NCBI RefSeq assembly: GCF_016907975.1
Contig: NZ_JAFBCY010000003.1
Span: forward strand, 62,001-126,000
Length of the DNA stretch: 64,000 bases
Direction of reading: 5' to 3'
From: Methylopila capsulata
GTDB lineage: Bacteria; Pseudomonadota; Alphaproteobacteria; Rhizobiales; Methylopilaceae
Of this stretch, positions 1 through 64,000 are shown in pieces. Both the position numbers and the translations under genes were made by a program. How positions within the stretch are numbered: position 1 is the first letter of the stretch; each line of letters begins with the position of its first letter. The notes under the pieces are model-generated. The model had not been told where the DNA came from. It did no database searches and worked only from the letters and a program-made list of their open reading frames with translations.

Positions 1-1
1 C

Positions 2-223
2 GACCCGCAGGGCTACACGCTCTACAGCTACGCCGCCGTGCAGATCTACGCCGACGCGCTGAAGGCCGCGAAGGCTTCCGACACCGAGAAGGTGCTGGCG
101 GAGATGAACAAGGCCGACTTCAAGACCATCGTCGGCGACGTGAAGTTCGACGAGAAGGGCGATCCGACCGTCGCCGGCTACGTGTTCTACGAGTTCAAGG
201 ACGGCTCCTACGTCGAGAAGTGA
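2..223 (+). CDS. Branched-chain amino acid ABC transporter substrate-binding protein, C-terminal fragment
   Basis: Only the last 73 codons lie in the window; the reading frame is open from base 2. The visible tail has the features of the C-terminal lobe of periplasmic Leu/Ile/Val-binding proteins: a YTLYSYAAVQ helix, an ADALKAA helix, then the strand-rich ending with FKTIVGDVKFDEKGD and the terminal GYVFYEFKDGSYVEK. Such proteins capture amino acids in the periplasm for a Liv-type ABC importer. No transporter partner is visible, because the gene begins outside the window. Family is fairly sure; substrate is inferred. A strong terminator follows 24 bases after the stop. Confidence 0.8.
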   Translation, partial: DPQGYTLYSYAAVQIYADALKAAKASDTEKVLAEMNKADFKTIVGDVKFDEKGDPTVAGYVFYEFKDGSYVEK

Positions 224-246
224 CGTCGGCCGCCTGACCCTGTCGA

Positions 247-272
247 GGCCCGCCTTCCGAGGCGGGCCTTTT
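247..272 (+). terminator. Rho-independent terminator
   Basis: A perfect 9-bp stem (247-255 with 260-268, GGCCCGCCT/AGGCGGGCC) with a 4-base loop is followed by TTTT. It ends the transcript of the substrate-binding protein gene. Confidence 0.85.
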
Positions 273-340
273 CCTTTGGCCGAGGCTTCGTCCGCCTGCG
301 GGCCGCAAGCGCCATTGCCAAGCGCGGCGAAGCGGGGAGA

Positions 341-745
341 ATGCGCGCCATGTCGCACGCCCCCTCCCGTTCCGCGCTCCTCCTCGTCATCCTCGCCGGC
401 CTCTACGGCGCCGCCGGCGTCGCGCTCGCGGCGGTCGCGGCGCACCGCCTGGACAGTCCCCTGCTTGGCGCCGCGTCGAACTTCCTGATGCTGAACGCCG
501 CCGCGCTCGTCGCGCTGGCGGCGGCGGCCCACGCCTTCGCGGCCGGCGCCCGGCTCGGCGCGCCAGCCTGGGCGATCGCTCTCGGCACGCTGCTGTTCTG
601 CGGCGACCTCACGCTGCGCGCGTTGAACGGCGCGAGCCCTTGGCCCATGGCCGCGCCGACCGGCGGGACGCTGATGATCCTCGGCTGGCTCGGCGTCGCG
701 ATCGGCGCGGCTCTCGCCGCCGCCGGCCGGTCGCCGCGGGCGTGA
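341..745 (+). CDS. DUF423 family membrane protein
   Basis: A 134-residue hydrophobic protein with about four membrane segments. The ending LLFCGDLTLRAL followed by APTGGTLMILGWL is the typical DUF423 (YgdD-like) signature; the first half has the usual AAVAAHRL and N-terminal glycine/alanine helix. Function of the family is unknown; it sits in the inner membrane. An ATG at 350 is an alternative start only three codons later and is about equally likely (GGGGAG lies at 333-338). The stop overlaps the start of the sugar kinase gene (GTGA), so the two genes are probably co-translated. Confidence 0.85.
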   Translation: MRAMSHAPSRSALLLVILAGLYGAAGVALAAVAAHRLDSPLLGAASNFLMLNAAALVALAAAAHAFAAGARLGAPAWAIALGTLLFCGDLTLRALNGASPWPMAAPTGGTLMILGWLGVAIGAALAAAGRSPRA

Positions 746-1710
746 GCGCGGCGACCGTAGCCGTTCTCGGCATCTTCGCCGCGGACCTGACCTTTCGCGC
801 CCGCCGCCTGCCGCAGCTCGGCGAAACGCTGCTCGCCGAAGGGTTCGTCCTCGGGGCCGGCGGCAAGGGCTCGAACCAGGCGATCGCCGCCGCCAAGGCC
901 GGCGCGGGCGCTGCGCTGATCACCCGGATCGGCGCCGACCCCTTCGCGGCGGTCGCGCGCGCGGAATGGGCGGCGACCGGCGTCGACGCCGGCTTCGTCG
1001 TCACGGACCGCGCCCGCCCGACCGGCGCGGCCTTCATCTTCGTTCAGTCCGACGGCGGCGAGAACGCCATCATCGTCGAGCCCGGCGCCGGAGGCGCGCT
1101 GTCGGCGGAGGACGTGGACGCCGCGCGCGGCGTCATCGCCGGGGCGCGCGTGTTCCTGACCCAGCTCGAACAGCCGATCGAAGCCGCGCGCGCGGGCCTC
1201 CGGATCGCCCGCAGAGCCGGCGTCGCGACACTGCTCAATCCCGCGCCCGCCGCGCCGCTCGACGACGACCTGCTGGCGCTGTGCGACTACCTCACGCCCA
1301 ATGAGAGCGAGGCGCGGGCGCTGACCGGCGTCGCCGTCGTCACCCTCGACGACGCGCGGCGGGCCGGCGACGCCTTGATCGCCCGCGGCGTGGGCTGCGC
1401 CGTCGTGACGCTCGGGGCGCGCGGCGCGCTCGTCCATGGGCCGGGCGTCTCCGAGATCGCGCCGGCGCTCGACGCCGGCCCCGTCGTCGAAACCACCGGC
1501 GCGGGCGACTGCTTCGCCGGCGCATTCGCCGCAGCGCTCGCCGAAGGCCGCCCGCCGCTGGACGCCGCCCGCTTCGGCTGCGCCGCCGCAGGCCTCTCGG
1601 TCACGCGGCCGGGCGCCGGGCGCTCGATGCCGACGCGCGCCGAGATCGACGCGCTGCTCGATCGCAAGCCCCGGCTTGCGCCGAAGCCTGGGCTTGCGCC
1701 CTGCGACTGA
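742..1710 (+). CDS. PfkB-family carbohydrate kinase, ribokinase-like
   Basis: A 322-residue sugar kinase. The first PfkB signature GAGGKGSNQA lies near residue 40 and the second, ETTGAGDCFAGAF with its catalytic Asp, near residue 250; LLNPAPA in the middle is typical of ribokinases. The reaction expected is ATP-dependent phosphorylation of ribose or a related sugar or nucleoside in the cytoplasm. The frame is open further upstream, but homology begins at VAVLGIFAAD, and GTG 742 overlaps the preceding stop by GTGA, so this start was chosen. No sugar transporter or rbsD neighbour is present, so the substrate is not certain. The last 15 residues (repeated PGLAP/PRLAP) look like a non-conserved tail. 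Confidence 0.88.
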   Translation: MSAATVAVLGIFAADLTFRARRLPQLGETLLAEGFVLGAGGKGSNQAIAAAKAGAGAALITRIGADPFAAVARAEWAATGVDAGFVVTDRARPTGAAFIFVQSDGGENAIIVEPGAGGALSAEDVDAARGVIAGARVFLTQLEQPIEAARAGLRIARRAGVATLLNPAPAAPLDDDLLALCDYLTPNESEARALTGVAVVTLDDARRAGDALIARGVGCAVVTLGARGALVHGPGVSEIAPALDAGPVVETTGAGDCFAGAFAAALAEGRPPLDAARFGCAAAGLSVTRPGAGRSMPTRAEIDALLDRKPRLAPKPGLAPCD

Positions 1711-1760
1711 ACGCCGTCTCGTGGCGCAACGTCGATCGACACAGCAGGACCACGCGAGCC

Positions 1761-2564
1761 ATGGCCGAGACCTCTTCCGCGCCGAGCCTTCTCGTCGAGC
1801 GCCGGGGCGCCGTCGCGCTGTTCACGCTCAACCGGCCGTCGCGCATCAACGCCTTCACGCCGGAGCTGCTCGCGGCGCTGGCCGCGGCCTTCGACGCGGC
1901 GGAGGCCGACGCTACGGTGCGCGCCATCGTGATCACCGGCGCCGGCCGCGGCTTCTGCTCGGGCCAGGACATCGGCCTGATCGCGACGCTCCCGCCCGAG
2001 GAGCGCGACGTCGGCCGCATCCTCCGCGAGTTTTACGAGCCGGTGATCGCCAGGATGCGCGCCTCGCCGCTGCCCGTCGTCACCGCCGTGAACGGCGTCG
2101 CGGCCGGCGCCGGCGCGAACTTCGCGCTGCTGGCGGACATCGTCGTCGCGGGGCGCTCGGCCGAGTTCGTGGAGGCCTTCGTGAAGATCGGCCTCGTGCC
2201 GGACGTCGCCGGCTCCTGGACGCTGCCGCGGCTCGTCGGCGCAGCCCGCGCCAAGGCGCTCGCGCTGCTCGCCGAGCCGATCAAGGCGGAGACGGCGGAG
2301 GGCTGGGGGCTGATCTGGAAGGCGGTCGACGACGACCGGCTGCTGGACGAGGCCTTCGCGATCGCCGAACGGCTCGCCGGCCAGTCGGCCAGCGCGACCG
2401 CCCTGACCAAGCGCCTGCTGAACGCCTCCCCCGGCAACGACCTCGAGGCCCAGCTCGCCCTCGAGCGGGAGCTGCAGACGGAAGCCGCCGCCTCCCCCGA
2501 CCACGCCGAGGGCGTCCGCGCCTTCATGGAAAAGAGGCCGCCGGCATGGTCCGAGCGGAGTTGA
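1761..2564 (+). CDS. Enoyl-CoA hydratase/isomerase family protein, PaaG-like
   Basis: A 267-residue crotonase-fold protein. The oxyanion-hole strands GRGFCSGQDI (residues 64-73) and VNGVAAGAGANFAL (110-123) are clear, and FVKIGLVPDVAGSWTLPRLVG matches the active-site loop of the PaaG group (1,2-epoxyphenylacetyl-CoA isomerase), with an Asp in the position used by isomerases. ATG 1761 gives a normal family length. The typical C-terminal EGVRAFMEKRPP is present. It is not in a phenylacetate cluster, so a role in general acyl-CoA isomerisation or hydration is equally possible; the exact substrate cannot be told. Confidence 0.85.
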   Translation: MAETSSAPSLLVERRGAVALFTLNRPSRINAFTPELLAALAAAFDAAEADATVRAIVITGAGRGFCSGQDIGLIATLPPEERDVGRILREFYEPVIARMRASPLPVVTAVNGVAAGAGANFALLADIVVAGRSAEFVEAFVKIGLVPDVAGSWTLPRLVGAARAKALALLAEPIKAETAEGWGLIWKAVDDDRLLDEAFAIAERLAGQSASATALTKRLLNASPGNDLEAQLALERELQTEAAASPDHAEGVRAFMEKRPPAWSERS

Positions 2565-2653
2565 GCGGCCGCACGCCGGCGTCCGCCTTGCGCCGGCCCG
2601 CGCCGCGGGCCTAAACCGAACGCCCTGATTCCCTCTCGTCCGACGGAGCTTCC

Positions 2654-5290
2654 ATGCGCGCCGAGGATCCCCAGCTCGTTCGTCTCGCCGACTATCGCCC
2701 GTCGGACTTCCTGATCGACACGGTCGATCTCGACGTGAACCTCGACCCGCACGCGACGCGGGTGACGGCCCGGCTCAAGGTTCGGCCGAACCCGGAGGGG
2801 CGCGAAAACGCGGCGCTCGCGCTCGACGGCGATGAGCTGAAGCTGGTCTCGGTCGCGATCGACGGCGCCGAGCTTGAGGCCGACGCGATCGAGGTCTCGC
2901 CGGAGCGGCTCAGCATCGCCAACCCGCCGCGCGGACCGTTCGAGCTCACGATCGTCACCAAGATCGATCCCACCGCGAACACGCGGCTGATGGGGCTCTA
3001 CCGCTCCAATGCCTCCTACACCACGCAGTGCGAGGCCGAGGGCTTCCGCCGCATCACCTACTTCCTCGACCGGCCCGACGTGCTGGCGGTCTACACCACC
3101 CGCATCGAAGGCCCGACGGACGAGACTCCGCTGCTGCTGTCGAACGGTAATCTGATGGAGACCGGGCCGGCCGGCCGCGGCCGGAGCTACGCGGTCTGGC
3201 ACGACCCGCACCCGAAGCCGTCCTATCTGTTCGCGCTGGTCGCGGGCGACCTCGCCAAGGTCTCCGACACCTTCGTCACCCTGTCCGGCCGCACGGTCGC
3301 GGTGGAGGTGTTCGTCGAGCACGGCAAGGAAGATCGCGCGCCCTACGCCCTCGACGCCATCAAGCGCTCCATGCGCTGGGACGAGGAGGTGTTCGGCCGG
3401 GAGTACGACCTCGACGTCTTCATGGTCGTCGCCGTGTCGCACTTCAACATGGGCGCGATGGAGAACAAGGGCCTCAACGTCTTCAACGACAAGTACGTGC
3501 TGGCGTCTCCGGAGACCGCGACCGACGGCGACTACGCCAACATCGAGGCGATCATCGCCCACGAATACTTCCACAACTGGACCGGCAACCGCATCACCTG
3601 CCGCGACTGGTTCCAGCTGTGCCTGAAGGAAGGCCTGACCGTGTTCCGCGACCAGGAGTTCACCTCCGACACGCGGTCGCGGCCGGTGAAGCGCATCCAG
3701 GACGTCCGGGCCTTGCGCGCCGCGCAGTTCGCCGAGGACTCGGGGCCCCTCGCCCACCCCGTGCGACCGCAAGCCTACGCCGAGATCAACAACTTCTACA
3801 CGCCGACGGTCTACGAGAAGGGCGCCGAGGTCATCCGCATGCTGAAGGTCCTGATCGGACCGGAGGCGTTCAAGGCCGGCATGGATCTCTACTTCGACCG
3901 CCACGACGGCCAGGCCTGCACCATCGAGCAGTTCATCGCCTGCTTCGCGGAGGTCTCCGGCCGCGATCTCGGCCAGTTCATGCTCTGGTACCATCAGGCC
4001 GGGACGCCCGAGGTGACGATCCGCACCGCCTACGACGCGGCGGCGAAGACCTTCACGGTGACGGCCGCGCAGCGCGTGCCGGCGACCCCTGGCCAGCCGA
4101 CCAAGCAGCCCGCCGTCGTCCCGATGGTCACGGGGCTTGTGGGCCCGGACGGCGCGGACATGCCGCTGGTGATAGCCGGCGCGCCCGCCGGCCCCGTGTT
4201 CGCGCTGACCGAGGCGGAAACGACGCTGGTGTTCGAGCAGGTTCCCGTCCGCCCAGCGGCCTCGCTGTTCCGCAACTTCTCGGCGCCGGTGAAGCTCTCG
4301 ACCGACCTCACGGACGACGACCTGCTGTTCCTCGCGAAGTCCGATTCCGATCCGTTCAACCGGTGGCAGGCCGGCCAGACGGTCGCGCTCCGCAACCTCG
4401 TCGCCCGGGTCGACGCGCAGCGCGCCGGCGCGCCCGCGCCGGAGGAGCCGCGGCTCGCCGAAGCGGTCGCCCGCGCCTTCGATCCGAGCGAGACCGACCA
4501 CGCCTTCGCGGCGCAGGTGGCGGCGCTGCCGAGCGAGGGCGACGTCGCCCGCGAGATCGGAGAGGACGTCGACCCCGACGCGATCCACGCCGCCCGCGCG
4601 GCGCTGAAGCTCGACCTCGCCCGCCGGCTCGCGGGCCCGCTCGCGGCCGCCTTCGAGCGGCTGGTCGACGAAGGCCCCTATTCGCCGGACGCGGCCTCCG
4701 CCAGCCGCCGCGCGCTGAAGATCTCGGCGCTCGACTATCTCGCCGCCGGCGGCGCGCCGGACGGCGTGGCGCGCGCCAAGGCGCTCTACGACGGCGCGAC
4801 CAACATGACCGATCGCATCATGGCGCTGCAGGTCCTGTCGCTCTCAGCGTCGGACGCGCGCGACGCCGCGCTCGCCGACTTCCACGACCGCTACAAGAGC
4901 GATCCGCTGCTGATCGACAAGTGGTTCCTGATCCAGGCCTCCGCGCCGCTGCCGGACACGCTGGACCGGGTCCGCGCGCTGATGACGACGCCCGCCTTCG
5001 ACATCCGGAACCCCAACCGCGTGCGCTCGCTCGTCGGGGCCTTCGGCTCCGGCAACCCGACGCAGTTCAACCGGGCGGACGGGCTGGGATACGCCTTCGT
5101 CGCCGAGGTGGCGCGGGAGCTGAACGGGACGAACCCACAGGTCGCCGCCCGTCTTCTCGGCGCGTTCAAGACCTGGCGGGCGCTGGAGCCGGTCCGTCGC
5201 GGCAAGGCCGAGGCCGCGCTTCGGGCAGTCGCCGCCGCTCCCGGCCTGTCGCCGGACGTCGGCGACATCGTCCGGCGCGCGCTTGGATGA
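2654..5290 (+). CDS. pepN: Aminopeptidase N (M1 family zinc metallopeptidase)
   Basis: An 878-residue cytoplasmic zinc aminopeptidase of normal PepN length. The substrate-binding motif GAMENKG is near residue 266, the zinc ligands HEYFH start at His303, and the third ligand Glu is in LKEGLTVFRDQEF about 19 residues later. The FFSPVK-type C-terminal region (NFSAPVKLSTDL) and helical PepN C-terminal domain follow. It removes N-terminal residues from peptides in the cytoplasm. ATG 2654 is preceded by CGGAGCTTCC-like purine-rich sequence. It stands alone, 89 bases after the hydratase gene. The stop codon lies inside an inverted repeat (5285-5318). Confidence 0.96.
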   Translation: MRAEDPQLVRLADYRPSDFLIDTVDLDVNLDPHATRVTARLKVRPNPEGRENAALALDGDELKLVSVAIDGAELEADAIEVSPERLSIANPPRGPFELTIVTKIDPTANTRLMGLYRSNASYTTQCEAEGFRRITYFLDRPDVLAVYTTRIEGPTDETPLLLSNGNLMETGPAGRGRSYAVWHDPHPKPSYLFALVAGDLAKVSDTFVTLSGRTVAVEVFVEHGKEDRAPYALDAIKRSMRWDEEVFGREYDLDVFMVVAVSHFNMGAMENKGLNVFNDKYVLASPETATDGDYANIEAIIAHEYFHNWTGNRITCRDWFQLCLKEGLTVFRDQEFTSDTRSRPVKRIQDVRALRAAQFAEDSGPLAHPVRPQAYAEINNFYTPTVYEKGAEVIRMLKVLIGPEAFKAGMDLYFDRHDGQACTIEQFIACFAEVSGRDLGQFMLWYHQAGTPEVTIRTAYDAAAKTFTVTAAQRVPATPGQPTKQPAVVPMVTGLVGPDGADMPLVIAGAPAGPVFALTEAETTLVFEQVPVRPAASLFRNFSAPVKLSTDLTDDDLLFLAKSDSDPFNRWQAGQTVALRNLVARVDAQRAGAPAPEEPRLAEAVARAFDPSETDHAFAAQVAALPSEGDVAREIGEDVDPDAIHAARAALKLDLARRLAGPLAAAFERLVDEGPYSPDAASASRRALKISALDYLAAGGAPDGVARAKALYDGATNMTDRIMALQVLSLSASDARDAALADFHDRYKSDPLLIDKWFLIQASAPLPDTLDRVRALMTTPAFDIRNPNRVRSLVGAFGSGNPTQFNRADGLGYAFVAEVARELNGTNPQVAARLLGAFKTWRALEPVRRGKAEAALRAVAAAPGLSPDVGDIVRRALG

Positions 5291-5318
5291 ATCCATCATT
5301 CGGTCAAGTGATTCATCC
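5285..5318 (+). terminator. Possible terminator hairpin overlapping the pepN stop codon
   Basis: A 9-bp inverted repeat GGATGAATC (5285-5293) and GATTCATCC (5310-5318) encloses a 16-base loop; the TGA stop of pepN is inside the left arm. A TTTTT run follows nine bases later, which is too far for a classical terminator, so an operator for the downstream kinase is an alternative. Confidence 0.4.
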
Positions 5319-5352
5319 GACTCACGTTTTTCGTCTGCGCTCTCAAAAGTAA

Positions 5353-5367
5353 TTAACCGGGGGTTAA
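5353..5367. promoter_or_regulatory. Perfect CtrA-type box upstream of PleC-like kinase
   Basis: TTAA-N7-TTAA occurs exactly (TTAACCGGGGGTTAA) and is the core of a larger palindrome, AATTAACC-GGG-GGTTAATT (5351-5369). It lies 110 bases before the kinase start in otherwise GC-rich DNA. TTAA-N7-TTAA is the established binding site of the alphaproteobacterial cell-cycle regulator CtrA; binding here is inferred. Confidence 0.65.
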
Positions 5368-5477
5368 TTCGCACTAGACAGCCACGGCAGGTATTGATTC
5401 TAATAGCCAAGTCGAATCGGGCTGTCGGGATTATCTCCGGTCGACGTCATCACTCGTCGATCGGAAGGACACACGCG

Positions 5478-7787
5478 ATGGCGCGCGCCAACGTGGCAGG
5501 CATGCCTGCGCGCAGCTTCAGCGTAAAAGGCGTGGCGCGGTCCATCGGCCGCCCCGCCTACCGTCGCCTGCTCTCCGCCGAACCTTTCCTTCGCAAGCTT
5601 GTCCCCGCGCTGATCATCGCCTTCCTGCTGATCGTCGGCGTGGGCGCGGTGATGCAGACCATCGACGCCCGCGCCCGCGCCCTGCGCGCCGCCGCGGACG
5701 AAATGTCGATGCTGGCGGCCGTCGCAGCCTTCGAGGCGCCGCCGGTCATGGAGCGCGGCGGCGACGTCGGGCGACGCCTCGGAGCCGTGCTCCCCGGCAA
5801 CGCCGGCGAGCGCGGCCGGCGCTACTACATCTCCGACGAAGGCGGCCGCATCGTCGCCGCCTACGGCGCGCCCGAGGGATCGCTGCCGGCCGACCTCGTC
5901 ACCCTGCTCGGCGCAGCGCAGCCGCTGACCACCTTCGGCGAGCGCGCCGGCGTGATGACGCTGACGCTGCCGGACGGCGCGCCGGCGCTCGCGACGGTCC
6001 GCAATCTCGGCCAGGGCCGGCTCGGCCAGATCGCCATGGTCCAGGACGTCGAGGCGGCGCTGGAGCCCTGGCGTTCGGCTACCGCGAGCTCGGTCGCTCT
6101 CTACGCCTCCACCAGCTTCGTGCTGGCGCTGCTCGGCGTCGCCTTTCACTGGCAGTCCGCCCGCGCCCGGCAGGCCGACCAGATCTACGACCACGTCCGC
6201 CAGCGCATCGACACGGCGCTCTCGCGCGGCCGCTGCGGCCTGTTCGATTGGGACATCGCCCGCGGCCGCATCTTCTGGTCGCGCTCGCTGTTCGAGCTTC
6301 TCGGTTATCCCCCGCGCGACGAGCTGGTGTCGTTCGGCGAGTTCAACGCCCTGATCCATCCCGACGACGGCGACTTCTACGCCCTCGCCGACGAGGTCGC
6401 CCGCGGCGTCACCACCAACATCGATCGCATGTTCCGCGTGCGCGACGCCCGCGGCCAGTGGATCTGGCTCCGCGCCCGTGCCGAACTGGTCCGCAACCGC
6501 GGCGACGACGGCCCGCGGCTGATCGGCATCTGCGTCGACGTCACCGAGCAGCGAGCGCTGCAGGAGCGCACGGCCACCGCCGACATGCGCCTGCGCGACG
6601 CGATCGAGACCATCTCCGAGGCCTTCGTGCTGTGGGACAGCGAAAACCGCCTCGTCATGTGCAACTCGAAGTTCCAGCAGCTCTATGAGCTGCGCGAGGA
6701 GGCGATCCTGCCGGGCGCCCACCGCGAGGCGATCATCGCCGCGGGACGGCAGCCGGTGATCCTCAACCACGTGAAGCCGGACGGTCGCACCGAGGAAGGC
6801 GCGCGCACCTACGACGCGCAGATCGAGGACGGCCGCTGGCTGCACATCAACGAGCGCCGCACCAAAGACGGCGGCTTCGTCTCGGTCGGCACCGACATCA
6901 CCTCGCTGAAGCGCCAGGAAGAGCGGCTGATGGAGAGCGAGCGCGCGCTGATGGCGAACGTCGCCGACATGCGCAAGTCGCGCCAGACGCTCGAGGTCCA
7001 GGCCCAGCAGCTCGCCGACCTCGCCGAGAAATACGCCGAGCAGAAGAGCCAGGCCGAAAGCGCCTCCAAGGCCAAGTCCGACTTCCTCGCCAACATCTCG
7101 CACGAGCTCCGGACGCCGCTGAACGCCATCATCGGCTTCTCCGAGATCATGGAGAGCGGGATGTTCGGGCCGCTGGGCTCCGACAAGTACCATGAGTACT
7201 GCCGCGACATCCGCGAGAGCGGCCAGCACCTGCTGGACGTCATCAACGACGTGCTCGACATGTCGAAGATCGAGGCCGGCCGCTTCCGCCTGACGCACGA
7301 GACGATCGACATCGACAAGGTCGTGCTGGAGGCCATGCGCGTCATCACGCCCCGCGCCGAGGAGAAGTCCATCGCGCTCAGGGCGGAGGCCGCGACCGGC
7401 GTGACGGTCGAGGTCGACCGCCGGGCGCTGAAGCAGATCCTGCTCAACCTGCTCTCGAACGCGGTGAAGTTCACGCCCGCCGGCGGCCGGGTGACGGTGC
7501 GCACCCGCGCGGTGGGCGGGGCGCTCAACCTCTACATCGAAGACACCGGCATCGGCATCCCGAAGGACGCGCTGCCGAAGCTCGGGCGGCCGTTCGAGCA
7601 GGTGGAGAGCCAGTTCTCCAAGAGCCACAAGGGCTCCGGCCTCGGCCTCGCGATCTCGCGCTCGCTCACCGAACTCCACGGCGGCACGATGCGCATCCGC
7701 TCGACCCTGCAGGTCGGCACCGTGGTGCTCGTTCGCCTGCCGGTCCGCGCCGACCGGGCGATCGAGCCCGAAGAGAAGATCGCCTGA
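5478..7787 (+). CDS. PAS-domain sensor histidine kinase, PleC/PdhS-like
   Basis: A 769-residue membrane kinase. A membrane segment (VPALIIAFLLIVGVGAV) near residue 40 and another (VALYASTSFVLALLGVAF) near 210 flank a periplasmic domain; two PAS-type domains follow (about 240-350 and 375-465), a coiled coil, then HisKA with NISHELRTPLNAIIGF (His542) and HATPase_c with NLLSNAVKF, DTGIGI and GSGLGLAI. The stretch ESGMFGPLGSDKY plus NDVLDMSKIEAG is characteristic of PleC/DivJ/PdhS kinases that control DivK and hence CtrA. ATG 5478 was chosen over upstream starts because GGAAGGA lies eight bases before it and homology starts after it. No receiver domain is fused. A perfect CtrA box lies upstream, suggesting feedback control. 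Confidence 0.85.
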   Translation: MARANVAGMPARSFSVKGVARSIGRPAYRRLLSAEPFLRKLVPALIIAFLLIVGVGAVMQTIDARARALRAAADEMSMLAAVAAFEAPPVMERGGDVGRRLGAVLPGNAGERGRRYYISDEGGRIVAAYGAPEGSLPADLVTLLGAAQPLTTFGERAGVMTLTLPDGAPALATVRNLGQGRLGQIAMVQDVEAALEPWRSATASSVALYASTSFVLALLGVAFHWQSARARQADQIYDHVRQRIDTALSRGRCGLFDWDIARGRIFWSRSLFELLGYPPRDELVSFGEFNALIHPDDGDFYALADEVARGVTTNIDRMFRVRDARGQWIWLRARAELVRNRGDDGPRLIGICVDVTEQRALQERTATADMRLRDAIETISEAFVLWDSENRLVMCNSKFQQLYELREEAILPGAHREAIIAAGRQPVILNHVKPDGRTEEGARTYDAQIEDGRWLHINERRTKDGGFVSVGTDITSLKRQEERLMESERALMANVADMRKSRQTLEVQAQQLADLAEKYAEQKSQAESASKAKSDFLANISHELRTPLNAIIGFSEIMESGMFGPLGSDKYHEYCRDIRESGQHLLDVINDVLDMSKIEAGRFRLTHETIDIDKVVLEAMRVITPRAEEKSIALRAEAATGVTVEVDRRALKQILLNLLSNAVKFTPAGGRVTVRTRAVGGALNLYIEDTGIGIPKDALPKLGRPFEQVESQFSKSHKGSGLGLAISRSLTELHGGTMRIRSTLQVGTVVLVRLPVRADRAIEPEEKIA

Positions 7788-7848
7788 AGCCGCATGGAGC
7801 GGCCGTGTTCGCGTGAACGCGACCTGCGTTCCACGCTCCGTCGGCGCA

Positions 7849-7930
7849 CGGGCTTGTCCCGAGGGCCCATAAGCCCGACGCGCCCGGATGATCCCGCACC
7901 GGCGGAGCGATGGGCTCCCGGACAAGCCCG
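7849..7930. repeat. Palindromic intergenic repeat
   Basis: Arms 7849-7870 and 7910-7930 are imperfect inverted copies (CGGGCTTGTCC...GGGCCCAT against ATGGGCTCC...GGACAAGCCCG). It occupies the gap between two convergent genes, the kinase and glnE, where it may also help to end both transcripts. The form resembles dispersed palindromic elements common in Hyphomicrobiales. Confidence 0.6.
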
Positions 7931-7972
7931 GAACGACGGCGAGGTTCCTCGCGTCATTCCGGCCGGAAGGGT

Positions 7973-10930
7973 TCAGCCCCCGGCCAGCACCCGCTTCGCC
8001 GCCGCCCGCACCGCCTTCTGCGCGTCCTTCAGAGTGGCCTGCAGCACCGCGAAGTCCGGCGAGTTGGCCGCGCGCGCCAGCCGCAGCTTGAGCCCGGCGG
8101 GCGAGTTCTTCGGGTCGAACTGGCCGTCGATGGCGAGCTTCACGATCTGGGTGAGGTCCTGCTGCAGGCGGCCGCCTGCGGTGAGCGCCTCGTAGTCGTC
8201 GTCGTCGAGAACGCCGAGACGCCGCGCCTCCGCGAGCGCCGCCAGGGTCGAGGCCCGCAGGATCTCCGGGCGCTCCTGAGCGTGAACGAGCTGCAGCGCC
8301 TGCGCGGCGAACTCGACGTCAACGAGCCCGCCCGGCGCGTGCTTCAGGTTCCACGGCCCGCCGCCGCCCTTCTCCTTGTCGAGCAACGCCCGCATCTCGC
8401 GGACGTCCGCGAGCGCTTTGGTCCTGTCATGGGGCGCGCAGAGCGCGGTCGCGATCGCGCCCTCGACCTTGCGGCGGAACGCCTTCGGCCCGGCGACGAC
8501 CCGCGCGCGCGACAGCGCCATGTGCTCCCAGGTCTCCGCCTCCTCCGCCTGATAGGTCTCGAACGCCTTCAGCCGCGTCGCGAGCGGCCCGGCGCGGCCC
8601 GAGGGGCGCAGCCGCACGTCCACCTCGTAGAGCACGCCCTCGCTCGTGGGCGCGGAGAGCGCCGAGACGAGGCGCTGCGTCAGCCGCGCGAAATACTGGC
8701 TCGCGGCGAGCGGCCTCGGCCCGTCGCTCTCCGTCGCCTCCTCGGGGTGGTCGTAGAGCAGGATCAGGTCGAGGTCGGAGGCCGCCGTCATCTCCTCGCC
8801 GCCGAGTTTGCCGAGCGCGACCACCGCGGCCGCGCCGCCGGGGACGCGGCCGTGCGCCTTCCGAAGCTCCGTCTCCACCGCCGCGAACAGCGCCGTCGTC
8901 AACGCGTCCGCGATGCGCGAGAACGCGGCCGCGGCCTGCTCCACAGGCACGACACCCGCCGCCACCCGCAAGGCCACCAGCGTCTTGAGCTCCTGCCCCG
9001 CGATGCGCGCCCGGTCGAGCAGGTCTTCGTAGGAGCGCGCCTCGGAAAGCGCGTCCGCAATCCGGGCGTCGAGCTCCGCCCGGTCCGGCAGATGGCCGAA
9101 GAAGGCCGGGTCCGTCAGCGCGTCGAGCACCCGCGGCCGGCGCGCGAGCGTCTCGCCGAGCTTCGGCGCGGCGCCCAGCACGTCGGCGAGCAGTTCGAGG
9201 ATGTTCGGGCTGGCGCGGATGAGCGCGAGCAGCGCGACGCCCGACCGCGTGCGCTCCAGAGCCTTGTCGAAGGCGAACAGCGCGGCGTCGGGACGGCCGG
9301 ATCTCGAGAAGGCCACCAGCATGGCGGGCACGAGTTCGGTCAGGAGTTCCCGGGCGCGGGCGGAGCGCATGGCCTCGTAGCGGCCGTGGTGCCAGCCCCG
9401 CACGATGGCGGAGACCGACGACGGCTCCGCATAGCCCAAACCTTTCAGCGTCGCGAGCGTGCCGGGGTCGTCCGCCTCGCCGGTGAAGACCAGGTTGCCG
9501 ACGTCGGCGGCGAGCGGCGGGGCGTCCTCGAACAGCTTGGCGTAGTGCCTCTGCACCGTCTTGAGGCGCTTCGTCAGCGCCTTCGCGAAAGCGTCGCGGG
9601 AAGCGAAGCCCGCGAAGCGGGCGAAGGCCGCAAGCCGCTCCGGGTCCTCCGGCAGGGAGTGGGTCTGCGCGTCGTCGACCATCTGCAGCCGGTGCTCGAT
9701 CGTCCGCAGGAAGCCGTAGGCCTCGCCCATCTCGTCCCGCGCCGCATCGGTGATCCAGCCGGCCTCGTTAAGCTTCGCGAGGCCCTCGATGGTCCCGCGC
9801 GTCTGCAGCTCGGGGTCGCGTCCGCCCGCGACGAGCTGCTGGGTCTGCACGAAGAACTCGATCTCCCGGATTCCGCCGCGGCCGAGCTTGAGGTTGTGGC
9901 CCTCCACCGCGATCGCGCCGTGACCCTTGTGGGCGTGGATCTGGCGCTTCATGGCGTGGATGTCGGAGATCGAGGCGTGATCGAGCGAGCGGCGCCAGAT
10001 GAAGGGCCGCAGCTCCTTCAGGAAGGACCCGCCGGCCGCCCGGTCGCCGGCGACCACGCGGGCCTTGATCATGGCGGCCCGTTCCCAGTTCTGGCCGACC
10101 GTCTCGTAGTACGACATGGCCGCGTCGCGGGAGAGCGCGACCGGCGTCGCGCCGGGATCGGGCCGCAGGCGCAGGTCGACGCGCGCGACGTAGCCGTCCG
10201 CCGTGCGCTCCTGCAGCAGCTTGGTCATGCTCTGGGTGACCCGGACGAACAGCGTGACCGCTTCCTCGCCCGCGGCCACCGGCGCGACCAGCGGGTCGAA
10301 GAACACGACGAGGTCGACGTCGGAGGAGTAGTTCAGCTCGCGCGCGCCGAGCTTGCCCATCCCGAGCACGAACAGCCCGGAGCCCGTCTCGGGATCCGCG
10401 ATGTCCGGGAGGCGCAGCTTGCTCGAGGCCGCCGCCTCCCGAAGCGCGAAACGCAGCGCAGCGCCAATCGCCGCGTCCGCGACGTCGGACAAGGCGCGGG
10501 TGACCTCGGCGCAGCCCCACAGTCCGCCGAGATCGGCGAGCGCGATCAGCAGCGCCGCCTCCGCCCGGCCCCGACGCAGCGTGCGCGCCAGAGCGGCGCG
10601 CTCGTCGCCTGACGTGGCGGCCGCCGTGAAGCTTTCGACGATCTCGGTCAGCCGCCGTTCCGGCTCGGCCTCGAACAGCGCCGCGACGCGGTCGGGATCG
10701 CGCAGAATCAGGCCCCAGAGGAACGGCGAGCCGTCCGCGACGGCCTCGAGCAGAGCCTGGGCCTGGGCCGAGGACGCCGCCTCCGCGAGCGCCGGCGCGT
10801 CGCGCAGCAGCGCGGCGACCGCGGCGCGCGCGGCCTTCGGATCCGCCGGCCTGGTCGCGGGCGCGAGCCTCGCGGCGAGCGCGCGGTCGTCCTGCATAGC
10901 TGCGGGCGCGGCCGTCTTGCGTGCGGTCAT
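7973..10930 (-). CDS. glnE: Bifunctional glutamine synthetase adenylyltransferase/deadenylase
   Basis: A 985-residue enzyme that adds and removes AMP on glutamine synthetase in response to PII proteins. Two nucleotidyltransferase domains are visible: the N-terminal one with GMGKLGARELNYSSDVDLVVFF and the C-terminal one with ALGKLGGEEMTAASDLDLILLY, each keeping the DxD metal motif and followed by the helical GlnE domain (GRGGIREIEFFVQ and APGGLVDVEFAAQ). The frame is open up to 12355, but that extension is a shadow of the kinase gene; ATG 10930 has GGGAGGA six bases upstream and gives normal length. It follows the kinase on the same strand by about 80 bases. Confidence 0.96.
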   Translation of the reverse strand: MTARKTAAPAAMQDDRALAARLAPATRPADPKAARAAVAALLRDAPALAEAASSAQAQALLEAVADGSPFLWGLILRDPDRVAALFEAEPERRLTEIVESFTAAATSGDERAALARTLRRGRAEAALLIALADLGGLWGCAEVTRALSDVADAAIGAALRFALREAAASSKLRLPDIADPETGSGLFVLGMGKLGARELNYSSDVDLVVFFDPLVAPVAAGEEAVTLFVRVTQSMTKLLQERTADGYVARVDLRLRPDPGATPVALSRDAAMSYYETVGQNWERAAMIKARVVAGDRAAGGSFLKELRPFIWRRSLDHASISDIHAMKRQIHAHKGHGAIAVEGHNLKLGRGGIREIEFFVQTQQLVAGGRDPELQTRGTIEGLAKLNEAGWITDAARDEMGEAYGFLRTIEHRLQMVDDAQTHSLPEDPERLAAFARFAGFASRDAFAKALTKRLKTVQRHYAKLFEDAPPLAADVGNLVFTGEADDPGTLATLKGLGYAEPSSVSAIVRGWHHGRYEAMRSARARELLTELVPAMLVAFSRSGRPDAALFAFDKALERTRSGVALLALIRASPNILELLADVLGAAPKLGETLARRPRVLDALTDPAFFGHLPDRAELDARIADALSEARSYEDLLDRARIAGQELKTLVALRVAAGVVPVEQAAAAFSRIADALTTALFAAVETELRKAHGRVPGGAAAVVALGKLGGEEMTAASDLDLILLYDHPEEATESDGPRPLAASQYFARLTQRLVSALSAPTSEGVLYEVDVRLRPSGRAGPLATRLKAFETYQAEEAETWEHMALSRARVVAGPKAFRRKVEGAIATALCAPHDRTKALADVREMRALLDKEKGGGGPWNLKHAPGGLVDVEFAAQALQLVHAQERPEILRASTLAALAEARRLGVLDDDDYEALTAGGRLQQDLTQIVKLAIDGQFDPKNSPAGLKLRLARAANSPDFAVLQATLKDAQKAVRAAAKRVLAGG

Positions 10931-11013
10931 CGCCTGTCCTCCCTTTCGCGCGACCTTAGCAGCCGGGCGCCCGAGCGAGACATAGCCAAAGGCGTGATTG
11001 CGGATGGCGGACG

Positions 11014-12459
11014 CTACTCCGCGGCCTGGGCGCCGGCGTTCGCCGCGGGCGCGGGCAAGACCGGAGGGGCCGGCGGCGGCAGCGCCTGCGTCTGGATCGG
11101 CAGGGTGAGGACGGCCCGCAGGCCCGGTTCGTTGTCGGCCAACGTCAGCGCGCCGCCATGGAGCCGGGCGACCGCGGACACCAGCGCAAGGCCGAGACCG
11201 GACCCCGGCCGCGAGCGCGAGGTGTCCAGCCGCACGAATCGCTCGACCGCGCGGGCCTTGTCGGCGTCGGGTATCCCGGGGCCGCGATCGGCGACCACGA
11301 TGCGCGCGAGGTCGCCGTCGCCGTGGGCGGTCACCCGCACCTCGCCGTTGGAGCCGCCGTAGTTCAGGGCGTTTTCGATCAGGTTCGCCACCGCCTGGCC
11401 GATCAGCTCGCGGTTGCCCAGCGCCTGGATCGGCTCCGGCGTCTCGACGAGCAGCGCGACGCCGCGCTCCTCCGCCAGCGGCTCGTAGAGCTCGGCCACG
11501 CTGCCCGCGATGTCGGCGAGGTCGACCGCGGCGAGCTGGTCGCGGGCGCCGCCGGATTCGGCGCGGGCGATCAGCAGCAGCGCGTTGAAGATGCCGAGCA
11601 TCGCGTCGGTGTCGGCGATCACCCGCTCCATCGCCCCCGCCCAGTCGTCCTCGCTCCGGGCGTCGCGCAGAGCGGCCTCGGCGCGGTTGCGCAGCCGGTT
11701 CAGCGGCGTCTTGAGGTCGTGGGCGATGTTGTCGGAGACCTCCTTCAGCCCCGCCATCAGCTCGTTGATGCGGTCGAGCATGGCGTTGGTGGCCTGGGCG
11801 AGGCGGTCGAACTCGTCGTCGGAGCCGGTGACGGCGAGCCGGCCGGAGAGATCGCCGGCCATGATGCCGCGCACCGTGTCGGTCATGGCGTCGATGCGGT
11901 TCAGCACCCGCCGCGCGACGAACACGCCGCCGGCGAGGCCGAGCACGATGACGAGCGCTAGCGACCACTGCACCGCGTTCGCGATGACGCCGGAGAGCCG
12001 CTCGCGCTCCTCGGTGTCGCGGCCGACGAGCAGGCGGTAGCCGCCGGGCAGCACGAACACCCGCACGACCGCGGGATAGGGCGCGACCGCGGTCTCGCCC
12101 GCGCGCTGGTAGGGCAGCTCCCGCTCGCCCTGCTCCGCGAGCGCCGCGTCCGGCAGGCCCACGACGTTGCCGGCCAGCACGTCGCCGGCGAAGGTGGTGA
12201 GGAGATAGAGCGTGCCGGCGCCGCGGTTGGAGCGCTCCTCCACCGTCGCCACCAGCTTGCGGATGCCGCCCTGGCGGTACTGCTCGGCGAGGCCGGTGAT
12301 CTCGGCGTTGACGGTGGCGTTGAGCTGCGCGGCGATCAGCGCATTCGCGTGCCACGACACATAGGCCAGCACGACGACGGAGAGCGTCGCGAACACGACG
12401 AGATAGGCGAGCGCCAGCCGGAAGGCCGTGGTGCGGAGTAGCTTACCGAGCGCCGTCAC
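11014..12459 (-). CDS. HAMP-domain sensor histidine kinase
   Basis: A 481-residue classical inner-membrane kinase. Membrane segments at residues 14-36 and about 163-181 enclose a periplasmic sensor of some 120 residues; a HAMP domain (about 180-235) leads into HisKA with SDNIAHDLKTPL (His247) and HATPase_c with NLIENALNYG, DRGPGIP and GSGLGLAL. A proline/alanine-rich tail follows. Its start overlaps the response-regulator gene by 17 bases, so the pair is one transcriptional unit. The position between degP and glnE suggests an envelope-stress role like CpxA, but the signal is not known. Confidence 0.9.
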   Translation of the reverse strand: MTALGKLLRTTAFRLALAYLVVFATLSVVVLAYVSWHANALIAAQLNATVNAEITGLAEQYRQGGIRKLVATVEERSNRGAGTLYLLTTFAGDVLAGNVVGLPDAALAEQGERELPYQRAGETAVAPYPAVVRVFVLPGGYRLLVGRDTEERERLSGVIANAVQWSLALVIVLGLAGGVFVARRVLNRIDAMTDTVRGIMAGDLSGRLAVTGSDDEFDRLAQATNAMLDRINELMAGLKEVSDNIAHDLKTPLNRLRNRAEAALRDARSEDDWAGAMERVIADTDAMLGIFNALLLIARAESGGARDQLAAVDLADIAGSVAELYEPLAEERGVALLVETPEPIQALGNRELIGQAVANLIENALNYGGSNGEVRVTAHGDGDLARIVVADRGPGIPDADKARAVERFVRLDTSRSRPGSGLGLALVSAVARLHGGALTLADNEPGLRAVLTLPIQTQALPPPAPPVLPAPAANAGAQAAE

Positions 12460-13135
12460 GTATCACGTACCCCGCTCCGCGCACGGTGTGCAGCAGCGGC
12501 TTGTCGAAGCCCTTGTCGATCTTCGAGCGCAGCCGCGAGACGTGCACGTCGATGACGTTGGTCTGCGGGTCGAAATGATAGTCCCAGACGTTCTCGAGCA
12601 ACATGGTGCGCGTGACGACCTGGCCAGCGTTGCGCATGAGGTACTCCAGCAGCCGGAACTCGCGGGGCTGGAGCACGATTTCCTGGCCGGCGCGCGCGAC
12701 GGTGTGCGACAGCCGGTCGATCTCGAGATCGCCGACCTTGTACACCGTGTCGCCGGCGCCCGCCGCGCCGCGCCGCGCGAGCGCCTCGACGCGGGCCAGC
12801 AGTTCGGCGAAGGCGTAGGGCTTGGTGAGATAGTCGTCGCCGCCGGCGCGAAGCCCGTCGACGCGATCATCGACCTGGCCGAGCGCCGAGAGGATCAGGA
12901 CCGGCGTCGTCGCGCCCTCGGCGCGCAGCCGGCCGATCAGCGACAGGCCGTCGAGCTTCGGCAGCATGCGGTCGACGACCAGCACGTCGTAGTTCGACGC
13001 GGACGCAAAGGCGTAGCCGTCGAGGCCGTCCGCCGCGTGGTCGGCCACATGGCCGGCCTCGGTCAGGGCCTTCACGACATAGGCCGCCGCTTCGCGGTCG
13101 TCTTCGACGATCAGGAGCTTCATGGCCGTGGTCAT
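12443..13135 (-). CDS. OmpR-family response regulator
   Basis: A 230-residue regulator with a receiver domain (LLIVEDDR acidic pocket; phospho-acceptor Asp in VVDRMLPKLDG near residue 55; TKPYAF with the conserved Lys) and a C-terminal winged helix (LQPREFRLLEYLMRNAGQVVTR, then VDVHVSRLRSKID). ATG 13135 (preceded by AAAGG) or ATG 13123, four codons later, can be the start; the longer open frame upstream is outside the family. It is the partner of the overlapping kinase and lies downstream of degP, from which it is separated by a terminator. Confidence 0.92.
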   Translation of the reverse strand: MTTAMKLLIVEDDREAAAYVVKALTEAGHVADHAADGLDGYAFASASNYDVLVVDRMLPKLDGLSLIGRLRAEGATTPVLILSALGQVDDRVDGLRAGGDDYLTKPYAFAELLARVEALARRGAAGAGDTVYKVGDLEIDRLSHTVARAGQEIVLQPREFRLLEYLMRNAGQVVTRTMLLENVWDYHFDPQTNVIDVHVSRLRSKIDKGFDKPLLHTVRGAGYVIRDGAR

Positions 13136-13202
13136 GGCGCGCCTTTCGGGCCGCCGCAAGCGCGTTCGCGAGCGCTGGCCCAGAACCTTGAACGGGGGTG
13201 AG

Positions 13203-13247
13203 AAAAAGGACCCTCCGGAGGAAGAGGGGTCGAGAACCTCCGGAGGG
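13203..13247 (-). terminator. Rho-independent terminator after degP
   Basis: Read on the minus strand, CCCTCCGGAG (13247-13238) pairs perfectly with CTCCGGAGGG (13220-13211) across a 17-base loop and is followed by TCCTTTTT. It separates degP from the response-regulator gene. Confidence 0.75.
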
Positions 13248-13369
13248 CCTATCGGCGACGAGGGGCGGACGGTCACGGGACACAACCGTCCGCCGGTCGC
13301 CTGCGGAAGACCCAAGCGTCGTCGACGGGGGGCGACTGACGCCTCGGGTCCCCGCGTCAGACGCGGGAC

Positions 13370-14953
13370 TTATCCGCGGCCGATCTCGATGGCGACGAAG
13401 CGGGTGGCGTCGCCGCGCTTGACGCGGAGCAGCACCGACTTCTTGCCGCCCTTCTGGGCGGCGTCGAGCGAGGCGGTCACGTCGCGCGCGCTGGACACCT
13501 CGCGGTCGCCGACCTGCAGGATGAGGTCGCCGGACTCGAGCTTGCCGGCGGCCGAGCCGTCGTCGTCGACGCCGGTGACCACGAGGCCCTTGTCGCCGGA
13601 ACCCGCGACTTTCGACGCCGGCGTCACCTGGATGCCGAGCTTGACGTTGGCCGAAGGCTCCCCGCTGTCCTCGTCGTCCTGGGTCTTGAGCGACGCCTCC
13701 TGGGTCTCGGGCAGCTTGCCGAGCGTGAGCTCGGTCGTCTGCTCGCGGCCGTCGCGCCAGTAGGTGAGCTGAACCTTGGTGCCGGGCGCCATGCCGCCGA
13801 TCTTGCGCGACAGGTCGCGGGCGGCCTCGACGGTCTCGCCGTTGACCTTGAGGATCGTGTCGCCGGACTTCAGGCCGGCCTGCTCGCCGGGGGTGCCCTT
13901 CTGGGCCTCCGCGACCAGCGCGCCTTCCGCCTTCTTGAGGCCGAGGCTGTCGGCGATGTCCTCGGTCACCGGCTGGATCTGCACGCCGATGTAGCCGCGG
14001 GCGACCTTGCCTTCCGACTTCAGCTTCTGGACGATGTCGGACGCCACCTCCGACGGGATCGAGAAGGCGATGCCGACGTTGCCGCCGGACGGGGAGTAGA
14101 TCGCGGTGTTCACGCCGACCACTTCGCCCTTCAGGTTGAAGGTCGGGCCGCCGGAGTTGCCGTGGTTCACGGCGGCGTCGATCTGCAGGAAGTCGTCATA
14201 GGGCCCGGCGCCGATGTCGCGGCCGCGGGCCGAGACGATGCCGGCCGTCACCGTGCCGCCGAGGCCGAACGGGTTGCCGACCGCGAGCACCCAGTCGCCG
14301 ACCTTGGTGTCCTTGGCGCTGTCGAACTTCACGAACGGGAAGTCCTTCTTCGCGCCGTCGATCTTGAGCAGCGCGAGGTCGGTGCGGCTGTCGGTGCCGA
14401 CCACCTTGGCCTTCAGCGTGTCGCCGCCGTCGGTCAGCACTTCGACGTCCTGGCCGCCCTGCACGACGTGGTTGTTCGTCACGACATAACCGTCGGCCGA
14501 GATGAAGAAGCCCGAGCCCTGCGACATGCCGAACTTGCGGGGCGAACGCTTCGGACCGCCCTGGCCTTCGCCCTGCTGTCCGAACTGCTTGAAGAAGCGC
14601 TTCAGCGGGTGGTCGTCGGGAAGCTGGTCGAGGCCGGGGATCGAGCCGGGACCGGACTGCGGTCCGCTGTCGTCGCCGCCGGCGACCTTGGTCGGGTCGA
14701 CGCCCTTCACGCGCACGCTCACCACCGCGGGCTTCACCCGCTCGATGATGCCCGAGAAGCTCGGGAGCGCCGGCGCGGGAGCCGGGTTGATTTCGGTCGA
14801 TTGCGCGAAGGCCGGCGCGACGGCGGTCGTCAGCGCCTGGCCGCCCAGCGCGCCGGCGACGCCCAACGCCAGCGCGGAAACGAGAAGGGTCTTGCGGCCG
14901 CGCATCCGGAAGCCGCGCGGCGTCTTGGTGGTGAAGTCCGGTTCAGTCGACAT
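13370..14953 (-). CDS. degP: Do-family periplasmic serine endopeptidase/chaperone
   Basis: A 527-residue HtrA/DegP protease for misfolded envelope proteins. An N-terminal signal/anchor segment (about 21-50, ending in PAFAQS) is followed by the trypsin-like domain with the complete triad: His162 in VVTNNHVV, Asp192 in SRTDLALLKI and Ser267 in NHGNSGGP. Two PDZ domains follow (about 300-395 and 420-520). ATG 14953 was taken in place of the upstream ATG because homology and the signal peptide start there and GGAGAG precedes it. A Q/G-rich linker after residue 120 is the usual LA loop. It precedes a two-component system that probably senses envelope state. Confidence 0.95.
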   Translation of the reverse strand: MSTEPDFTTKTPRGFRMRGRKTLLVSALALGVAGALGGQALTTAVAPAFAQSTEINPAPAPALPSFSGIIERVKPAVVSVRVKGVDPTKVAGGDDSGPQSGPGSIPGLDQLPDDHPLKRFFKQFGQQGEGQGGPKRSPRKFGMSQGSGFFISADGYVVTNNHVVQGGQDVEVLTDGGDTLKAKVVGTDSRTDLALLKIDGAKKDFPFVKFDSAKDTKVGDWVLAVGNPFGLGGTVTAGIVSARGRDIGAGPYDDFLQIDAAVNHGNSGGPTFNLKGEVVGVNTAIYSPSGGNVGIAFSIPSEVASDIVQKLKSEGKVARGYIGVQIQPVTEDIADSLGLKKAEGALVAEAQKGTPGEQAGLKSGDTILKVNGETVEAARDLSRKIGGMAPGTKVQLTYWRDGREQTTELTLGKLPETQEASLKTQDDEDSGEPSANVKLGIQVTPASKVAGSGDKGLVVTGVDDDGSAAGKLESGDLILQVGDREVSSARDVTASLDAAQKGGKKSVLLRVKRGDATRFVAIEIGRG

Positions 14954-15083
14954 CGTGAGCGTCTCTCCGCAGAGGTGATCCTGCAGGGCCATATGGGCCT
15001 TCGGAGAGAGACATTCAGCCCGTTCGCCTTACGCGATCCTGTCGGGCGGATGAATTGTGCGTAAGCCGTGAAATCGCCTTGAT

Positions 15084-15677
15084 TCAAACGGTCCGCGAGG
15101 CGTCGCGGTCTTCGGCGAGCAACACCTCCAGCCGCGCGCGCTCGTCCGCGGTCAAGGCGTCGGCGGGCGCGTCGCGCCGGCGCGAGCGGAGAGCCCAGAC
15201 CAGATAGCCCGCGAGCCCCACGACCAGCACGCCCGGCGCGAACAGCCAGAGCAGCGCGGTGTCCGTGCGGAAGCGCGGCTTCAGCAGCACGAACTGGCCG
15301 TAGCGATCGACAAGGAAATCGAGGACCTGGGCGTCGCTGTCGCCGCCCTTGATCCGCTCCCGCACCAGCAGCCGCAGGTCCTTGGCGAGTTGGGCGTCGC
15401 TGTCGTCGATCGACTGGTTCTGGCAGACCATGCAGCGCAGTTCGTAGCTCAGCGCCCGCGCGCGGGACTCGAGCGCCGGGTCGGCGAGCTCCTCGCCCGG
15501 CTGCACGGCGACGGCGGGCGACAGGGAGAGCGCGAGGACCAACGCCGTCATCCCGGCCGCAGCGCAGCGGAGAGCCGGGATCGTCTTCCGCACGCGGCGT
15601 CCACCAGGCGCCTGCGCCGGACGACGATCCCGGCCCGGCCTCTGGCCGTCCGGGATGACGAGCTTGCTCACCCTCAT
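15084..15677 (-). CDS. ccmH: Cytochrome c-type biogenesis protein CcmH (CycL)
   Basis: A 197-residue membrane-anchored periplasmic thiol protein that reduces apocytochrome c before heme attachment. The redox motif LRCMVCQNQS is intact, and a C-terminal membrane segment (LLWLFAPGVLVVGLAGYLVWAL) anchors it. The ATG overlaps the ccmF stop (ATGA). Unusually, the first 40 or so codons read through a palindromic repeat element (15547-15659) before the hydrophobic signal segment GMTALVLALSLSPAVA, so the N-terminus is longer and more basic than usual. Start at a codon inside the element cannot be excluded, but no ribosome site supports one. Last gene of the ccmIEFH operon. Confidence 0.93.
   Translation of the reverse strand: MRVSKLVIPDGQRPGRDRRPAQAPGGRRVRKTIPALRCAAAGMTALVLALSLSPAVAVQPGEELADPALESRARALSYELRCMVCQNQSIDDSDAQLAKDLRLLVRERIKGGDSDAQVLDFLVDRYGQFVLLKPRFRTDTALLWLFAPGVLVVGLAGYLVWALRSRRRDAPADALTADERARLEVLLAEDRDASRTV
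15547..15659. repeat. Palindromic repeat element inside the 5' end of ccmH
   Basis: Arms 15547-15585 and 15623-15659 are inverted copies beginning GTCATCCCGG and ending CCGGGATCGTC; each arm can also fold on itself. The element is in frame with, and contained in, the ccmH coding region and supplies the basic residues before its signal segment. Confidence 0.75.
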
Positions 15678-17659
15678 TCCGCCGGCTGCATCGCAGGCGA
15701 AGGCCGCGCGGCCTTGCGCGGCGCTCCGACCCTGAGGCGGCGGTCGGCGAGCGACAGCAGGCCGCCGAAGGCCATCACGATCGAACCGAGCCAGATCAGC
15801 GTGACGAGCGGCTTGTAGGAGATCCGCAGGGCGGTCTTGCCGTCGCCGCGCGCCTCGCCCATCGCCGCGTAGAGCTGCGACACGCCGAAGGTGGCGATGC
15901 TCGATTCCGTCAGGTCCATCTTGCGCGCGGTGTAGAGCCGGCGCGCCGGCTCCAGCCGGGCGACCTCGACCCCGCCCTCGCGGACCACGAGTTCGGCCGC
16001 GGTCGTGCGGTAGTTCGGTCCCGGACGCTGCTCCACGCCCTGGAACGCGATCTGCCGGCCCGCGAAGTCGATCTGCTCACCCGGCCGCATCGCCAGCACG
16101 ACCTCGCTCGACCACGCGGTGGCGGCCACGACGCCGAGCAACGTGACGCCCATCCCGGCGTGGGCGAAGGCCCCGCCCCAGCTGGACGACGGCAGGCCCT
16201 TGGCGCGCCGGAAGCTTTCGGCCAGCGGCGCGCGGAACAGCTTGGTCCGCTCCATGACCTCGGCGAAGGCGCCCACGATCGCGAACAGCGCGAGGCCGAC
16301 GCCGAGCGCCGCGAGCGTCGGGCCGCCCTGAACGAAGCCCGCGACCAGCACGGTGGCGAGCACCGCGACGCCGACCGCGCCCACCATGCCGCGCGCCGCC
16401 CTCGTGGCGTCGCCGCGCTTCCAGGCGAGCAACGGCGCGAACGGCATCACCAGCATGATCGGCAGCATCAGCGGGCCGAAGGTGTTGTTGAAGAACGGCG
16501 GCCCGACCGAGATCTTCTCGCCCGTCGCCGCCTCGAGCGCTAGCGGGTAGAGCGTGCCCACGAAGACGGCCGCGGTGGCGGCGGTCAGGAACAGGTTGTT
16601 CAGCACCAGCGCGCCCTCGCGCGACACCGGCGCGAAGATGCCGCCCTGCTTCAGCGCCGGCGCCCGGATGGCGTAGAGCGCCAGGCTGCCGCCGACGAAG
16701 ACCGCGAGGATGATCAGGATCGCCACGCCGCGCGCGGGGTCGACCGCGAAGGCGTGGACCGAGGTCAGCACGCCGGAGCGCACGAGGAAGGTGCCGAGCA
16801 GCGACAGCGCGAAGGTCAGCAGCGCGAGCAGGATCGTCCAGACCTTCAGCGCGTCGCGCTTCTCCATCACGACGGCCGAATGCAGCAGCGCGGTGCCGGA
16901 GAGCCACGGCATCAGCGAGGCGTTCTCGACCGGATCCCAGAACCAGAACCCGCCCCAGCCGAGCTCGTAATAGGCCCAGTACGAGCCCATCGCGATGCCG
17001 AGCGTGAGAAACAGCCAGGCCATCAGCGTCCACGGCCGCACCCAGCGCGCCCAGGCGGCGTCGACCTTGCCCTCGATCAGCGCGGCGACGGCGAAGGAGA
17101 ACGCCATCGAGAAGCCGACGTAGCCGATGTAGAGCAGCGGCGGATGGATCGCGAGGCCGGGGTCCTGCAGCAGCGGGTTGAGGTCCTGGCCCTCGAGCGG
17201 CGACGGATCTACCCGGGTGAAGGGGTTCGACGTCAGCAGCACGAACAGCAGGAACGCGACCCCGATCATGCCCTGCACGCCGAGCACGTCCGCCTTGAGG
17301 CGGTCCGGCAGGTTGCGGCCGAAGGCGGCGACCAGCGCGCCGAACAGCGTGAGGATCAGCACCCAGAGCAGCAGCGAGCCCTCGTGGTTCCCCCAGACGC
17401 CGGAGATCTTGTAGATCAGCGGCTTCGCCGAATGGGAGTTCTCGATCACGTTCTGGAGCGAGAAGTCCGAGGTGACATAGGCGTGGGTCAGCGCCGCGAA
17501 GGACAGGGCGACGAGCGCGAACTGGCCGAGCGCGAGCGGGCTCGCGAGCCCCATCAGCGCAGCGTCGCGGGCGCGGGCGCCCCACACCGGCAGGACGGAC
17601 TGCAGCAGGGCGAGCGCCAGCGCCAGCACCAGCGCGTAATGGCCGATCTCAGCGATCAC
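15674..17659 (-). CDS. ccmF: Heme lyase subunit CcmF (CycK)
   Basis: A 661-residue polytopic inner-membrane protein with about 15 hydrophobic segments. The heme-handling WWD motif is intact (WGGFWFWDPVENASLMPWL near residue 230), and the conserved GNHEGSLLLWV lies near residue 92. CcmF with CcmH joins heme from CcmE to apocytochrome c in the periplasm. The GTG start overlaps the ccmE stop (GTGA), and the ATG of ccmH overlaps its own stop. Length is normal for the family. Confidence 0.96.
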   Translation of the reverse strand: MIAEIGHYALVLALALALLQSVLPVWGARARDAALMGLASPLALGQFALVALSFAALTHAYVTSDFSLQNVIENSHSAKPLIYKISGVWGNHEGSLLLWVLILTLFGALVAAFGRNLPDRLKADVLGVQGMIGVAFLLFVLLTSNPFTRVDPSPLEGQDLNPLLQDPGLAIHPPLLYIGYVGFSMAFSFAVAALIEGKVDAAWARWVRPWTLMAWLFLTLGIAMGSYWAYYELGWGGFWFWDPVENASLMPWLSGTALLHSAVVMEKRDALKVWTILLALLTFALSLLGTFLVRSGVLTSVHAFAVDPARGVAILIILAVFVGGSLALYAIRAPALKQGGIFAPVSREGALVLNNLFLTAATAAVFVGTLYPLALEAATGEKISVGPPFFNNTFGPLMLPIMLVMPFAPLLAWKRGDATRAARGMVGAVGVAVLATVLVAGFVQGGPTLAALGVGLALFAIVGAFAEVMERTKLFRAPLAESFRRAKGLPSSSWGGAFAHAGMGVTLLGVVAATAWSSEVVLAMRPGEQIDFAGRQIAFQGVEQRPGPNYRTTAAELVVREGGVEVARLEPARRLYTARKMDLTESSIATFGVSQLYAAMGEARGDGKTALRISYKPLVTLIWLGSIVMAFGGLLSLADRRLRVGAPRKAARPSPAMQPAE

Positions 17660-18183
17660 TTGGACGCTCCCGTCGCGGCCGCGGGCGTCGGACCCGGCGC
17701 CTGGCCCTCATTCCAGAGCCCCTGCGCCTTCAGGCGATCCGCCACGTCCTTCGGCATGTAGTTCTCGTCATGCTTGGCGAGCACGTTGTCGGCCTTGAAG
17801 CCGCCCTCTGGCTGCACGAAGCCCTCGGTCACCACGCCCTGCCCCTCGCGGAACAGGTCCGGCAGCAGGCCGGAGTAGGTCACCGTCATGTCGCTGGCGT
17901 TGTCGGTCACGACGAAGCGGACCGTGGAGCCCTCGTGGACGATCGAGCCCTGCTTCACGAGGCCGCCGAGCCGGAAGCGCTGGCCGGGCGTCACGTCCAT
18001 CTTGGCGATCTCGCTCGGGGTGCGGAAGAACACGATGGTGTCGTCGAGCGCATAGAGCACCAGCGCCGTCGCCGCCGAGAGCACGAGGCCGACCAGCGCG
18101 AACAGCGCCATCCGGCGGCGCTTGCGGGACGAGCCGCGGCGGCGGGGCGAGGGAAAAGCGGAGGGCGCGGCGTCGATCGTCAT
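17656..18183 (-). CDS. ccmE: Heme chaperone CcmE (CycJ)
   Basis: A 175-residue membrane-anchored periplasmic OB-fold protein that carries heme from CcmC to CcmF. A basic N-terminus (SSRKRRRM) and one membrane segment (residues 26-45) lead to the heme-binding HDENYMP motif, with the covalent-heme His138 and Tyr142. The upstream extension of the open frame is a shadow of ccmI; ATG 18183 gives normal length. It lies 11 bases after ccmI and overlaps ccmF by GTGA. The tail is proline/alanine rich, as usual. Confidence 0.95.
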   Translation of the reverse strand: MTIDAAPSAFPSPRRRGSSRKRRRMALFALVGLVLSAATALVLYALDDTIVFFRTPSEIAKMDVTPGQRFRLGGLVKQGSIVHEGSTVRFVVTDNASDMTVTYSGLLPDLFREGQGVVTEGFVQPEGGFKADNVLAKHDENYMPKDVADRLKAQGLWNEGQAPGPTPAAATGASK

Positions 18184-18194
18184 CTCGGTACCCT

Positions 18195-19322
18195 TTACGC
18201 GCCTCGGCCTTCGAGACCAAGCCCGAGGGCCAGCGCCTCCAGCCGGGTCTGGGCCTGCGGATCGGCGGCGAACTTCGCCCGCGCCGAAGCCAGCGCCTCG
18301 CGCGCTTTGGCCTCGTCGCCCAGCGCTGTGCGCGACCGCACAAGTTTGAGCCATTCGCCGACGTCGCCGCCGTCGGCCGCGAGCCGTTCGCCCAGACGAT
18401 CGACCATGCCGCGCACCAGCGCCATGCGCTCTTCGGCGGTGCGGGCGACCTGCGCCTCCTCGGGCGACGGCATCGGCAGCGCCGGCGGCGCGGCGAGCCG
18501 CTGGAACTCGTCCCTGAGACCCTCGAGATAGGGCGAATCCGCCGGCGCCTGCACGTAGAGCGGCTTCAGCCGGTTCAGCGCCCCGGCGCGGTCGCCGTCC
18601 TGCGCCGCGGCGCGGGCGAGATAGACCGCCGCCTTGATCGAGGGCGGCGCGCTCGCGGCCGCACGCTCGAGGGCGGCGCGGGCGTCGTCGGTGACGACGC
18701 CGTCGGCCTTGGCCACCAGCGCCTCGCCGAGATTGGCTTCGCGGTCGCCGGAGGGGCCGAGCAGGCGGATCGCCTGGGCGAAGGCCTCCGCCGCGTCGTC
18801 ATAGCGGCCCAGCCGCATGTAGATCGGGCCCACCACCGACCAGCCGCGGCCGTCGTCGGGGTTTTTCTCCAGCGCCGCTTCGACGCGCGCGACCATATCG
18901 GCGACGTTGTTCCTGTCGACGGGCGCCTGCAGCCGCGCCGCCAGCGGGCGGTCCGGAACATCGGGCCGGCCGAGCGCGCCATAGACGCCCAGCGACACGG
19001 CTGGGAGCACCACGAGCGCGATCGCCGCGGCGATCCGGCGGCGACGCACGGCGGCGGCGGAATCCTGCGCCGCGCCGGCCTCCTGCGCCGCCGAGGCCGC
19101 GAGCAGGCGCCGGGCGACCTCCGCCCGTGCGGCCTCCGACTCCCGGTCCCCGATCAGCCCGCGCGCGTGGTCACGCCCGAGCTCATCGAGCTGGTCGCGG
19201 TAGACCGCCACGTCGCCGTCGCCGGCGCCGGCGTCCGCGGCGGCGCGGCGACGCGCGAGCGGCGCGATCGCCACGAGCGCGGCTGCGCCCGTCATGAGCG
19301 CCAGTACGATCCAGAGGGCCAT
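18195..19322 (-). CDS. ccmI: Cytochrome c maturation protein CcmI (CycH)
   Basis: A 375-residue protein that chaperones apocytochrome c. Membrane segments at about residues 1-20 and 100-120 flank a cytoplasmic loop with the leucine-zipper-like YRDQLDELGRDHARGLI; a TPR domain (VARVEAALEKNPDDGRGWSVVGPIYMRLGRY and following repeats) occupies the periplasmic C-terminal half. ATG 19322 was chosen because the membrane segment MALWIVLALMTGAAALVAI starts there. First gene of the coupled ccmI-E-F-H operon, the arrangement typical of rhizobial cycHJKL. Confidence 0.92.
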   Translation of the reverse strand: MALWIVLALMTGAAALVAIAPLARRRAAADAGAGDGDVAVYRDQLDELGRDHARGLIGDRESEAARAEVARRLLAASAAQEAGAAQDSAAAVRRRRIAAAIALVVLPAVSLGVYGALGRPDVPDRPLAARLQAPVDRNNVADMVARVEAALEKNPDDGRGWSVVGPIYMRLGRYDDAAEAFAQAIRLLGPSGDREANLGEALVAKADGVVTDDARAALERAAASAPPSIKAAVYLARAAAQDGDRAGALNRLKPLYVQAPADSPYLEGLRDEFQRLAAPPALPMPSPEEAQVARTAEERMALVRGMVDRLGERLAADGGDVGEWLKLVRSRTALGDEAKAREALASARAKFAADPQAQTRLEALALGLGLEGRGA

Positions 19323-19525
19323 CTTCGGGTCCGTTTCTCCCTGTGGGCCACGACATAACGACGCAAGCGGCCCGCGAGAAGCGACATGGGGTCGCGCCAC
19401 GGCCGTCCCCGCCGTGGAGTCGTCGAGGTTTTCCGCTCCCTTTTAAAATGACTCCGAACGGGGCTGAAGGCGACGAAAGCTCAGGTTAGGATGGCGCGCA
19501 GGCTCTCCCCCCGCCGCATCGTCCC

Positions 19526-20704
19526 GTGGCCCACGCCGTTGACGACAGAGCATTGACCCTTCACTCGCTGATCGCCCGGTTCCGCCCTCCCCTACCGTCT
19601 CTTTCGCTGGAGCCCGCTCCTGCCTTGGCCGACGGCTACGACGTCGTCGTGATCGGAGGCGGCGTGCTGGCGCTCGCCATCGCCCGCGCCTGCGCGCGCC
19701 AGGGCGCCGGCGTCGCTCTGCTGGCCCCCGGCGAGATCGCCGCCTCCGCCGCCGAGCGGGCGTTTCCGCTGGTGCGAGGCGTCCATCACGATCGCGCGCG
19801 CGCCGAAATCCAGGCCGACGCTCCCGCGCAGCTCGGAAAGCTGGCGCGGCGGCTGTCGCCGTCGCCCTGGCCCGACGTCGTCGGCTGCCTCACGCTCGCG
19901 CCCGACGGCCTGACGCTCGAGGCGCTGCGGCGCGCCTCCGCCGCCGCGAAGCCGCTGGGCGCCCGGTCGTGGATGGTGCCGGCCCAAGAGGCGCAGGCCC
20001 TGTCTCCCATGCTTCACGACAACGCCGCGCCCGCGCTGTTCGAGCCCGCCGCGACGGTGCTGTGGCCCGACGCCCTCGCCGCGGCGCTCGGACGGGACGC
20101 CCGCGCCGCTGGAGCGACCCTGCGCGCGAACGCGCCCGCCATGGCGCTGGCGCGGGACGGCGCGGCCGCGGTCGGCGTCGAGATCGACGGCCGCTTCATC
20201 CGCGCCGGCGCGGTCGTGCTGGCCGACGACGCCTCGGCGATCCGGCTCGTGCGGGAGGGGCGCGGACGGCTGTCGCTGATGCGGGACGAGCGGATGACCC
20301 TCGTGACGCAGCCGGGCGCGGCGCCGATCGGCGCGGCGCTGGTCGCCGACGATCTCGCGATGGCGCGCGACCTGACCGGCGCGATCACGCTGTCCGGCCC
20401 GCTCGGCGCCGAAACGCTCGCCGAGCAGGCGATGCGGCTCGCCCCGTCGCTCGGCCGCCTCGAGATCGCGAGCGCCGAACCCGTGACGGTGTGGCGCGGG
20501 GTCGACGGACGCGCTCAGGTGGGTCCGGCCGAGATCGACGGCCTTTGGCTGGCGCTCGGCTTCGGCCGCGACGCGCTGTCGCCGGCGCTGGCGGTCGCCG
20601 ACCATCTCGCGGCCGAACTTGCGGGTCGCACAGGCGACGCGGCGTTCGAGGCCTTCGCGCCGACCCGTCGCGCCTCCGCGCGCAATCTGGAGTTCGTCCG
20701 ATGA
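19526..20704 (+). CDS. FAD-dependent oxidoreductase (DAO family), sarcosine oxidase beta/HcnC-like
   Basis: A 392-residue flavoprotein with the N-terminal Rossmann dinucleotide motif VVVIGGGVLALAIARACARQG (starting near residue 41) and a DAO-family C-terminal region (VWRGVDGRAQVGPAEIDGLWLALGFGRDALS). Such subunits oxidise amines or amino acids, with FAD as acceptor. GTG 19526 is the longest start; TTG starts nearer the Rossmann fold (for example 19625) are possible, as no clear ribosome site decides. Its stop overlaps the next gene (ATGA), and the pair looks like a two-subunit amine dehydrogenase related to sarcosine oxidase SoxB/SoxA or hydrogen cyanide synthase HcnC/HcnB. The substrate is unknown. 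Confidence 0.75.
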   Translation: MAHAVDDRALTLHSLIARFRPPLPSLSLEPAPALADGYDVVVIGGGVLALAIARACARQGAGVALLAPGEIAASAAERAFPLVRGVHHDRARAEIQADAPAQLGKLARRLSPSPWPDVVGCLTLAPDGLTLEALRRASAAAKPLGARSWMVPAQEAQALSPMLHDNAAPALFEPAATVLWPDALAAALGRDARAAGATLRANAPAMALARDGAAAVGVEIDGRFIRAGAVVLADDASAIRLVREGRGRLSLMRDERMTLVTQPGAAPIGAALVADDLAMARDLTGAITLSGPLGAETLAEQAMRLAPSLGRLEIASAEPVTVWRGVDGRAQVGPAEIDGLWLALGFGRDALSPALAVADHLAAELAGRTGDAAFEAFAPTRRASARNLEFVR

Positions 20705-22389
20705 GCGGCCCCCACCGCCTTCCCGAGACGGCGCCGGCCCGCTTCGGCGCCGCGATCGACCGCACCGAGCCGATCGGCTTCCGGCTGGACGGACGGCCGC
20801 GCACGGGCCTCTACGGCGACACGCTGGCGAGCGCGCTGCTTGCGGGCGGGCGGACGGTCTTCGGCCGCAGCCCCCTGCTCGGGCGCCCGCGCGGCCTGAC
20901 GGCGCTCGGCTTCGACGACGCCGCCGCCTGGGCCGCGGCGGAGGGAGAGCGCGACCTGCGGCCCGCGGACGAGTTGGTCCTCAGCGAGGGCGCGACGTTC
21001 CGAACCGTCCCGGCGTGGAGGGCCGGTCCGTCGCTGGCGCTCGGCGCGCGGGCGGGTTTCGGCCCCGAAAGCCGGCTGCCGAGCCTCGGGCGACGGCTGT
21101 TCGAGCGCGTGAGCCGGCAGGCGGCGCTGCCGATCGCCACGACGCGGGAGCTTCCTCCCCGGATGGCCGCCCGGTTCGAAAGCTGCGACGTGCTCGTCGT
21201 CGGCGCCGGTCTCGCCGGCCTCGCCGCAGCGAAAGCCGCCAGATCCGCAGGGCTCGATGTGCGCGTCGCCGAGGCGAGCCTCCGGCCGGGCGGGCTCGCG
21301 GACCTTTACGACGGGACGATCGACGGCCTGCCCGCCGCCGCCTGGGTCGCCCAAACCGCTGGCGACCTGGCGGACGCGGGCGCGCTCTGGCTGGGAACGC
21401 GCGCCCTCCAGGTCGACCGCTCCGGCTCGGCCCATCTGCTGGAACGCGTGCGCGGCCAGCTTGGGCTCCTGCGCGTCGCGGCCCAGCTCGTGGTGGTCGC
21501 GAGCGGCTGGCGCGAGCGGCCGCTGCCGTTCGCGGACAACGACCGCCCCGGCGTCATGCTGGCGACGACCGCGCGCGCCCTCCTGCGGCGCCACGCCGTG
21601 GCGCCGGGCGTGCGGGTGGTGGTCGCGACCACCGGCGACGAGGGCTACCGGACCGCCGTCGACCTGAAGGACGCAGGCGTCGAGGTCGAGATGATCCTGG
21701 ACGCGCGCGACGACCCGCAGGGGCCGGCGGTCGACGTCGCCAAGGCGGCCGGGGTCTCGATGAGCTTTGCGAGCGTCGCGACCGGGGTCGAGACCGACAA
21801 GAGCGGCGAGCGGCTGAAGGCGGTGCGCGCTGCGAACCGCGACGGAGCCGGCTTGGGCGCGCGGACCCTGTTCGCGGACGCGCTCGTCGTGTCGGGCGGG
21901 CTTGCGGCCCGATCGGAGCTCGGAGAGGCCGGCGATCGCGTGATCGTGGCCGCGGCCGGCTTCAACGCGCGCGACGCGCTGGCCGGCGGCGCGGCGGCGG
22001 GCGCCGAAGCCGCGCGGCGGCTCGAAGTCGGGCTGGCCTCGGCCCCGCCCGTCGCTGAGATCCCCGCGGACGAACCCGACGGCGGCCTCGATCTCTACAT
22101 GGCGGGGCTGGATGCGCAGGCCGCCCGGACGGCCTTTGTCGATTTCGGCGCCGACGTCACCGCGGCCGACGTGGCGGAGGCCGCGGCGATGGGCGTCGAC
22201 GGACCGCAGGTCATGGCGCGCTGGCTCGGGCTCGGCCGCGGGCTCGACGGCGGCGGCGCGGCGGCCGGCCTCCCGCAGGCCGCCTTCGGCCGGATCCACG
22301 GCGAGGCGCCCTCGCCCGCCGGCCCGGTCCAGGGACCGCGCTGGACGCTGGCGGCGCTGGCCGCCGCCGCAAGCGTCGAACCCTACTGA
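20701..22389 (+). CDS. Sarcosine oxidase alpha-like oxidoreductase lacking the GcvT domain
   Basis: A 562-residue protein. Residues 18-65 match the 2Fe-2S-type N-terminal domain of SoxA (FRLDGRPRTGLYGDTLASALLAGG, then GRSPLLGRPRGL), but no cysteine cluster remains. A FAD/NAD-binding pyridine-nucleotide oxidoreductase fold follows (VLVVGAGLAGLAAAKAA near 163; VVVATTGDEG near 302), and the end (VDFGADVTAADVAEAAAMG) corresponds to the SoxA segment just before its aminomethyltransferase domain, which is absent. ATGA overlap with the upstream subunit shows coupling. It is either an HcnAB-like fusion or a reduced SoxA; the substrate cannot be told. Confidence 0.7.
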   Translation: MSGPHRLPETAPARFGAAIDRTEPIGFRLDGRPRTGLYGDTLASALLAGGRTVFGRSPLLGRPRGLTALGFDDAAAWAAAEGERDLRPADELVLSEGATFRTVPAWRAGPSLALGARAGFGPESRLPSLGRRLFERVSRQAALPIATTRELPPRMAARFESCDVLVVGAGLAGLAAAKAARSAGLDVRVAEASLRPGGLADLYDGTIDGLPAAAWVAQTAGDLADAGALWLGTRALQVDRSGSAHLLERVRGQLGLLRVAAQLVVVASGWRERPLPFADNDRPGVMLATTARALLRRHAVAPGVRVVVATTGDEGYRTAVDLKDAGVEVEMILDARDDPQGPAVDVAKAAGVSMSFASVATGVETDKSGERLKAVRAANRDGAGLGARTLFADALVVSGGLAARSELGEAGDRVIVAAAGFNARDALAGGAAAGAEAARRLEVGLASAPPVAEIPADEPDGGLDLYMAGLDAQAARTAFVDFGADVTAADVAEAAAMGVDGPQVMARWLGLGRGLDGGGAAAGLPQAAFGRIHGEAPSPAGPVQGPRWTLAALAAAASVEPY

Positions 22390-22392
22390 ACA

Positions 22393-22425
22393 AAAGCGCC
22401 TGCGAGGGGTCCCCGCAGGCGCTTT
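22393..22425. terminator. Bidirectional terminator
   Basis: A perfect 12-bp stem (22393-22404 with 22414-22425, AAAGCGCCTGCG/CGCAGGCGCTTT) closes a 9-base loop. A- and T-rich stem ends suit both directions. It lies between convergent genes, the oxidoreductase (+) and the lipoprotein (-). Confidence 0.85.
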
Positions 22426-22449
22426 CAAATCATCCGCGCGTCGCGGACG

Positions 22450-22923
22450 TCAGTCCAGCGGGACCCACCGGCCGCCGGGGCCGCGGCAGGACTCGCCGCG
22501 CTCGACCACCGTGCGGTTGCGGAGATAGATTCGGCGCTCGTAGGTGCGGCAGCGATCGTAGCGGGCGCGGGCGTAGGTCGGGCCGACCATCACCGTGCCG
22601 CTGTAGCTCTCCGAGCGCCACTCGTAGGGCCGCCCCTCGTCGCCGCGCTCCAGCGCGTCGTATTCGGCCTCTTCGGCGCGCGCCCGGGCGTCGTCGTCGA
22701 TCGCCGCGCCGATGCGGTTGCCGAGCAGGCCGCCGAGACCCGCCCCGATCACCGTCGCCGCCACGCGGCCGCTGCCGCCGCCGATGGTGGAGCCGATGAG
22801 GCCGCCGCCGACCGCGCCCGCCACCGTGCCGAACCCCTCGCCCTCGCGGCCAGGGCCGCAGGCCGCCAGCGAGAGCGCGAGAACGCCTGCGGCCGCAAGG
22901 GCCGCCGCCTTCGAAAACAACAT
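22450..22923 (-). CDS. Glycine-zipper 2TM lipoprotein (17 kDa surface antigen-like)
   Basis: A 157-residue predicted outer-membrane lipoprotein. The signal peptide ends in the lipobox LAAC (Cys near residue 21). A glycine-zipper region follows (GTVAGAVGGGLIGSTIGGGSG and GAGLGGLLGNRIGAAID, residues 32-75), as in the rickettsial 17 kDa antigen family. The C-terminal half, with CRTYERRIYLRNR and a second Cys in ESCRGPGG, resembles the SH3-like or disulfide-closed tail of these proteins. The role is probably envelope integrity. It stands alone between two terminators/gaps. Confidence 0.85.
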   Translation of the reverse strand: MLFSKAAALAAAGVLALSLAACGPGREGEGFGTVAGAVGGGLIGSTIGGGSGRVAATVIGAGLGGLLGNRIGAAIDDDARARAEEAEYDALERGDEGRPYEWRSESYSGTVMVGPTYARARYDRCRTYERRIYLRNRTVVERGESCRGPGGRWVPLD

Positions 22924-23019
22924 GAAACCTCCCCGTTCGCCGCCGAATCAGCCCCCTCGAGCGGTCCGGCGGGACGTGCAGTGAAACGGTGGATTTGGGC
23001 GAAACCGGGGACGGAGCGG

Positions 23020-24477
23020 TCAGACGCCCGGCAGCAGGAGATCGCAGCGCAGGCCGCCGAGCGGCGCGCGGCCGAGCGTGAAGCGGCCGCCGTAAAGCCG
23101 GGCGAGATCGACGACGATGGCGAGCCCAAGTCCCGAGCCGGGCTTGGTCTCGTCCAGCCGCCGGCCGCGCTCCAGCACCGCGGCGCTCTGCTCGTCGGCG
23201 AGGCCCGCCCCGTCGTCGTCCACGACGACCCGGAGCGTGGCGCGGCCGCCGGGCAGCCGCTCGCCTTCGGCGACAGCGATCGCGACGCGCGAGCCGGCCC
23301 ACTTGCAGGCGTTGTCGACGAGGTTGCCGACCATCTCCTCGAGGTCCTGCTTCTCGCCGCGGAAGCGCAGACCCTCGGCGACGTCGACGTCGATCGCGAG
23401 GTCGCGCTCGCGGTGCACCTTCGCCATGGTGCGGGCGAGCGCCTCCACCACCGGCTTCACGGGCGTCGTCTCGCCCGCGAAGGCCACGCCGGCGGCGAGG
23501 CGCGCCCGTTCCAGATGGTGGTCGATCTGGCGCTGCATGATCGCCGCCTGCTCGCGCACCTTGTCGGCGAACGGCCCGTCGCCGACCGCGGCCTCGTTCT
23601 TGATGACCGACAGCGGGGTCTTCAGGCCGTGCGCGAGATTGCCCACATGGGTGCGCGCCCGTTCGACGATCTCGCGGTTCGACTCCAGCAGACCGTTGAG
23701 CTCCACCGCGAGCGGCGCGATCTCCTCCGGGAAGGCGCCGTCGAGCCGGGAGCGCTCGCCGCCGCGGATCTCCGCGAGCTGCTGGCGGATGCGGACGAGG
23801 GGGCGCAAGCCGAAGCGGACCTGGAAGCCGGTCGTCACCACGAGGCCGAGACCCAGCAGCAGGAAGCTCACCAGCAGCGCGACGTTGAAGTCGGCGATGT
23901 CGTCGTCGATCTCGGTGGCGTCGCCGGCGATCGCGATGAGGTAGCGCCCATCCTGCCCAAGGTCGATCGTCCGCTCGACCACGCGGAGCCGCTGCCGCTC
24001 GGGCCCCTGCGCATAGCCTTCGCGGGTGCCGACAAGCGTCTCCTCGATCCCGAGATCCGCCAGGCGGGGCAGCTGCTCCTCGAACAGCGACTTCGAGGTG
24101 GTCGCCTCGGGGGGATCGCGGTCGATGCGGGTGATCTGCCAGTACCAGCCGGACAGCGGCAGCTCGAACCGCGGCTCGCCGAAGGAACCGGGGTCCTCGC
24201 GGTCGAAGGCGCCGGCGGCGACCGCGCCGACGAGCGTCTTGAGGTAGACGTGAAGACGCTGGTCGAAACCGCGTTCGACCGAGCGGGTGTAGTAGGACGA
24301 CAGCGTGACGCCGCCGATCAGCAGCATGGCGAGCGTCCACAGCGCCGCCGAGCCGAACAGGCGGGCGGCGATGGACGCGGTCTTACGCCGCCGGAGTTCC
24401 GGCGCCGCGCCTTCACGCGTCGAGGCGCCGTCCGCCGCGGCGTCGGCCGGCGCGCCGTCCTCGGCGCGCGCGGTCAT
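23020..24477 (-). CDS. Sensor histidine kinase, FeuQ/PhoQ-like
   Basis: A 485-residue inner-membrane kinase. Membrane segments near 40-60 and 198-217 enclose a periplasmic sensor of about 135 residues with aromatic PLSGWYWQI. HAMP-like linker, HisKA with NLAHGLKTPLSVI (His283) and HATPase_c with NLVDNACKWA, DDDGAGL and GSGLGLAIV follow. Glycine instead of an acidic residue after the phospho-acceptor His is shared with the PhoQ group. In rhizobia this type, FeuQ, responds to osmotic conditions and controls cyclic glucan export; that assignment is by resemblance and by the PepSY neighbour. It overlaps its regulator by four bases. Confidence 0.85.
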   Translation of the reverse strand: MTARAEDGAPADAAADGASTREGAAPELRRRKTASIAARLFGSAALWTLAMLLIGGVTLSSYYTRSVERGFDQRLHVYLKTLVGAVAAGAFDREDPGSFGEPRFELPLSGWYWQITRIDRDPPEATTSKSLFEEQLPRLADLGIEETLVGTREGYAQGPERQRLRVVERTIDLGQDGRYLIAIAGDATEIDDDIADFNVALLVSFLLLGLGLVVTTGFQVRFGLRPLVRIRQQLAEIRGGERSRLDGAFPEEIAPLAVELNGLLESNREIVERARTHVGNLAHGLKTPLSVIKNEAAVGDGPFADKVREQAAIMQRQIDHHLERARLAAGVAFAGETTPVKPVVEALARTMAKVHRERDLAIDVDVAEGLRFRGEKQDLEEMVGNLVDNACKWAGSRVAIAVAEGERLPGGRATLRVVVDDDGAGLADEQSAAVLERGRRLDETKPGSGLGLAIVVDLARLYGGRFTLGRAPLGGLRCDLLLPGV

Positions 24478-25142
24478 GCGGTCTCGGGCGCGAGCAGCAG
24501 ATAGCCCAGCCCGCGCACCGTCTGAATCGCGTCGGAGCCGAGCTTCTTGCGCAGCCGGCCGACGAACACCTCGATGGTGTTGGAGTCGCGGTCAAAGTCC
24601 TGATCGTAGAGATGCTCGACCAGTTCGGTCCGCGACACGACCCGGCCCTGGTGGTGCATCAGATAGGCGAGCAGCCGGTACTCATGGCTCGTCAGCTTGA
24701 TGGCGTGGCCGTCGATGGTGACGCGGCCGGCGCGGGTGTCGAGCCGGATCGGCCCGCACAGCAGCTCGCTGGACGCGTGGCCCGTGGCGCGGCGCAGCAG
24801 CGCGCGCAGGCGGGCCAGAACCTCCTCCATGTGGAACGGCTTCGCCACGTAGTCGTCGGCGCCGGCGTCGAAGCCCTGCACCTTGTCCGACCAGCGATCG
24901 CGCGCGGTGAGGATCAGCACCGGAGTCGTGCGGCCATCGCGACGCCACTGCTCCAGCACGCTGATGCCGTCCATCTTCGGAAGGCCGATGTCGAGCACGA
25001 TGGCGTCGTAGGGCTCGGTGTCGCCGAGGAAGTGGCCCTCCTCGCCGTCGAAGGCGCGGTCGACGGCGTAGCCCGCCTCTTCGAGCGCGGCGACGATCTG
25101 GCGGTTCAGGTCGGGATCGTCCTCGACGACGAGCAGGCGCAT
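24474..25142 (-). CDS. OmpR-family response regulator, FeuP/PhoP-like
   Basis: A 222-residue regulator. The receiver has the acidic pocket LLVVEDD, the phospho-acceptor Asp in VLDIGLPKMDG near residue 51 and the Lys in AKPFHMEE. The winged-helix half contains LTSHEYRLLAYLMHHQGRVVSR and a recognition segment ending VFVGRLRKKLG. Its stop overlaps the kinase start (ATGA). The upstream gene encodes a secreted PepSY protein, an arrangement also seen in FeuNPQ-like systems, where a small periplasmic protein restrains the kinase. Confidence 0.9.
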   Translation of the reverse strand: MRLLVVEDDPDLNRQIVAALEEAGYAVDRAFDGEEGHFLGDTEPYDAIVLDIGLPKMDGISVLEQWRRDGRTTPVLILTARDRWSDKVQGFDAGADDYVAKPFHMEEVLARLRALLRRATGHASSELLCGPIRLDTRAGRVTIDGHAIKLTSHEYRLLAYLMHHQGRVVSRTELVEHLYDQDFDRDSNTIEVFVGRLRKKLGSDAIQTVRGLGYLLLAPETA

Positions 25143-25175
25143 GACGTTTCCTCGAAAGGCTTCAAGCGACGCGTT

Positions 25176-25760
25176 CTAGCGCACGTTCACGAGTTTGCCC
25201 GTGCCGGCGTCGACGCGGGCGCGGGCGACCTTGCCGTCGGCGTTGAGCAGGGTGAGATCATAGGTCAACAGCCCGCCGACGTCGCAGAGCTTGTAGTCAA
25301 TCACCTCGCCGTCCCACGCCTCGCGCGCGGCGCGCGCCGCCTGGGCGAGCGTCACCGCGCGCTTCGAGCCGATGGCGCCGCGGGCCTCGCGCGCCGAGAG
25401 GCATTCGCCCCGCGCGGCCTTGCGGGCGCCGTCGTCGTCGCGCTCGCGGCGCGGGCGGTCCTCGGGCGGGGGGGCGGGGCGACGGGCGGGGGCGATCTGC
25501 AGATATTCCGTCTGCGGAGGGGTTTCGCCCTCGCGCAGCGGCGTGACGCGCTTGTAGAGCCCGGGGGGCGGTCCGTCGTTCTCCTGGCCGGGCGGCCGGG
25601 GCGGCACGATCTTGAGCTGTTCGTCCGCCTGCGGCGCCGGCACCAGTATCGTGCCCGGCACGGAGCCCGCGCGCGGCTGGTCGTCGGCTGCGGCCGGAGC
25701 CGCGCCGAGGCAGACCGCCAGCGCCAGAAGCACGGCTTGGGCTACGCGAAACGACGTCAT
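25176..25760 (-). CDS. Secreted PepSY-domain protein
   Basis: A 194-residue protein with a signal peptide (VAQAVLLALAVCLGAAPAAAD, cleavage near residue 25), a long proline- and charge-rich linker (about 30-115), and a C-terminal PepSY-type domain (LSAREARGAIG then VTLAQAARAAREAWDGEVIDYKL and ARARVDAGTGKLVNVR). PepSY domains often inhibit or sense in the periplasm. It lies 33 bases before the response-regulator gene on the same strand, so it is probably a periplasmic input or brake for that two-component system; this is inference. Confidence 0.75.
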   Translation of the reverse strand: MTSFRVAQAVLLALAVCLGAAPAAADDQPRAGSVPGTILVPAPQADEQLKIVPPRPPGQENDGPPPGLYKRVTPLREGETPPQTEYLQIAPARRPAPPPEDRPRRERDDDGARKAARGECLSAREARGAIGSKRAVTLAQAARAAREAWDGEVIDYKLCDVGGLLTYDLTLLNADGKVARARVDAGTGKLVNVR

Positions 25761-25867
25761 GACCGCTTATATGCCCCGGACGCCCTGAACCCGCGATGAA
25801 TGCGGGCTCTTCGACGCCGCTCTCGGTCGTAAAGTGGGCGGGCCCCCGGGTCCGGCAAGCGCCCGCG

Positions 25868-26344
25868 TCACCGCTCGCCGCCGCGCTCCAGCCGGTCGAG
25901 CCGGTCGTTGAGCCGGTCGAACGCCCGCCCTTCCGCCTCGCGACGGGAGAGGAGATCGTCCCGCGCCGCCCGCCGGTCGTCGGCGTAGGCGCCTTTGAAC
26001 TCGGCGAAGGTCGACAGCGGCGTCGCCGCGAGATCGAGCCGCAGCACGTCGCGCTCCAGCCGCGCGAGCGCGTCGTCAATCGGGCTTTTCGCGAGTTGCC
26101 CGCCGGCCACCGCGAGCGCCAGCACCACGCCCATCGCCGAGACGATCGTGGCCCAGGGCGTGCGCGAGCGTTCGTCGAGCTTGGCGCCGAGCCCTGAAAG
26201 TTGAGCGGAGACCTCGCCGATCCGGCCGCTGAACAGCTGGTTGAGGTCCTGCACCATGCGCTCGAGCCCGTAGACTCGCTGCTCGAGCGCGGCGAAGCTC
26301 GCGTCGTCGGGGAGCGCCCGGCGCGCCTGCTGCGGGGCGGTCAC
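25868..26344 (-). CDS. Small membrane coiled-coil protein, distal end of GTA cluster
   Basis: A 158-residue protein read from GTG 26344. A coiled-coil-like first half (SFAALEQRVYGLERMVQDLNQLF and LSGLGAKLDE) leads to one membrane segment (TIVSAMGVVLALAVAGGQL, about 65-85), then a second charged helix rich in Arg/Asp. It follows the holin-like gene by 10 bases and is the last gene of the GTA-associated run. The shape recalls spanin- or holin-accessory proteins of phages, but no family is recognised. Confidence 0.55.
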   Translation of the reverse strand: MTAPQQARRALPDDASFAALEQRVYGLERMVQDLNQLFSGRIGEVSAQLSGLGAKLDERSRTPWATIVSAMGVVLALAVAGGQLAKSPIDDALARLERDVLRLDLAATPLSTFAEFKGAYADDRRAARDDLLSRREAEGRAFDRLNDRLDRLERGGER

Positions 26345-26354
26345 GGCGCGCGCC

Positions 26355-26726
26355 TCACGCCAGCGGGCGAGTGGTGGTCTCGCGGCCGAACCAGGCGTAG
26401 GCCGCGCCGGCGAGCGAGAGCAGAGTCGCGACCACCGTGGCCGCGTCCCCTTCCGCGATCTCGACGCCGGAGAGCCGTCCGAGCGCGACCAGCAGCGGCG
26501 CCCCAGCCGCGATCACGATGCCGCGAAGGGTCTGGCTCTCGAAGCGGGAGACGGGCGTGAGCGCCGGCGCGAGCCGCGGGTCGGCGGCGACCCGCTCGGC
26601 CACGCGCCGCGCCTCCGACTGCGCCTGATCGAGCGTCGCGCGCTCGGCCAAGGCGGCTTCTGCGGCCTCCGCGACGACGTCCGCGAGCTTGGTTCTGGTG
26701 ATGGCCGTCCTGGCTTTCAGCGTCAT
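26355..26726 (-). CDS. Holin-like small membrane protein
   Basis: A 123-residue protein from ATG 26726, which has GGAGGA just upstream. A basic/acidic helical N-terminus (ARTAITRTKLADVVAEAAEAAL) is followed by two hydrophobic segments (LRGIVIAAGAPLLVALGRL and ATVVATLLSLAGAAYAWFG). Size, two membrane helices and position directly after an endolysin-like gene suggest a holin-type pore protein that lets GTA particles out of the cell. The function is inferred from context only. Confidence 0.5.
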   Translation of the reverse strand: MTLKARTAITRTKLADVVAEAAEAALAERATLDQAQSEARRVAERVAADPRLAPALTPVSRFESQTLRGIVIAAGAPLLVALGRLSGVEIAEGDAATVVATLLSLAGAAYAWFGRETTTRPLA

Positions 26727-26737
26727 GGGATCCTCCG

Positions 26738-27409
26738 TCAGGCTTCGTTGAGGGACAGCTCGCCCGCCGCCGTCGAGGCGACGCGGCCGCGCGCGGGCGC
26801 CGGCGCCGTCTTCGGCCAGCGCACGGCGAGCAGGCGGGCCTTCGCGATCCAGCTTTCGGTGACGGCGTTCGACTGGTTGCCGCCGAGCACGCGCAGCCGC
26901 GTCGCGTCCTCGCCGACGTAGAAGCCGACGTGGCCGCCGGTTCCGCGGGAGAACACGAGGATCGCGCCCGGCGACGGCGTCGCGAGACCGACGCCGAACT
27001 GCGCCCAGCCCCGCGCCCAGAGCGCGTTCGCCGGCAGCGGCTCGTCGGGCAGCGTCGCGGCGATCTGGGCGTGGACGAAGGCGCCGCACCACGGCGTGTC
27101 GTCGTCGCGGTACCAGTCCGCGATCGCCCGGCCCCAGCGCAGGATCGTGGCGTTCGATCGCGCGCCGGCGATCTCCGAGAGCCCCATCCACCGCCGCGCC
27201 TCGGCGAGCCAGACCGGCTCGGCGGGGGTCGCAGGCGTCGCGGACAGGCGCGCCACGGTCGCGGCGTCGGCGAGGCCGGTGGCGGGGAGCCCCTCCCGCG
27301 TCTGGAAGGCGATCACCGCCGCCCGGGTGAGGCGTCCGAAGATCCCGTCGAGAGGGCCGGGCGCGAAGCCGCGCTGCCTGAGCGCGCGCTGGAGGTCGAG
27401 AACCGTCAT
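26738..27409 (-). CDS. Endolysin-like TIGR02594 peptidase with peptidoglycan-binding domain
   Basis: A 223-residue protein. Residues 1-56 form a PG_binding_1 domain (LQRALRQRGFAPGPLDGIFGRLTRAAVIAFQ). The catalytic part (about 65-200) is of the TIGR02594/CHAP-NlpC type: MGLSEIAGARSN, the nucleophile Cys in DDTPWCGAFVHAQI and the His in GTGGHVGFYVGED. It should cut peptide bonds in peptidoglycan. It lies 10 bases after the glycine-rich fibre gene and next to a holin-like gene, so it may be the lysis enzyme of the GTA; a role in tail-tip cell-wall piercing is the alternative. Confidence 0.8.
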   Translation of the reverse strand: MTVLDLQRALRQRGFAPGPLDGIFGRLTRAAVIAFQTREGLPATGLADAATVARLSATPATPAEPVWLAEARRWMGLSEIAGARSNATILRWGRAIADWYRDDDTPWCGAFVHAQIAATLPDEPLPANALWARGWAQFGVGLATPSPGAILVFSRGTGGHVGFYVGEDATRLRVLGGNQSNAVTESWIAKARLLAVRWPKTAPAPARGRVASTAAGELSLNEA

Positions 27410-27419
27410 GGGCGTTCCC

Positions 27420-28934
27420 TCACATCGCATAGGAGATGATCACGCAGGCGCCCGCCGCGCCGGCGCCGCCCGCGCCGGAGCCCGCGGCCGGTCGGCCCGC
27501 TCCGCCCCCGCCGCCTCCACCGCCGCCGGCTCCGCCCTCGCCGCCCGCGCCCGCGGCGCTGGTCGGGTGCGATCCGCCGCCGCCGCCTCCGCCGCCCGCG
27601 CCGCGCGCCCAGGCTCGCGCCGTCCCCGCGCCGCCCGCCGTGGCGGCGGCCCCCGACGCGCCGCCCGTGGACTGGCGCAGGGTCGAGCCGATGACGAAGC
27701 CCGTGGCCCCCGCGCCGCCGACGAAGCCGGACGCGGTGGCGCTGGTCGGCAGGCCGCCGCCCCCGCCGCCGCCGCCCGGCCCCGAGGGCGCGACGGCGTT
27801 GGACGCGCCCGCGCCCGCGCCCGAGATCGAGCCGGCGCCGCCCGCGTTGGAGGCGCCGCCTGCGCCGGACCCACCCGCGCCGCCGGCCGCCGCGCTGGAC
27901 GAGCCCCCGACGCCGCCGGACCCTCCCGGCACGCGCAGAGCCTGCAACGACGCGCCCGAGCCGTTCAGCCGGAAGGCGCTGACGCCGCCGTCGCCGCCGG
28001 CCCCGCCCGATCCTGACGAACCGGCCGCGACGCCCGCGCCGGCGGTCCCGCCCGCACCGACCACGACGCCGCAGTCGGTGGTGATCTCGTCGCCGAGGAA
28101 CTCCATGGCCGCGACGGCGCCCGCCCCGCCGCCGCCCCCGCCGCCGCGCGCGGCGGTCGCGTCGCCGCAGGCCCCGCCTCCGCCGCCGCCGCCTCCGCCG
28201 GTGAGCAGCACGACGACGCGGCCGGCCCAGGCGGGCTTCGTCCAGCTGGCGTTCGCCGTCAGCACGTCGACCTGCGCGCGCTGGGGCGAACGGGCGAAGC
28301 TCGCGACGCCCGTCGCCCCGGCGATCTCCAGCGCCGTCGTCCAGCTCGCCCCGTCCGCCGAAACCTTCAGCGCCAGCGCGTCCGAGCCGATCAGGCCGAA
28401 CTCAGCCCGCCCGCCGTAGGCCGTCTGCAGCAGCAGGCTGGCGGTGTCGGCGGCGGTCGCCTTGTTGAGCTTGAGCTGCACGCCGGCGCCTGCGTGGGTG
28501 AACAGCGCCGCGGCGGAGGCGACCACGAGGCGGTTGACCTCGTCCGCGGTGGCCGAGATTCCCAGCCGCGCCAGCCCGTCGAGGCTCGCAAGCGCACCGA
28601 CGGCGTTGACCCAGGCGCCGCCGAGCCAGACCACCAGCTCCATCGTCGCCGCGTCGTAGGCGAGCCAGCCGGGCTTCGGCTCCACGAAGGTCCAGGCGCC
28701 GTCGAGGAACGCGGCGATCTGGCCGTCGCGCGTCGCCCAGGCGCCGGTCGCGCCGGCGCCCACGATGTGGCGCTCGCCCTCCGCGGGGGCGGACGGCGGC
28801 GCCGCGCGGTCCCGGTCGAGCACGCCGAGCTGCACCAGCGCGTCCAGACGCCGGAAGGCCTCGTTGACGGTGACGTGCTTCTGCGCCTGCGACGGCGCGA
28901 GATAGCCGAGGCCGAGATGCGGGCTCGCGCTCAT
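27420..28934 (-). CDS. DUF2793 tail protein with long polyglycine C-terminal region
   Basis: A 504-residue protein. Residues 1-95 are a DUF2793 domain (LGYLAPSQAQKHVTVNEAFRRLDALVQ), found in phage and GTA tail fibres. After a middle segment, residues from about 245 to the end are strongly glycine-rich with repeated G6-G9 runs and GGAGG/GGSGG units, ending in a hydrophobic ACVIISYAM. This composition matches glycine-rich fibre tips built of polyglycine helices, such as those of some phage adhesins. It lies downstream of the large baseplate gene, behind a perfect 22-bp inverted repeat. Probable function: host-cell recognition by the GTA particle. Confidence 0.8.
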   Translation of the reverse strand: MSASPHLGLGYLAPSQAQKHVTVNEAFRRLDALVQLGVLDRDRAAPPSAPAEGERHIVGAGATGAWATRDGQIAAFLDGAWTFVEPKPGWLAYDAATMELVVWLGGAWVNAVGALASLDGLARLGISATADEVNRLVVASAAALFTHAGAGVQLKLNKATAADTASLLLQTAYGGRAEFGLIGSDALALKVSADGASWTTALEIAGATGVASFARSPQRAQVDVLTANASWTKPAWAGRVVVLLTGGGGGGGGGACGDATAARGGGGGGGAGAVAAMEFLGDEITTDCGVVVGAGGTAGAGVAAGSSGSGGAGGDGGVSAFRLNGSGASLQALRVPGGSGGVGGSSSAAAGGAGGSGAGGASNAGGAGSISGAGAGASNAVAPSGPGGGGGGGGLPTSATASGFVGGAGATGFVIGSTLRQSTGGASGAAATAGGAGTARAWARGAGGGGGGGGSHPTSAAGAGGEGGAGGGGGGGGGAGRPAAGSGAGGAGAAGACVIISYAM

Positions 28935-28971
28935 GGGGGTCTCCTGAGACGGTCGGAAAACTTCGAGAGAG

Positions 28972-29018
28972 GCGCTGGCTTTCACCTCTCCCCGGCGGGG
29001 AGAGGTGAAAGCCAGCGC
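28972..29018. repeat. Perfect 22-bp inverted repeat between gp15 and fibre genes
   Basis: Arms 28972-28993 and 28997-29018 are exact reverse complements separated by GGC; the core reads CACCTCTCCCC-GGC-GGGGAGAGGTG. It lies between the stop of gp15 and the fibre gene on the minus strand. No T-run follows, so it may be an mRNA-stabilising or attenuating hairpin. Confidence 0.8.
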
Positions 29019-29050
29019 TCGGTCGGATGGGAGCGATGAACGTCCCGATG

Positions 29051-32000
29051 TCAGGCCTCGAAGCGGCCCGCGGCCGGAAGCCCGAGGCCGACGACGGCGG
29101 AAAGCTGCCGGACCTCGAAATCGAAGGCCGCGGGCAAGGCCCCGAAGTCCGCGGTCTGGTCGGCGGCGGCGTAAGTGGCCGTCGGCGTGGCGGCCGCGAG
29201 CGTGCGGAGCACGGCGCCGGCGCCGTCGAGGATCGCGACCTCGTAGGCCTCGCCGTCCTCAGCCAGCCGCACCTCGCGGGCGTCGAAGTCGTCGCCGCCC
29301 ACGCGGGCGCGGCGGATCCAGCGCAGCGCCACGTCGCCGCCCGTGGACCGACGCGCGGCCAGCCCCACCGGGGCGAGCGGCCTCAGGCCCCGCGCTCCGG
29401 CGCCGACGACGTAGCTTTCGTAGGTCGCGTCGTCCCGCGGTTTGGTGGAGGGGCCCACCCGCCAGGTCACGTCGAGCCCCCGGTCGCCCTCGGGCAGGTT
29501 CGAGACCGACGTCGCGGCCGTGATGAGGACGAAAGCGGCGTTTTCGGGCGTGGGCCGACCGATCGCGTCCTCCGTGCCGCACTGCCCGCGCAGAAGCTCC
29601 GTCAGCCGCCAGAGGTTCGGCCCCAAAAGCTCCGCCGCACGGAACTGCAGCACCTCCCAGGCGCCCGACGGCCCCTTCACCGCCGCGACGTTGGCGCCCG
29701 CGAACAGCGCCGCCTCCGTGACGCTTTCGAGCGCCCGGTCCGGCCCAAGCTCCACCACCAGCGCGTTGGTCCGGTCGAACCGGCCGGAGGCATGGAACCC
29801 CAGCGACTGGTCGAGCCGGCCGATGGTCGCCGGCGTCCGCAGGACCTGGTCGAGCGCGAAGCCCGCGCCGTCGCGGGAGCGGTAGACCGCGACCGGCGTC
29901 CAGGGCCGGGCGTAGGCGGCGAGCCGCGGCGCATGGGGCGCCTCGTCGCCCGCGATCAGCGGCAGGTCGAGCGCTTCGAACACAGGCGCGACCGGCAGCG
30001 CGCCGGCGGGCGGCGGCCGAGTTTCGCCTGCGACCGGCTCTACGTTGCGGGCGTCGGGGTCGGCGCGGGTGGCCTTGGCCGGCCGGACGTACTCGTCGCC
30101 GACCTCGTCGAGCCGCATCAGCGTCGTGCGGCCGTGAGCGGTGAAGGTGACGAGGTCGCCCGGCTCCAGCGCGAGACGGCCCGGCGGCAGGGTCCACTCC
30201 GCCCGCTCGCGCTGGACCGAGGCCTCGATCAGCATGCCGTCCGCGATCGCCTGCGCCTCGACGGGCGAGAAGGCGATCGGCAGCGAGCGCTCCGCCACCG
30301 CGCGCCCCTCGCCGCCCAGCCGCCGGGCCTCGACCGCGCTGGAGCGGTAGTCGAGCGTGGGCTCGACGTAGCGCAGCTTCAGCACCGCCGGCACCTCGGA
30401 GGCCTGTGCGCGGGTCAGCCGGAAGGCCGCCTTCCGGTCGCCCGGATCGACCAGGTCGTCCGGCGTCAGCTCGGCCAGCGGCGTGTCCGCGCGGTTGGCG
30501 ATCTCGATCGCGGCGCCCCGCGCCCGCGCCCGGGCGCCATAGGCCTCCAGCAGCGGCTCGATCGCGTCGCGGGCGCTCATCACCTGATCGAGCGCGTAGC
30601 CGCGCACGAGCCCGTCGAGGTTCTGGAGCGCAAGCGGCGCGTCGACGGGCCGTCCGAGATCGGCGACGACGTCGCGCAAGGGGACCTGCCCCAAGCGGCC
30701 CGACAGCCAATGCCCGCGCCGCCAGTTGTCGGCGTCGGCCCAGACGTCGCTGCGAACGGGAAACACGGGGAACGGCCGGGCGTCCCAGGTCCAGACGTAG
30801 CGCCGGACCGGGTCGATCATCCGCTCGCCGGTGACCTCCGACAACGGGTTGTTCCCGCTCCAGCGGCTCCAGTGCGTGAGCTGCGCCGTGAGATAGGCGC
30901 GCTGGGCGAGGTCGTCGCGGCGGCCGTTGGAGAACCACGGCGTCGCGCTTTCCGACGACTTGCCGTCCACGAACACGTTCGGCTGGTTGGCGCCCTTGTC
31001 CACGCCCGCGCAGCCGATCTCGCAGAACACGATCGGCTTCGACTGCGGAACCCAGGCCGTGGGCGTCGCCGACCGAACGCCGCCGGGACGGTCGTGGTGC
31101 GGGTTCGCCCACCAGTTCCGGAAGTCCTTGACGCGAAACAGCCAGTGCTCGCCGTGGGCCGTGTCGACGATCGGCGTGCGGGCCTGCGCCGCCCGGTCGG
31201 CGGGGCTTGCGTAGAACCAGTCGTAGCCCTCGCCGCCTTCCACGTTTTCGTCGAGATAGGCGAGGTCGTACGGGCTTTTGGCGCCGCCAAGGGCGTCGAG
31301 ATGGCCCGCGCCCTCGCGCCAGTCGGCGAGCGGCACGTAGTTGTCGACGCCGACGAAGTCGATGTTCGGGTCCGCCCACAGGGGGTCGAGGTGGAAATGC
31401 ACGTCGCCCGTGCCGTCGGCCGGCCGGTGGTTTGAATATTCCGTCCAGTCCGCGCCGTAACCGATGCGGGCGTCGGGCAGCAACGTGCGCGCCTCGGCGG
31501 CGAGCGCCCGCAGCGCTTCGACGGCGGGGTAGCTCGACGGCCCGTCGCGGAGCGTCGTCAGCCCCACCATCTCGGAGCCGATCAGGAAGGCGTCGACGCC
31601 GCCCGCCTCCTGAGCGATCCGCGCCATGTGCAGCACGAAGCGGCGGTAGGACCACTCGTCCGGCCCGTCGTAGTCCACCGTTCCGTCGTCGTGGTCCCAC
31701 CCGAAGTCGCTCGCTTCCGCCGCGCCGAAGAACGCCGCCAGGTCGCCCGCGACCGCGGCCGTCCCGTCCGGCGAGCCCATGCGTCCGGGCGCCGGGTGGC
31801 AGGTGATGCGCCCGCGCCAGGGATAGGTCGGCTGCTCCGCGGCCCCGTAGGGGTCCGGCAGGCCGTTGCCGGCGGGCACGTCCATCAGCACGAAGGGCGT
31901 CAGCATCACCTTGAGGCCGCGGTCGTTCATCTCGCGGATCGCCTGCAGGATCGCCCGGTCCGCCGGTGCGCCGCCGAGCGCGGGGGCGCCGTCGAACTGC

Positions 32001-32986
32001 GACACCACCTCGACCTCATCCCGCTTGCGGCCCGAGACGCGCCAGCTCCACGGCCGCGTCGGCTTGTCCGCGGTCTCGACCTTGGGGCGGATCGCGCAGT
32101 GGCCGACCCGCAGGTCCGCGCCGTGCCAGGCCACGATCAGCGAGACGCAGGACGCCTCGGGCGCCGCGGTCTCCAGCTCGTCGAGCGCGACCAGCAGGTC
32201 GGCCTTCTCGGCGCCGGTGTGGACGTTCTCGGAGGCCCAGGCGCCGAAGGCGACGCGGCGCTCCACCGGCTCGGTCGCATAGGCGAATTCGGCCGCGCCG
32301 GGGATCAGCGTCACGCCGGTGACGAGGTCCTCCAGCGCCGGCTCCTCGGACGGCGGGCGGCGAAGCACCTCCACCGTGATCTGCGGCACGCGGTTGCCGA
32401 AGTCCTCGAGCGGCAGCTCCTCGAACACGAGATAGGCGAGCCCGCGGTAGGCCGGCGCGAAGTCCGCGCCCTCGACCGCGACGATCTTGGGGTCCGGCTC
32501 CTGGTCCTCGCTCCCTCGGTAGAGCCGGATTTCGACGTCGTCCTTCGCGATCTCCCGCCCGTCCGCCCAGATGCGGCCGATCCCGTCGATCGGGCCTTCG
32601 CAGAGGCCTAGCGCGAAGCTCGCGTAATAGGCGTAGGTCGTGACCTCGGCCTTAGGGCCGCCGCCCTTGCCGCCCGAGCTTTCGGTGTTCGCGTCCTCCC
32701 GGAAGCGCGCGGCCCAGATGACCTGACCGCCGAGGCGCATGCGCCCGTAGAGCCGCGTCACGGCCGCGCCCTCGGTGGAGGCGGTGACGCGCAGGTCGTC
32801 GAGCCGCGGGCCCTTGGTCCGCTGCGTCGTCCCGAACAGCGCCTGGTCGAGCGCGGAGCCCGCCAGCCCGCCGATCGCCGAACCGATGGCCGCGCCCGAC
32901 AGCGTGGCGCCGAGCAGGGTGATCCCCGTCGGCAGCAGCGAGCCGCCGATCGCGGCCCCGATCGCGGTGAGCGCAAGCACGGCCAT
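29051..32986 (-). CDS. GTA baseplate/TIM-barrel host-specificity protein (RcGTA gp15-like)
   Basis: A 1311-residue protein, close to the roughly 1300 of RcGTA gp15. The N-terminus is a glycine-rich hydrophobic region (residues 5-60, LTAIGAAIGGSLLPTG). The GTA TIM-barrel domain lies about 440-740, with FLIGSEMVGLTTL, WTEYSNHRPADG and FVGVDNYVPLADWR; a phage-tail-3-like domain follows, and beta-rich C-terminal domains end the protein. It forms the central baseplate/spike structure at the tail tip and contacts the recipient cell. ATG 32986 was chosen because the family sequence starts there. It is intact, with no frameshift. Confidence 0.93.
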   Translation of the reverse strand: MAVLALTAIGAAIGGSLLPTGITLLGATLSGAAIGSAIGGLAGSALDQALFGTTQRTKGPRLDDLRVTASTEGAAVTRLYGRMRLGGQVIWAARFREDANTESSGGKGGGPKAEVTTYAYYASFALGLCEGPIDGIGRIWADGREIAKDDVEIRLYRGSEDQEPDPKIVAVEGADFAPAYRGLAYLVFEELPLEDFGNRVPQITVEVLRRPPSEEPALEDLVTGVTLIPGAAEFAYATEPVERRVAFGAWASENVHTGAEKADLLVALDELETAAPEASCVSLIVAWHGADLRVGHCAIRPKVETADKPTRPWSWRVSGRKRDEVEVVSQFDGAPALGGAPADRAILQAIREMNDRGLKVMLTPFVLMDVPAGNGLPDPYGAAEQPTYPWRGRITCHPAPGRMGSPDGTAAVAGDLAAFFGAAEASDFGWDHDDGTVDYDGPDEWSYRRFVLHMARIAQEAGGVDAFLIGSEMVGLTTLRDGPSSYPAVEALRALAAEARTLLPDARIGYGADWTEYSNHRPADGTGDVHFHLDPLWADPNIDFVGVDNYVPLADWREGAGHLDALGGAKSPYDLAYLDENVEGGEGYDWFYASPADRAAQARTPIVDTAHGEHWLFRVKDFRNWWANPHHDRPGGVRSATPTAWVPQSKPIVFCEIGCAGVDKGANQPNVFVDGKSSESATPWFSNGRRDDLAQRAYLTAQLTHWSRWSGNNPLSEVTGERMIDPVRRYVWTWDARPFPVFPVRSDVWADADNWRRGHWLSGRLGQVPLRDVVADLGRPVDAPLALQNLDGLVRGYALDQVMSARDAIEPLLEAYGARARARGAAIEIANRADTPLAELTPDDLVDPGDRKAAFRLTRAQASEVPAVLKLRYVEPTLDYRSSAVEARRLGGEGRAVAERSLPIAFSPVEAQAIADGMLIEASVQRERAEWTLPPGRLALEPGDLVTFTAHGRTTLMRLDEVGDEYVRPAKATRADPDARNVEPVAGETRPPPAGALPVAPVFEALDLPLIAGDEAPHAPRLAAYARPWTPVAVYRSRDGAGFALDQVLRTPATIGRLDQSLGFHASGRFDRTNALVVELGPDRALESVTEAALFAGANVAAVKGPSGAWEVLQFRAAELLGPNLWRLTELLRGQCGTEDAIGRPTPENAAFVLITAATSVSNLPEGDRGLDVTWRVGPSTKPRDDATYESYVVGAGARGLRPLAPVGLAARRSTGGDVALRWIRRARVGGDDFDAREVRLAEDGEAYEVAILDGAGAVLRTLAAATPTATYAAADQTADFGALPAAFDFEVRQLSAVVGLGLPAAGRFEA

Positions 32987-33031
32987 GGCGGGGTGTCCTG
33001 GGGTTAGGGCACGAGGGAATTGACGCGCGCG

Positions 33032-33180
33032 CCCTTCCCTTCTCCCCTGCGGGAGAAGGTGGCCGGCGGCGCAAGCCGCCGGCCGGATGAGGGGCCGCCT
33101 GGACATCCTCGACGAGGCCGGAGGACGTCCCAGACGACCCCTCACCCCAGCCCTCTCCCGCAAGGGGAGAGGGGGCTAAG
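33032..33180. repeat. Cluster of palindromic repeats between gp14 and gp15
   Basis: The 238-base gap holds at least three hairpins: CCTTCTCCC/GGGAGAAGG (33038-33046, 33051-33059), GGCCGGCGGC/GCCGCCGGCC (33061-33070, 33075-33084) and CCCTCTCCC/GGGAGAGGG (33151-33159, 33165-33173). No reading frame is supported in the gap. Confidence 0.7.
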
Positions 33181-33224
33181 ACGGCGAGCTGGGTTCGACG
33201 AGGAAGGGCCCGATCGAGCTCGCC

Positions 33225-33686
33225 TCACGCCGCCGGAAACCGGAAGCGCGCGACCAGCCGCCTTCGCCAGACGTCGGGGATCGGGGTCTCCGCCACCGCG
33301 TGGCCGTCGTAGGCGTGGACCATGGCGGCGGGGCCGGTCGCGACGCCCGCGTGCCGCGCCGGGCCGTCGCGGCGCACGCGGAACAGCAGCACGTCGCCGG
33401 GCGTCACAGCGTCCGGCGGCAGCTCGACGAGGCGCCGGCGGGCGGCGGCGAGCAGCATCTCGGCGCCGCCGTCCTCCGCCCAGCTGCGGGCGTAGGGCGC
33501 GAGCGGCTCCGGCTCCGGGCCGATCAGCTCGCGCCAGACGCCGCGGACGACGCCGAGGCAATCGGCGCCCGCGCCGATCAGGCTCGCCTGGTGGCGGTAG
33601 GGCGTGCCGATCCAGCCGCGCGCCGCCGCCACAACCCTGTCCCCGTCGAGCGTTGCCGGCCATTCTTCATCCGGGATCTCAGACAA
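33225..33686 (-). CDS. GTA NlpC/P60 family peptidase (RcGTA gp14-like)
   Basis: A 153-residue cysteine peptidase of the tail tip. The catalytic Cys is in GAGADCLGVVRGVWREL and the His in GPARHAGVATG; GWIGTPYRHQAS is the typical N-terminal motif. It probably opens peptidoglycan of the recipient during DNA delivery. TTG 33686 is the start that overlaps the end of the preceding hub gene by eight bases; no in-frame ATG lies at this position, so translation is presumably coupled. Intact and of normal size. Confidence 0.9.
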   Translation of the reverse strand: MSEIPDEEWPATLDGDRVVAAARGWIGTPYRHQASLIGAGADCLGVVRGVWRELIGPEPEPLAPYARSWAEDGGAEMLLAAARRRLVELPPDAVTPGDVLLFRVRRDGPARHAGVATGPAAMVHAYDGHAVAETPIPDVWRRRLVARFRFPAA

Positions 33687-34551
33687 GCCGGCCTCCGTCG
33701 TTGTCGCCGTCGGCGCGGGCGGAGCCGGTCAGCCAGTCGTTGCCCGGCATATGCGGGAAGCCGCGGAAATTTTTATGGTTAATGAAGCGTTTACGGCAGG
33801 TCGTGAAGCTCTTGTCGCAACCCGCCGTGACGGTGAAGGCGTCGCCGACCGCGATCTCCATGGCGGGCGTCTCGGCGCACTCCGCCTCCGCCCCCTCGTA
33901 GCGCCTCAGCTCCGAGGTCGAGCCCGCGTTCGCGCCCTCGACCCAGAGGAGCCGCCCGCGCGTGAACACCGTTCCGCGCCCGCTAAGCGCCTCGGCGCGG
34001 AAGGCGCGGGCGCTGACGATCTCGGTGACCACGCCCTCCGCGCGGTGGGCGGGCGCGGCGAGGTCCACCCCGCAACGGGCGTCGCCCAGCTCCGCGTCGC
34101 AGGCGCGCTGGTAGAGCCGGCCCTGCGGCTGCTGCAGCGCGGAGGCGAGGCCGCGCAGCTCGGCCGTGAACAGGCTGCGCTCCCGCGCCACCTCGCCGAG
34201 GACGCCGGCGAACAGCAGCAGCGGCGCGCCCGCCGCCCGCCAGTCGACCAGCGAGAGCGTGACCGAGGCGCCGTCGTAGAGCCCGCGCGCCAAGTCGGTT
34301 TCGCTGAGCCCCGCGTCGTCCAGCGCGCCGACCACGTCGAGCCCGCCGGCGGCGAGGCCGAGCGCGGCTTCGGCGGCGGACGCCGTCATGCCGCTTTCCG
34401 CCCGGTAGGTCTCGCCGGAAACGACCAGGTCGCGGTCGTGGTCGGTGAAGCCCAGCACCGCCCCGTCCCGCCGCGCGAGCCGCCACAGCCGCGCGAAGGT
34501 AGTGGCGCCGGAGGCGAGCGCCGCCGCCATGGGTTCGGGAATCTCGCGCAT
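33679..34551 (-). CDS. GTA DUF2163 baseplate hub protein (RcGTA gp13-like)
   Basis: A 290-residue DUF2163 protein with the BR0599-type C-terminal domain. Four cysteines are conserved in two pairs, CDAELGDARC (near residue 188) and AGCDKSFTTCRKRF (near residue 252); in the RcGTA hub, cysteines of this type bind an iron-sulfur cluster. The ending FRGFPHMPGNDWLTG is typical of the family. ATG 34551 lies after a palindromic repeat, and its stop overlaps the NlpC/P60 start. Hub proteins join the tail tube to the baseplate. Confidence 0.92.
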   Translation of the reverse strand: MREIPEPMAAALASGATTFARLWRLARRDGAVLGFTDHDRDLVVSGETYRAESGMTASAAEAALGLAAGGLDVVGALDDAGLSETDLARGLYDGASVTLSLVDWRAAGAPLLLFAGVLGEVARERSLFTAELRGLASALQQPQGRLYQRACDAELGDARCGVDLAAPAHRAEGVVTEIVSARAFRAEALSGRGTVFTRGRLLWVEGANAGSTSELRRYEGAEAECAETPAMEIAVGDAFTVTAGCDKSFTTCRKRFINHKNFRGFPHMPGNDWLTGSARADGDNDGGRLV

Positions 34552-34623
34552 GGGGACGCCTCTTCGACGAAGGACCGGGGTGATCTTGGGGACGCCGCGC
34601 AACCCTCTTGGCCACCCTCGGAC

Positions 34624-34713
34624 GTCATGGTCCGGCTTGACCGGACCATCCATGTCGGGCGCAGAGCGCGACGTCGGAGATGGGTCCTCCGGTCAAGCCG
34701 GAGGACGACGGAG
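34624..34713. repeat. Palindromic repeat family A, copy 1
   Basis: A 90-base element made of two hairpins, TGGTCCGG/CCGGACCA and GTCCTCCGG/CCGGAGGAC, beginning GTCATGG and ending GGACGACGGAG. It lies between gp12 and gp13; near-identical copies are at 36513-36599 and 40052-40141. Confidence 0.88.
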
Positions 34714-34745
34714 ATGGTGGCGCGGAGGCAGACAGCGAGGCGCGG

Positions 34746-35375
34746 CTATCGCAGCCGGATCTCCACCACCGGGATCGACGGGATCGCCCCCGCCTCGAAG
34801 GCGGCGAGGTCGATCTCCAGCCGGTCCATGTCGAACCGCACGGGCACGTCGAACCGGAAACCCGCGGAGACCGCGGCTCCGGCCGTCGGGGCGACGTCGA
34901 GCGCGACCGCGGCCTCGGCGAGGTCGAGCGCGAAGGCCGTGGTCGGGACTCCGGCCACCGCGACCACGACCGAGTCCGCCACGGGCTTTGCGATCGGCCG
35001 GACATAGGGGTCGAAGGCGCCGCCGTAGGTCTTGGTGAGGGGGAACCGCCGGGTGGTCCCGTCGCCGGTCCCGATCGGCTGGTCGGTCGCGGAGACCGCA
35101 GCGCCCGGCGCGGAGGAGGCGTGGTCCAGGGGGTCCTTGAAGCGGAAGCCGTGGAGCCGCCCGCGCCGCTCTTCGAAGAAGGCGACGACGGCCGCGAGCT
35201 GGGCCAGCGTGCGCACGCCGAGCCCCGCGTCCCACCGCCGCCGCGAGTGCGCCCAGACGGCGTTGCGCTCCTCGAAGCCGGAGCCCAGCGTCGCGATCTC
35301 GGTCTTCCGTTCCGGCCCGCCCCGCGCGCCGCGGGCGATGTCGGTGGGGAAGCGGACGTCGTGGAAGGCGGTCAC
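34746..35375 (-). CDS. GTA DUF2460 distal tail protein (RcGTA gp12-like)
   Basis: A 209-residue DUF2460 protein with the family's N-terminal FHDVRFPTDIARGARGGPERKTEI, the RRRWDAG segment and the FKDPLDHAS motif followed by IPVVEIRLR at the end. It forms the distal tail ring that joins tube and baseplate. GTG 35375 overlaps the tape-measure stop (GTGA). Length is normal. Confidence 0.93.
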   Translation of the reverse strand: MTAFHDVRFPTDIARGARGGPERKTEIATLGSGFEERNAVWAHSRRRWDAGLGVRTLAQLAAVVAFFEERRGRLHGFRFKDPLDHASSAPGAAVSATDQPIGTGDGTTRRFPLTKTYGGAFDPYVRPIAKPVADSVVVAVAGVPTTAFALDLAEAAVALDVAPTAGAAVSAGFRFDVPVRFDMDRLEIDLAAFEAGAIPSIPVVEIRLR

Positions 35376-35923
35376 AGCCCCCGCCTCCCGCGCGCCACGG
35401 CCCGCGCAAGGGCGGCGGAGACCTGGCCTTCGGAGCGGCGGAAGCCTTCGACGTCCGGCGTCGTGATGTTGACGGTGACGGACCCGCCGCCTCCCCCGCC
35501 GCCCGACGCCACGCCGAGCCGTCCGTCCGCGCCGCGCGTCAGCGGCAGCACGGCTTCCGGCCCCGCCTCGCCGGCGAGCGCGAGCGCCGCGCCGCCGGCG
35601 GACAGCACGGTCGGCGCCGAGAGCACGCCGCCCTTCGCCATGGGCGTGACGCCGCCGAGGAGGCTCGACACGAGGTTCGAGAACATGCCCCCGACCGCCT
35701 TTTCGGCGGGCCTGAGCGCGGCCGACAGCGCGAGCTCGGAGAGCCTCGAGCCGAGCCCCTTCAGCACGTCGGACAGCGAGCGCCCCTTAACGACGCCGCC
35801 CTCCAGCGCGTCGCCGATCGCGGAGCCGAAACCGCGGGCGAGGCGCTGGGCGTCGGTCATCTCGCGGCGGAAGCCGGTCAGGTCGACCCGGACGTCGAGG
35901 GACACAGGTTCAGGTCCGGCCAT
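35372..35923 (-). CDS. GTA tail tape measure protein (RcGTA gp11-like)
   Basis: A 183-residue protein. An N-terminal helix with DLTGFRREMTDAQRLARGFGSAIGDAL, a hydrophobic helix near 88, and a C-terminal GEAGPEAVLPLTRGADGRLGV motif, seen in phage tape measures, are followed by a G7 run and an ITTPDVEGFRRSEGQV segment. Very short compared with siphophage tape measures, which fits the short tail of GTA particles, because this protein sets tail length. Overlaps gp12 by four bases and the chaperone gene by 14. Confidence 0.9.
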   Translation of the reverse strand: MAGPEPVSLDVRVDLTGFRREMTDAQRLARGFGSAIGDALEGGVVKGRSLSDVLKGLGSRLSELALSAALRPAEKAVGGMFSNLVSSLLGGVTPMAKGGVLSAPTVLSAGGAALALAGEAGPEAVLPLTRGADGRLGVASGGGGGGGSVTVNITTPDVEGFRRSEGQVSAALARAVARGRRGL

Positions 35924-36098
35924 GGGACGTCTCCTCGTCGGGGAAGCGGGCGATCAGGGCGGCGAGTTCGGCCTTGGCGAGCGGCTTCGGGCCGGCATGA
36001 CGACGCGTCAGGCCGTCGGCTGCGGCCGCGATCTCCCGCGGGGTCGCGCGCCAGAAGGCGTCGGGGCTCAGCCGCAGCACGCCGAGGCCGAAGCCCAT
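35910..36098 (-). CDS. GTA tail assembly chaperone, second frame (phage TAC_6, DUF2376)
   Basis: A 62-residue frame with the TAC_6 signature GLGVLRLSPDAFWRATPREI. The ATG 36098 forms a TGATG junction with the stop of the preceding gene. The open frame continues upstream of that ATG as PFPWDEL without another start codon for at least 20 codons, and a -1 slippery heptamer (36113-36119) allows entry from the gp10 frame. It may therefore be made both alone and as the C-terminal part of a fusion, like lambda gpG/gpGT. It lies just before the tape measure, the usual place of tail chaperones. Confidence 0.85.
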   Translation of the reverse strand: MGFGLGVLRLSPDAFWRATPREIAAAADGLTRRHAGPKPLAKAELAALIARFPDEETSHGRT

Positions 36099-36460
36099 CA
36101 GCTCGTCCCAGGGAAAGGGCCGGTCGCCTCGCCCGGCGCGCCCTCCCCCGCCCCGCCGAAGGTCGCCTGCAGGAGGTCGGCCACCGCGCGGACGTAGCCG
36201 GCGGCGCCCTCCGCATGGGCGAGCCGCGCGACCTCGGCGTCGGCGATCTCCTCGCCCGCGCCGCGGAGGCCGCCTGCGAGGATGAGGGTCGCGTCGCGGG
36301 CGGAGAGACGGCCGCTCTCGAAACGCTCGGCCAGCGCGGTCAGGTCGGCGACGCCGAACGCGGCTTCGAGCTCCGCCAGCGCGCCGAGGGTGAGCACCAG
36401 GCGGCGCGGGCGGCCGTCGAACACGGCCTCCGTCTCGCCGCGGCGATGGTTCGCGGGCAT
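36098..36460 (-). CDS. GTA gp10-like protein (tail assembly chaperone, first frame)
   Basis: A 120-residue gene-transfer-agent family protein. The beta-rich first half (AVFDGRPRRLVLTLGALAELEAAFG) and following helices (LSARDATLILAGGLRGAGEEI) match the RcGTA gp10 type. ATG 36460 begins MPANHRRGE; the extension upstream of it comes from the adjacent repeat. The last codons contain the heptamer CCCTTTC in the X_XXY_YYZ phase (codons 115-116), four codons before the stop, so a -1 shift would give a 183-residue fusion with the TAC_6 frame. Confidence 0.85.
   Translation of the reverse strand: MPANHRRGETEAVFDGRPRRLVLTLGALAELEAAFGVADLTALAERFESGRLSARDATLILAGGLRGAGEEIADAEVARLAHAEGAAGYVRAVADLLQATFGGAGEGAPGEATGPFPGTS
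36113..36119 (-). promoter_or_regulatory. Candidate -1 ribosomal frameshift site (slippery heptamer)
   Basis: On the minus strand C-CCT-TTC is in exact X_XXY_YYZ register with gp10 (Pro codon at 36118-36116). A -1 slip leads into CCC-TGG-GAC-GAG-CTG-ATG of the TAC_6 frame. Comparable slippery sites produce the tail-chaperone fusions of many dsDNA phages; use of this one is inferred. Confidence 0.6.
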
Positions 36461-36512
36461 GGGGTCGCTCCGGATTGGGGAGGGTATGGCGATTGCGGAC
36501 AACCACGCCGCC

Positions 36513-36599
36513 GTCGTGGTCCGGCTTGACCGGACCATCCATGTCGGACGTGGAGTTCGACGCCGGGCATGGGTCCTCCGGTCAAGCCGGAGGACGACG
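36513..36599. repeat. Palindromic repeat family A, copy 2
   Basis: An 87-base copy of the element at 34624-34713 with both hairpins kept (GGTCCGG/CCGGACC and GTCCTCCGG/CCGGAGGAC); the sequence between the hairpins is diverged. It lies between gp9 and gp10. Confidence 0.87.
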
Positions 36600-36626
36600 C
36601 GTGGGGAGTGGGAATGACGGCGTCCG

Positions 36627-37037
36627 TCAGATCGTCGTGAAGGCCAGCGCGCCGGCGCTCTCGAGCGCGAGGTCGTAGGCGACCTCGCCGGCGTGGTCGC
36701 CCTTGTAGTCGAGGCCCGTCACCTGGAACGGCCCCTCGACGCGGCCGAAGTCGGGGATCACGATCTGGAACACGGCGGCCGCGCCGTCGAACACGAGCCC
36801 GCGCACCAGCGCGTCGGAGGCGTCGTCGCGGAAGACGCCGGCGCCGGAGACGCTCGCCTTCTTCACCCCCGCCCCCGCCAGCAGCTCCCGCCACCGGCCG
36901 GCGCTTTCGGAGTGGGTGACGTCGACCAGCTCCGCGTTGAACGACAGCGAGCGCGAGCGCAGCCCCGCGACCGTCGTGAAGCCGCCCGCGCCGTCGGCGA
37001 TCTTGAGCAGCAGGTCCTTGCCCTTCTGGATGGCCAT
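36627..37037 (-). CDS. GTA major tail protein, TP901-1 family (RcGTA gp9-like)
   Basis: A 136-residue tail tube protein. The N-terminus AIQKGKDLLLKI, the VAGLRSRSLSFNAELVDVTHSES segment with the typical N..LVDVT, and GRWRELLAGAGVKKASVSGAGVF identify the TP901-1/phi13-type major tail proteins. ATG 37037 starts the family sequence. Its downstream neighbour is the family A repeat, its upstream neighbour a composite palindrome. Confidence 0.95.
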   Translation of the reverse strand: MAIQKGKDLLLKIADGAGGFTTVAGLRSRSLSFNAELVDVTHSESAGRWRELLAGAGVKKASVSGAGVFRDDASDALVRGLVFDGAAAVFQIVIPDFGRVEGPFQVTGLDYKGDHAGEVAYDLALESAGALAFTTI

Positions 37038-37071
37038 GCGGGTGTCCTTTGATGGAAAGTAGACGGGAAGG

Positions 37072-37147
37072 CCCCTCACCCGGCCCTGCGGGCCGACCTC
37101 TCCCCGGCGGGGAGAGGTCGGAGGGCGCCAGCCCTCCGGGTGAGGGG
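37072..37147. repeat. Composite palindromic repeat between gp8 and gp9
   Basis: Outer arms CCCCTCACCC (37072-37081) and GGGTGAGGGG (37138-37147) enclose three inner hairpins (GGCCCTGCGGGCC, GACCTCTCCCC/GGGGAGAGGTC and GGAGGGC/GCCCTCC). It fills most of the gap between the two genes. Confidence 0.75.
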
Positions 37148-37164
37148 GTGCTTAGCCCGAAGGC

Positions 37165-37581
37165 TCAGCCCAGCGGTTCGGTGACCGCGCGGAACGAGAC
37201 GGTCGCGCGGCGGAGGCCGTTGTCGGCGGCGCGGCCGGAGTCGGTGAAGCGCCAGGCGAGGCTCGCGAGGCTGTGGCCTTCGGGCGCGAGCGCGGCGCCG
37301 TCGAGCCGTCGCACCAGCCGGTCGGCGATCTTGAGCGCCTCGGCCAGCCCGCCCTCGCGCGAGACCACCTCCAGCGCGAACAGGTGCTCCTGGACGGGCG
37401 CCGCATCGCCCGAGAGGTCGCGGGTCTCGACGCCGCCGAGCGCGACGTAGGGCGCCGCGGCCGCGCGGGGCGGCTCGTCGTAGACGCGGGCGGCGCTGAG
37501 CAGCGCGATCAGCGCCACGTCGGCCACCACGTGCTGATACACGGCGGCGCGAAGCGACAGGGTGGAGGAGATGTCGCTCAT
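37165..37581 (-). CDS. GTA DUF3168 tail terminator protein (RcGTA gp8-like)
   Basis: A 138-residue DUF3168 protein. LRAAVYQHVVADVALIALL, VYDEPPRAAAAPYVALGGVETRDL and HLFALEVVSREGGLAEALKIADRL are typical. It caps the tail tube and joins it to the head. The ATG overlaps the stop of the head-closure gene (ATGA). Intact. Confidence 0.94.
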   Translation of the reverse strand: MSDISSTLSLRAAVYQHVVADVALIALLSAARVYDEPPRAAAAPYVALGGVETRDLSGDAAPVQEHLFALEVVSREGGLAEALKIADRLVRRLDGAALAPEGHSLASLAWRFTDSGRAADNGLRRATVSFRAVTEPLG

Positions 37582-37916
37582 GGCGTGGTCTCCTCGCAGA
37601 GCAGCTCCTCGAACCGGCCGTCGGCGTCGGCGAGCCGCACCGAGAGCACCTCGAACGTCCGCTCGCGCCAGAGCACGCGATGGCCGCCGGTGAGGTCGCC
37701 CCGGGCGCGCAGCGTGATCCGGTAGAGCCGCGCGAGGCCGAGCGCGAAGCCGCGCTGCGTCTCTGCGGCGTTCAGCGGCTCGACGCTCGCGAAGGTCTCG
37801 CCGGCGGAGGCGAAGCTGCGGGCGACGCCGCCGGCGCCGTCGGGCGTCTCGACCGGCGCAAGGATCTCCACCCGCCGCCGCAGCGCGCCGAGGGGAAGCG
37901 CGACCACGCCGCTCAC
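37578..37916 (-). CDS. GTA head closure/head-tail adaptor protein (RcGTA gp7-like)
   Basis: A 112-residue phage head-closure family protein: LGALRRRVEILAPVETPDGAGGVARSF, the VEPLNAAETQRG helix and ITLRARGDLTGGHRVLWRERTFEVLSV are diagnostic. GTG 37916 overlaps the stop of the connector gene (GTGA); the longer open frame upstream is a shadow. It sits between connector and tail in the neck. Confidence 0.92.
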   Translation of the reverse strand: MSGVVALPLGALRRRVEILAPVETPDGAGGVARSFASAGETFASVEPLNAAETQRGFALGLARLYRITLRARGDLTGGHRVLWRERTFEVLSVRLADADGRFEELLCEETTP

Positions 37917-38443
37917 AGCCGCAGCTCCCGGTAGGGCGCGAGGAGGCCGGCGACGTCGGCCGGCGGCCCGTCCCCGGCGCTCCGCCGCTCGAAGCCGTCC
38001 GCCACCAGCCGCCGCAGCGCGAGCCGCAGCGACTCCGGAACCTCGTCCGGCTCGCCGTAGCCGCAGGCCATGTCGATCTCGACGATCCGGCCGACAGGCA
38101 GGCGCCGCAGCAGCGTCAGGCGCTCGGCCGCCCAGTCGAAGCGCCAGTCGGCGGGGTCGAGCGCGTCGAGCCCGCCGTCGGGGCGGCGCACGCGCACCTC
38201 CTCGACGTCGCGCACGGGGCGGGGCTTCAGCGCGATGACGCCGTCCCCGGGCGCCGCCACGTCGAGCCGCCAGCGCTGGGCGACCAGCACCCGCCGCGTG
38301 AGGCGCTCGACCGCGTCGCGGGCCGAGGCGGCGAGCGCGAGCACGAGGTCGTCCTCGGCGTCGTGCTCCAGACGCAGGTAGGCCTTCGCGTCCGCCAGAC
38401 CGAGAGGCTCGGCCGCGGGCGCGGTGAGAAGAACGGCGGGCAT
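37913..38443 (-). CDS. GTA head-tail connector protein (RcGTA gp6-like)
   Basis: A 176-residue adaptor of the phiE125 gp8/gp6 type. The helical N-terminus (PLGLADAKAYLRLEHDAEDDLVLALAASARDAVERLTRRVL) and the beta region with VRVRRPDGG, then CGYGEPDEVPESLRLALRRLVADGFE are typical. The protein binds under the portal in the neck. ATG 38443 is preceded by a repeat-filled gap after the capsid gene. Confidence 0.92.
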   Translation of the reverse strand: MPAVLLTAPAAEPLGLADAKAYLRLEHDAEDDLVLALAASARDAVERLTRRVLVAQRWRLDVAAPGDGVIALKPRPVRDVEEVRVRRPDGGLDALDPADWRFDWAAERLTLLRRLPVGRIVEIDMACGYGEPDEVPESLRLALRRLVADGFERRSAGDGPPADVAGLLAPYRELRL

Positions 38444-38492
38444 GGGCTTGGGTCTCTCGAAGCGGCGCGGCGGATCTGCGGAGGACGCGGGC

Positions 38493-38655
38493 GTCCCTCC
38501 CCGGGAACTGGGGAGGGTGGACGGGCGGAGCCCGGCCCGGTGGGGTGGGCGGCCGGGCGAGGCTCCACACGAACGTCGCGCGCTACGCCAAAGACCCCAC
38601 CCGACCCCGGTCTGACGGCCGAGGCCACCCTCCCCGCGCTTCCGCGCGAGGAGGG
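38493..38655. repeat. Palindromic repeats between capsid and connector genes
   Basis: The 222-base gap contains CCCTCCCC/GGGGAGGG (38495-38502, 38510-38517), a GGCCCGG/CCGGGC hairpin near 38532-38558, and distant complementary pieces (GGTGGGGTGGG against CCCCACCC; CCACCCTCCCC). No gene is supported here. Confidence 0.6.
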
Positions 38656-38665
38656 ATGAAGAGCC

Positions 38666-39934
38666 TCAGCTTGCGCTGAACCGCAGCGTCTTGATGGCGT
38701 CGAAGTCCTGCACGCCGCCGCCCACGCGCTTGGTGGTGTAGAACAGCACGTAGGGCTTCGAGGTGAAGGGATCGCGCAGCGTGCGCACGCCGATCCGGTC
38801 CACCACCAGGTAGCCGCGGCGGAAGTCGCCGAAAGCGATGGCGTGGGCGTCGGCCGCGACGTCCGGCATGGCCTCGGCCTCGACGAGCGGGAAGCCCATC
38901 AGCGTGGCCTCGGCGCCCGCCGTCGCCGGCGGCTCCCACAGGTAGCGGCCGTCGGCGTCCTTGAGCTTGCGGACGGTCGCCTGCGTGCGTCGGTTCATCA
39001 CGAAATGGGCGTTGCGCCGGTAGCCGGAGCGGAGCGCGTAGACGAGGTCCAGCAGCCGGTCCGAGGGGTTGCTGGCCGCGAAGGCGCCGGCGGCGCCGGT
39101 CGCCACATAGCCGATGGAGCCCCAACTCCAGCTCGCGTTCGCCACCTTGTCGGGCGTGAGGAAGCCCTGCGGCCGGGTCACGCCGTCGCCGGTGACGAAG
39201 GCGACGCTCTCCTGCTCGGCGAAGGCGGTCTCCACCTCCTGGGCGATCCACTGGTCGAGGTCGACCGCGGCGTCGTCCAGCAGCGTCTGCGTCGCCGCCG
39301 GCATGGCGAACAGCTCCATGGCGGGGAACGCCAGCTCGTCCAGCGCCGGCGTCGCGGACTGGGCGCGGGCCGCGGTCTCCGCCGCCCAGCCGGAGGCGAA
39401 GCCCTCGGTCGCGAAGGGCTTACGGAACACCGAGGACGTTACCTGCTGCACGCTGGCGATGGCGCGGATCGGCGAGACCTCCGCCAGCTTGCGGCCGATC
39501 TCGCGCTCGGTCTCCTCCGGCACGAGGTAGCCGCCCTGGGCGTCGGTCCCGGCGACCAGCGCCTTGGATTCCAGCCCTTTCAGCGAGGACACCTCGCCGC
39601 GCCGGACATAGGCGTCGAACGCCGCCTTGTGCTCGCGGGTCACGAGCCGCGCAGGCGCGCCCGCCGCCTCCAGCGCCGGCCGGCGGCCCTTGAGCGCCAG
39701 ATCGTCCAGCAGTCTCTGCTGCCGGTCCAGCGCGTCGTCCAGCCGGGCGAGCTTCTCGCTGGTCACCGGGTCCGGCGACAGCCGCTGCTCGATCTCGGCC
39801 AGGCGCTCGTCGTTGACCTCCTTGAAGCTCTCGAAGGCGCGCATGAAGTCGTCGAAGGCGTGGACCACCTCGAGGCTGGAGGGCGCGGCGCCCGCCGCCT
39901 TGGTTTCGGGCGAGGCGAAATCGGAAAACGTCAT
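38666..39934 (-). CDS. GTA major capsid protein, HK97 fold (RcGTA gp5-like)
   Basis: A 422-residue HK97-fold capsid protein. Residues 20-100 form the helical delta/scaffold region (VVHAFDDFMRAFESFKEVNDERLAEIEQRL), normally removed by the prohead protease; the mature part starts near AGTDAQGGYLVPEETE (about 128). FVMNRRTQATVRKLKDADGRYLW and PDVAADAHAIAFGDFRRGYLVVDRIGV are typical of the family. ATG 39934 gives the family length. Intact. Confidence 0.96.
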   Translation of the reverse strand: MTFSDFASPETKAAGAAPSSLEVVHAFDDFMRAFESFKEVNDERLAEIEQRLSPDPVTSEKLARLDDALDRQQRLLDDLALKGRRPALEAAGAPARLVTREHKAAFDAYVRRGEVSSLKGLESKALVAGTDAQGGYLVPEETEREIGRKLAEVSPIRAIASVQQVTSSVFRKPFATEGFASGWAAETAARAQSATPALDELAFPAMELFAMPAATQTLLDDAAVDLDQWIAQEVETAFAEQESVAFVTGDGVTRPQGFLTPDKVANASWSWGSIGYVATGAAGAFAASNPSDRLLDLVYALRSGYRRNAHFVMNRRTQATVRKLKDADGRYLWEPPATAGAEATLMGFPLVEAEAMPDVAADAHAIAFGDFRRGYLVVDRIGVRTLRDPFTSKPYVLFYTTKRVGGGVQDFDAIKTLRFSAS

Positions 39935-40051
39935 GGACGAAGACCTTTCGGGCTGAGGAAGCAAGGCGCGCCTTTCCCGATCCCGACCTGGAGGTCGGGG
40001 CGAGGCTTGCGCAAATGAGATCGAAAAGCGGCCGGCGCCGTCCCCCGCGCC

Positions 40052-40141
40052 GTCATGGTCCGGCTAGTCCGGACCATCCATCTAGGGCGTCGAGCCCGAC
40101 GCCGACTGTGGGTCCTCCGGTCAAGCCGGAGGACGACGGAG
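40052..40141. repeat. Palindromic repeat family A, copy 3
   Basis: A 90-base copy of the element at 34624-34713; the first hairpin reads GGTCCGG-CTAGT-CCGGACC, the second is unchanged. It lies between the capsid and protease genes. Confidence 0.87.
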
Positions 40142-40163
40142 AGCTTGGGGACGCCGATCCGGG

Positions 40164-40682
40164 TCAAGCCGGCGTGGGTTGGAGGAAAGGAGAAGAGCCC
40201 TTCACCGCGCCGACGCGGGCGTCGGGCAGCATCGGGAAGGTGACGACCGAGATCTCCCAGAGGTCGACCTCGACGAGACGGCGCACGCCGCCCGGCTCGC
40301 GGGCATGGCGGACGGGGCGAAAGCCGATGGACAGGCCGTCGAGCCCGCCCTGGCGCAGCAGGGCGTGCACCTCGCGGGCGCGGGCCACGGCCATGTTGAG
40401 CCGGCCGCGGACGCGCAGGCCGCGCCGGTCCTCGGCGAGGCTTTCCCAGGCGCCGATCGGCTCGGCCGGATCGTGCTGGAACAGGAAGCGCACCCCGCGG
40501 GCGCCGCGCCGGGCGAGGCTCGCCGCAAAGGCCCCGCGCGCCACCCGGTCGCGGCCGAGATCGACCACGTCGAACAGGCTGGCGTAGCCCTCGATCGTCC
40601 CGTCCGCGGAGACGGCTGGGGCGACGGGCAGGCGCTTCAGTTCGGGCGCGACGGCGCGCGGCCGGCGCAGAGCTGGCGTCAT
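40164..40682 (-). CDS. GTA prohead protease, HK97 family (RcGTA gp4-like)
   Basis: A 172-residue S78-type serine protease. The catalytic His is in RFLFQHDPAEPIG and the Ser in GGLDGLSIGFRPV; EVDLWEISVVTFPML is the conserved strand following. It matures the capsid by removing the delta domain. ATG 40682 is family-consistent. It lies 85 bases after the portal gene; the small gene (g3.5) found there in RcGTA is not seen. Confidence 0.94.
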   Translation of the reverse strand: MTPALRRPRAVAPELKRLPVAPAVSADGTIEGYASLFDVVDLGRDRVARGAFAASLARRGARGVRFLFQHDPAEPIGAWESLAEDRRGLRVRGRLNMAVARAREVHALLRQGGLDGLSIGFRPVRHAREPGGVRRLVEVDLWEISVVTFPMLPDARVGAVKGSSPFLQPTPA

Positions 40683-40767
40683 GGAAAGCTCCTGATGATC
40701 GGAGGCGGAGAACCGCAGGACGATCGCAGCGACCGAAGATCGAACCGCAGGCGGCGTGGCCGTCGGC

Positions 40768-41925
40768 TCACCCCGCCCCGTACCCCACCGCCGCGCGCTT
40801 CTCGTCGGCGGTGAGGAAGTCCGCCGCGCCGACGCGGCGCCAGAGCGACTCGCGCTCCTCGGCCAGCGCCTCGATCGCGTCGAGGTCGGGCGTCAGCGTC
40901 AGCGCCGCGCCATAGGCCGGCGACAGCCAGCCGGCGAGATTTTCGGCCAGGCGGCCGAGCAGCGGCAGCACGGTCTGGCGCCACAGCGCGCGGTTGGCCT
41001 CGCGGTAGTTGGCGTAGGTCGCGTCGCCCGGGATGCCGAGCAGCATCGGCGGCACGCCGAAGGCGAGCGCGATCTCGCGCGCAGCCCCGTTCTTGGCGGC
41101 GAGGAAATCCATCTCCTGCGGGGAGAGCGACAGCGGCTTCCAGTCCAGCCCGCCGTCGAGCAGCAGCGGCCTTCCGGCGTTGGCGGCGCCGGAGAACTGC
41201 GCCTCAAGCTCCTCCTTCAGCCGCTCCACCTGGTCGTCGGAGAGGCCCGCGCCCTCGGCGCCTTTGTAGACCAGCGCGCCGGAGGGCCGGGCGGCGTTGT
41301 CGAGCAGCGCCTTGTTCCAGGCGGAGGCGGCGTTGTGCAGGTCGAGGGCGGTCGCCGCAGGCTCCAGCGAACTCAGGCCGTAGTGGTCGTCGAGCGGGTG
41401 GAACAGCGTCAGGTGCAGGATCGGCGGGACCGGCTCGGCGCGTTGGTCGAAGCGCACGACCTCGGCCCCGACGCGGTACTCGTAGGCCTCGGGCCAGCCC
41501 TCGGCTCCGGGGACGACGCGCATCCGGTCCGGCCGCAGCGCGTGAAGCTCGCGGACCTCGTCGCCCAGCGTCACCGCCTCCACATAGGCGTTGCCGGCGA
41601 TCAGCAGCTGCGACGCCAGCGTCTCGACGAGGCCCGCCCGCCCCTGCCGCGGGTTCGGGCGGTCCAGCAGCGCCGCGAGCGGATGGCCCTCGAGCTCGCG
41701 CCCGGCCTCCATCAGCGTCAGCGGCGTGCCTCCGGCGGCCTCCGCGACCAGGCGCACCGCGCGGTGGACGATCGGGTTCCGCTGGTAACCCTCGCGGGCG
41801 AGGCTGGTCGGATCGCGCGGGCTCCACACCGCCCGGCCGCCGCCGTGCAGCGCGAGCAGGCCGCCGGCGCGGGAGGCCTTCGCCTCGGGCGCGCGGCCGA
41901 GAAGGCGAGCGAAGGGAAACGCCAT
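40768..41925 (-). CDS. GTA portal protein (RcGTA gp3-like)
   Basis: A 385-residue HK97-type portal. NPIVHRAVRLVAEAAGGTPL, LIAGNAYVEAV, LHLTLFHPLDDHYGLSSLEPAA and GVPPMLLGIPGDATYANYREANRALWRQTVLPLL are family hallmarks. It forms the DNA channel at the capsid vertex. ATG 41925 was chosen because GGAGAG lies six bases upstream; an in-frame ATG four codons earlier (41937) has no such site. Confidence 0.95.
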   Translation of the reverse strand: MAFPFARLLGRAPEAKASRAGGLLALHGGGRAVWSPRDPTSLAREGYQRNPIVHRAVRLVAEAAGGTPLTLMEAGRELEGHPLAALLDRPNPRQGRAGLVETLASQLLIAGNAYVEAVTLGDEVRELHALRPDRMRVVPGAEGWPEAYEYRVGAEVVRFDQRAEPVPPILHLTLFHPLDDHYGLSSLEPAATALDLHNAASAWNKALLDNAARPSGALVYKGAEGAGLSDDQVERLKEELEAQFSGAANAGRPLLLDGGLDWKPLSLSPQEMDFLAAKNGAAREIALAFGVPPMLLGIPGDATYANYREANRALWRQTVLPLLGRLAENLAGWLSPAYGAALTLTPDLDAIEALAEERESLWRRVGAADFLTADEKRAAVGYGAG

Positions 41926-42061
41926 GGCGCTCTCCATCTGGTGGGCGGAAACGGGAACCCCTCGCGACCGGTCGGAACGATCGGTTCCGGCGGCGCGTTT
42001 TTTCGTCAGGACGCGGCTCCGGCATGGGCGGCCGCGTCGGCCACGATCAGAGGAGCCAGCC

Positions 42062-42457
42062 ATGAAACGGCGCATCGCACTGGCGCTCGCCACCGCGGCG
42101 CTCTTGAGTTTCCCCTTCGAGGCCTACGCGCAGAGCGGAGGCTCCGGCGGCGGATCCTCCGGCGGGTCGTCGTCGTCCGGGTCCGCCGGCGGCGGATCGT
42201 CGACGAGCGGCTCGGGCGCCGCGGGCACGACGGCGCCGGGCGCCACGGCCCCGCGGACCGGCGGGACGGTGGGGACCGGCGCCGACGAAGCCCCGGCGAA
42301 GCAGGGCGGCCTCGAACGCGGCTCGGGCGGCGTCGCGGGGCGCAACGGCCAGGGCGGCGGCTCGACCGTGGGGTCGAGCGAGAACAAGGCCGACGATCCC
42401 TCGCTGAACCAGGGCATCTACCGCGATCCGAAGAAGGCCGGCCGCGGCGAGCGCTGA
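42062..42457 (+). CDS. Secreted Ser/Gly-rich protein, opposite strand inside the GTA cluster
   Basis: A 131-residue protein with a clear signal peptide (MKRRIALALATAALLSFPFEAYAQ) followed by a low-complexity Ser/Gly region, Thr/Ala/Pro repeats and a conserved-looking end (SLNQGIYRDPKKAGRGER). GAGGAG lies before ATG 42062. It lies on the plus strand between the large terminase and portal genes, both on the minus strand, and ends eight bases before the terminase stop. No family is recognised. It may be a moron-like passenger or a small exported host protein. Confidence 0.65.
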   Translation: MKRRIALALATAALLSFPFEAYAQSGGSGGGSSGGSSSSGSAGGGSSTSGSGAAGTTAPGATAPRTGGTVGTGADEAPAKQGGLERGSGGVAGRNGQGGGSTVGSSENKADDPSLNQGIYRDPKKAGRGER

Positions 42458-42465
42458 CGGCCGGC

Positions 42466-43818
42466 TTACAGCCGCAGCACCCGCGGGCCCCTCCCCCGGG
42501 CGCCGAGCATCAGATGCGTCACAGCCCAGACGAGGGCGTCGACGCGGTCGGGCGAGCGGCCGTTGGCGAGGCCGTCGAGGCCGAACGCGGCCATCTCGTC
42601 CTCGAGCGCAGGATGGGCGCCGACATGGGCCACCCGCCCTTGCGCGTAGAGAGCTGCGACCGGCTCGGCCCTCAGCCATTTGCCCCGCGTGGCCCTGACG
42701 GCGACGACGGGCACGCCGGGGTCGACCTGCGCGATCACGGAACGCACCATCTCGCCGCCCTGGTTCACCTCCGCCACCAGCGCGTCGGCCTCGAGCCGGC
42801 GGTGCAGCGCGACCGCGCGGGCGGCCCAGAGCTCCGGCCGGGCGGCGTGGGCGGTTTCGTCCGCCAGCACATAGGCCCGGTCGTTCGCGCCCAGCCCCAC
42901 CGCCACCAGCCCGCAGGCGTCGGAGCGTTTCCCGCCGCCCGCCGGCGGATCGACGGCGACCACGATGCGCTTCAGCTCCGGCGCCTCCCGCACCCGGGAG
43001 CGCTCGATCGCCTCGCGGCTCCAGAGCGCGTCCTCGTCGTCCTCCAGCAGCTCGCCGTCGAGCTCCTGCCGGCCGAGCCGGGTGCCGGCGTAGGTCCCGA
43101 CCACCGCTTCGAGAAAGCGCGGCGCGAGGTTCGCGGCGTTCATCCGCGTGGTCGCCCGCGACACCGCGGTGGCGGGGTCGGCCAGCAGCCGCTTGATCAG
43201 CGGCACGGCGCGCGGCGTGGTGGTCGCGAGCTGGCGCGGCCGCTCGCCGAGGCGAAGTCCGAACTGCAGCATGTCCCATGTCTCCTGCGGGTGGCGCCAT
43301 TTGGCGACCTCGTCGCACCAGGCGGCCTCGAACTGGGGCCCGCGCAGCGCCTCCGGATCCTCGGCGGAAAAGCCCTGCGCGATCGCGCCGTTCGGCCAGA
43401 CGAGGCGCTTGCGCGTCGGCTCGTAGCTCGGCCGTTCGGCCGGCGGGCTCACCGCCAGCAGGCCGGACACGCCGTCGATCATCACCTCGCGCAGGTCGGC
43501 GTAGGTCTCCGCCACCAGCGCGATGCGGCCGACCGGAGCGGCCGCGAAGCCCTCCCGGCCGAAGACCAGCCCCCGCACCCACTCGGCGCCGGCGCGGGTC
43601 TTGCCCGCGCCCCGCCCGCCCAGCATCAGCCAGGTCGTCCAGTCGCCGGCCGGGGGCGTCTGGTCGGTCCGCGCCCAGATCGGCCAGAGGCCCGCCAGAG
43701 CCTCGACGTCCCTAGGCCTCAGGGAGGCCAGGAACCTGTTCGTCGTGCTCGGCGCGCATGCGAGCAAGTCGGCGCGCAAGCTCGTCCCGGAGGGCGTCGA
43801 CATCGACGGGTCCGCCAT
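42466..43818 (-). CDS. GTA large terminase subunit (RcGTA gp2-like)
   Basis: A 450-residue DNA packaging motor. Walker A is LGGRGAGKT (near residue 68), Walker B-like region FEAAWCDEVAKW (near 164) and the nuclease part contains VVAVDPPAGG with the metal-binding Asp, VAEVNQGGEMV, and the final DRVDALVWAVTHLM. It cuts and pumps host DNA into capsids. ATG 43818 was preferred over ATG 43803, as a purine-rich sequence lies upstream; either start lies inside the gp1 gene, giving an overlap of about 100 bases. Confidence 0.95.
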   Translation of the reverse strand: MADPSMSTPSGTSLRADLLACAPSTTNRFLASLRPRDVEALAGLWPIWARTDQTPPAGDWTTWLMLGGRGAGKTRAGAEWVRGLVFGREGFAAAPVGRIALVAETYADLREVMIDGVSGLLAVSPPAERPSYEPTRKRLVWPNGAIAQGFSAEDPEALRGPQFEAAWCDEVAKWRHPQETWDMLQFGLRLGERPRQLATTTPRAVPLIKRLLADPATAVSRATTRMNAANLAPRFLEAVVGTYAGTRLGRQELDGELLEDDEDALWSREAIERSRVREAPELKRIVVAVDPPAGGGKRSDACGLVAVGLGANDRAYVLADETAHAARPELWAARAVALHRRLEADALVAEVNQGGEMVRSVIAQVDPGVPVVAVRATRGKWLRAEPVAALYAQGRVAHVGAHPALEDEMAAFGLDGLANGRSPDRVDALVWAVTHLMLGARGRGPRVLRL

Positions 43819-44212
43819 TCTCGTCCCCCCGTCCGCCGGCGCGCGCCTCGTCCCGATCGAGCGCGGCCAAATCCTTCAGCGTGCGCACCAGCGCGCCGAG
43901 CGTCTTGGCGGCCCGCTCCGCCTCGTCGAGCCCGCTCCCGCCGGATTTTGCGAGCAGCGGCTCGATGGCGGCCAGCCGTTCGTCGACCCGCAGCCGCAGC
44001 CGGCGCACGGTCTCCAGCCGATCGACCGCCGGCCGGCCCCAGCCTTCGCGCGCCACCATGCGGCAGAGCGCCTGACCGGAGACGCCGATCCGCTGGGCGA
44101 TCTCCGCCTGGGTCAGGCTCGTGGTCTCGATCAGCCGCCGCGCCTCGGCGATGGTCTCGGCGGACGCACGCGGCTTCGGCCCGGCTTTGGGCGCAGCGTC
44201 GAACTCCGTCAT
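43712..44212 (-). CDS. GTA small terminase-like protein (RcGTA gp1-like)
   Basis: A 166-residue protein. The N-terminal half is a helix-turn-helix (ETIAEARRLIETTSLTQAEIAQRIGVSGQALCRMVAREGW), followed by long helices (LRVDERLAAIEPLLAKS; LARRLARMRAEHDEQVPGL). This matches the first gene of RcGTA-type clusters, which acts as the small terminase. First gene after the promoter at 44284-44312; the 3' end overlaps the large terminase gene by 107 bases, so the two products are coupled. Confidence 0.85.
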   Translation of the reverse strand: MTEFDAAPKAGPKPRASAETIAEARRLIETTSLTQAEIAQRIGVSGQALCRMVAREGWGRPAVDRLETVRRLRLRVDERLAAIEPLLAKSGGSGLDEAERAAKTLGALVRTLKDLAALDRDEARAGGRGDENGGPVDVDALRDELARRLARMRAEHDEQVPGLPEA

Positions 44213-44283
44213 GGAAGGCCTCCCTCTCGGGGCGTGGAAGGCGTCGCCGCCGTCCCTCGCCCGCAGTTCTGGAGCATGGGAGA

Positions 44284-44312
44284 AACCTACCCGAGCAGCG
44301 TCACGCTGTCAA
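44284..44312 (-). promoter_or_regulatory. Sigma-70-like promoter of the GTA cluster
   Basis: On the minus strand TTGACA (44312-44307), a 17-base spacer and TAGGTT (44289-44284) form a near-consensus promoter with the start of transcription about 65 bases before gp1. An AT-rich region lies immediately upstream. Confidence 0.7.
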
Positions 44313-44321
44313 TGCATATTT

Positions 44322-44333
44322 TCCTAGTTAGGA
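44322..44333. promoter_or_regulatory. Operator-like palindrome upstream of the GTA promoter
   Basis: TCCTA-GT-TAGGA is a perfect 12-bp palindrome whose near edge is nine bases from the -35 element, the place where an activator (or repressor) of the cluster could bind. The protein is not known. Confidence 0.45.
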
Positions 44334-44499
44334 TTTTTAGCTGATCAGGAGCGGAGCTTTGTGGGAGGGCCGGCGGCGCGCTGGGTCATGGCTCCGATGA
44401 CTTGGCGGAGCCGGCTTAGGCCAATCTGGAGGCCCGCTGCGACGCGCGCTACGTCACGCACTCCGCGCCGGACCGGTAGGCAATGCGCGGTCTCGCCCG

Positions 44500-44514
44500 T
44501 TAACCGCCCGTGAA
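44500..44514. promoter_or_regulatory. Near-CtrA box in the GTA upstream region
   Basis: TTAA-N7-TGAA differs by one base from the CtrA consensus TTAA-N7-TTAA. It is about 290 bases from the gp1 start. CtrA is known to be required for GTA expression in Rhodobacter; here binding is only a possibility. Confidence 0.3.
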
Positions 44515-44543
44515 CCGTCTGAACCGGAGATGAACCTTATTAT

Positions 44544-44689
44544 TAGAATAAATTCAGAATGGCTGAGCTAACGTCGCGCCGCGTCCAGGGTGTCCCCCGT
44601 CCGAAAGACGCTGCGCCGGAATTCCGCCCCTCTCCGGTTCAGGCCCCTTAGACGATGCTCAACCGTTGGGGAGCGGTTGAGCGCCTTTT
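44544..44689 (+). ncRNA. Candidate small RNA with terminator
   Basis: A weak plus-strand promoter (TGAACC at 44520, 18-base spacer, TAGAAT at 44544-44549) is followed about 110 bases later by a terminator-like hairpin, GCTCAACCG (44657-44665) and CGGTTGAGC (44674-44682), then GCCTTTT. There is no reading frame of note between them and no upstream plus-strand gene that would need this terminator. Speculative. Confidence 0.25.
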
Positions 44690-44787
44690 CCGCTCCCTGC
44701 GTTTGGGTTCACCCCGTCCGGATCGTCGCGGGCCAGCGGTTCTCGAGCCTTGTGGAAGCCTACCCAGCGAGCGTCGGGCGTTCGGGT

Positions 44788-45969
44788 CTAGCCAGTCACG
44801 GCAAGCACCCGCGCGCGGATGTCGACGCGCGGGTCACGCGCGAGCCGGGGGCGAAGGTCAGCGGCCAGCGCTCGGGCGCGGGCGGCGGCGCCCGGCTGGG
44901 CGTAGGCGTCGCGGACGGCCGCGCGGAAGGCCTCCGCGCTGCGCTCCTCGCGGGAAACGACCCGCATGACGCCCGCCTCCGCAGCCCGGCGGGCGTGGTA
45001 GCCCTGCTCCAGATGCTGGGGCGCCGCCACCTGCGGCAGGCCGGCGCCGAGGCCGAGGCACAGGATGCCATGCTGGCCCGCGCTCAGCAGCAGGCGGGTG
45101 CGGCGGGCGATCAGATCGACAGGCACGGGGGCGGGCTCGACGGTCACGCCGCGGGCCGCGAGTCGCGCGGCGTCTGCGGCGTCGAGGCCGGGGATGAAGG
45201 CCCGGGTCGGGGCGCCGAGGTCTTCCAGCGCCTCCATCAACGCCGGGTTGCCGCGCTCGGTGGTGGAGAAGTAGACGAAGATCTCCTCGCCGGAGCCGTC
45301 GGAAGGGGCGGTCGGGAGATCGGCCACCGGCGGCAGCAGCGGACGCCTCCTCAGCCCGTCGTAGGGATCGAGCATCGGCAGCGTCCGCGCGAGCTGGTCG
45401 TCGGACGCATAGACCGCCGGCAGCCGGTCGATCTCGGGAACGCCGAGCGGCGTGGCGGCGCGGTTGACGGCCGCGACGATGTCGCGCTCGTCGTAGAGCC
45501 GCTCGGCGTGCTCGGGCATGAAGATCGGGAACGCGGCCATGTCCGGCGGCGGGCAGGAGTAGCCGACGCCGATCGCGACCGCGGTAACGCCGAGGCCACG
45601 CGCGGCCATCAGCGCGCAGGGCGCGAAGTCGCCGACCACCAGCGAGATTTGGCGGCAGCGGATCACCTCCTGCCACCAGGCGATCTGGCGGCTCAGAAAC
45701 CCGTCGTCGCGGAAGCCGAGATCCCCGAGGAACTCGCCCCAGGTGGCGGTGGGGACCCTGCCCGGTCCACGACGGCGGGACTCGTCGGGCTGGAAACTCG
45801 CGCCGGGAAACACAAGCTCGCAGACCGGATCGAGCTCGGCCGCGTGCTCCATCCGGCACAGGGCCGCGTCGAAGACGAAACGGTCGCCGAGGGCTTCGGC
45901 GACCGTTTTCAGCGTGACGACATGGCCGCGCCCGGCCCCGCCTTCCCACGCGAGCAGCGCGCGGCGCAT
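44788..45969 (-). CDS. Glycosyltransferase-like protein, family 1 (YjiC/EryCIII type)
   Basis: A 393-residue GT-B fold protein. The N-terminal ALLAWEGGAGRGHVVTLKTVAEAL is the acceptor-domain entry of UDP-glycosyltransferase-like proteins; the C-terminal domain has EEIFVYFSTTERGNP, LLLSAGQHGILCLGLGAGLPQVAAPQHLEQGYHARRA, equivalent to the donor-binding signature (HGGxGS...PQ..DQ..NA..), though the His-Gly-Gly is degenerate. It lies three bases after the beta-barrel gene, so the two are co-transcribed. Donor and acceptor are unknown. Confidence 0.7.
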   Translation of the reverse strand: MRRALLAWEGGAGRGHVVTLKTVAEALGDRFVFDAALCRMEHAAELDPVCELVFPGASFQPDESRRRGPGRVPTATWGEFLGDLGFRDDGFLSRQIAWWQEVIRCRQISLVVGDFAPCALMAARGLGVTAVAIGVGYSCPPPDMAAFPIFMPEHAERLYDERDIVAAVNRAATPLGVPEIDRLPAVYASDDQLARTLPMLDPYDGLRRRPLLPPVADLPTAPSDGSGEEIFVYFSTTERGNPALMEALEDLGAPTRAFIPGLDAADAARLAARGVTVEPAPVPVDLIARRTRLLLSAGQHGILCLGLGAGLPQVAAPQHLEQGYHARRAAEAGVMRVVSREERSAEAFRAAVRDAYAQPGAAARARALAADLRPRLARDPRVDIRARVLAVTG

Positions 45970-45972
45970 GGC

Positions 45973-46869
45973 TTACTGCGGGTAGCAGGGACCGCAGGAG
46001 CTTTCGCCGCCGCACGTCGGAGGCGGCGGCGGCGGCGTGACGCCGGCCGACCTGCGCTTGCGCGAGGAGGTCGCGAACAGGTCGTCCTTCAGCCAGTTCG
46101 GCGGGTCGCTCTCGCGGTGACGGGCGATCAGGGTCTTGTCGCCGCCGCCGAAGTAGACCTTCAGGCCGCCCCAGACCGCCTTGTAGTCCTTCTCGCCGAG
46201 GCGCCCCTCGACGAAGGCCGAGGAGTCGAAGCCGGCGACCGGCAGCGCGATCTCCGTGCCAAGCGCCGCGGCGTGCTTGCGGCCGGTGTAGCGGTGGCCG
46301 GCCGAGACCTTCCAGTCGTCGGTGACGTAGTAGCTCACGTCGACATAGTCGAAGAACGAGCCGCCCTTGCGGGTCCGCTCGGTCGCGCTCGAACCGCCGC
46401 CGATGCGCTCGTAGCCCAGCACGCCGGACAGGGTCAGCCGGCCGAAATAGGCCTCGCCCTCGGCGCCGATCTTGGCGTTCCACGAATTGAGCCGGTCGTC
46501 GAAGCCGATCCCGGAGCCATAGACGCCGAACAGGTAGCTCGCCGGGTCGCGGGTGAAGAGATGGCCGGCGCCGCCGCCGACGAAGTCGCCACGCTTCGAC
46601 GCCGCGATGCCGTCGACCTGCGCGCCGAAGCGCTCGCCGAGCGGCAGCGTGACCGAGGCCAGCCCGCCGCCGACGAAGTCGCCGCTGCGGCCGAAGCGGC
46701 CATCCGCCCAGCCGCCGAAGCCTTCGACCTTGCCGTTCAGCACGTCGACCGCGGGAGCGAGCCCGGCGCTCTCCGAAAACATGTCAGCGGCCCGAACCGG
46801 CGCCCCCGCGCCGAGCGCAAGCCCAATCGCGGCGCCCGACAGGAGCGCCGTCTTCAATCTCATGTGCAT
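45973..46869 (-). CDS. Secreted beta-barrel-like outer-membrane protein
   Basis: A 298-residue protein with a signal peptide (LKTALLSGAAIGLALGAGAPVRAAD, cut near residue 28). The body alternates aromatic/glycine strands (KVEGFGGWADGRFGRSGDFVGGGLASVTLPLG; YVDVSYYVTDDWKVSAGHRYTGRK), as in small outer-membrane barrels. The C-terminal tail contains a P6 run and a cysteine cluster (CGGESSCGPCYPQ). Start ATG 46869 or 46863. It precedes the glycosyltransferase gene with a three-base gap. No specific family is recognised. Confidence 0.6.
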   Translation of the reverse strand: MHMRLKTALLSGAAIGLALGAGAPVRAADMFSESAGLAPAVDVLNGKVEGFGGWADGRFGRSGDFVGGGLASVTLPLGERFGAQVDGIAASKRGDFVGGGAGHLFTRDPASYLFGVYGSGIGFDDRLNSWNAKIGAEGEAYFGRLTLSGVLGYERIGGGSSATERTRKGGSFFDYVDVSYYVTDDWKVSAGHRYTGRKHAAALGTEIALPVAGFDSSAFVEGRLGEKDYKAVWGGLKVYFGGGDKTLIARHRESDPPNWLKDDLFATSSRKRRSAGVTPPPPPPTCGGESSCGPCYPQ

Positions 46870-46967
46870 GTGATCTCGCTCCCCCCGGGCGAATCGTCAG
46901 AGCCAAAAAGAGACCACACTCCTCGTGCGCTGACCAGCGTCCGATCGGATGATCCGGGGGTCGTCGG

Positions 46968-49184
46968 TCAGCCCCTCGCCCCGCCGCTCGCGCTGCGCAG
47001 CTCGGGGGCTTGGCCGCCGGTCAGGAGGCCCAGGAGGTCGGGCTCGGAGAGCGGTCGCGCGAGGTAGAATCCCTGAACCTCGTCGCAGGAATCGACGCGG
47101 AGCAGCATGAGCTGCTCGGGGGTTTCGACGCCCTCGGCGGTGACGGTAAGGCCCAAAGCGCGGCCAAGGCCGAGGATCGCCTGCACGATGGCGCGCGCCT
47201 CGCCGCGGGGCCCGAGATCCGCCACGAAGCGGCGGTCGATCTTGATGGCGTCGAACGGGAAGCTGCGGAGATAGCCGAGGGAGGAGTAGCCGGTTCCGAA
47301 ATCGTCCATCGCCAGGCGGACGCCGAGGGCCTTCAGCTCCAGCATCACCGCGCGGGCTCGGTCGGCGTCCTCGATCAGCACGCTTTCGGTGATCTCGATC
47401 TCGAGCCGGCTGGGCTCCAGACCGGAGCTGAGAAGCGCGTCCGCCACGACGGCCGCGAGCTGGTCGTCGCGCATCTGGACAGCGGACACGTTCACGGAGA
47501 CGCCGATCTCCGGCCAGCGCGCGGCGGCGGCGCAGGCGGCCCGCATCACCCATTCGCCGATCGGGACGATCAGCCCGGTCTCCTCGGCGAGCGGAATGAA
47601 TTCCGACGGGCTGACCAGCCCGCGGGTCGGATGGCGCCATCGCAGCAGCGCCTCGGCCCGACGGACGCGCATCGAGCGCGTGTCGTAGCGCGGCTGGAAG
47701 TCCAGCGTGAACTCGCGCCGCTCAAGCCCCTGCCAGAGCTCGGCCTCGAGCTTCCGGCGCCCGAGGATCTTCTCGTTCATTTCGCTTGCGAAGAAGCGGT
47801 AGGTGCCCCGGCCGGCCTCCTTGGCGCGGTAGAGCGCGAGGTCGGCGTGCCGCATCAGCTCGCCCGCGTCGCAGTCCGGCTCCGGCATCGCCACGCCGAT
47901 CGACAGGCCGACGCGGACCTCGCCAAAGGCGTGCCGGATCGGCGCCGCCACGGTCGCGATCAGCCGCCGGCAGAGCCGCTCGACGCCCTCCTGGTCGAGG
48001 CCTGCGGCCACAACCACGAACTCGTCGCCGCCGACCCGCGCGACGAGGTCGCCCTCGGGCAGGCTGCGGCGCAGCCGCTCCGCGACCTGCTGCAGCACCT
48101 CGTCGCCGGCGGCGTGGCCATGGGCGTCGTTGACCGGCTTGAAGCGGTCAAGGTCGAGGAACAGCAGCGCCGGGCGCGCCGCCGGGTCCTGCAGGCGCTC
48201 CTCCATGTGCCGGTCGAGCATCAGCCGGTTCGGCAGCCCGGTGGTGGCGTCGTGCATCGCCTTGCGCTCGACGTCGCGGTAGGCGGCCTGGAGCCGGCGT
48301 TCGCTCGCGCGGATCAGGCCCGTCGCGCGGCGGGAGTCGTGCACGAACAGCGCGAGCAGGAAGGCCATGGCCGCGCCCGCGCAGAACACCAGCGGCAGCA
48401 CCATGTCCACCAGTCGCCGGCCGGGGCGCTCCGGGTCCCAGCGCAGCGTGATGGGAGAGCCGTTCTCGAGGGCGAGACGGACGGACGGCGCGGCGGCGGC
48501 GTCCGCCGCGTCCCGCGCGACGCGGAGGTTGTCGACGAAGTAGCGCGACCCGAGCGCCTTCAGCCGCGCCGGCGTCATGCGCTCCGCGAACAGCATCACG
48601 GAGGCCGGCCCCGGGACCGGCGTCACCGTCCAGTCGGCGCCGGTCGAGATCGCCGCGGCCGAGACGATCGCCGGATGGCCGCCGACCGTCAGCAGGCCGG
48701 GCGTCGGCGCCGTCGCGTTGTCGCCGGCGGCCTGACGCGCGCGGGCGATCAGGTCGGCGACCGAGGGGCCAAACGTGTCCTCGACCGTGGAGGAGCTCAG
48801 GGCGCCGTCGACGAGCGCGTAGCGCGTCTCTCCCGCCGGTCCCACCACGAAGACATGGGTGAACCCCAGCCGGTTGAACACGGTGTCGCCGAGGTTGGCC
48901 TGGGTGTAGGCCCAGTCGATGTCGACCCGGACATGCAGGTTGGCGTAGGCCGCGCCCCAGGCGGCGTAGTCCTCGAGCGTCGTCGCGAGCAGGTCCCGCC
49001 GCCCCTGCCAGGCGTGGCTCTCGAGCGCGATCGAGCGCCGTTCGGCGGTGACGTCCTGGTCGTCGGCGATCCAGGTCAGCAGCGCGAAGGCGACCACGAA
49101 GGCGAACACGATCGCCCCGACCAGCGCCGTCATGGCGCGGCGCCCCAGCGCGGCCGCCGCCGCGGCGTCCTGATCATGCGACAT
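46968..49184 (-). CDS. CHASE4-like GGDEF/EAL cyclic di-GMP protein
   Basis: A 738-residue membrane signalling protein. Membrane segments (about 17-40 and 270-292) enclose a CHASE4-like periplasmic domain with DDQDVTAERRSIALES and ETRYALVDG. The GGDEF domain has an intact RVGGDEF and DLDRFKPVND; the residue at the inhibitory-site arginine is Pro, so product inhibition is probably absent. The EAL domain has AEALLRW, SVNVSAVQM, MDDFGTGYSSL and AEGVET, so it looks active as a phosphodiesterase. ATG 49184 starts the family-like sequence. It is a single gene with no partner. Confidence 0.93.
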   Translation of the reverse strand: MSHDQDAAAAAALGRRAMTALVGAIVFAFVVAFALLTWIADDQDVTAERRSIALESHAWQGRRDLLATTLEDYAAWGAAYANLHVRVDIDWAYTQANLGDTVFNRLGFTHVFVVGPAGETRYALVDGALSSSTVEDTFGPSVADLIARARQAAGDNATAPTPGLLTVGGHPAIVSAAAISTGADWTVTPVPGPASVMLFAERMTPARLKALGSRYFVDNLRVARDAADAAAAPSVRLALENGSPITLRWDPERPGRRLVDMVLPLVFCAGAAMAFLLALFVHDSRRATGLIRASERRLQAAYRDVERKAMHDATTGLPNRLMLDRHMEERLQDPAARPALLFLDLDRFKPVNDAHGHAAGDEVLQQVAERLRRSLPEGDLVARVGGDEFVVVAAGLDQEGVERLCRRLIATVAAPIRHAFGEVRVGLSIGVAMPEPDCDAGELMRHADLALYRAKEAGRGTYRFFASEMNEKILGRRKLEAELWQGLERREFTLDFQPRYDTRSMRVRRAEALLRWRHPTRGLVSPSEFIPLAEETGLIVPIGEWVMRAACAAAARWPEIGVSVNVSAVQMRDDQLAAVVADALLSSGLEPSRLEIEITESVLIEDADRARAVMLELKALGVRLAMDDFGTGYSSLGYLRSFPFDAIKIDRRFVADLGPRGEARAIVQAILGLGRALGLTVTAEGVETPEQLMLLRVDSCDEVQGFYLARPLSEPDLLGLLTGGQAPELRSASGGARG

Positions 49185-49341
49185 CTTCGCTCGCCCCCGA
49201 TGCGGGGGGCATCCTGGCGCCAAAGACTAAAGATTTCGGCGCCGCGACCCGCTCGGCGGCCTGTTTCGCCGGGAGCTTGAGGGCGGATCGCCCAACGGCG
49301 TCGCAGATTGCGCGGGCGCCCGGCAGAAAGTGCCGGGCCGG

Positions 49342-49356
49342 TTAACCCGTCGTTAA
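49342..49356. promoter_or_regulatory. Perfect CtrA-type box upstream of minCDE
   Basis: TTAA-CCCGTCG-TTAA matches the CtrA consensus exactly, 61 bases before the minC start; a further half-site TTAACC is at 49391-49396, close to the expected promoter. In Sinorhizobium CtrA is known to control minCDE, which supports the assignment. Confidence 0.7.
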
Positions 49357-49417
49357 CCACGGGAGCGTCAACTCAGCTGGCAACGCTTCGTTAACCCTCC
49401 TGATTCCGGGACCGCTC

Positions 49418-50146
49418 GTGTCGCAAGCCGCTCTCCAGATCGTGCCGAAGCCGGCCGACGCCGTCTCCGAGACCGCCGCCAAGCGGCGTCCCATCCGTTT
49501 CCGCGGCCGCTCCTTCATGGCGCTGGTGCTCGCCCCCGAGCAGCCGCTCGAGGAGTGGTACGCCGAGCTCGACGGCCTCACCGCAGGCTCGCCCGGCTTC
49601 TTCGGCGAGCGCCCGGTCGTGCTCGACGTCTCCGGCATCAAGCTGTCCCCCCGCCTGCTCGCCGCCCTGCTGGGCGAGCTCGACATCCGCAAGGTGCGGA
49701 TCATCGGGGTGGAGGGCTGCGACCCGAAGTTCCTCGACGGCCCCAACGCCCGGCTCGCCATGCCGGTCGGCGGACGGGCGGCCGGCGAGATCTCGGCCAA
49801 GGAAGCGGCCGCGGCCTCGACCACCTCGCTCGTGATCGACCACCCCGTGCGCTCGGGCCAGAGCATCTCGTTCCAGGGCGACGTCACCATCTGCGGCTCG
49901 GTCGCCTCCGGCGCCGAGATCGTGGCGGGCGGCTCCATCCACGTCTACGGCGCGCTCCGCGGCCGGGCGATCGCGGGCTCCGCCGGCGACGGCAAGGCGC
50001 GCATCTTCTGCCGCAAGCTCGACGCCGAACTGCTGGCGATCGACGGCGTCTACATGACCACCGACGAGCTGGACAAGGCGCTCCGCGGCAAGCCCGTCCG
50101 CGCCCAGCTCGACGGCGAAATCCTGCGCGTTCACGCGCTCGACTGA
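49418..50146 (+). CDS. minC: Septum site-determining protein MinC
   Basis: A 242-residue FtsZ-assembly inhibitor. The N-terminal domain (about 15-110) has RFRGRSFMALVLAPEQPLEEWYAELD; the C-terminal beta-helix (about 140-240) has HPVRSGQSISFQGDVTICGSVASGAEIVAGGSIHVYGALRGRAIAG, the MinD-binding MinC_C signature. GTG 49418 is the first start after the promoter region. First gene of minCDE. Confidence 0.95.
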   Translation: MSQAALQIVPKPADAVSETAAKRRPIRFRGRSFMALVLAPEQPLEEWYAELDGLTAGSPGFFGERPVVLDVSGIKLSPRLLAALLGELDIRKVRIIGVEGCDPKFLDGPNARLAMPVGGRAAGEISAKEAAAASTTSLVIDHPVRSGQSISFQGDVTICGSVASGAEIVAGGSIHVYGALRGRAIAGSAGDGKARIFCRKLDAELLAIDGVYMTTDELDKALRGKPVRAQLDGEILRVHALD

Positions 50147-50192
50147 TCTTTCGACGAACGACACGACACAACGATTTTTGGAGAGAAGTCAC

Positions 50193-51008
50193 ATGGCTGA
50201 GGTTCTGGTCGTCACGTCGGGCAAGGGAGGCGTCGGCAAGACGACGTCGACCGCGGCCCTCGGCGCGGCTCTCGCCCAGACCGGGCAGAGCGTCGTCGTC
50301 ATCGATTTCGACGTCGGGCTGCGCAATCTCGACCTCGTCATGGGGGCCGAGCGCCGGGTCGTCTATGACCTGATCAACGTGGTCCAGGGCGACGCCAACC
50401 TCAACCAGGCGCTGATCAAGGACAAGCGCGTGGAGAGCCTCTCGCTGCTGCCCGCCTCCCAGACGCGCGACAAGGACGCGCTGACGGCCGAGGGCGTGGA
50501 GCGCGTGATCAACGAGCTCAAGGGCCGCTTCGACTGGATCATCTGCGACAGCCCCGCCGGCATCGAGCGCGGCGCCTATTTCGCGATGCGCCACGCCGAC
50601 CTCGCGGTCATCGTGACGAACCCGGAAGTCTCCTCGGTCCGCGACAGCGACCGCATCATCGGCCTGCTCGACTCGAAGACCGAGAAGGCCGAGCGCGGCG
50701 AGACCATGGAGAAGCTGCTGCTGCTCACCCGCTACGACCCCGTCCGGGCCGAGCGCGGCGACATGCTGAAGGTCGACGACATCCTCGAGATCCTGTCGAT
50801 CCCGTTGCTCGGCATCATCCCGGAGAGCCCGGAGGTCCTGAAGGCCTCCAACCTCGGCTCGCCGGTGACGCTCGCCAACCCGCTGTCGGCGCCGGCGCGC
50901 GCCTACCTCGACGCGGCGCGGCGCCTGCGCGGCGAGACCATCGAGATGACGGTGCCGAGCGAGAAGAAGCGGCTGTTCGGCAACCTGTTCGGTCGGAGGG
51001 CGGCATGA
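50193..51008 (+). CDS. minD: Septum site-determining ATPase MinD
   Basis: A 271-residue membrane-associated ATPase that carries MinC to the poles. The deviant Walker A TSGKGGVGKTT (Lys11, Lys16), VVIDFDVGLRNLDLVMG and DSPAGIERGA are standard. The C-terminal amphipathic helix for membrane binding is present (EKKRLFGNLFGRR). ATG 50193 has GGAGAG eight bases upstream. Overlaps minE by four bases. Confidence 0.98.
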   Translation: MAEVLVVTSGKGGVGKTTSTAALGAALAQTGQSVVVIDFDVGLRNLDLVMGAERRVVYDLINVVQGDANLNQALIKDKRVESLSLLPASQTRDKDALTAEGVERVINELKGRFDWIICDSPAGIERGAYFAMRHADLAVIVTNPEVSSVRDSDRIIGLLDSKTEKAERGETMEKLLLLTRYDPVRAERGDMLKVDDILEILSIPLLGIIPESPEVLKASNLGSPVTLANPLSAPARAYLDAARRLRGETIEMTVPSEKKRLFGNLFGRRAA

Positions 51009-51274
51009 GCGTTCTCAAGTTCTTCACGCGCCGCACCTCGGCGCCCGCCGCCCGCGAGCGCCTTCAGCTCCTGCTCGCCCACGAGCGCGCCGTGTTCGGC
51101 CGCACCGACCTCGTCGCCCAGCTCAAGGACGAGATCCTGGCCGTCATCGCGAAGCACATCGCGATCGATCCGGAGAAGGTGCGGATCAAGACCGACACCC
51201 GCGACACGCTGGCGACCCTCGAGGTCGACATCGAGATCCGCACGCCGAATGGCGGACTGAAGCTCGCCGGCTGA
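51005..51274 (+). CDS. minE: Cell division topological specificity factor MinE
   Basis: An 89-residue MinD-ATPase stimulator. The N-terminal amphipathic FFTRRTSAPAARERLQLLLAHER and the dimerisation half DLVAQLKDEILAVIAKHIAIDPEKVRIK are typical. The ATG overlaps the minD stop (ATGA), and a terminator follows 26 bases after its own stop. Confidence 0.97.
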   Translation: MSVLKFFTRRTSAPAARERLQLLLAHERAVFGRTDLVAQLKDEILAVIAKHIAIDPEKVRIKTDTRDTLATLEVDIEIRTPNGGLKLAG

Positions 51275-51299
51275 CGGCGGCCCCGTTCGACGCGAAATG

Positions 51300-51331
51300 A
51301 AACGGCGCGCTCCTTGGAGCGCGCCGTTTTT
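51300..51331 (+). terminator. Rho-independent terminator of minCDE
   Basis: Near-perfect self-complementary arms (51300-51313 and 51316-51329, GGCGCGCTCC/GGAGCGCGCC core) are followed by TTTTT. Confidence 0.9.
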
Positions 51332-51444
51332 CACTCACGCCGTTCCCTCGGCAGCTTCACGAGGAGCCACGCCGTCGTTCCGGGCGAAGTCCCGGCGCCC
51401 ATCAGCCCGCCGTCTGAAGAGCATCTCGACCGTGGGATCATAGG

Positions 51445-51463
51445 CCCCGGGACATGCCCGGGG
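51445..51463. repeat. Short palindrome downstream of ccdA
   Basis: CCCCGGG-ACATG-CCCGGGG lies between convergent minE and ccdA; it may aid termination of the minus-strand ccdA transcript or be part of a dispersed repeat (GGGACAAGCCC-like elements also occur at 7849-7930). Confidence 0.45.
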
Positions 51464-51514
51464 GCTACGGCTGCGGTCGGCCCATTCGAGGCTCGGTCGA
51501 AGCGCGCGCGCCGC

Positions 51515-52249
51515 TCACCCCAGCGTCGCGAGCCCCGGAAACGTCTCGAGCAGCCAGAACGACGCCGTGGTGGTGAAGCCGGTGAGGAAGGCGATCCCGG
51601 TCAGCACCAGCAATCCGCCCATGACCTTCTCGACCGTGCCAAGATGCGAGCGGAAGCGGCGGAGGAAGCCGACGAAGGGTTTCATCGCAAGCGCCGCGAT
51701 CAGGAACGGCACGCCAAGGCCGAGCGCGTAGACGCCGAGCAGCCCCGCGCCGGCCGCCACCGTGGTCTCGGAAGCCGCGACCGACAGGATCGCCGCCAGC
51801 ACCGGCCCGATGCAGGGCGTCCAGCCGAAGGCGAAGGCGAGCCCCATCACGTAGGCGCCCCAGAGTCCAACGGGCTTCTGCACCTCCAAGCGCGTGTCGC
51901 GCATCAAAAACGGAATGCGGAACAGCCCCAGAAAGTGCAGCCCCATCACGATGATCGCGACGCCCGCGATGGTGGCGAGCAGCGGCGCGTTCTGGAGCAG
52001 CAACCGGCCGAGCAGCGACGCGGTCGCGCCGAGCGCCACGAACACGGTGGAGAACCCCGCGACGAACAGCACGGCGGCCGCCAGCGCCCGGCCGGTGGCG
52101 GCCTTGGGCGCGTCGTCGGCGGTGAGCTTGTCGAGCGTCGTGCCGGCGAGGAAGCACAGGTAGGGCGGCACCAGCGGCAGCACGCAGGGGCTTAAGAAAC
52201 TGATCGCCCCGGCCGCGAAGGCGGCGGGAATGGTGACGACGCCGATCAT
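51515..52249 (-). CDS. ccdA: CcdA/DsbD-like thiol electron transporter
   Basis: A 244-residue inner-membrane protein with six hydrophobic segments. Two redox cysteines sit in ISFLSPCVLPLVPPYL (residue 23 region) and FGWTPCIGPVLAA, the two CcdA signatures. It moves electrons from cytoplasmic thioredoxin to periplasmic thiols used in cytochrome c maturation, so it works with the ccm operon elsewhere in this window. ATG 52249. Not in an operon with ccm. Confidence 0.92.
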   Translation of the reverse strand: MIGVVTIPAAFAAGAISFLSPCVLPLVPPYLCFLAGTTLDKLTADDAPKAATGRALAAAVLFVAGFSTVFVALGATASLLGRLLLQNAPLLATIAGVAIIVMGLHFLGLFRIPFLMRDTRLEVQKPVGLWGAYVMGLAFAFGWTPCIGPVLAAILSVAASETTVAAGAGLLGVYALGLGVPFLIAALAMKPFVGFLRRFRSHLGTVEKVMGGLLVLTGIAFLTGFTTTASFWLLETFPGLATLG

Positions 52250-52387
52250 CTCACGCTCCGGTCGCGCGAGGTCTTTCGCGCCCCCCTGCCCTAGCCCGGC
52301 TTCGGGCCGAACGAAAGGCGCCCGTTCGGCGCGGCGCGGGAACGTGAAGTAAGGGGTCGCCCCGGCGCGCGCCCGCGCCCCGAAGCT

Positions 52388-53404
52388 CTACGACGGCCCG
52401 AACCGGTCCCGCCACGCGGCTTGCACGGCCGGAAGCGGCAGCGCCGTCGCCTCGTACACGCCACGGGCGACGGCGCGCGCAAGCGTCAGCGCCGCCACGT
52501 GCCCAAGCGCGGTCAAGGCCGCCACGCGATCCCCCTCGAGCTCCCGAAGGCCGGTCGCGGCCGAGAACACGACGTCGCCGTCGAGCGGCGAATGGCAGGG
52601 AACGAGCGCCCGCGCGAGCCCGTCCTGCGCCATGACGGCGAGCGCCTTCGCTTCCGCCTTGGTCAGGCGCGCGTCGGTCACGACGACGGCCAGCGTCGTA
52701 TGCGCCCCGGCCTGCGGCTTCGCCGGCGGGAACAGCGCCTCGGGCGGAACCACGGGCGCCGGCCCGCGCCCGCCGAACTCGTCGCCGATTTCGAACGGCG
52801 CGGCCCAGAAATGCGCTCCCTCCCCGACCGTCGCGGAGCCCAGCGCATTGACGACGGCCAGCGCGCCCACCGTGACGCCGAGGTCTTCGAGGACCGCCGA
52901 GGCCGAGCCGAGCCCGCCTTTCAGCGTGGCGGTGCGCGCGCCGAGCCCCGCGCCGACCGAGCCCAGCGCGAAGTCCTCGCCGGCGGAGAGCGTCGCGCAA
53001 TAGCCGAGGTCGCGGTAGGGCGGATAACGGCCCCAGTCCTTGTCCCCGCCGTTGTTCAGGTCGAACAGGATCGCGCCCGGCACGATCGGGACCCGCGCCG
53101 GTCCCACGGCGAAGCCGCGGCCGGCTTCCGCCAGCGCCGCCATCACCCCCGCGGCGGCGTCGAGGCCGAAGGCGGAGCCGCCGGAGAAGACCAGAGCATC
53201 GATCGCCTGCACCGTGCGCTCAGGGGAGAGCAGCTCGGTCTCGCGGACGCCCGGCCCCCCGCCGCGCACGTCGACCGAAGCGGCGGCGGGCCCATCGAAC
53301 ACGATCGCGGTGACGCCGGAGGCGAGCCCGGCGTCGTCGGCGTGGCCCACCCGGACGCCCGCGACGTCCGTCAGGAGGTTTCGGGCGCCCGCCCGGAGCC
53401 TCAC
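52388..53404 (-). CDS. P1 family peptidase (DmpA/BapA-like aminopeptidase)
   Basis: A 338-residue N-terminal-nucleophile-type peptidase. [53 protein letters not shown] and the segment [13 protein letters not shown] are characteristic; a Ser-containing cleavage site for self-processing is expected at [13 protein letters not shown]-like regions or nearby as in DmpA, but cannot be fixed. GTG 53404 overlaps the stop of the cell-wall hydrolase gene (GTGA), so the two are coupled. Substrates may be D- or beta-amino-acid peptides. Confidence 0.88.
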
Positions 53405-54837
53405 GCGTCGCCCGGCTGGGGCGCGTGCCAGCGCACCCGGTAGAAGATATGGCGGCCGATCTTGTCGAGCTTGACCATGTCGCGGATCCAGCGCGGGCGG
53501 ACGTAGGTCGCGTGATAATGCGTCGAAGAGCCGACCTCGGGAAGCCACGCGCCGCCCTCGGTCACGTCGCGGGCGATGCGGGTCGCCAAGCGCCATGCGT
53601 AGACGTTGTTCACCCGGTCCGGGATCCGGTCGCAGGCGAAGGAGAACTGGCAGGCGTTGCGCCAGGCCTTGTTCTGGTAGACGACGCCGCAGACGCTGTT
53701 CGGGTAATAGCCGGAGCGCGCGCGGTTCATCACCACCTGCGCCACCGCGTACTGGCCTTCGACCGGCTCGCCGCGCGCCTCGAAGTAGATCGCTTCGGCG
53801 AGGCACTTTTCCGACGAGGCGAGCTGGGCCTCGGGGATGAACAGGCGGCGGGAGATCCGGGTCTGGATGACGCCGTCGAGGCCGCCGCGGAGCGCCGCGG
53901 TCTCAGCTTCCGAGAGCGGGCCCTTGCCCAGCGGAGCGTCGTCGGCGCGGGCGTCGACCTTCGCAAGATGACCGGCGTCGCCCTTCGTCGGCGCCACCGG
54001 CATCGCCGCCACCGCCATGGGCGGCTCCGTCTCGGGCGTGGTGGTGCGCGGGATGTGGCCGCCGGACAGGAACGCGACGGACGGCGTCGAGCCGTCGTGA
54101 TTGGCGCCGGCCTCGCGGCGCGTCATCGGCACGCGCGTCACCGCGCCGACGTCCTGAACCGTCGAATAGGCGCCGTCCTCGTCGAGGCCCTCGTCCTTGG
54201 GCGCGGCGTCCGCGACCTTGGCGGACAGCTCCGCGTGGTTCGGCCGCGGCGGCAGAATGATGGTCGGAGCGGCGCGGCGGCCGTCGCCGACCAGCGGCAG
54301 GACGCTCAGCACGCCGCGGCGGTCGGGATGAAGCAGCGCGCCGATCGCAGGCAGGGTCACGAACGCCTCGCCCGACTCGACCATCGCCGCGACCGTCGGC
54401 GCCGTCGGCTCGGGGGGCGGGAGGATGGCGCTCCGGTCGCCCTTCACGGTGCGGTCGAGGAACGCTTCGGGACCCTGGCCCTTGACCGCGGCCGCGACCA
54501 CCTCGGCCTTCGGCTCCTCGGCCCCCCGCAGCAAAAGGTACTCGCCGCCGCCGAGCGGATCGACGGACAATTCGGGCCCGCGACCCGACGCGAACAGGTC
54601 GGCCGCCTCGAGCGAGACGAGATCGGCCGCGCGCCGATGCCCGGCTGCGAGATAGAGCGCGCGATCGCCTTCCTCCCCCCGTGCGCGGCCCGACGAGAGG
54701 CCGAAGGCGTCCTGCCGCGCGATGGAGGTCGTGGCGAAGGGAAGCGTTGCGGCCGCGAGCGCGAGGCGCAGCATGAACGGCCCGAGCCGCCGCTCCCGCC
54801 GTCCGCCGGCGCGCCGCTTCGTCTCCCGTGACGCCAT
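53401..54837 (-). CDS. SleB-like cell wall hydrolase
   Basis: A 478-residue exported protein. A basic N-terminus and hydrophobic segment ([22 protein letters not shown]) lead to a long low-complexity region of Ala/Pro/Thr. The catalytic Hydrolase_2 (SleB) domain is at about 355-470: [45 protein letters not shown] and ACQFSFACD, with the conserved Glu in YFEARGE. It should cleave peptidoglycan glycan strands during growth. ATG 54837 was chosen as the start of the signal region. An inverted pair TTAACC-N9-GGTTAA (54917-54937) lies 80 bases upstream. Confidence 0.88.
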
Positions 54838-55212
54838 CGAACGCGCACTCCACGCGACGCCGGGGCGGACCACGTCCGCCTCAGCCGAAACCACACACGG
54901 GTATGGTTTTCGCGTTTTAACCTTGAGGAGCGGTTAACGGGGGCGATTTTGGCGGCGGGCCGAAAATTTACGCTGTATGTAAAAGGGCTTAGCCGGGAGG
55001 CCCGAGAGGCTTTTATGCCGCTGGGTAAAATGGCGTAAAATTATTGGGGGTGCGGGGCGCTGGGCGTTCGGGATGCGTTCTCGTGTCTTACGGCGCGCCC
55101 GGCACACGAAATCCCTTCTTGAAATCCTCCTCTTCCTTCGCGTTAGGATGGCGTTCAGCCGGGAAATTCCACCGCGCTGGTTTCGTCGGACGCTCGCGAG
55201 GTATTTCTCTAA
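54838..55212. other. 375-base AT-enriched intergenic region between divergent genes
   Basis: No gene is supported. From about 54900 the composition turns AT-rich. It holds TTAACC-N9-GGTTAA (54917-54937), several TAAAA tracts (54960-55045) and probably the divergent promoters of the cell-wall hydrolase (-) and the protease-like gene (+). The left junction of the foreign insert is likely to lie here. Confidence 0.55.
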
Positions 55213-56070
55213 ATGCCCAAGATCCCGGCATCTTATTTAAATTGCACCGTTTACCTCTATAAATCGACTGAAGATGCTGAGATCGGAAAAGCAGAAGGTG
55301 GTACGGGATTTTTTGCCTTCTACCCGATCGACGACAGCAACAAGGGTTATACGTGCATCGTATCGAATTGGCACGTCGCTGTCAGAGATGGATTTTCAGT
55401 CGCTCGAATAAACAGCCCAGATGGCGGATCAGATATAATCGACCTTGACCCTTCAGAATGGTATTTTCAACCCGGAATTGATGTAGCTGTCGCCATCTAT
55501 CGGCACGATCATTTAAGACATAAGGGTTCATTTGTAAGGCCAGGTGATTTTATTACGAAAGAAATTATAACAAGGGAAGAAATCGGACCAGGAGAAGATG
55601 TATTCTTAATTGGCAGATTTGTCGATCACGATGGAGGCAAAGTAAACAAGCCATCCGTAAGATTTGGCAATATCAGCATGATGCACAGTAAGCTTATAAA
55701 TCCTACCGACAAATTCAGTGATATGCTTTGCGTCGACCTTAGGTGTAGAGGCGGATATTCAGGATCTCCTGTATTTGTTTACAGAACTCCTGGGTTCGAT
55801 TTAACACAGCCTCCTGCAAAAAATCTTGAACAATCATTTATTATGCTAGATGGCGTAATCCTTCTCATGATGCTCGGAATGCTTACGTCACAATTTCAAG
55901 AAACTTCAGAAATACGGAAAGGGATCAAAGCAACTCAAGATCAAAGTGAGCCTCCTAACGTTCCCGAAAAAGACCATGTCAAAATACTCAGCGGAATGTC
56001 GTTAGTTACGCCCAGCTGGGACATTGAAAGAGTAATTGCTGCCGCAGTGATCCAACACCACCGATCGTAA
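55213..56070 (+). CDS. AT-rich trypsin-like serine protease, probably horizontally acquired
   Basis: A 285-residue protein with a trypsin-like fold: TGFFAF, then SNWHVAV (His54), GIDVAVAIYR (Asp90) and RGGYSGSPVFVY (Ser183), so the catalytic triad is complete. There is no signal peptide, so it is cytoplasmic; a hydrophobic stretch FIMLDGVILLMMLGML (about 206-223) may lie in the second barrel. Codon use is AT-rich, unlike every neighbour, which marks recent transfer. Trypsin-like proteases without export signals occur in phage-defence and other effector systems, but no partner is proven here. The ribosome site is weak. A 13-bp inverted repeat follows the stop. Confidence 0.75.
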   Translation: MPKIPASYLNCTVYLYKSTEDAEIGKAEGGTGFFAFYPIDDSNKGYTCIVSNWHVAVRDGFSVARINSPDGGSDIIDLDPSEWYFQPGIDVAVAIYRHDHLRHKGSFVRPGDFITKEIITREEIGPGEDVFLIGRFVDHDGGKVNKPSVRFGNISMMHSKLINPTDKFSDMLCVDLRCRGGYSGSPVFVYRTPGFDLTQPPAKNLEQSFIMLDGVILLMMLGMLTSQFQETSEIRKGIKATQDQSEPPNVPEKDHVKILSGMSLVTPSWDIERVIAAAVIQHHRS

Positions 56071-56073
56071 GTT

Positions 56074-56113
56074 GGCGGCGCGTCGCGGATCAGCCAATAC
56101 GCGACGCGCCGCC
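56074..56113 (+). terminator. Hairpin after the AT-rich protease gene
   Basis: GGCGGCGCGTCGC (56074-56086) and GCGACGCGCCGCC (56101-56113) are perfect 13-bp complements around a 14-base loop. No T-run follows, so termination would be inefficient or depend on Rho. Confidence 0.5.
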
Positions 56114-56159
56114 TAAGCGCTCAACCCCGGCAGGGCGTTACCGGAGGAGCGCTATCTCG

Positions 56160-56681
56160 TTAGCTCGCGAGGGCCGCCTTCGCAGCGGCCTCCGACGCTT
56201 CGGCCTTCTCGATAATCTGCGGGTCGGCGAGCGACGCGGCGTAGCCCACCAACAGCGCCCCTCCCCGTTCCGTGTCGGCGACGGCCGACTTTAGCCGGTC
56301 GATACGCTCGATCTCGTCGCCATGCCGGGACCGACGCCAACGGTCGCGAAGGCTCGCCTGCTGCGGCGCCGACATCCCCGACAGCATCGCCGGGCCGTGT
56401 AGCGCAGCGGCGACAACCTCATCCGCTCCCTCGGCCAGAGCCGTCTCTAGCGCTGCACGCCGCTCGTCCTCTTTAAGCTCCGACAGTCGGCGGCGGATTT
56501 CGCCGGCCAAGATCGTATCGCTCGCGTTCGTCGAACGCGGCGGGGCGAAGGTCCGAGCTTCGACGGCCTCGATCTCGCGGCGCGCAGTGCGTAGCGCCGC
56601 ATCGAACTCGCGCAGCGTCGGCTCCGCAGCTTTCCAGGCGGCGTCCTTCACCAGGCGATGGCGCGCAGGCAGCGTCTGCAT
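56160..56681 (-). CDS. Unrecognised alpha-helical protein, possibly island-associated
   Basis: A 173-residue charged, helical protein without signal peptide or membrane segment. Helices with heptad character (ALRTARREIEAVEARTF; IRRRLSELKEDERRAALETALAEG) precede the segment VVAAALHGPAMLSGMSAPQQASLRDRWR, which resembles a short motif in uncharacterised proteins on alphaproteobacterial mobile islands. The open frame continues a few codons upstream of ATG 56681 with no better start, and meaB ends 26 bases beyond, so the N-terminus may be truncated. It is convergent with the AT-rich protease gene. Confidence 0.5.
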   Translation of the reverse strand: MQTLPARHRLVKDAAWKAAEPTLREFDAALRTARREIEAVEARTFAPPRSTNASDTILAGEIRRRLSELKEDERRAALETALAEGADEVVAAALHGPAMLSGMSAPQQASLRDRWRRSRHGDEIERIDRLKSAVADTERGGALLVGYAASLADPQIIEKAEASEAAAKAALAS

Positions 56682-56706
56682 CTCGTCGGCAAGTAATGAG
56701 GGCGCG

Positions 56707-57702
56707 TCAGGGGCCGGTCAGGCGGGCGGCGAGGCGTGTGGTGACTTCGCGTTCGCGGGCGAAGGCGCCGCCGGAGAGCTCACGGAGCAGCGGGGCCGCG
56801 GCGGCCACGCCGGCCGTGCCGAAGCGGGCCTTGAGAGCCGCTTTCAGCCGGGCTTCGGACTGCCGTCTGCGTTGCGGGACGAGCTGCCCGGTCGCCTTCA
56901 GATGCGCGAGGTGCTCGTCCACCAGCGCGGCGAGGTTTTCGACGCCATCGCCGGTCTCCGAGGACACCAGCGTCACCGGGGGGCGCCAGCCGTTGGCGCC
57001 GCCGCTCGCGAGCGTCAGCGCGCTTTCGAGGTCGTCGCGGGCGCGCGTGGCCGGGGCGCCGAGGTCCGCCTTGGTGACCGCCACGACGTCCGGCAGCTCC
57101 ATCACGCCCGCCTTGATGAACTGCAGCGCGTCGCCGGAGGCGGGCTGCACGGCGAGGAGGATGGTGTCGGCGACCAGCGCCACGTCCGCCTCCGACTGGC
57201 CGACGCCGACCGTCTCCACGATCACCCGGTCGAACAGCGCCCGCATCAGGATGACCACGCCGAAGGCGAGGTCGGACAGGCCGCCGAGGCGGTCGCGCGC
57301 CGCGAGCGAGCGGACGAAGACGTCCTGGTCGTCGGGGTCGGTCGGGATGCGCGCGCGGTCGCCGAGCAGCGCGCCGCCGGAGCGCATGGACGAGGGATCG
57401 ACCGCCACCACGCCGACCGAGAGGCCACGGCCGCGCAGGCGCTGCACAAGCGCGCCGGTGAGGGTGGACTTGCCGACGCCCGGCGGGCCGGTGAGGCCGA
57501 TCACGTCGCCCTTCGGCTCGGCCTCCGCGGCGTCGAGCAGGGCCGCGACCTCGAGGCCGCCGGCGCCGCGCTCGAGCCGGGCGAGCGCGCGCGCAAGGCC
57601 AACCTTGCCGGCGCCGCGCAGGGTCTGGAGGTCGGGAAACGGCTGGGCTGTCACGGAAACTGGCGCACCGGGGGCGAGAGAAGCGTCAGCCTCCTCTCGC
57701 AC
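56707..57702 (-). CDS. meaB: Methylmalonyl-CoA mutase-associated GTPase MeaB
   Basis: A 331-residue G3E-family GTPase that protects and reloads adenosylcobalamin-dependent methylmalonyl-CoA mutase. Walker A is LTGPPGVGKSTL, with VAVDPSSMRSGGALLGDR, FVRSLAARDRLGGLS, the ETVGVGQSEADV motif and VAVTKADLGAPA typical of MeaB/ArgK. GTG 57702 gives the longest product; GTG 57654 (16 codons later) is an alternative close to the start of homology. The mutase genes are not in the window. Confidence 0.94.
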   Translation of the reverse strand: MREEADASLAPGAPVSVTAQPFPDLQTLRGAGKVGLARALARLERGAGGLEVAALLDAAEAEPKGDVIGLTGPPGVGKSTLTGALVQRLRGRGLSVGVVAVDPSSMRSGGALLGDRARIPTDPDDQDVFVRSLAARDRLGGLSDLAFGVVILMRALFDRVIVETVGVGQSEADVALVADTILLAVQPASGDALQFIKAGVMELPDVVAVTKADLGAPATRARDDLESALTLASGGANGWRPPVTLVSSETGDGVENLAALVDEHLAHLKATGQLVPQRRRQSEARLKAALKARFGTAGVAAAAPLLRELSGGAFAREREVTTRLAARLTGP

Positions 57703-57751
57703 GATTCCGCGGCGCCCGCGACGGCGCCTTCGTCGGCGGGGCGCCTCGGCG

Positions 57752-58162
57752 TCAGGGCTTCGGCGCGGCGTTCGTCGGGGCGGGTGCGGTCTTGTAGCGG
57801 TCGCAGGCGTCCTTCAGCATGCTGTCGGCTTTCTGCAGCGCCACGTTGAACACGCGCGACTTCTCCGGCGGGAACATGGCGCGCTGCGCCTTCGCCTTGT
57901 CCACGTCGCCCATCATGTAGTCGTAGAACACCTGCCGTTCGGCGACGTCGTTGATGTGCAGGTTCGCGACCTGAACCACGCAGCCGCACAGGTCTTTCGA
58001 GACCTTCGCCGTGCAGGCGGCGGTGTAGGCGGCGTCGACCTTCGCGGATTCGGCCGGATCGGCCGGCTGTTGCTGGCCCGACGACGGCGCGCCCTGCGCG
58101 AGGGCCGCGCCGCTGGCGGCGAGGAAAACGGCGGCCGCGAGGCCGAAGCGGGCGTGACGCAT
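57752..58162 (-). CDS. Small secreted cysteine-containing protein
   Basis: A 136-residue protein with a signal peptide (FGLAAAVFLAASGAALAQG, cut near residue 23). The mature part has CTAKVSKDLCGCVVQVANLHI with three cysteines and a fourth in LKDACDRYK, plus the helix FYDYMMGDVDKAKAQRAMF. Conserved-looking but not recognised. It lies 50 bases upstream of meaB on the same strand. Confidence 0.65.
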   Translation of the reverse strand: MRHARFGLAAAVFLAASGAALAQGAPSSGQQQPADPAESAKVDAAYTAACTAKVSKDLCGCVVQVANLHINDVAERQVFYDYMMGDVDKAKAQRAMFPPEKSRVFNVALQKADSMLKDACDRYKTAPAPTNAAPKP

Positions 58163-58287
58163 AGGTGAGGTCCTCCGACGCGGGCGGCGCCGTCTGTCGC
58201 GGCGCTCGCCTTCTTATGGCGCGCTTACGTTTGGCACGCCGCGTCCGGATCAGCCACCCCCGAGGGGGGCGACGATGGGCGAAAGCG

Positions 58288-58887
58288 TCAGTGCGCCGCG
58301 GTGGCGTCGTAGGCGGGAGTGGTGGCGCGGAAGGCGTCGAGCCATTCGACGAGTTTCGGATGCTGCGCGCGCCATTGTCCTTCAAAGCGGAAGTCGAGAT
58401 AGCCGAGCGCGCAGGCGACCGCGATGGCGCCCACGTCGCCGTGCTCCACCGGCGGCGAGGCCTCAAGCGCGGCCAGCGCGCGGGCGACCTTGCCGGCCTG
58501 CATCTCGAGCCACTTCGGCTCGATCCTGGCCTCGTCGCGAAAGCGCCGCTCGTAGATCTGCAGCAGGGCGGCGTCCATCAGCCCGTCCGCGAGCGCCTGC
58601 GTCCGCAGCGCGGCGAAACGGGCGGAGGGGTCGGCGGGGATGATCTTCCCGCCGCCGGCGAGATGATCGAGGTATTCGAGGATCACGCGGCTGTCGAACA
58701 GCGTCGCGCCGTTCTCGAACTCGAGGGTCGGGATCTTGCCGAGCGGGTTGACGTCGCGGATCGGGTCAGCCGGGTCGGCGGTGTTTGTGGCCACCACGGT
58801 GAGGCGGTCGGACAGGCCGAGGATCGCGGCCGCGATCTTGACCTTGCGCCCGAATGGCGAGGGGGCGGCGGAACGCAGGATGAGCAT
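58288..58887 (-). CDS. Glutathione S-transferase family protein
   Basis: A 199-residue GST. The N-terminal thioredoxin-like domain has RSAAPSPFGRKVKIAA (the Ser/Cys-site loop), NPLGKIPTLEFENGATLFDSRVILEYLD with the cis-Pro and the Glu/Ser glutathione site DSRVI. The helical C-terminal domain has GLMDAALLQIYERRFR and ACALGYLDFRF. ATG 58887 gives normal length. Similar to YibF-type GSTs of unknown substrate; a single gene. Confidence 0.9.
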   Translation of the reverse strand: MLILRSAAPSPFGRKVKIAAAILGLSDRLTVVATNTADPADPIRDVNPLGKIPTLEFENGATLFDSRVILEYLDHLAGGGKIIPADPSARFAALRTQALADGLMDAALLQIYERRFRDEARIEPKWLEMQAGKVARALAALEASPPVEHGDVGAIAVACALGYLDFRFEGQWRAQHPKLVEWLDAFRATTPAYDATAAH

Positions 58888-59026
58888 GGCGTCTCCAGAG
58901 CATGAGGACCTTCGGACCCCCCGGCGGCGACCGTCAGGATCGCCGTCACCCTGTAGCACGGGGAGACGCGGCGGAAACGCGCGAAGCCCCGCCGCCCGCG
59001 ATCCCTCTGCTCCGCCCGCAGGCGCG

Positions 59027-59239
59027 TCAGCCGACGGTGAGGTTGACCGCCTTGGGACCCTTGCCCTTGCGGTCCGGCTCGACCTCGAACGTCACCATCT
59101 GGCCTTCCTCAAGACCCGTTAGACCCGAGCGCGTCACGGCCGAGACATGCACGAAGATGTCGGCGCCGCCGCCGTCCGGCTTGATGAAGCCATACCCCTT
59201 CTCGGCGTTGAAGAACTTGACCGTCCCGCTTTGCGCCAT
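59027..59239 (-). CDS. Cold-shock protein, CspA family
   Basis: A 70-residue single OB-fold RNA chaperone. RNP1 is [12 protein letters not shown] and RNP2 is DIFVHVSAV, both intact. The start has AAGGGGG upstream. The gap to rlmJ (243 bases) leaves room for a long 5' leader, as is usual for cold-shock genes, and holds the palindrome TTTCGCA-CC-TGCGAAA (59381-59396). Confidence 0.95.
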
Positions 59240-59380
59240 GTGGCGCCCCCTTCGCTCGCATGTGAACCACCCGCGCCCCCTCCGGCGCGTATCGAACGCC
59301 GCCCGCCCGCCTGGGCTGCAAAGACGAAGGTTTCACCTGCGCCGCCTCGCCCATCACGCTCGGCCTCCCCATTTTGGTAA

Positions 59381-59396
59381 CGTTTCGCACCTGCGA
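59381..59396. promoter_or_regulatory. Palindrome upstream of the cold-shock gene
   Basis: TTTCGCA (59381-59387) and TGCGAAA (59390-59396) are perfect complements around CC. The site is about 145 bases before the cold-shock start and 87 bases after the rlmJ stop. Either an operator or part of a weak transcript end; not decided. Confidence 0.35.
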
Positions 59397-59482
59397 AAGG
59401 CAAGGCGAAAAGATGGCGCGTTCCAAGGGCGCGGCGCCTCAGGAGGGGGCAGATCGGCGTCGACGACGGGCGGACGCGCTGG

Positions 59483-60331
59483 TCAGGCGCTCAGTTCTTC
59501 AACGATCGCCCGCCCGCCTGCGTCCTGTTGGAGAGCCTGGGCGATTTCCGGCAGTCCGGAACGGCAGTCGTCGGCGAGCGTCCAAGGCGGGTTGGCGAGG
59601 ATGAGCCCGGACCCGTTCAGCAGCCGGTCGTCTTCGCACCCGCGAACATGGACCTCGACGCGCAGCAGCTTGGGCCGGCCCGAAGCCTTCAGCGGCTCGA
59701 TCAGCGCCTGGAGGTCGCGGGGGTCCTTCACCGGATACCAGAGCGCGAAGACGCCGGTCGGCCAAACGGCGTGCGCCGCGAGAAAGCGCTCCGCCATGCG
59801 GGCCAGTTCGCCCGGCTGCTCGTAGGGCGGATCGACCAGCACGAGGCCGCGGCGCTCCCGCGGCGGCAGCCAAGCGTTGAGCGCGGTCCAGCCGTCGATC
59901 TCGACCACCTTCACGCGCTTGTCCCGGCCCATCGCCTGCCCGAGGGCGGCGGCGTCCTTTGGGTGCAGCTCGCACAGGCGAAGGCGGTCGTCGTCGCGCG
60001 CGAGCCGGCGGACGATCTCCGGCGAGCCGGGATAGCGCCCCGGCCGCCCCGCGCCGTCGTCGAACTCGGCCAACACCTGGCGCCATGGCGCGAGCAGCCG
60101 CTCCGCCGCCTCCCCCAACCGCCGCCCGGCGAGGCGGCCGACGCCGTTCCGCCATTCCGCGGTCCGGCTCGCCTCCTCGCCTTCGAGATCGTAGACGCCG
60201 ACGCCCGCATGGGTGTCGAGATACCCCCAGGGCGCACTCTTCAGGTTGAGGTGTTCGATGACGCGGGCGAGCAGGACGTGCTTGAGCACGTCCGCGAAAT
60301 TGCCGGCGTGAAAGGCGTGACGGTAGTTCAC
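59483..60331 (-). CDS. rlmJ: 23S rRNA (adenine(2030)-N6)-methyltransferase RlmJ
   Basis: A 282-residue SAM-dependent methyltransferase that modifies A2030 of 23S rRNA. MNYRHAFHAGNFADVLKHVLL is the family's unmistakable N-terminus; LDTHAGVGVYDL is motif I and VLVDPPYEQPGE the catalytic DPPY motif. ATG 60331. It is 15 bases after the cupin gene, so it may be read from the same transcript. Confidence 0.96.
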   Translation of the reverse strand: MNYRHAFHAGNFADVLKHVLLARVIEHLNLKSAPWGYLDTHAGVGVYDLEGEEASRTAEWRNGVGRLAGRRLGEAAERLLAPWRQVLAEFDDGAGRPGRYPGSPEIVRRLARDDDRLRLCELHPKDAAALGQAMGRDKRVKVVEIDGWTALNAWLPPRERRGLVLVDPPYEQPGELARMAERFLAAHAVWPTGVFALWYPVKDPRDLQALIEPLKASGRPKLLRVEVHVRGCEDDRLLNGSGLILANPPWTLADDCRSGLPEIAQALQQDAGGRAIVEELSA

Positions 60332-60346
60332 GTGCGGCGACCGGCG

Positions 60347-60742
60347 TCAGGCGTCGTCGGACGGCGGCGGGAGCATGACCACGAAGTCCTTCTCGCAGGC
60401 CTCCACGACCGTCCAGACGCCGACGAATCCGGGCTCGATGACGATCGTGTCGCCGGCCTCGTAGTCGACCGGCTCGCCGCCCTCGGGCGTCAGCACGCAG
60501 CGACCGGACCGCAGACGGCACCACTCCCATTCGTCGTAGGCGACGCGCCACGCGCCCGGCGTCGCGGACCAGACGCCGGTGATCAGCCGTCCGTCCGGCG
60601 ACTCGTAGTGCACCGAGGTCCGGAAGGTGGGCGCGCCTTCGACGATGAGCTCGGGCGCGGGCGCGCCGTCCTCGAACGCGGCGCCCGGTCCTCCCACGAG
60701 GTGCAGGCGCATGGCGGCTTCGACGTCGTCACCCACGGTCAC
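60347..60742 (-). CDS. Cupin domain protein (DUF861 type)
   Basis: A 131-residue single cupin: TGVWSATPGAWRVAYDEWEWCRLRSGRCVLTPEGG, then YEAGDTIVIEPGFVGVWTVVE, the pattern of the EutQ/DUF861 cupin_3 family. The aromatic Trp-rich core lacks the usual metal-binding histidines. GTG 60742 overlaps the RNase T2 stop (GTGA), so this start was chosen. The ligand is unknown. Confidence 0.85.
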   Translation of the reverse strand: MTVGDDVEAAMRLHLVGGPGAAFEDGAPAPELIVEGAPTFRTSVHYESPDGRLITGVWSATPGAWRVAYDEWEWCRLRSGRCVLTPEGGEPVDYEAGDTIVIEPGFVGVWTVVEACEKDFVVMLPPPSDDA

Positions 60743-61389
60743 TCTCCCCGCATCGGCGGAAACGCCACGCGGTCGGCGCGGCAGGCGCGGCGGTCGACCT
60801 CGCCGCAGGCGCGGAACTCCAGGTCCTTGGTCATGCAGATTCTCACTTCGCGCAGGTTTCGCCGCGCACAGTCGACCGCGACCATGTCCGCGTTCAAGCC
60901 GGGATTGGCCGCGACGAAGGCGCGCTCGACGTCGTCCGGCGAGGTCGTAAGCCAGCGGTCGAGCGCCCGGTAGGGCGTCGGGATCGTCACCTTGTCGTAG
61001 GCCGCGCGGGCTTTCGCGAAGTATCCGGCCGGATCGAGCCCCGAACACGTCCCGTGCTTGCGCCACTGATAGCGCACGAGGCCCGGGCTCGGCATGACGT
61101 CGAGCATCCCGTCGACGGTGCGGCGCGAGGGGCCGCGGCTGTCGGCGCCGCAGGACGACGGAAAGCCGCGCTCGTACTGCGGCCAGAGCCCGTGCAGCAC
61201 AAAGGCGAAGGGCCTGGGACCCGCGCATTGCATGCGGTCGGCCCGTCGACCGCGGTCGGCGCAATAGGTCGGCGACCACGACAGCGAGAGCACGTAGAAG
61301 TCGAAGTCTCCGGCCCGCCCGCGTTCCTGCGCCGAGGCTGGGGCGATGGCGGCGAGCAGGAGCGCGGCGGCGAGAAGGCGTCGGATCAC
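60739..61389 (-). CDS. Ribonuclease T2 family protein, secreted
   Basis: A 216-residue RNase T2 with signal peptide (RLLAAALLLAAIAPASAQE). Both catalytic segments are intact: FAFVLHGLWPQY (first His) and YQWRKHGTCSG (Lys-His), with LSLSWSPTYC at the N-terminus. It should cut RNA in the periplasm or outside. GTG 61389 overlaps the preceding gene (GTGA), and its stop overlaps the cupin gene, so three genes form a tight operon. Confidence 0.92.
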   Translation of the reverse strand: MIRRLLAAALLLAAIAPASAQERGRAGDFDFYVLSLSWSPTYCADRGRRADRMQCAGPRPFAFVLHGLWPQYERGFPSSCGADSRGPSRRTVDGMLDVMPSPGLVRYQWRKHGTCSGLDPAGYFAKARAAYDKVTIPTPYRALDRWLTTSPDDVERAFVAANPGLNADMVAVDCARRNLREVRICMTKDLEFRACGEVDRRACRADRVAFPPMRGE

Positions 61390-61856
61390 GGACGAACCAT
61401 CTTGCAGCCCGGAGCGAAGGCGCGGTGACGATCGAGCCCGGTGACGCACCAGTTCACGCCCCAGCCGATGCCGGCGAAGCCGTCGCCCTCGATGATCTCG
61501 TAGAACACCCGGCGCGGGCGCCGGTCCGTGGTGAGGGTCTCGGCGGCGCAGAACCGGCGGGGCACGAAGCTCGCCCCCCAGCTGCGGTAGCCGATCTCCC
61601 GAGGGTGACCGACGGCCTCGAGAGCGAGGTCCGAGCCCCAGTAGCCGCGTTCGCGGGCGGCGAAGGCCGAGGTTATACGGCCGATCACGCCGCTGTCGCC
61701 GCAGGCCGGCAGGCGGCCCGAGAACCCGCGATAGAACGGCGCCGGTTCTACGACGGTCGCCGCGTAAGTCTTCGTCGTCGCATAATCCGCGGCCACGGCG
61801 GCGGGCGCGGTCGCGACCGCCGCGAGGATCGCGCAGGCGCCTGCAAAGCTCTTCAT
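61386..61856 (-). CDS. Secreted conserved protein of unknown function
   Basis: A 156-residue protein with a signal peptide (KSFAGACAILAAVATAPAAVAAD). The mature part has cysteines in LPACGDSGVI, PRRFCAAE, VNWCVTGL and FAPGCKMV, likely forming disulfides, and a central FYEIIEGDGFAGIGWG. No family is recognised. First gene of the operon with RNase T2 and the cupin. ATG 61856 starts the signal peptide. Confidence 0.7.
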   Translation of the reverse strand: MKSFAGACAILAAVATAPAAVAADYATTKTYAATVVEPAPFYRGFSGRLPACGDSGVIGRITSAFAARERGYWGSDLALEAVGHPREIGYRSWGASFVPRRFCAAETLTTDRRPRRVFYEIIEGDGFAGIGWGVNWCVTGLDRHRAFAPGCKMVRP

Positions 61857-62044
61857 CCGACCCTCCGCTGCGTCGTCTTTGGGCGCACGCGCGCCCGAAA
61901 GCGACATCAAGCGCCTTACTGGTTAAAATCAAGCGTTTGCGCCCGACATGGTTACGTCGGCCGGCCGGTCTTTGGACCGTCGCGGAGCGGATGCTAACGT
62001 CCGGCCGCCCGACCGCCCGCTCGCGAAAGGATACGTCGCCCCCG

Positions 62045-63274
62045 ATGCAGAGGTTCGAGACCGCCCAGGACGCCGCCCTCGCCCTCCGGCCCGACCAGCC
62101 CGTCTACGCGTTCCGGCCGAGCGTCCTGGCGACCGACGCCAAATCGTTTCTCAGCGCCTTCCGTGGACAGACGGCCTACGCCGTGAAGACCAACGGCGAG
62201 CCGTTCGTCCTCGACGAACTGGTGAAGGCGGGCGTGACGGCCTTCGACGTCGCGAGCCCGGCCGAGTTCGCCGCCGCGCGCGCCGCCTCAGCCGATGCCG
62301 GGATGTTCTACATGCACCCGGTGAAGGCGCAGTCGGACATCCGGCTCGCGCTCGAGACCTACGGCATCCGCCATGTCGCCCTGGACCACGAGGACGAGAT
62401 CGCGAAGATCCTCCGGATCGTCCGCGCACAGGACATCGCGCCGAGCGACATCACGCTGTTCGTCAGGCTCGCGACCAAGGGGCACGCCGCCTACGAGCTG
62501 TCGAAGAAGTTCGGCGCGACCGCCGCCCACGCCGTCGAACTGCTGCAGCGCCTCGACCGGGTTGGCTTTCGCGCGGGCCTCACCTTCCACGTCGGCAGCC
62601 AGGTCGAGGATCTCGACACCTACGAGCGGGCGATCGGCACCGCCGCCTGGGTGAAGGGGCGCGCCGGAGTCGACATCACGGCGCTCGACATCGGCGGCGG
62701 CTTTCCCGCGCCCTACGGCCGCGACCTCAAGAAGGACGCGCGGCCGACGCCGGAAATCGGGAGCCTGGTCGCCAAGATCGAACAGGAGATCGACGCCTGG
62801 GGCCTCGGCGACCTGCCCCTGATCGCGGAGCCGGGCCGGGTCGTGGTGGCCCGCTCGCTGTCGGTGGTGGTCCGCGTGCTGTTGAAAAAGGGCCAGCGGC
62901 TCTACATCAACGACGGCGTCTGGAGCTCGCTCTCCGACAGCTGGACCGGCAAGATCACCCTGCCCGCCCGGCTGATCCCGGATCCCGCGCGCCGCCGCGC
63001 GCCGCGGTCCTCCGCGCCGAAGCTCGCGCCTTACCGGGTGATGGGCGCGACCTGCGACTCTGTCGACATCCTCTCTCGGCCATTCTGGCTGCCGGACACG
63101 GTGGACACCGGCGACTGGATCGAGATCGGCCACATCGGCGCCTACAGCCTCGCGCTGCGCACCCGGTTCAATGGCTTCTATCCCGACACCTTCGTGGAGG
63201 TGGCGACGCCCTATGAGGACGAGGAAGGCCTCGAAGGAGTCGCGACGGTCGAGAGCCGCGGCGCGGTGCGCTGA
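62045..63274 (+). CDS. Type III PLP-dependent decarboxylase (ornithine/lysine decarboxylase-like)
   Basis: A 409-residue alanine-racemase-fold decarboxylase. The PLP lysine is in TAYAVKTNGEP (Lys near 49), with FHVGSQ, DIGGGFPAPYG, the phosphate-binding IAEPGRVVVA and the catalytic Cys in GATCDSVDIL (near 344). ATG 62045 gives the normal length; the frame upstream is a shadow. It makes putrescine or cadaverine from ornithine or lysine; the residue at the position deciding substrate is not resolved here. A single gene. Confidence 0.88.
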   Translation: MQRFETAQDAALALRPDQPVYAFRPSVLATDAKSFLSAFRGQTAYAVKTNGEPFVLDELVKAGVTAFDVASPAEFAAARAASADAGMFYMHPVKAQSDIRLALETYGIRHVALDHEDEIAKILRIVRAQDIAPSDITLFVRLATKGHAAYELSKKFGATAAHAVELLQRLDRVGFRAGLTFHVGSQVEDLDTYERAIGTAAWVKGRAGVDITALDIGGGFPAPYGRDLKKDARPTPEIGSLVAKIEQEIDAWGLGDLPLIAEPGRVVVARSLSVVVRVLLKKGQRLYINDGVWSSLSDSWTGKITLPARLIPDPARRRAPRSSAPKLAPYRVMGATCDSVDILSRPFWLPDTVDTGDWIEIGHIGAYSLALRTRFNGFYPDTFVEVATPYEDEEGLEGVATVESRGAVR

Positions 63275-63285
63275 GCCGCCAAGCG

Positions 63286-64000
63286 TCAGCGCTCACCGCG
63301 GAACACGATCGGGAACTTGCCGGGCTCGCCGACGCCGTCGCACTCCTCCTTGGCCCGGTACTCGACCATGCGGAAGGCAGCGCCGCCCCACTCCCATGCC
63401 CCGACCTGCCCGCAATCGCCCTGGGCGCGGCCGCGGTCGAAGGCGGTGAGCTGCTTCTTCGCAGGGTCGTAGGCGACGTTCGAGAGCACGTCGACGCCGG
63501 TCCAGCCGACCGACTCCAGGAAAGCCGCGAACAGCAGCGGTTCGAACCGCCCCGCCGCCCGCGACGGATCTTCGAGAAAAAGAGTGAAATCGACGTTGGT
63601 CGCGCCCGAGGCGCAGACCATCGCCCAGAGGGTCAGCCCCCCGCCGAGATCCGCCGCGAAGGATTCCTCCGCCAGGAACGAGGCGTCGGTTTCGTTGCGG
63701 TCCCAGACCGGGCAGTCGCGATCGACCATGATCTGACGCAGGGCCGGGGGCGCATTCTCCCGGCTCACGTCGCGCACCTGCCCCGAACGCGCCGCCGGCG
63801 TGTCGCCGCCGACGAGAGCGACCAGCGCGTCCGGACGGTCGACGCGGCCCTGCGCGCGATCGACCTCGGCGAAGGCCGGCGCCAGACCCGGCAGAGCGAA
63901 TTCGGCCGAAACGGCCCGGCGATCCTCCGCGATGATCTCGACCGCGAGCGTCTTGCCCCGCCGGAAGAAGGGCAGGAGCTTCCGGGTGGCCGCGTCGGAG
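63286..64000 (-). CDS. DUF1176 domain protein, C-terminal part
   Basis: The frame is open from the window edge, so the N-terminus is outside; about 237 residues are visible. The DUF1176 C-terminal features are clear: LWAMVCASGATN, a DPAKKQLTAFDRGRAQGDCGQVGAWEWGGAAFRMVEYRAKEECDG block and PIVFR at the end, with paired cysteines. Family members are mostly exported proteins of unknown function. Convergent with the decarboxylase gene, 11 bases apart. Confidence 0.8.
   Translation of the reverse strand, partial: SDAATRKLLPFFRRGKTLAVEIIAEDRRAVSAEFALPGLAPAFAEVDRAQGRVDRPDALVALVGGDTPAARSGQVRDVSRENAPPALRQIMVDRDCPVWDRNETDASFLAEESFAADLGGGLTLWAMVCASGATNVDFTLFLEDPSRAAGRFEPLLFAAFLESVGWTGVDVLSNVAYDPAKKQLTAFDRGRAQGDCGQVGAWEWGGAAFRMVEYRAKEECDGVGEPGKFPIVFRGER

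Follow-up and report, generated by a model that had tools for sequence, protein, structure and literature searches.

The tail region of a gene transfer agent (GTA) cluster in Methylopila capsulata raises the question of whether g10 and the TAC_6 domain that follows it are two genes or one. As argued below, sequence comparison indicates that they very probably constitute a single gene, expressed through a programmed -1 ribosomal frameshift. This would merge what are annotated as two GTA genes into a single two-product gene and would identify a short, testable element controlling GTA tail assembly.

The cluster lies on the minus strand of the window (the whole 64,000-nt stretch of DNA that was analysed), with its reading frames intact, and comprises genes for terminase, portal, prohead protease, capsid, connector, head completion and tail completion, together with those for the major tail protein, g10, TAC_6, tape measure, distal tail, hub, NlpC peptidase and megatron. 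Matches at the head end are to Terminase_6N and _6C, PF05521 (head completion), HK97-type portal, protease and capsid, and TIGR02215 (connector); those at the tail end are to TIGR02217 (distal tail), TIGR02218 (hub), TIGR02219 (NlpC) and NF048004 (megatron; 1768 bits). A 166-aa ORF before the terminase gave no profile match over the cut-off. By its gene content, the cluster is an RcGTA-type gene transfer agent. The chaperone sits between the tail and tape genes, all on the minus strand: g9, the major tail protein (36627–37079; PF06199, TIGR02126), lies upstream of g10 (36098–36460; PF11836, TAC_11; Pfam E 4.6e-27), the N part of the tail assembly chaperone, and the RcGTA-type tape measure g11 (35372–35923; NF058675, 146.9 bits, below the cut-off of 220) is directly downstream of TAC_6. 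RcGTA has the same gene order around g10 and g10.1; TIGR02216, one of the two TAC_6 models, is the rcc01693 family.

The junction between g10 and TAC_6

On the minus strand, positions 36125–36096 read GACCGG CCCTTTC CCTGGGACGAGCTGATG, and in the g10 frame the junction is GGC CCT TTC CCT GGG ACG AGC TGA. As the sequence-only reading had stated, the heptamer C_CCT_TTC (36113–36119) is in X_XXY_YYZ phase, with four sense codons between it and the g10 stop, TGA 36100–36098. Translation also bears out the two product lengths it had proposed: the g10 product from the ATG at 36460 has 120 aa and that arising from a -1 slip has 183 aa, the fusion junction being ...EATGPF|PWDELMGF and the -1 frame remaining open past the heptamer to 35910. 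Slipping in the cell, and its rate, we infer from the sequence: most ribosomes would end g10 at TGA 36100–36098 to give the 120-aa chaperone, and a minority would slip from CCT-TTC to CCC-TTT at 36119–36113 to give the 183-aa g10–TAC_6 fusion. Transcriptional slippage was rejected by reasoning, a long run of A or T being absent from the site.

Bare CCCTTTC is not rare, occurring 89 and 63 times on the two strands of the genome (152 in all), and a reversed 7-mer control is commoner still (156 and 157; 313 in all). The phased form, by contrast, is scarcer than a chance placement would suggest: in the predicted genes of 400 kb of the same genome, in-frame C_CCT_TTC is found twice in 102,900 codons (0.019 per 1000), and TTT makes up 6.6% of Phe codons. 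The longer string CCCTTTCCCTGG has a single occurrence in the 4.1 Mb genome.

The TAC_6 domain (PF09550/TIGR02216; Pfam E 1.7e-19), the C part of the 183-aa fusion, starts at the slip-site Phe codon and runs in the -1 frame to the stop (36116–35910, minus strand), and position 1 of the PF09550 model falls on that Phe codon (FPWDEL). Pro-2 and Trp-3 are invariant in a 44-row alignment; Phe-1 and Trp-3 are invariant in 20 rows picked from 26 proteins, the six left out including two, L093 and L108, that begin with Ile. The suggestion that the residues before the first ATG are family sequence is, thus, upheld by the start of the Pfam model and by the invariant residues.

These residues bear directly on the alternative that TAC_6 is a separate, translationally coupled gene, re-initiated after the g10 TGA at the overlapping ATG of TGATG (36100–36096, minus strand), which is codon 7 of the domain. 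The window keeps this ATG, as re-initiation would require, and two GenBank records, MW091529 (L275 1519–1677) and MW462191 (L276 1519–1698), annotate TAC_6 from codon 7, without the conserved FPW. A start at the ATG would, however, remove FPWDEL, whereupon the TIGR02216 score drops from 67.9 to 54.5 bits, below the cut-off of 56.1. It would also remove the first residues of the predicted first helix; as this helix is modelled at residues 3–13, an ATG at residue 7 would fall inside it. Under the frameshift reading, the start of TAC_6 in public records would need to be corrected, the two records examined both beginning the domain at codon 7. The further claim that no other start codon could serve PWDEL holds near the domain, but not throughout the frame: between the preceding stop and the ATG at 36098, the only ATG, GTG or TTG codons are at codons -141 and -129.

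The junction in same-genus relatives

Among the genomes examined, PF09550 was detected in 246 of 397 from the order, 12 of 13 from the genus (M. capsulata itself included) and 45 of 385 sampled from the class. The one same-genus genome without any TAC_6 match is G215; three others, G142, G170 and G312, have extra weak matches elsewhere (L141–L145), perhaps in prophages. Five of the same-genus junctions are identical to Methylopila or Hansschlegelia junctions.

TAC_6 lies in the -1 frame relative to g10 in all 12 same-genus loci; a pseudogene or sequencing error was rejected for this reason. Absence of the heptamer from close relatives, which the sequence-only reading had named as evidence against a slip, was not seen: 11 of the 12 loci have CCCTTTC at the same position as the window, and the twelfth, L087, has no slippery site at the old place and carries CCCTTTG 15 nt (five codons) upstream. 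Eleven of the 12 loci use TTT for the slip-site Phe, whereas TTT accounts for 8 of the 39 other Phe codons in TAC_6 and 3 of 57 in g10. Together with the phase and rarity of the heptamer and the start of TAC_6 at the slip codon, this retention supports the proposed arrangement of the lambda gpG/gpGT type.

Near the domain, seven of the 12 loci have no ATG, GTG or TTG between codons -30 and +9, the region that includes the TGATG overlap; the free-gene reading, therefore, fails in these seven. In four of them (L057, L087, L090 and L109), the frame lacks such a codon as far back as the preceding stop; in the other three (L065, L076 and L084), an in-frame start exists at least 115 codons upstream. 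The rare start codon CTG is kept at the old place in five of the seven and is absent in L057 and L084, neither of which has a CTG, ATT, ATC, ATA or ACG nearby. Where a start is present, it need not signify initiation: reading the TGA stop in the other frame forces NTG-A, and a conserved Val/Leu-Met would by itself be expected to give GTGATG. We consider it very improbable that TAC_6 is a separate re-initiated gene, although, as described below, overlapping starts are common among more distant relatives.

A slip site and an ATG do coexist in the window and in L012, L024 and L048, and in species that keep the ATG both routes could operate, the slip producing the fusion and the ATG some free TAC_6. 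Against this, no GGAGG or AGGAG is seen by eye close to the ATG of the window, and the ATG is not kept across the genus; we regard dual expression as rather unlikely.

Survey of junctions across wider relatives

The first set, which was made up of the best matches plus the next 100 matches listed and represents a subset of the 246 genomes, contained 174 loci; removal of 12 (10 duplicates and two without g10) left 162 distinct junctions, 146 of them in the -1 frame, 11 in +1 and five in frame 0. The frame-0 junctions were not used as natural fusions, three of the five (L142–L144) deriving from weak domain hits. The -1 junctions were divided into class A (61), in which an ATG, GTG or TTG ahead of the domain overlaps the g10 stop, class B (75), with no start within 30 codons before the domain, and 10 others. 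Class A speaks in favour of a coupled gene, 61 of the 146 having such a start. An in-phase heptamer over the overlap was found in 66 of the 75 class B junctions and 11 of the 61 in class A (Fisher p 3.6e-17; this and the survey p values that follow overstate independence, because the loci are related). Scanning the last 90 nt gave 65 of 75 and 11 of 61, respectively, with 7 and 6 class B and 4 and 3 class A junctions in the two wrong phases, and 200 codon-order shuffles of class B produced a heptamer in a mean of 21.7 of 75 junctions (maximum 31). With the pattern restricted to XXX(A/T)3N, the counts in the g10 phase and then the wrong phases were 54, 4 and 1 of 75 in class B and 3, 2 and 1 of 61 in class A.

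Two further sets behaved similarly. The second, the best 80 of 437 candidates on named genome contigs, yielded 66 new -1 junctions after one locus without g10, 11 duplicates of the first set and two not in -1 had been dropped; heptamers were present in 11 of 16 class B and 8 of 46 class A junctions (p 3e-4). The third, the best 80 of at least 507 viral-contig candidates plus four GenBank phage loci, yielded 57 (20 duplicates, one locus without g10 and six not in -1 having been dropped), with heptamers in all 13 class B and 9 of 41 class A junctions (p 4e-7). None of the surveyed loci was identified as coming from R. capsulatus or Caulobacter. Seventeen loci of the first set, from six labelled families plus two unlabelled loci, have no start codon between -30 and +9; 16 have a heptamer in the 90-nt scan, and the seventeenth, L045, has CCCTTTC at -18. 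The 90-nt scan found no heptamer in 10 of 75 class B junctions of the first set and 5 of 16 of the second, and L201, one of two second-set loci without a start up to codon +9, shows none. Many relatives have a separate overlapping gene instead of a slip; for example, all 12 Devosia, Rhodopseudomonas and Nitrobacter loci of the second set have an overlapping ATG or GTG start. Of the two features whose conservation across the order the sequence-only reading proposed to check, Trp-3 is invariant in the 44 rows; the heptamer is retained in the genus but is not universal in the order.

Pro-Phe codons alone can make CCCTTT, and a third account holds that CCCTTTCCCTGG is kept only to encode Pro-Phe-Pro-Trp in the TAC_6 frame, the heptamer being a by-product and no slip taking place. 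Indeed, CCCTTTC occurs at this place in 11 of the 61 own-start loci, and TTT in 36 of the 61, where g10 has already ended and cannot slip; the motif alone is, therefore, no proof of slipping. Given what Pro-Phe codons can spell, the heptamers were recounted strictly upstream of the PFPW codons. The phase bias persists with these codons left out (41, 8 and 4 of 75 in class B; 11, 4 and 3 of 61 in class A). Moreover, among the 43 loci with an upstream site, 22 have TTC and 14 have TTT as the Phe codon, as against TTT in 31 of 31 where the Phe codon is itself part of the site (as the definition of the site dictates). If slipping did not occur, the no-start loci would also have no nearby start from which to make an intact domain. 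We give the by-product account almost no credence.

The sites found most often are CCCTTTC, GGGAAAG (the heptamer of families f12 and f21), CCCTTTG and, less certain as a slip site, AAACCCT. The last was seen near the end of g10 in L004, L010, L075, L079, L086, L101, L110, L119, L129, L275 and L276, and in the 90-nt scan of the first set it occurs in the g10 phase only (15 of 15). Certain heptamer-bearing class A junctions, among them L275 and L276 with AAACCCT, read AAACCCTTGA; the TTG within this sequence may be no start at all. AAACCCT may be an unusual slip site, with CCU in the A site, or may simply hold a TTG start. In the phage isolate ctuI7215 (L278 1177–1186), whose junction is annotated as two genes, GGGAAAC directly precedes the stop codon of a gene that is followed by a TAC_6-like domain in the -1 frame.

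A candidate Shine-Dalgarno-like stimulator of the frameshift, a GGAGG box at 36142–36146 (minus strand), starts 27 nt upstream of the heptamer in the window, where a weaker GAGG starts 11 nt upstream. Such boxes are enriched at the slip sites: GGAGG or AGGAG starts 6–30 nt upstream at 47 of 61 sites, compared with an expectation from synonymous resampling of 18.2 ± 3.2 (maximum 28 in 500 runs) and with 9 of 61 own-start loci when measured from the g10 stop, and all 12 same-genus loci have a box 12–27 nt upstream. The internal box may stimulate the slip, much as in the Shine-Dalgarno-stimulated -1 frameshift of dnaX, with which it shares an upstream position, although in dnaX the spacing is about 10 nt and that in the window is wider. 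A downstream stem-loop, the other element of a dnaX-like signal, was not found at these sites: four windows folded at 69 sites gave mean z values of -0.2 to -0.5, with the genus scattered about 0 and no signal over shuffles.

A quick tree of 211 rows, 177 of which were scored after TTG-start class A rows and the 'other start' class had been excluded, requires at least 21 changes of start type, the number of switches being uncertain because the tree is weakly supported. The comparison on supported branches is underpowered: its seven independent pairs favour any heptamer in the expected direction by 3.8 to 0.1 (median p 0.125) and XXX(A/T)3N by 3.0 to 1.0 (p 0.625); taking all branches of the unsupported best tree, 21 pairs give 11.7 for and 0.1 against, and 10.0 and 2.0, respectively. 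Outside the order, six loci (L150, L153, L154, L162, L165 and L172) have CCCTTTC at these same codons, which suggests, on an unrooted tree, that the slip is the older state. The chances are about even that a single GTA family uses two routes to deliver the second chaperone domain, either a slip fusion (at CCCTTTC/G, GGGAAAG/C and perhaps AAACCCT) or a free protein initiated where a start codon overlaps the end of g10, and that it has switched between the two many times. In that case, the covalent G–T fusion of lambda would be dispensable in a related tail, and GTAs would provide a natural test of the purpose of the fusion and of its ratio.

Known systems and the predicted fold of g10

In lambda, the frameshift heptamer is GGGAAAG, which is the site of families f12 and f21 in our survey; that of the window is CCCTTTC, and its proteins belong to other families (TAC_11 and TAC_6). 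The available text of PMC5009743 describes gpG as a short chaperone that a -1 frameshift lengthens to gpGT, the two acting on the major tail protein and the tape measure. For lambda, a ratio of 30:1 has been reported, and the chaperones do not stay in the mature virion. By analogy with lambda, and given the gene order, a short major and a long minor product would load the tail tube on the tape measure in the GTA.

Frameshifted tail chaperones are well known in phages (excerpts of PMC5009743, PMC3556154, PMC4882933 and PMC12846349), and shifts of 6 and 7% are given for two assayed phage tail-chaperone genes in the part of PMC3711429 available. In phiCbK-like Caulobacter phages, according to sections of PMC3556154, a -1 slip at AAAAAAC or GGGAAAC lengthens the gp93/gp94 chaperone, and gp96, gp97 and gp99 are distantly related to RcGTA g12, g13 and g15. 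Both heptamers also occur in phase at surveyed junctions; the phiCbK-like viruses are, however, phages rather than GTAs, and CCCTTTC is not among the sites reported in those sections. Likewise, RcSaxon, RcRhea and RcCronus of Rhodobacter capsulatus are phages, and the accessible text of PMC8601537 ascribes the frameshift to them and not to RcGTA g10. For RcGTA itself, g10.1 is counted as a gene of its own in the portion of PMC9765227 available, whereas one gene is proposed here.

A slip between g10 and g10.1 in GTAs is not described in the open-access literature searched, subscription papers (e.g. Xu et al. 2004) and supplementary survey tables (e.g. of PMC3711429) lying outside its scope; the available portions of PMC8601537, PMC9765227, PMC10299305, PMC8718954, PMC9022992, PMC3610622, PMC4276943 and PMC10127595 do not describe one, and a term search of the accessible text of PMC7296036 returned no occurrence of frameshift or g10. 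The mechanism is, thus, a known one (lambda-type frameshifting), apparently unreported for an RcGTA-type GTA within the open literature searched. Since some related GTAs make the two domains with a slip and others without one, these agents would allow a direct test of why tail chaperones so often use frameshifting.

The AlphaFold model of g10 (pLDDT 84) consists of a β-hairpin and five helices. Pfam labels PF11836 a phage tail tube protein; the predicted fold of g10 is unlike the β-sandwich of a tail tube. Among the 50 BFVD matches listed for the model, seven are named tail assembly chaperone (probability 0.85–1.00, E 0.006 or worse), others are named tail tube, and one unnamed match falls under E 0.001. 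A fold search of the PDB gave no match under E 0.001, and by sequence no solved relatives of g10 were found, the best hit being troponin C (E 0.51). The BFVD entry A0A345ARN5 (195 aa, Paenibacillus phage Wanderer), on which a literature search found nothing, matches both models weakly (E 0.07 and 0.23) and offers a lead as a possible fused relative.

Finally, a 92-nt palindromic repeat is present in three copies at or between genes of the GTA cluster (34623–34714, 36512–36603 and 40051–40142), and an 18-base core of the repeat has 26 copies genome-wide. The repeat may represent a dispersed element of the REP-like type, with a possible influence on how transcription proceeds across the cluster.
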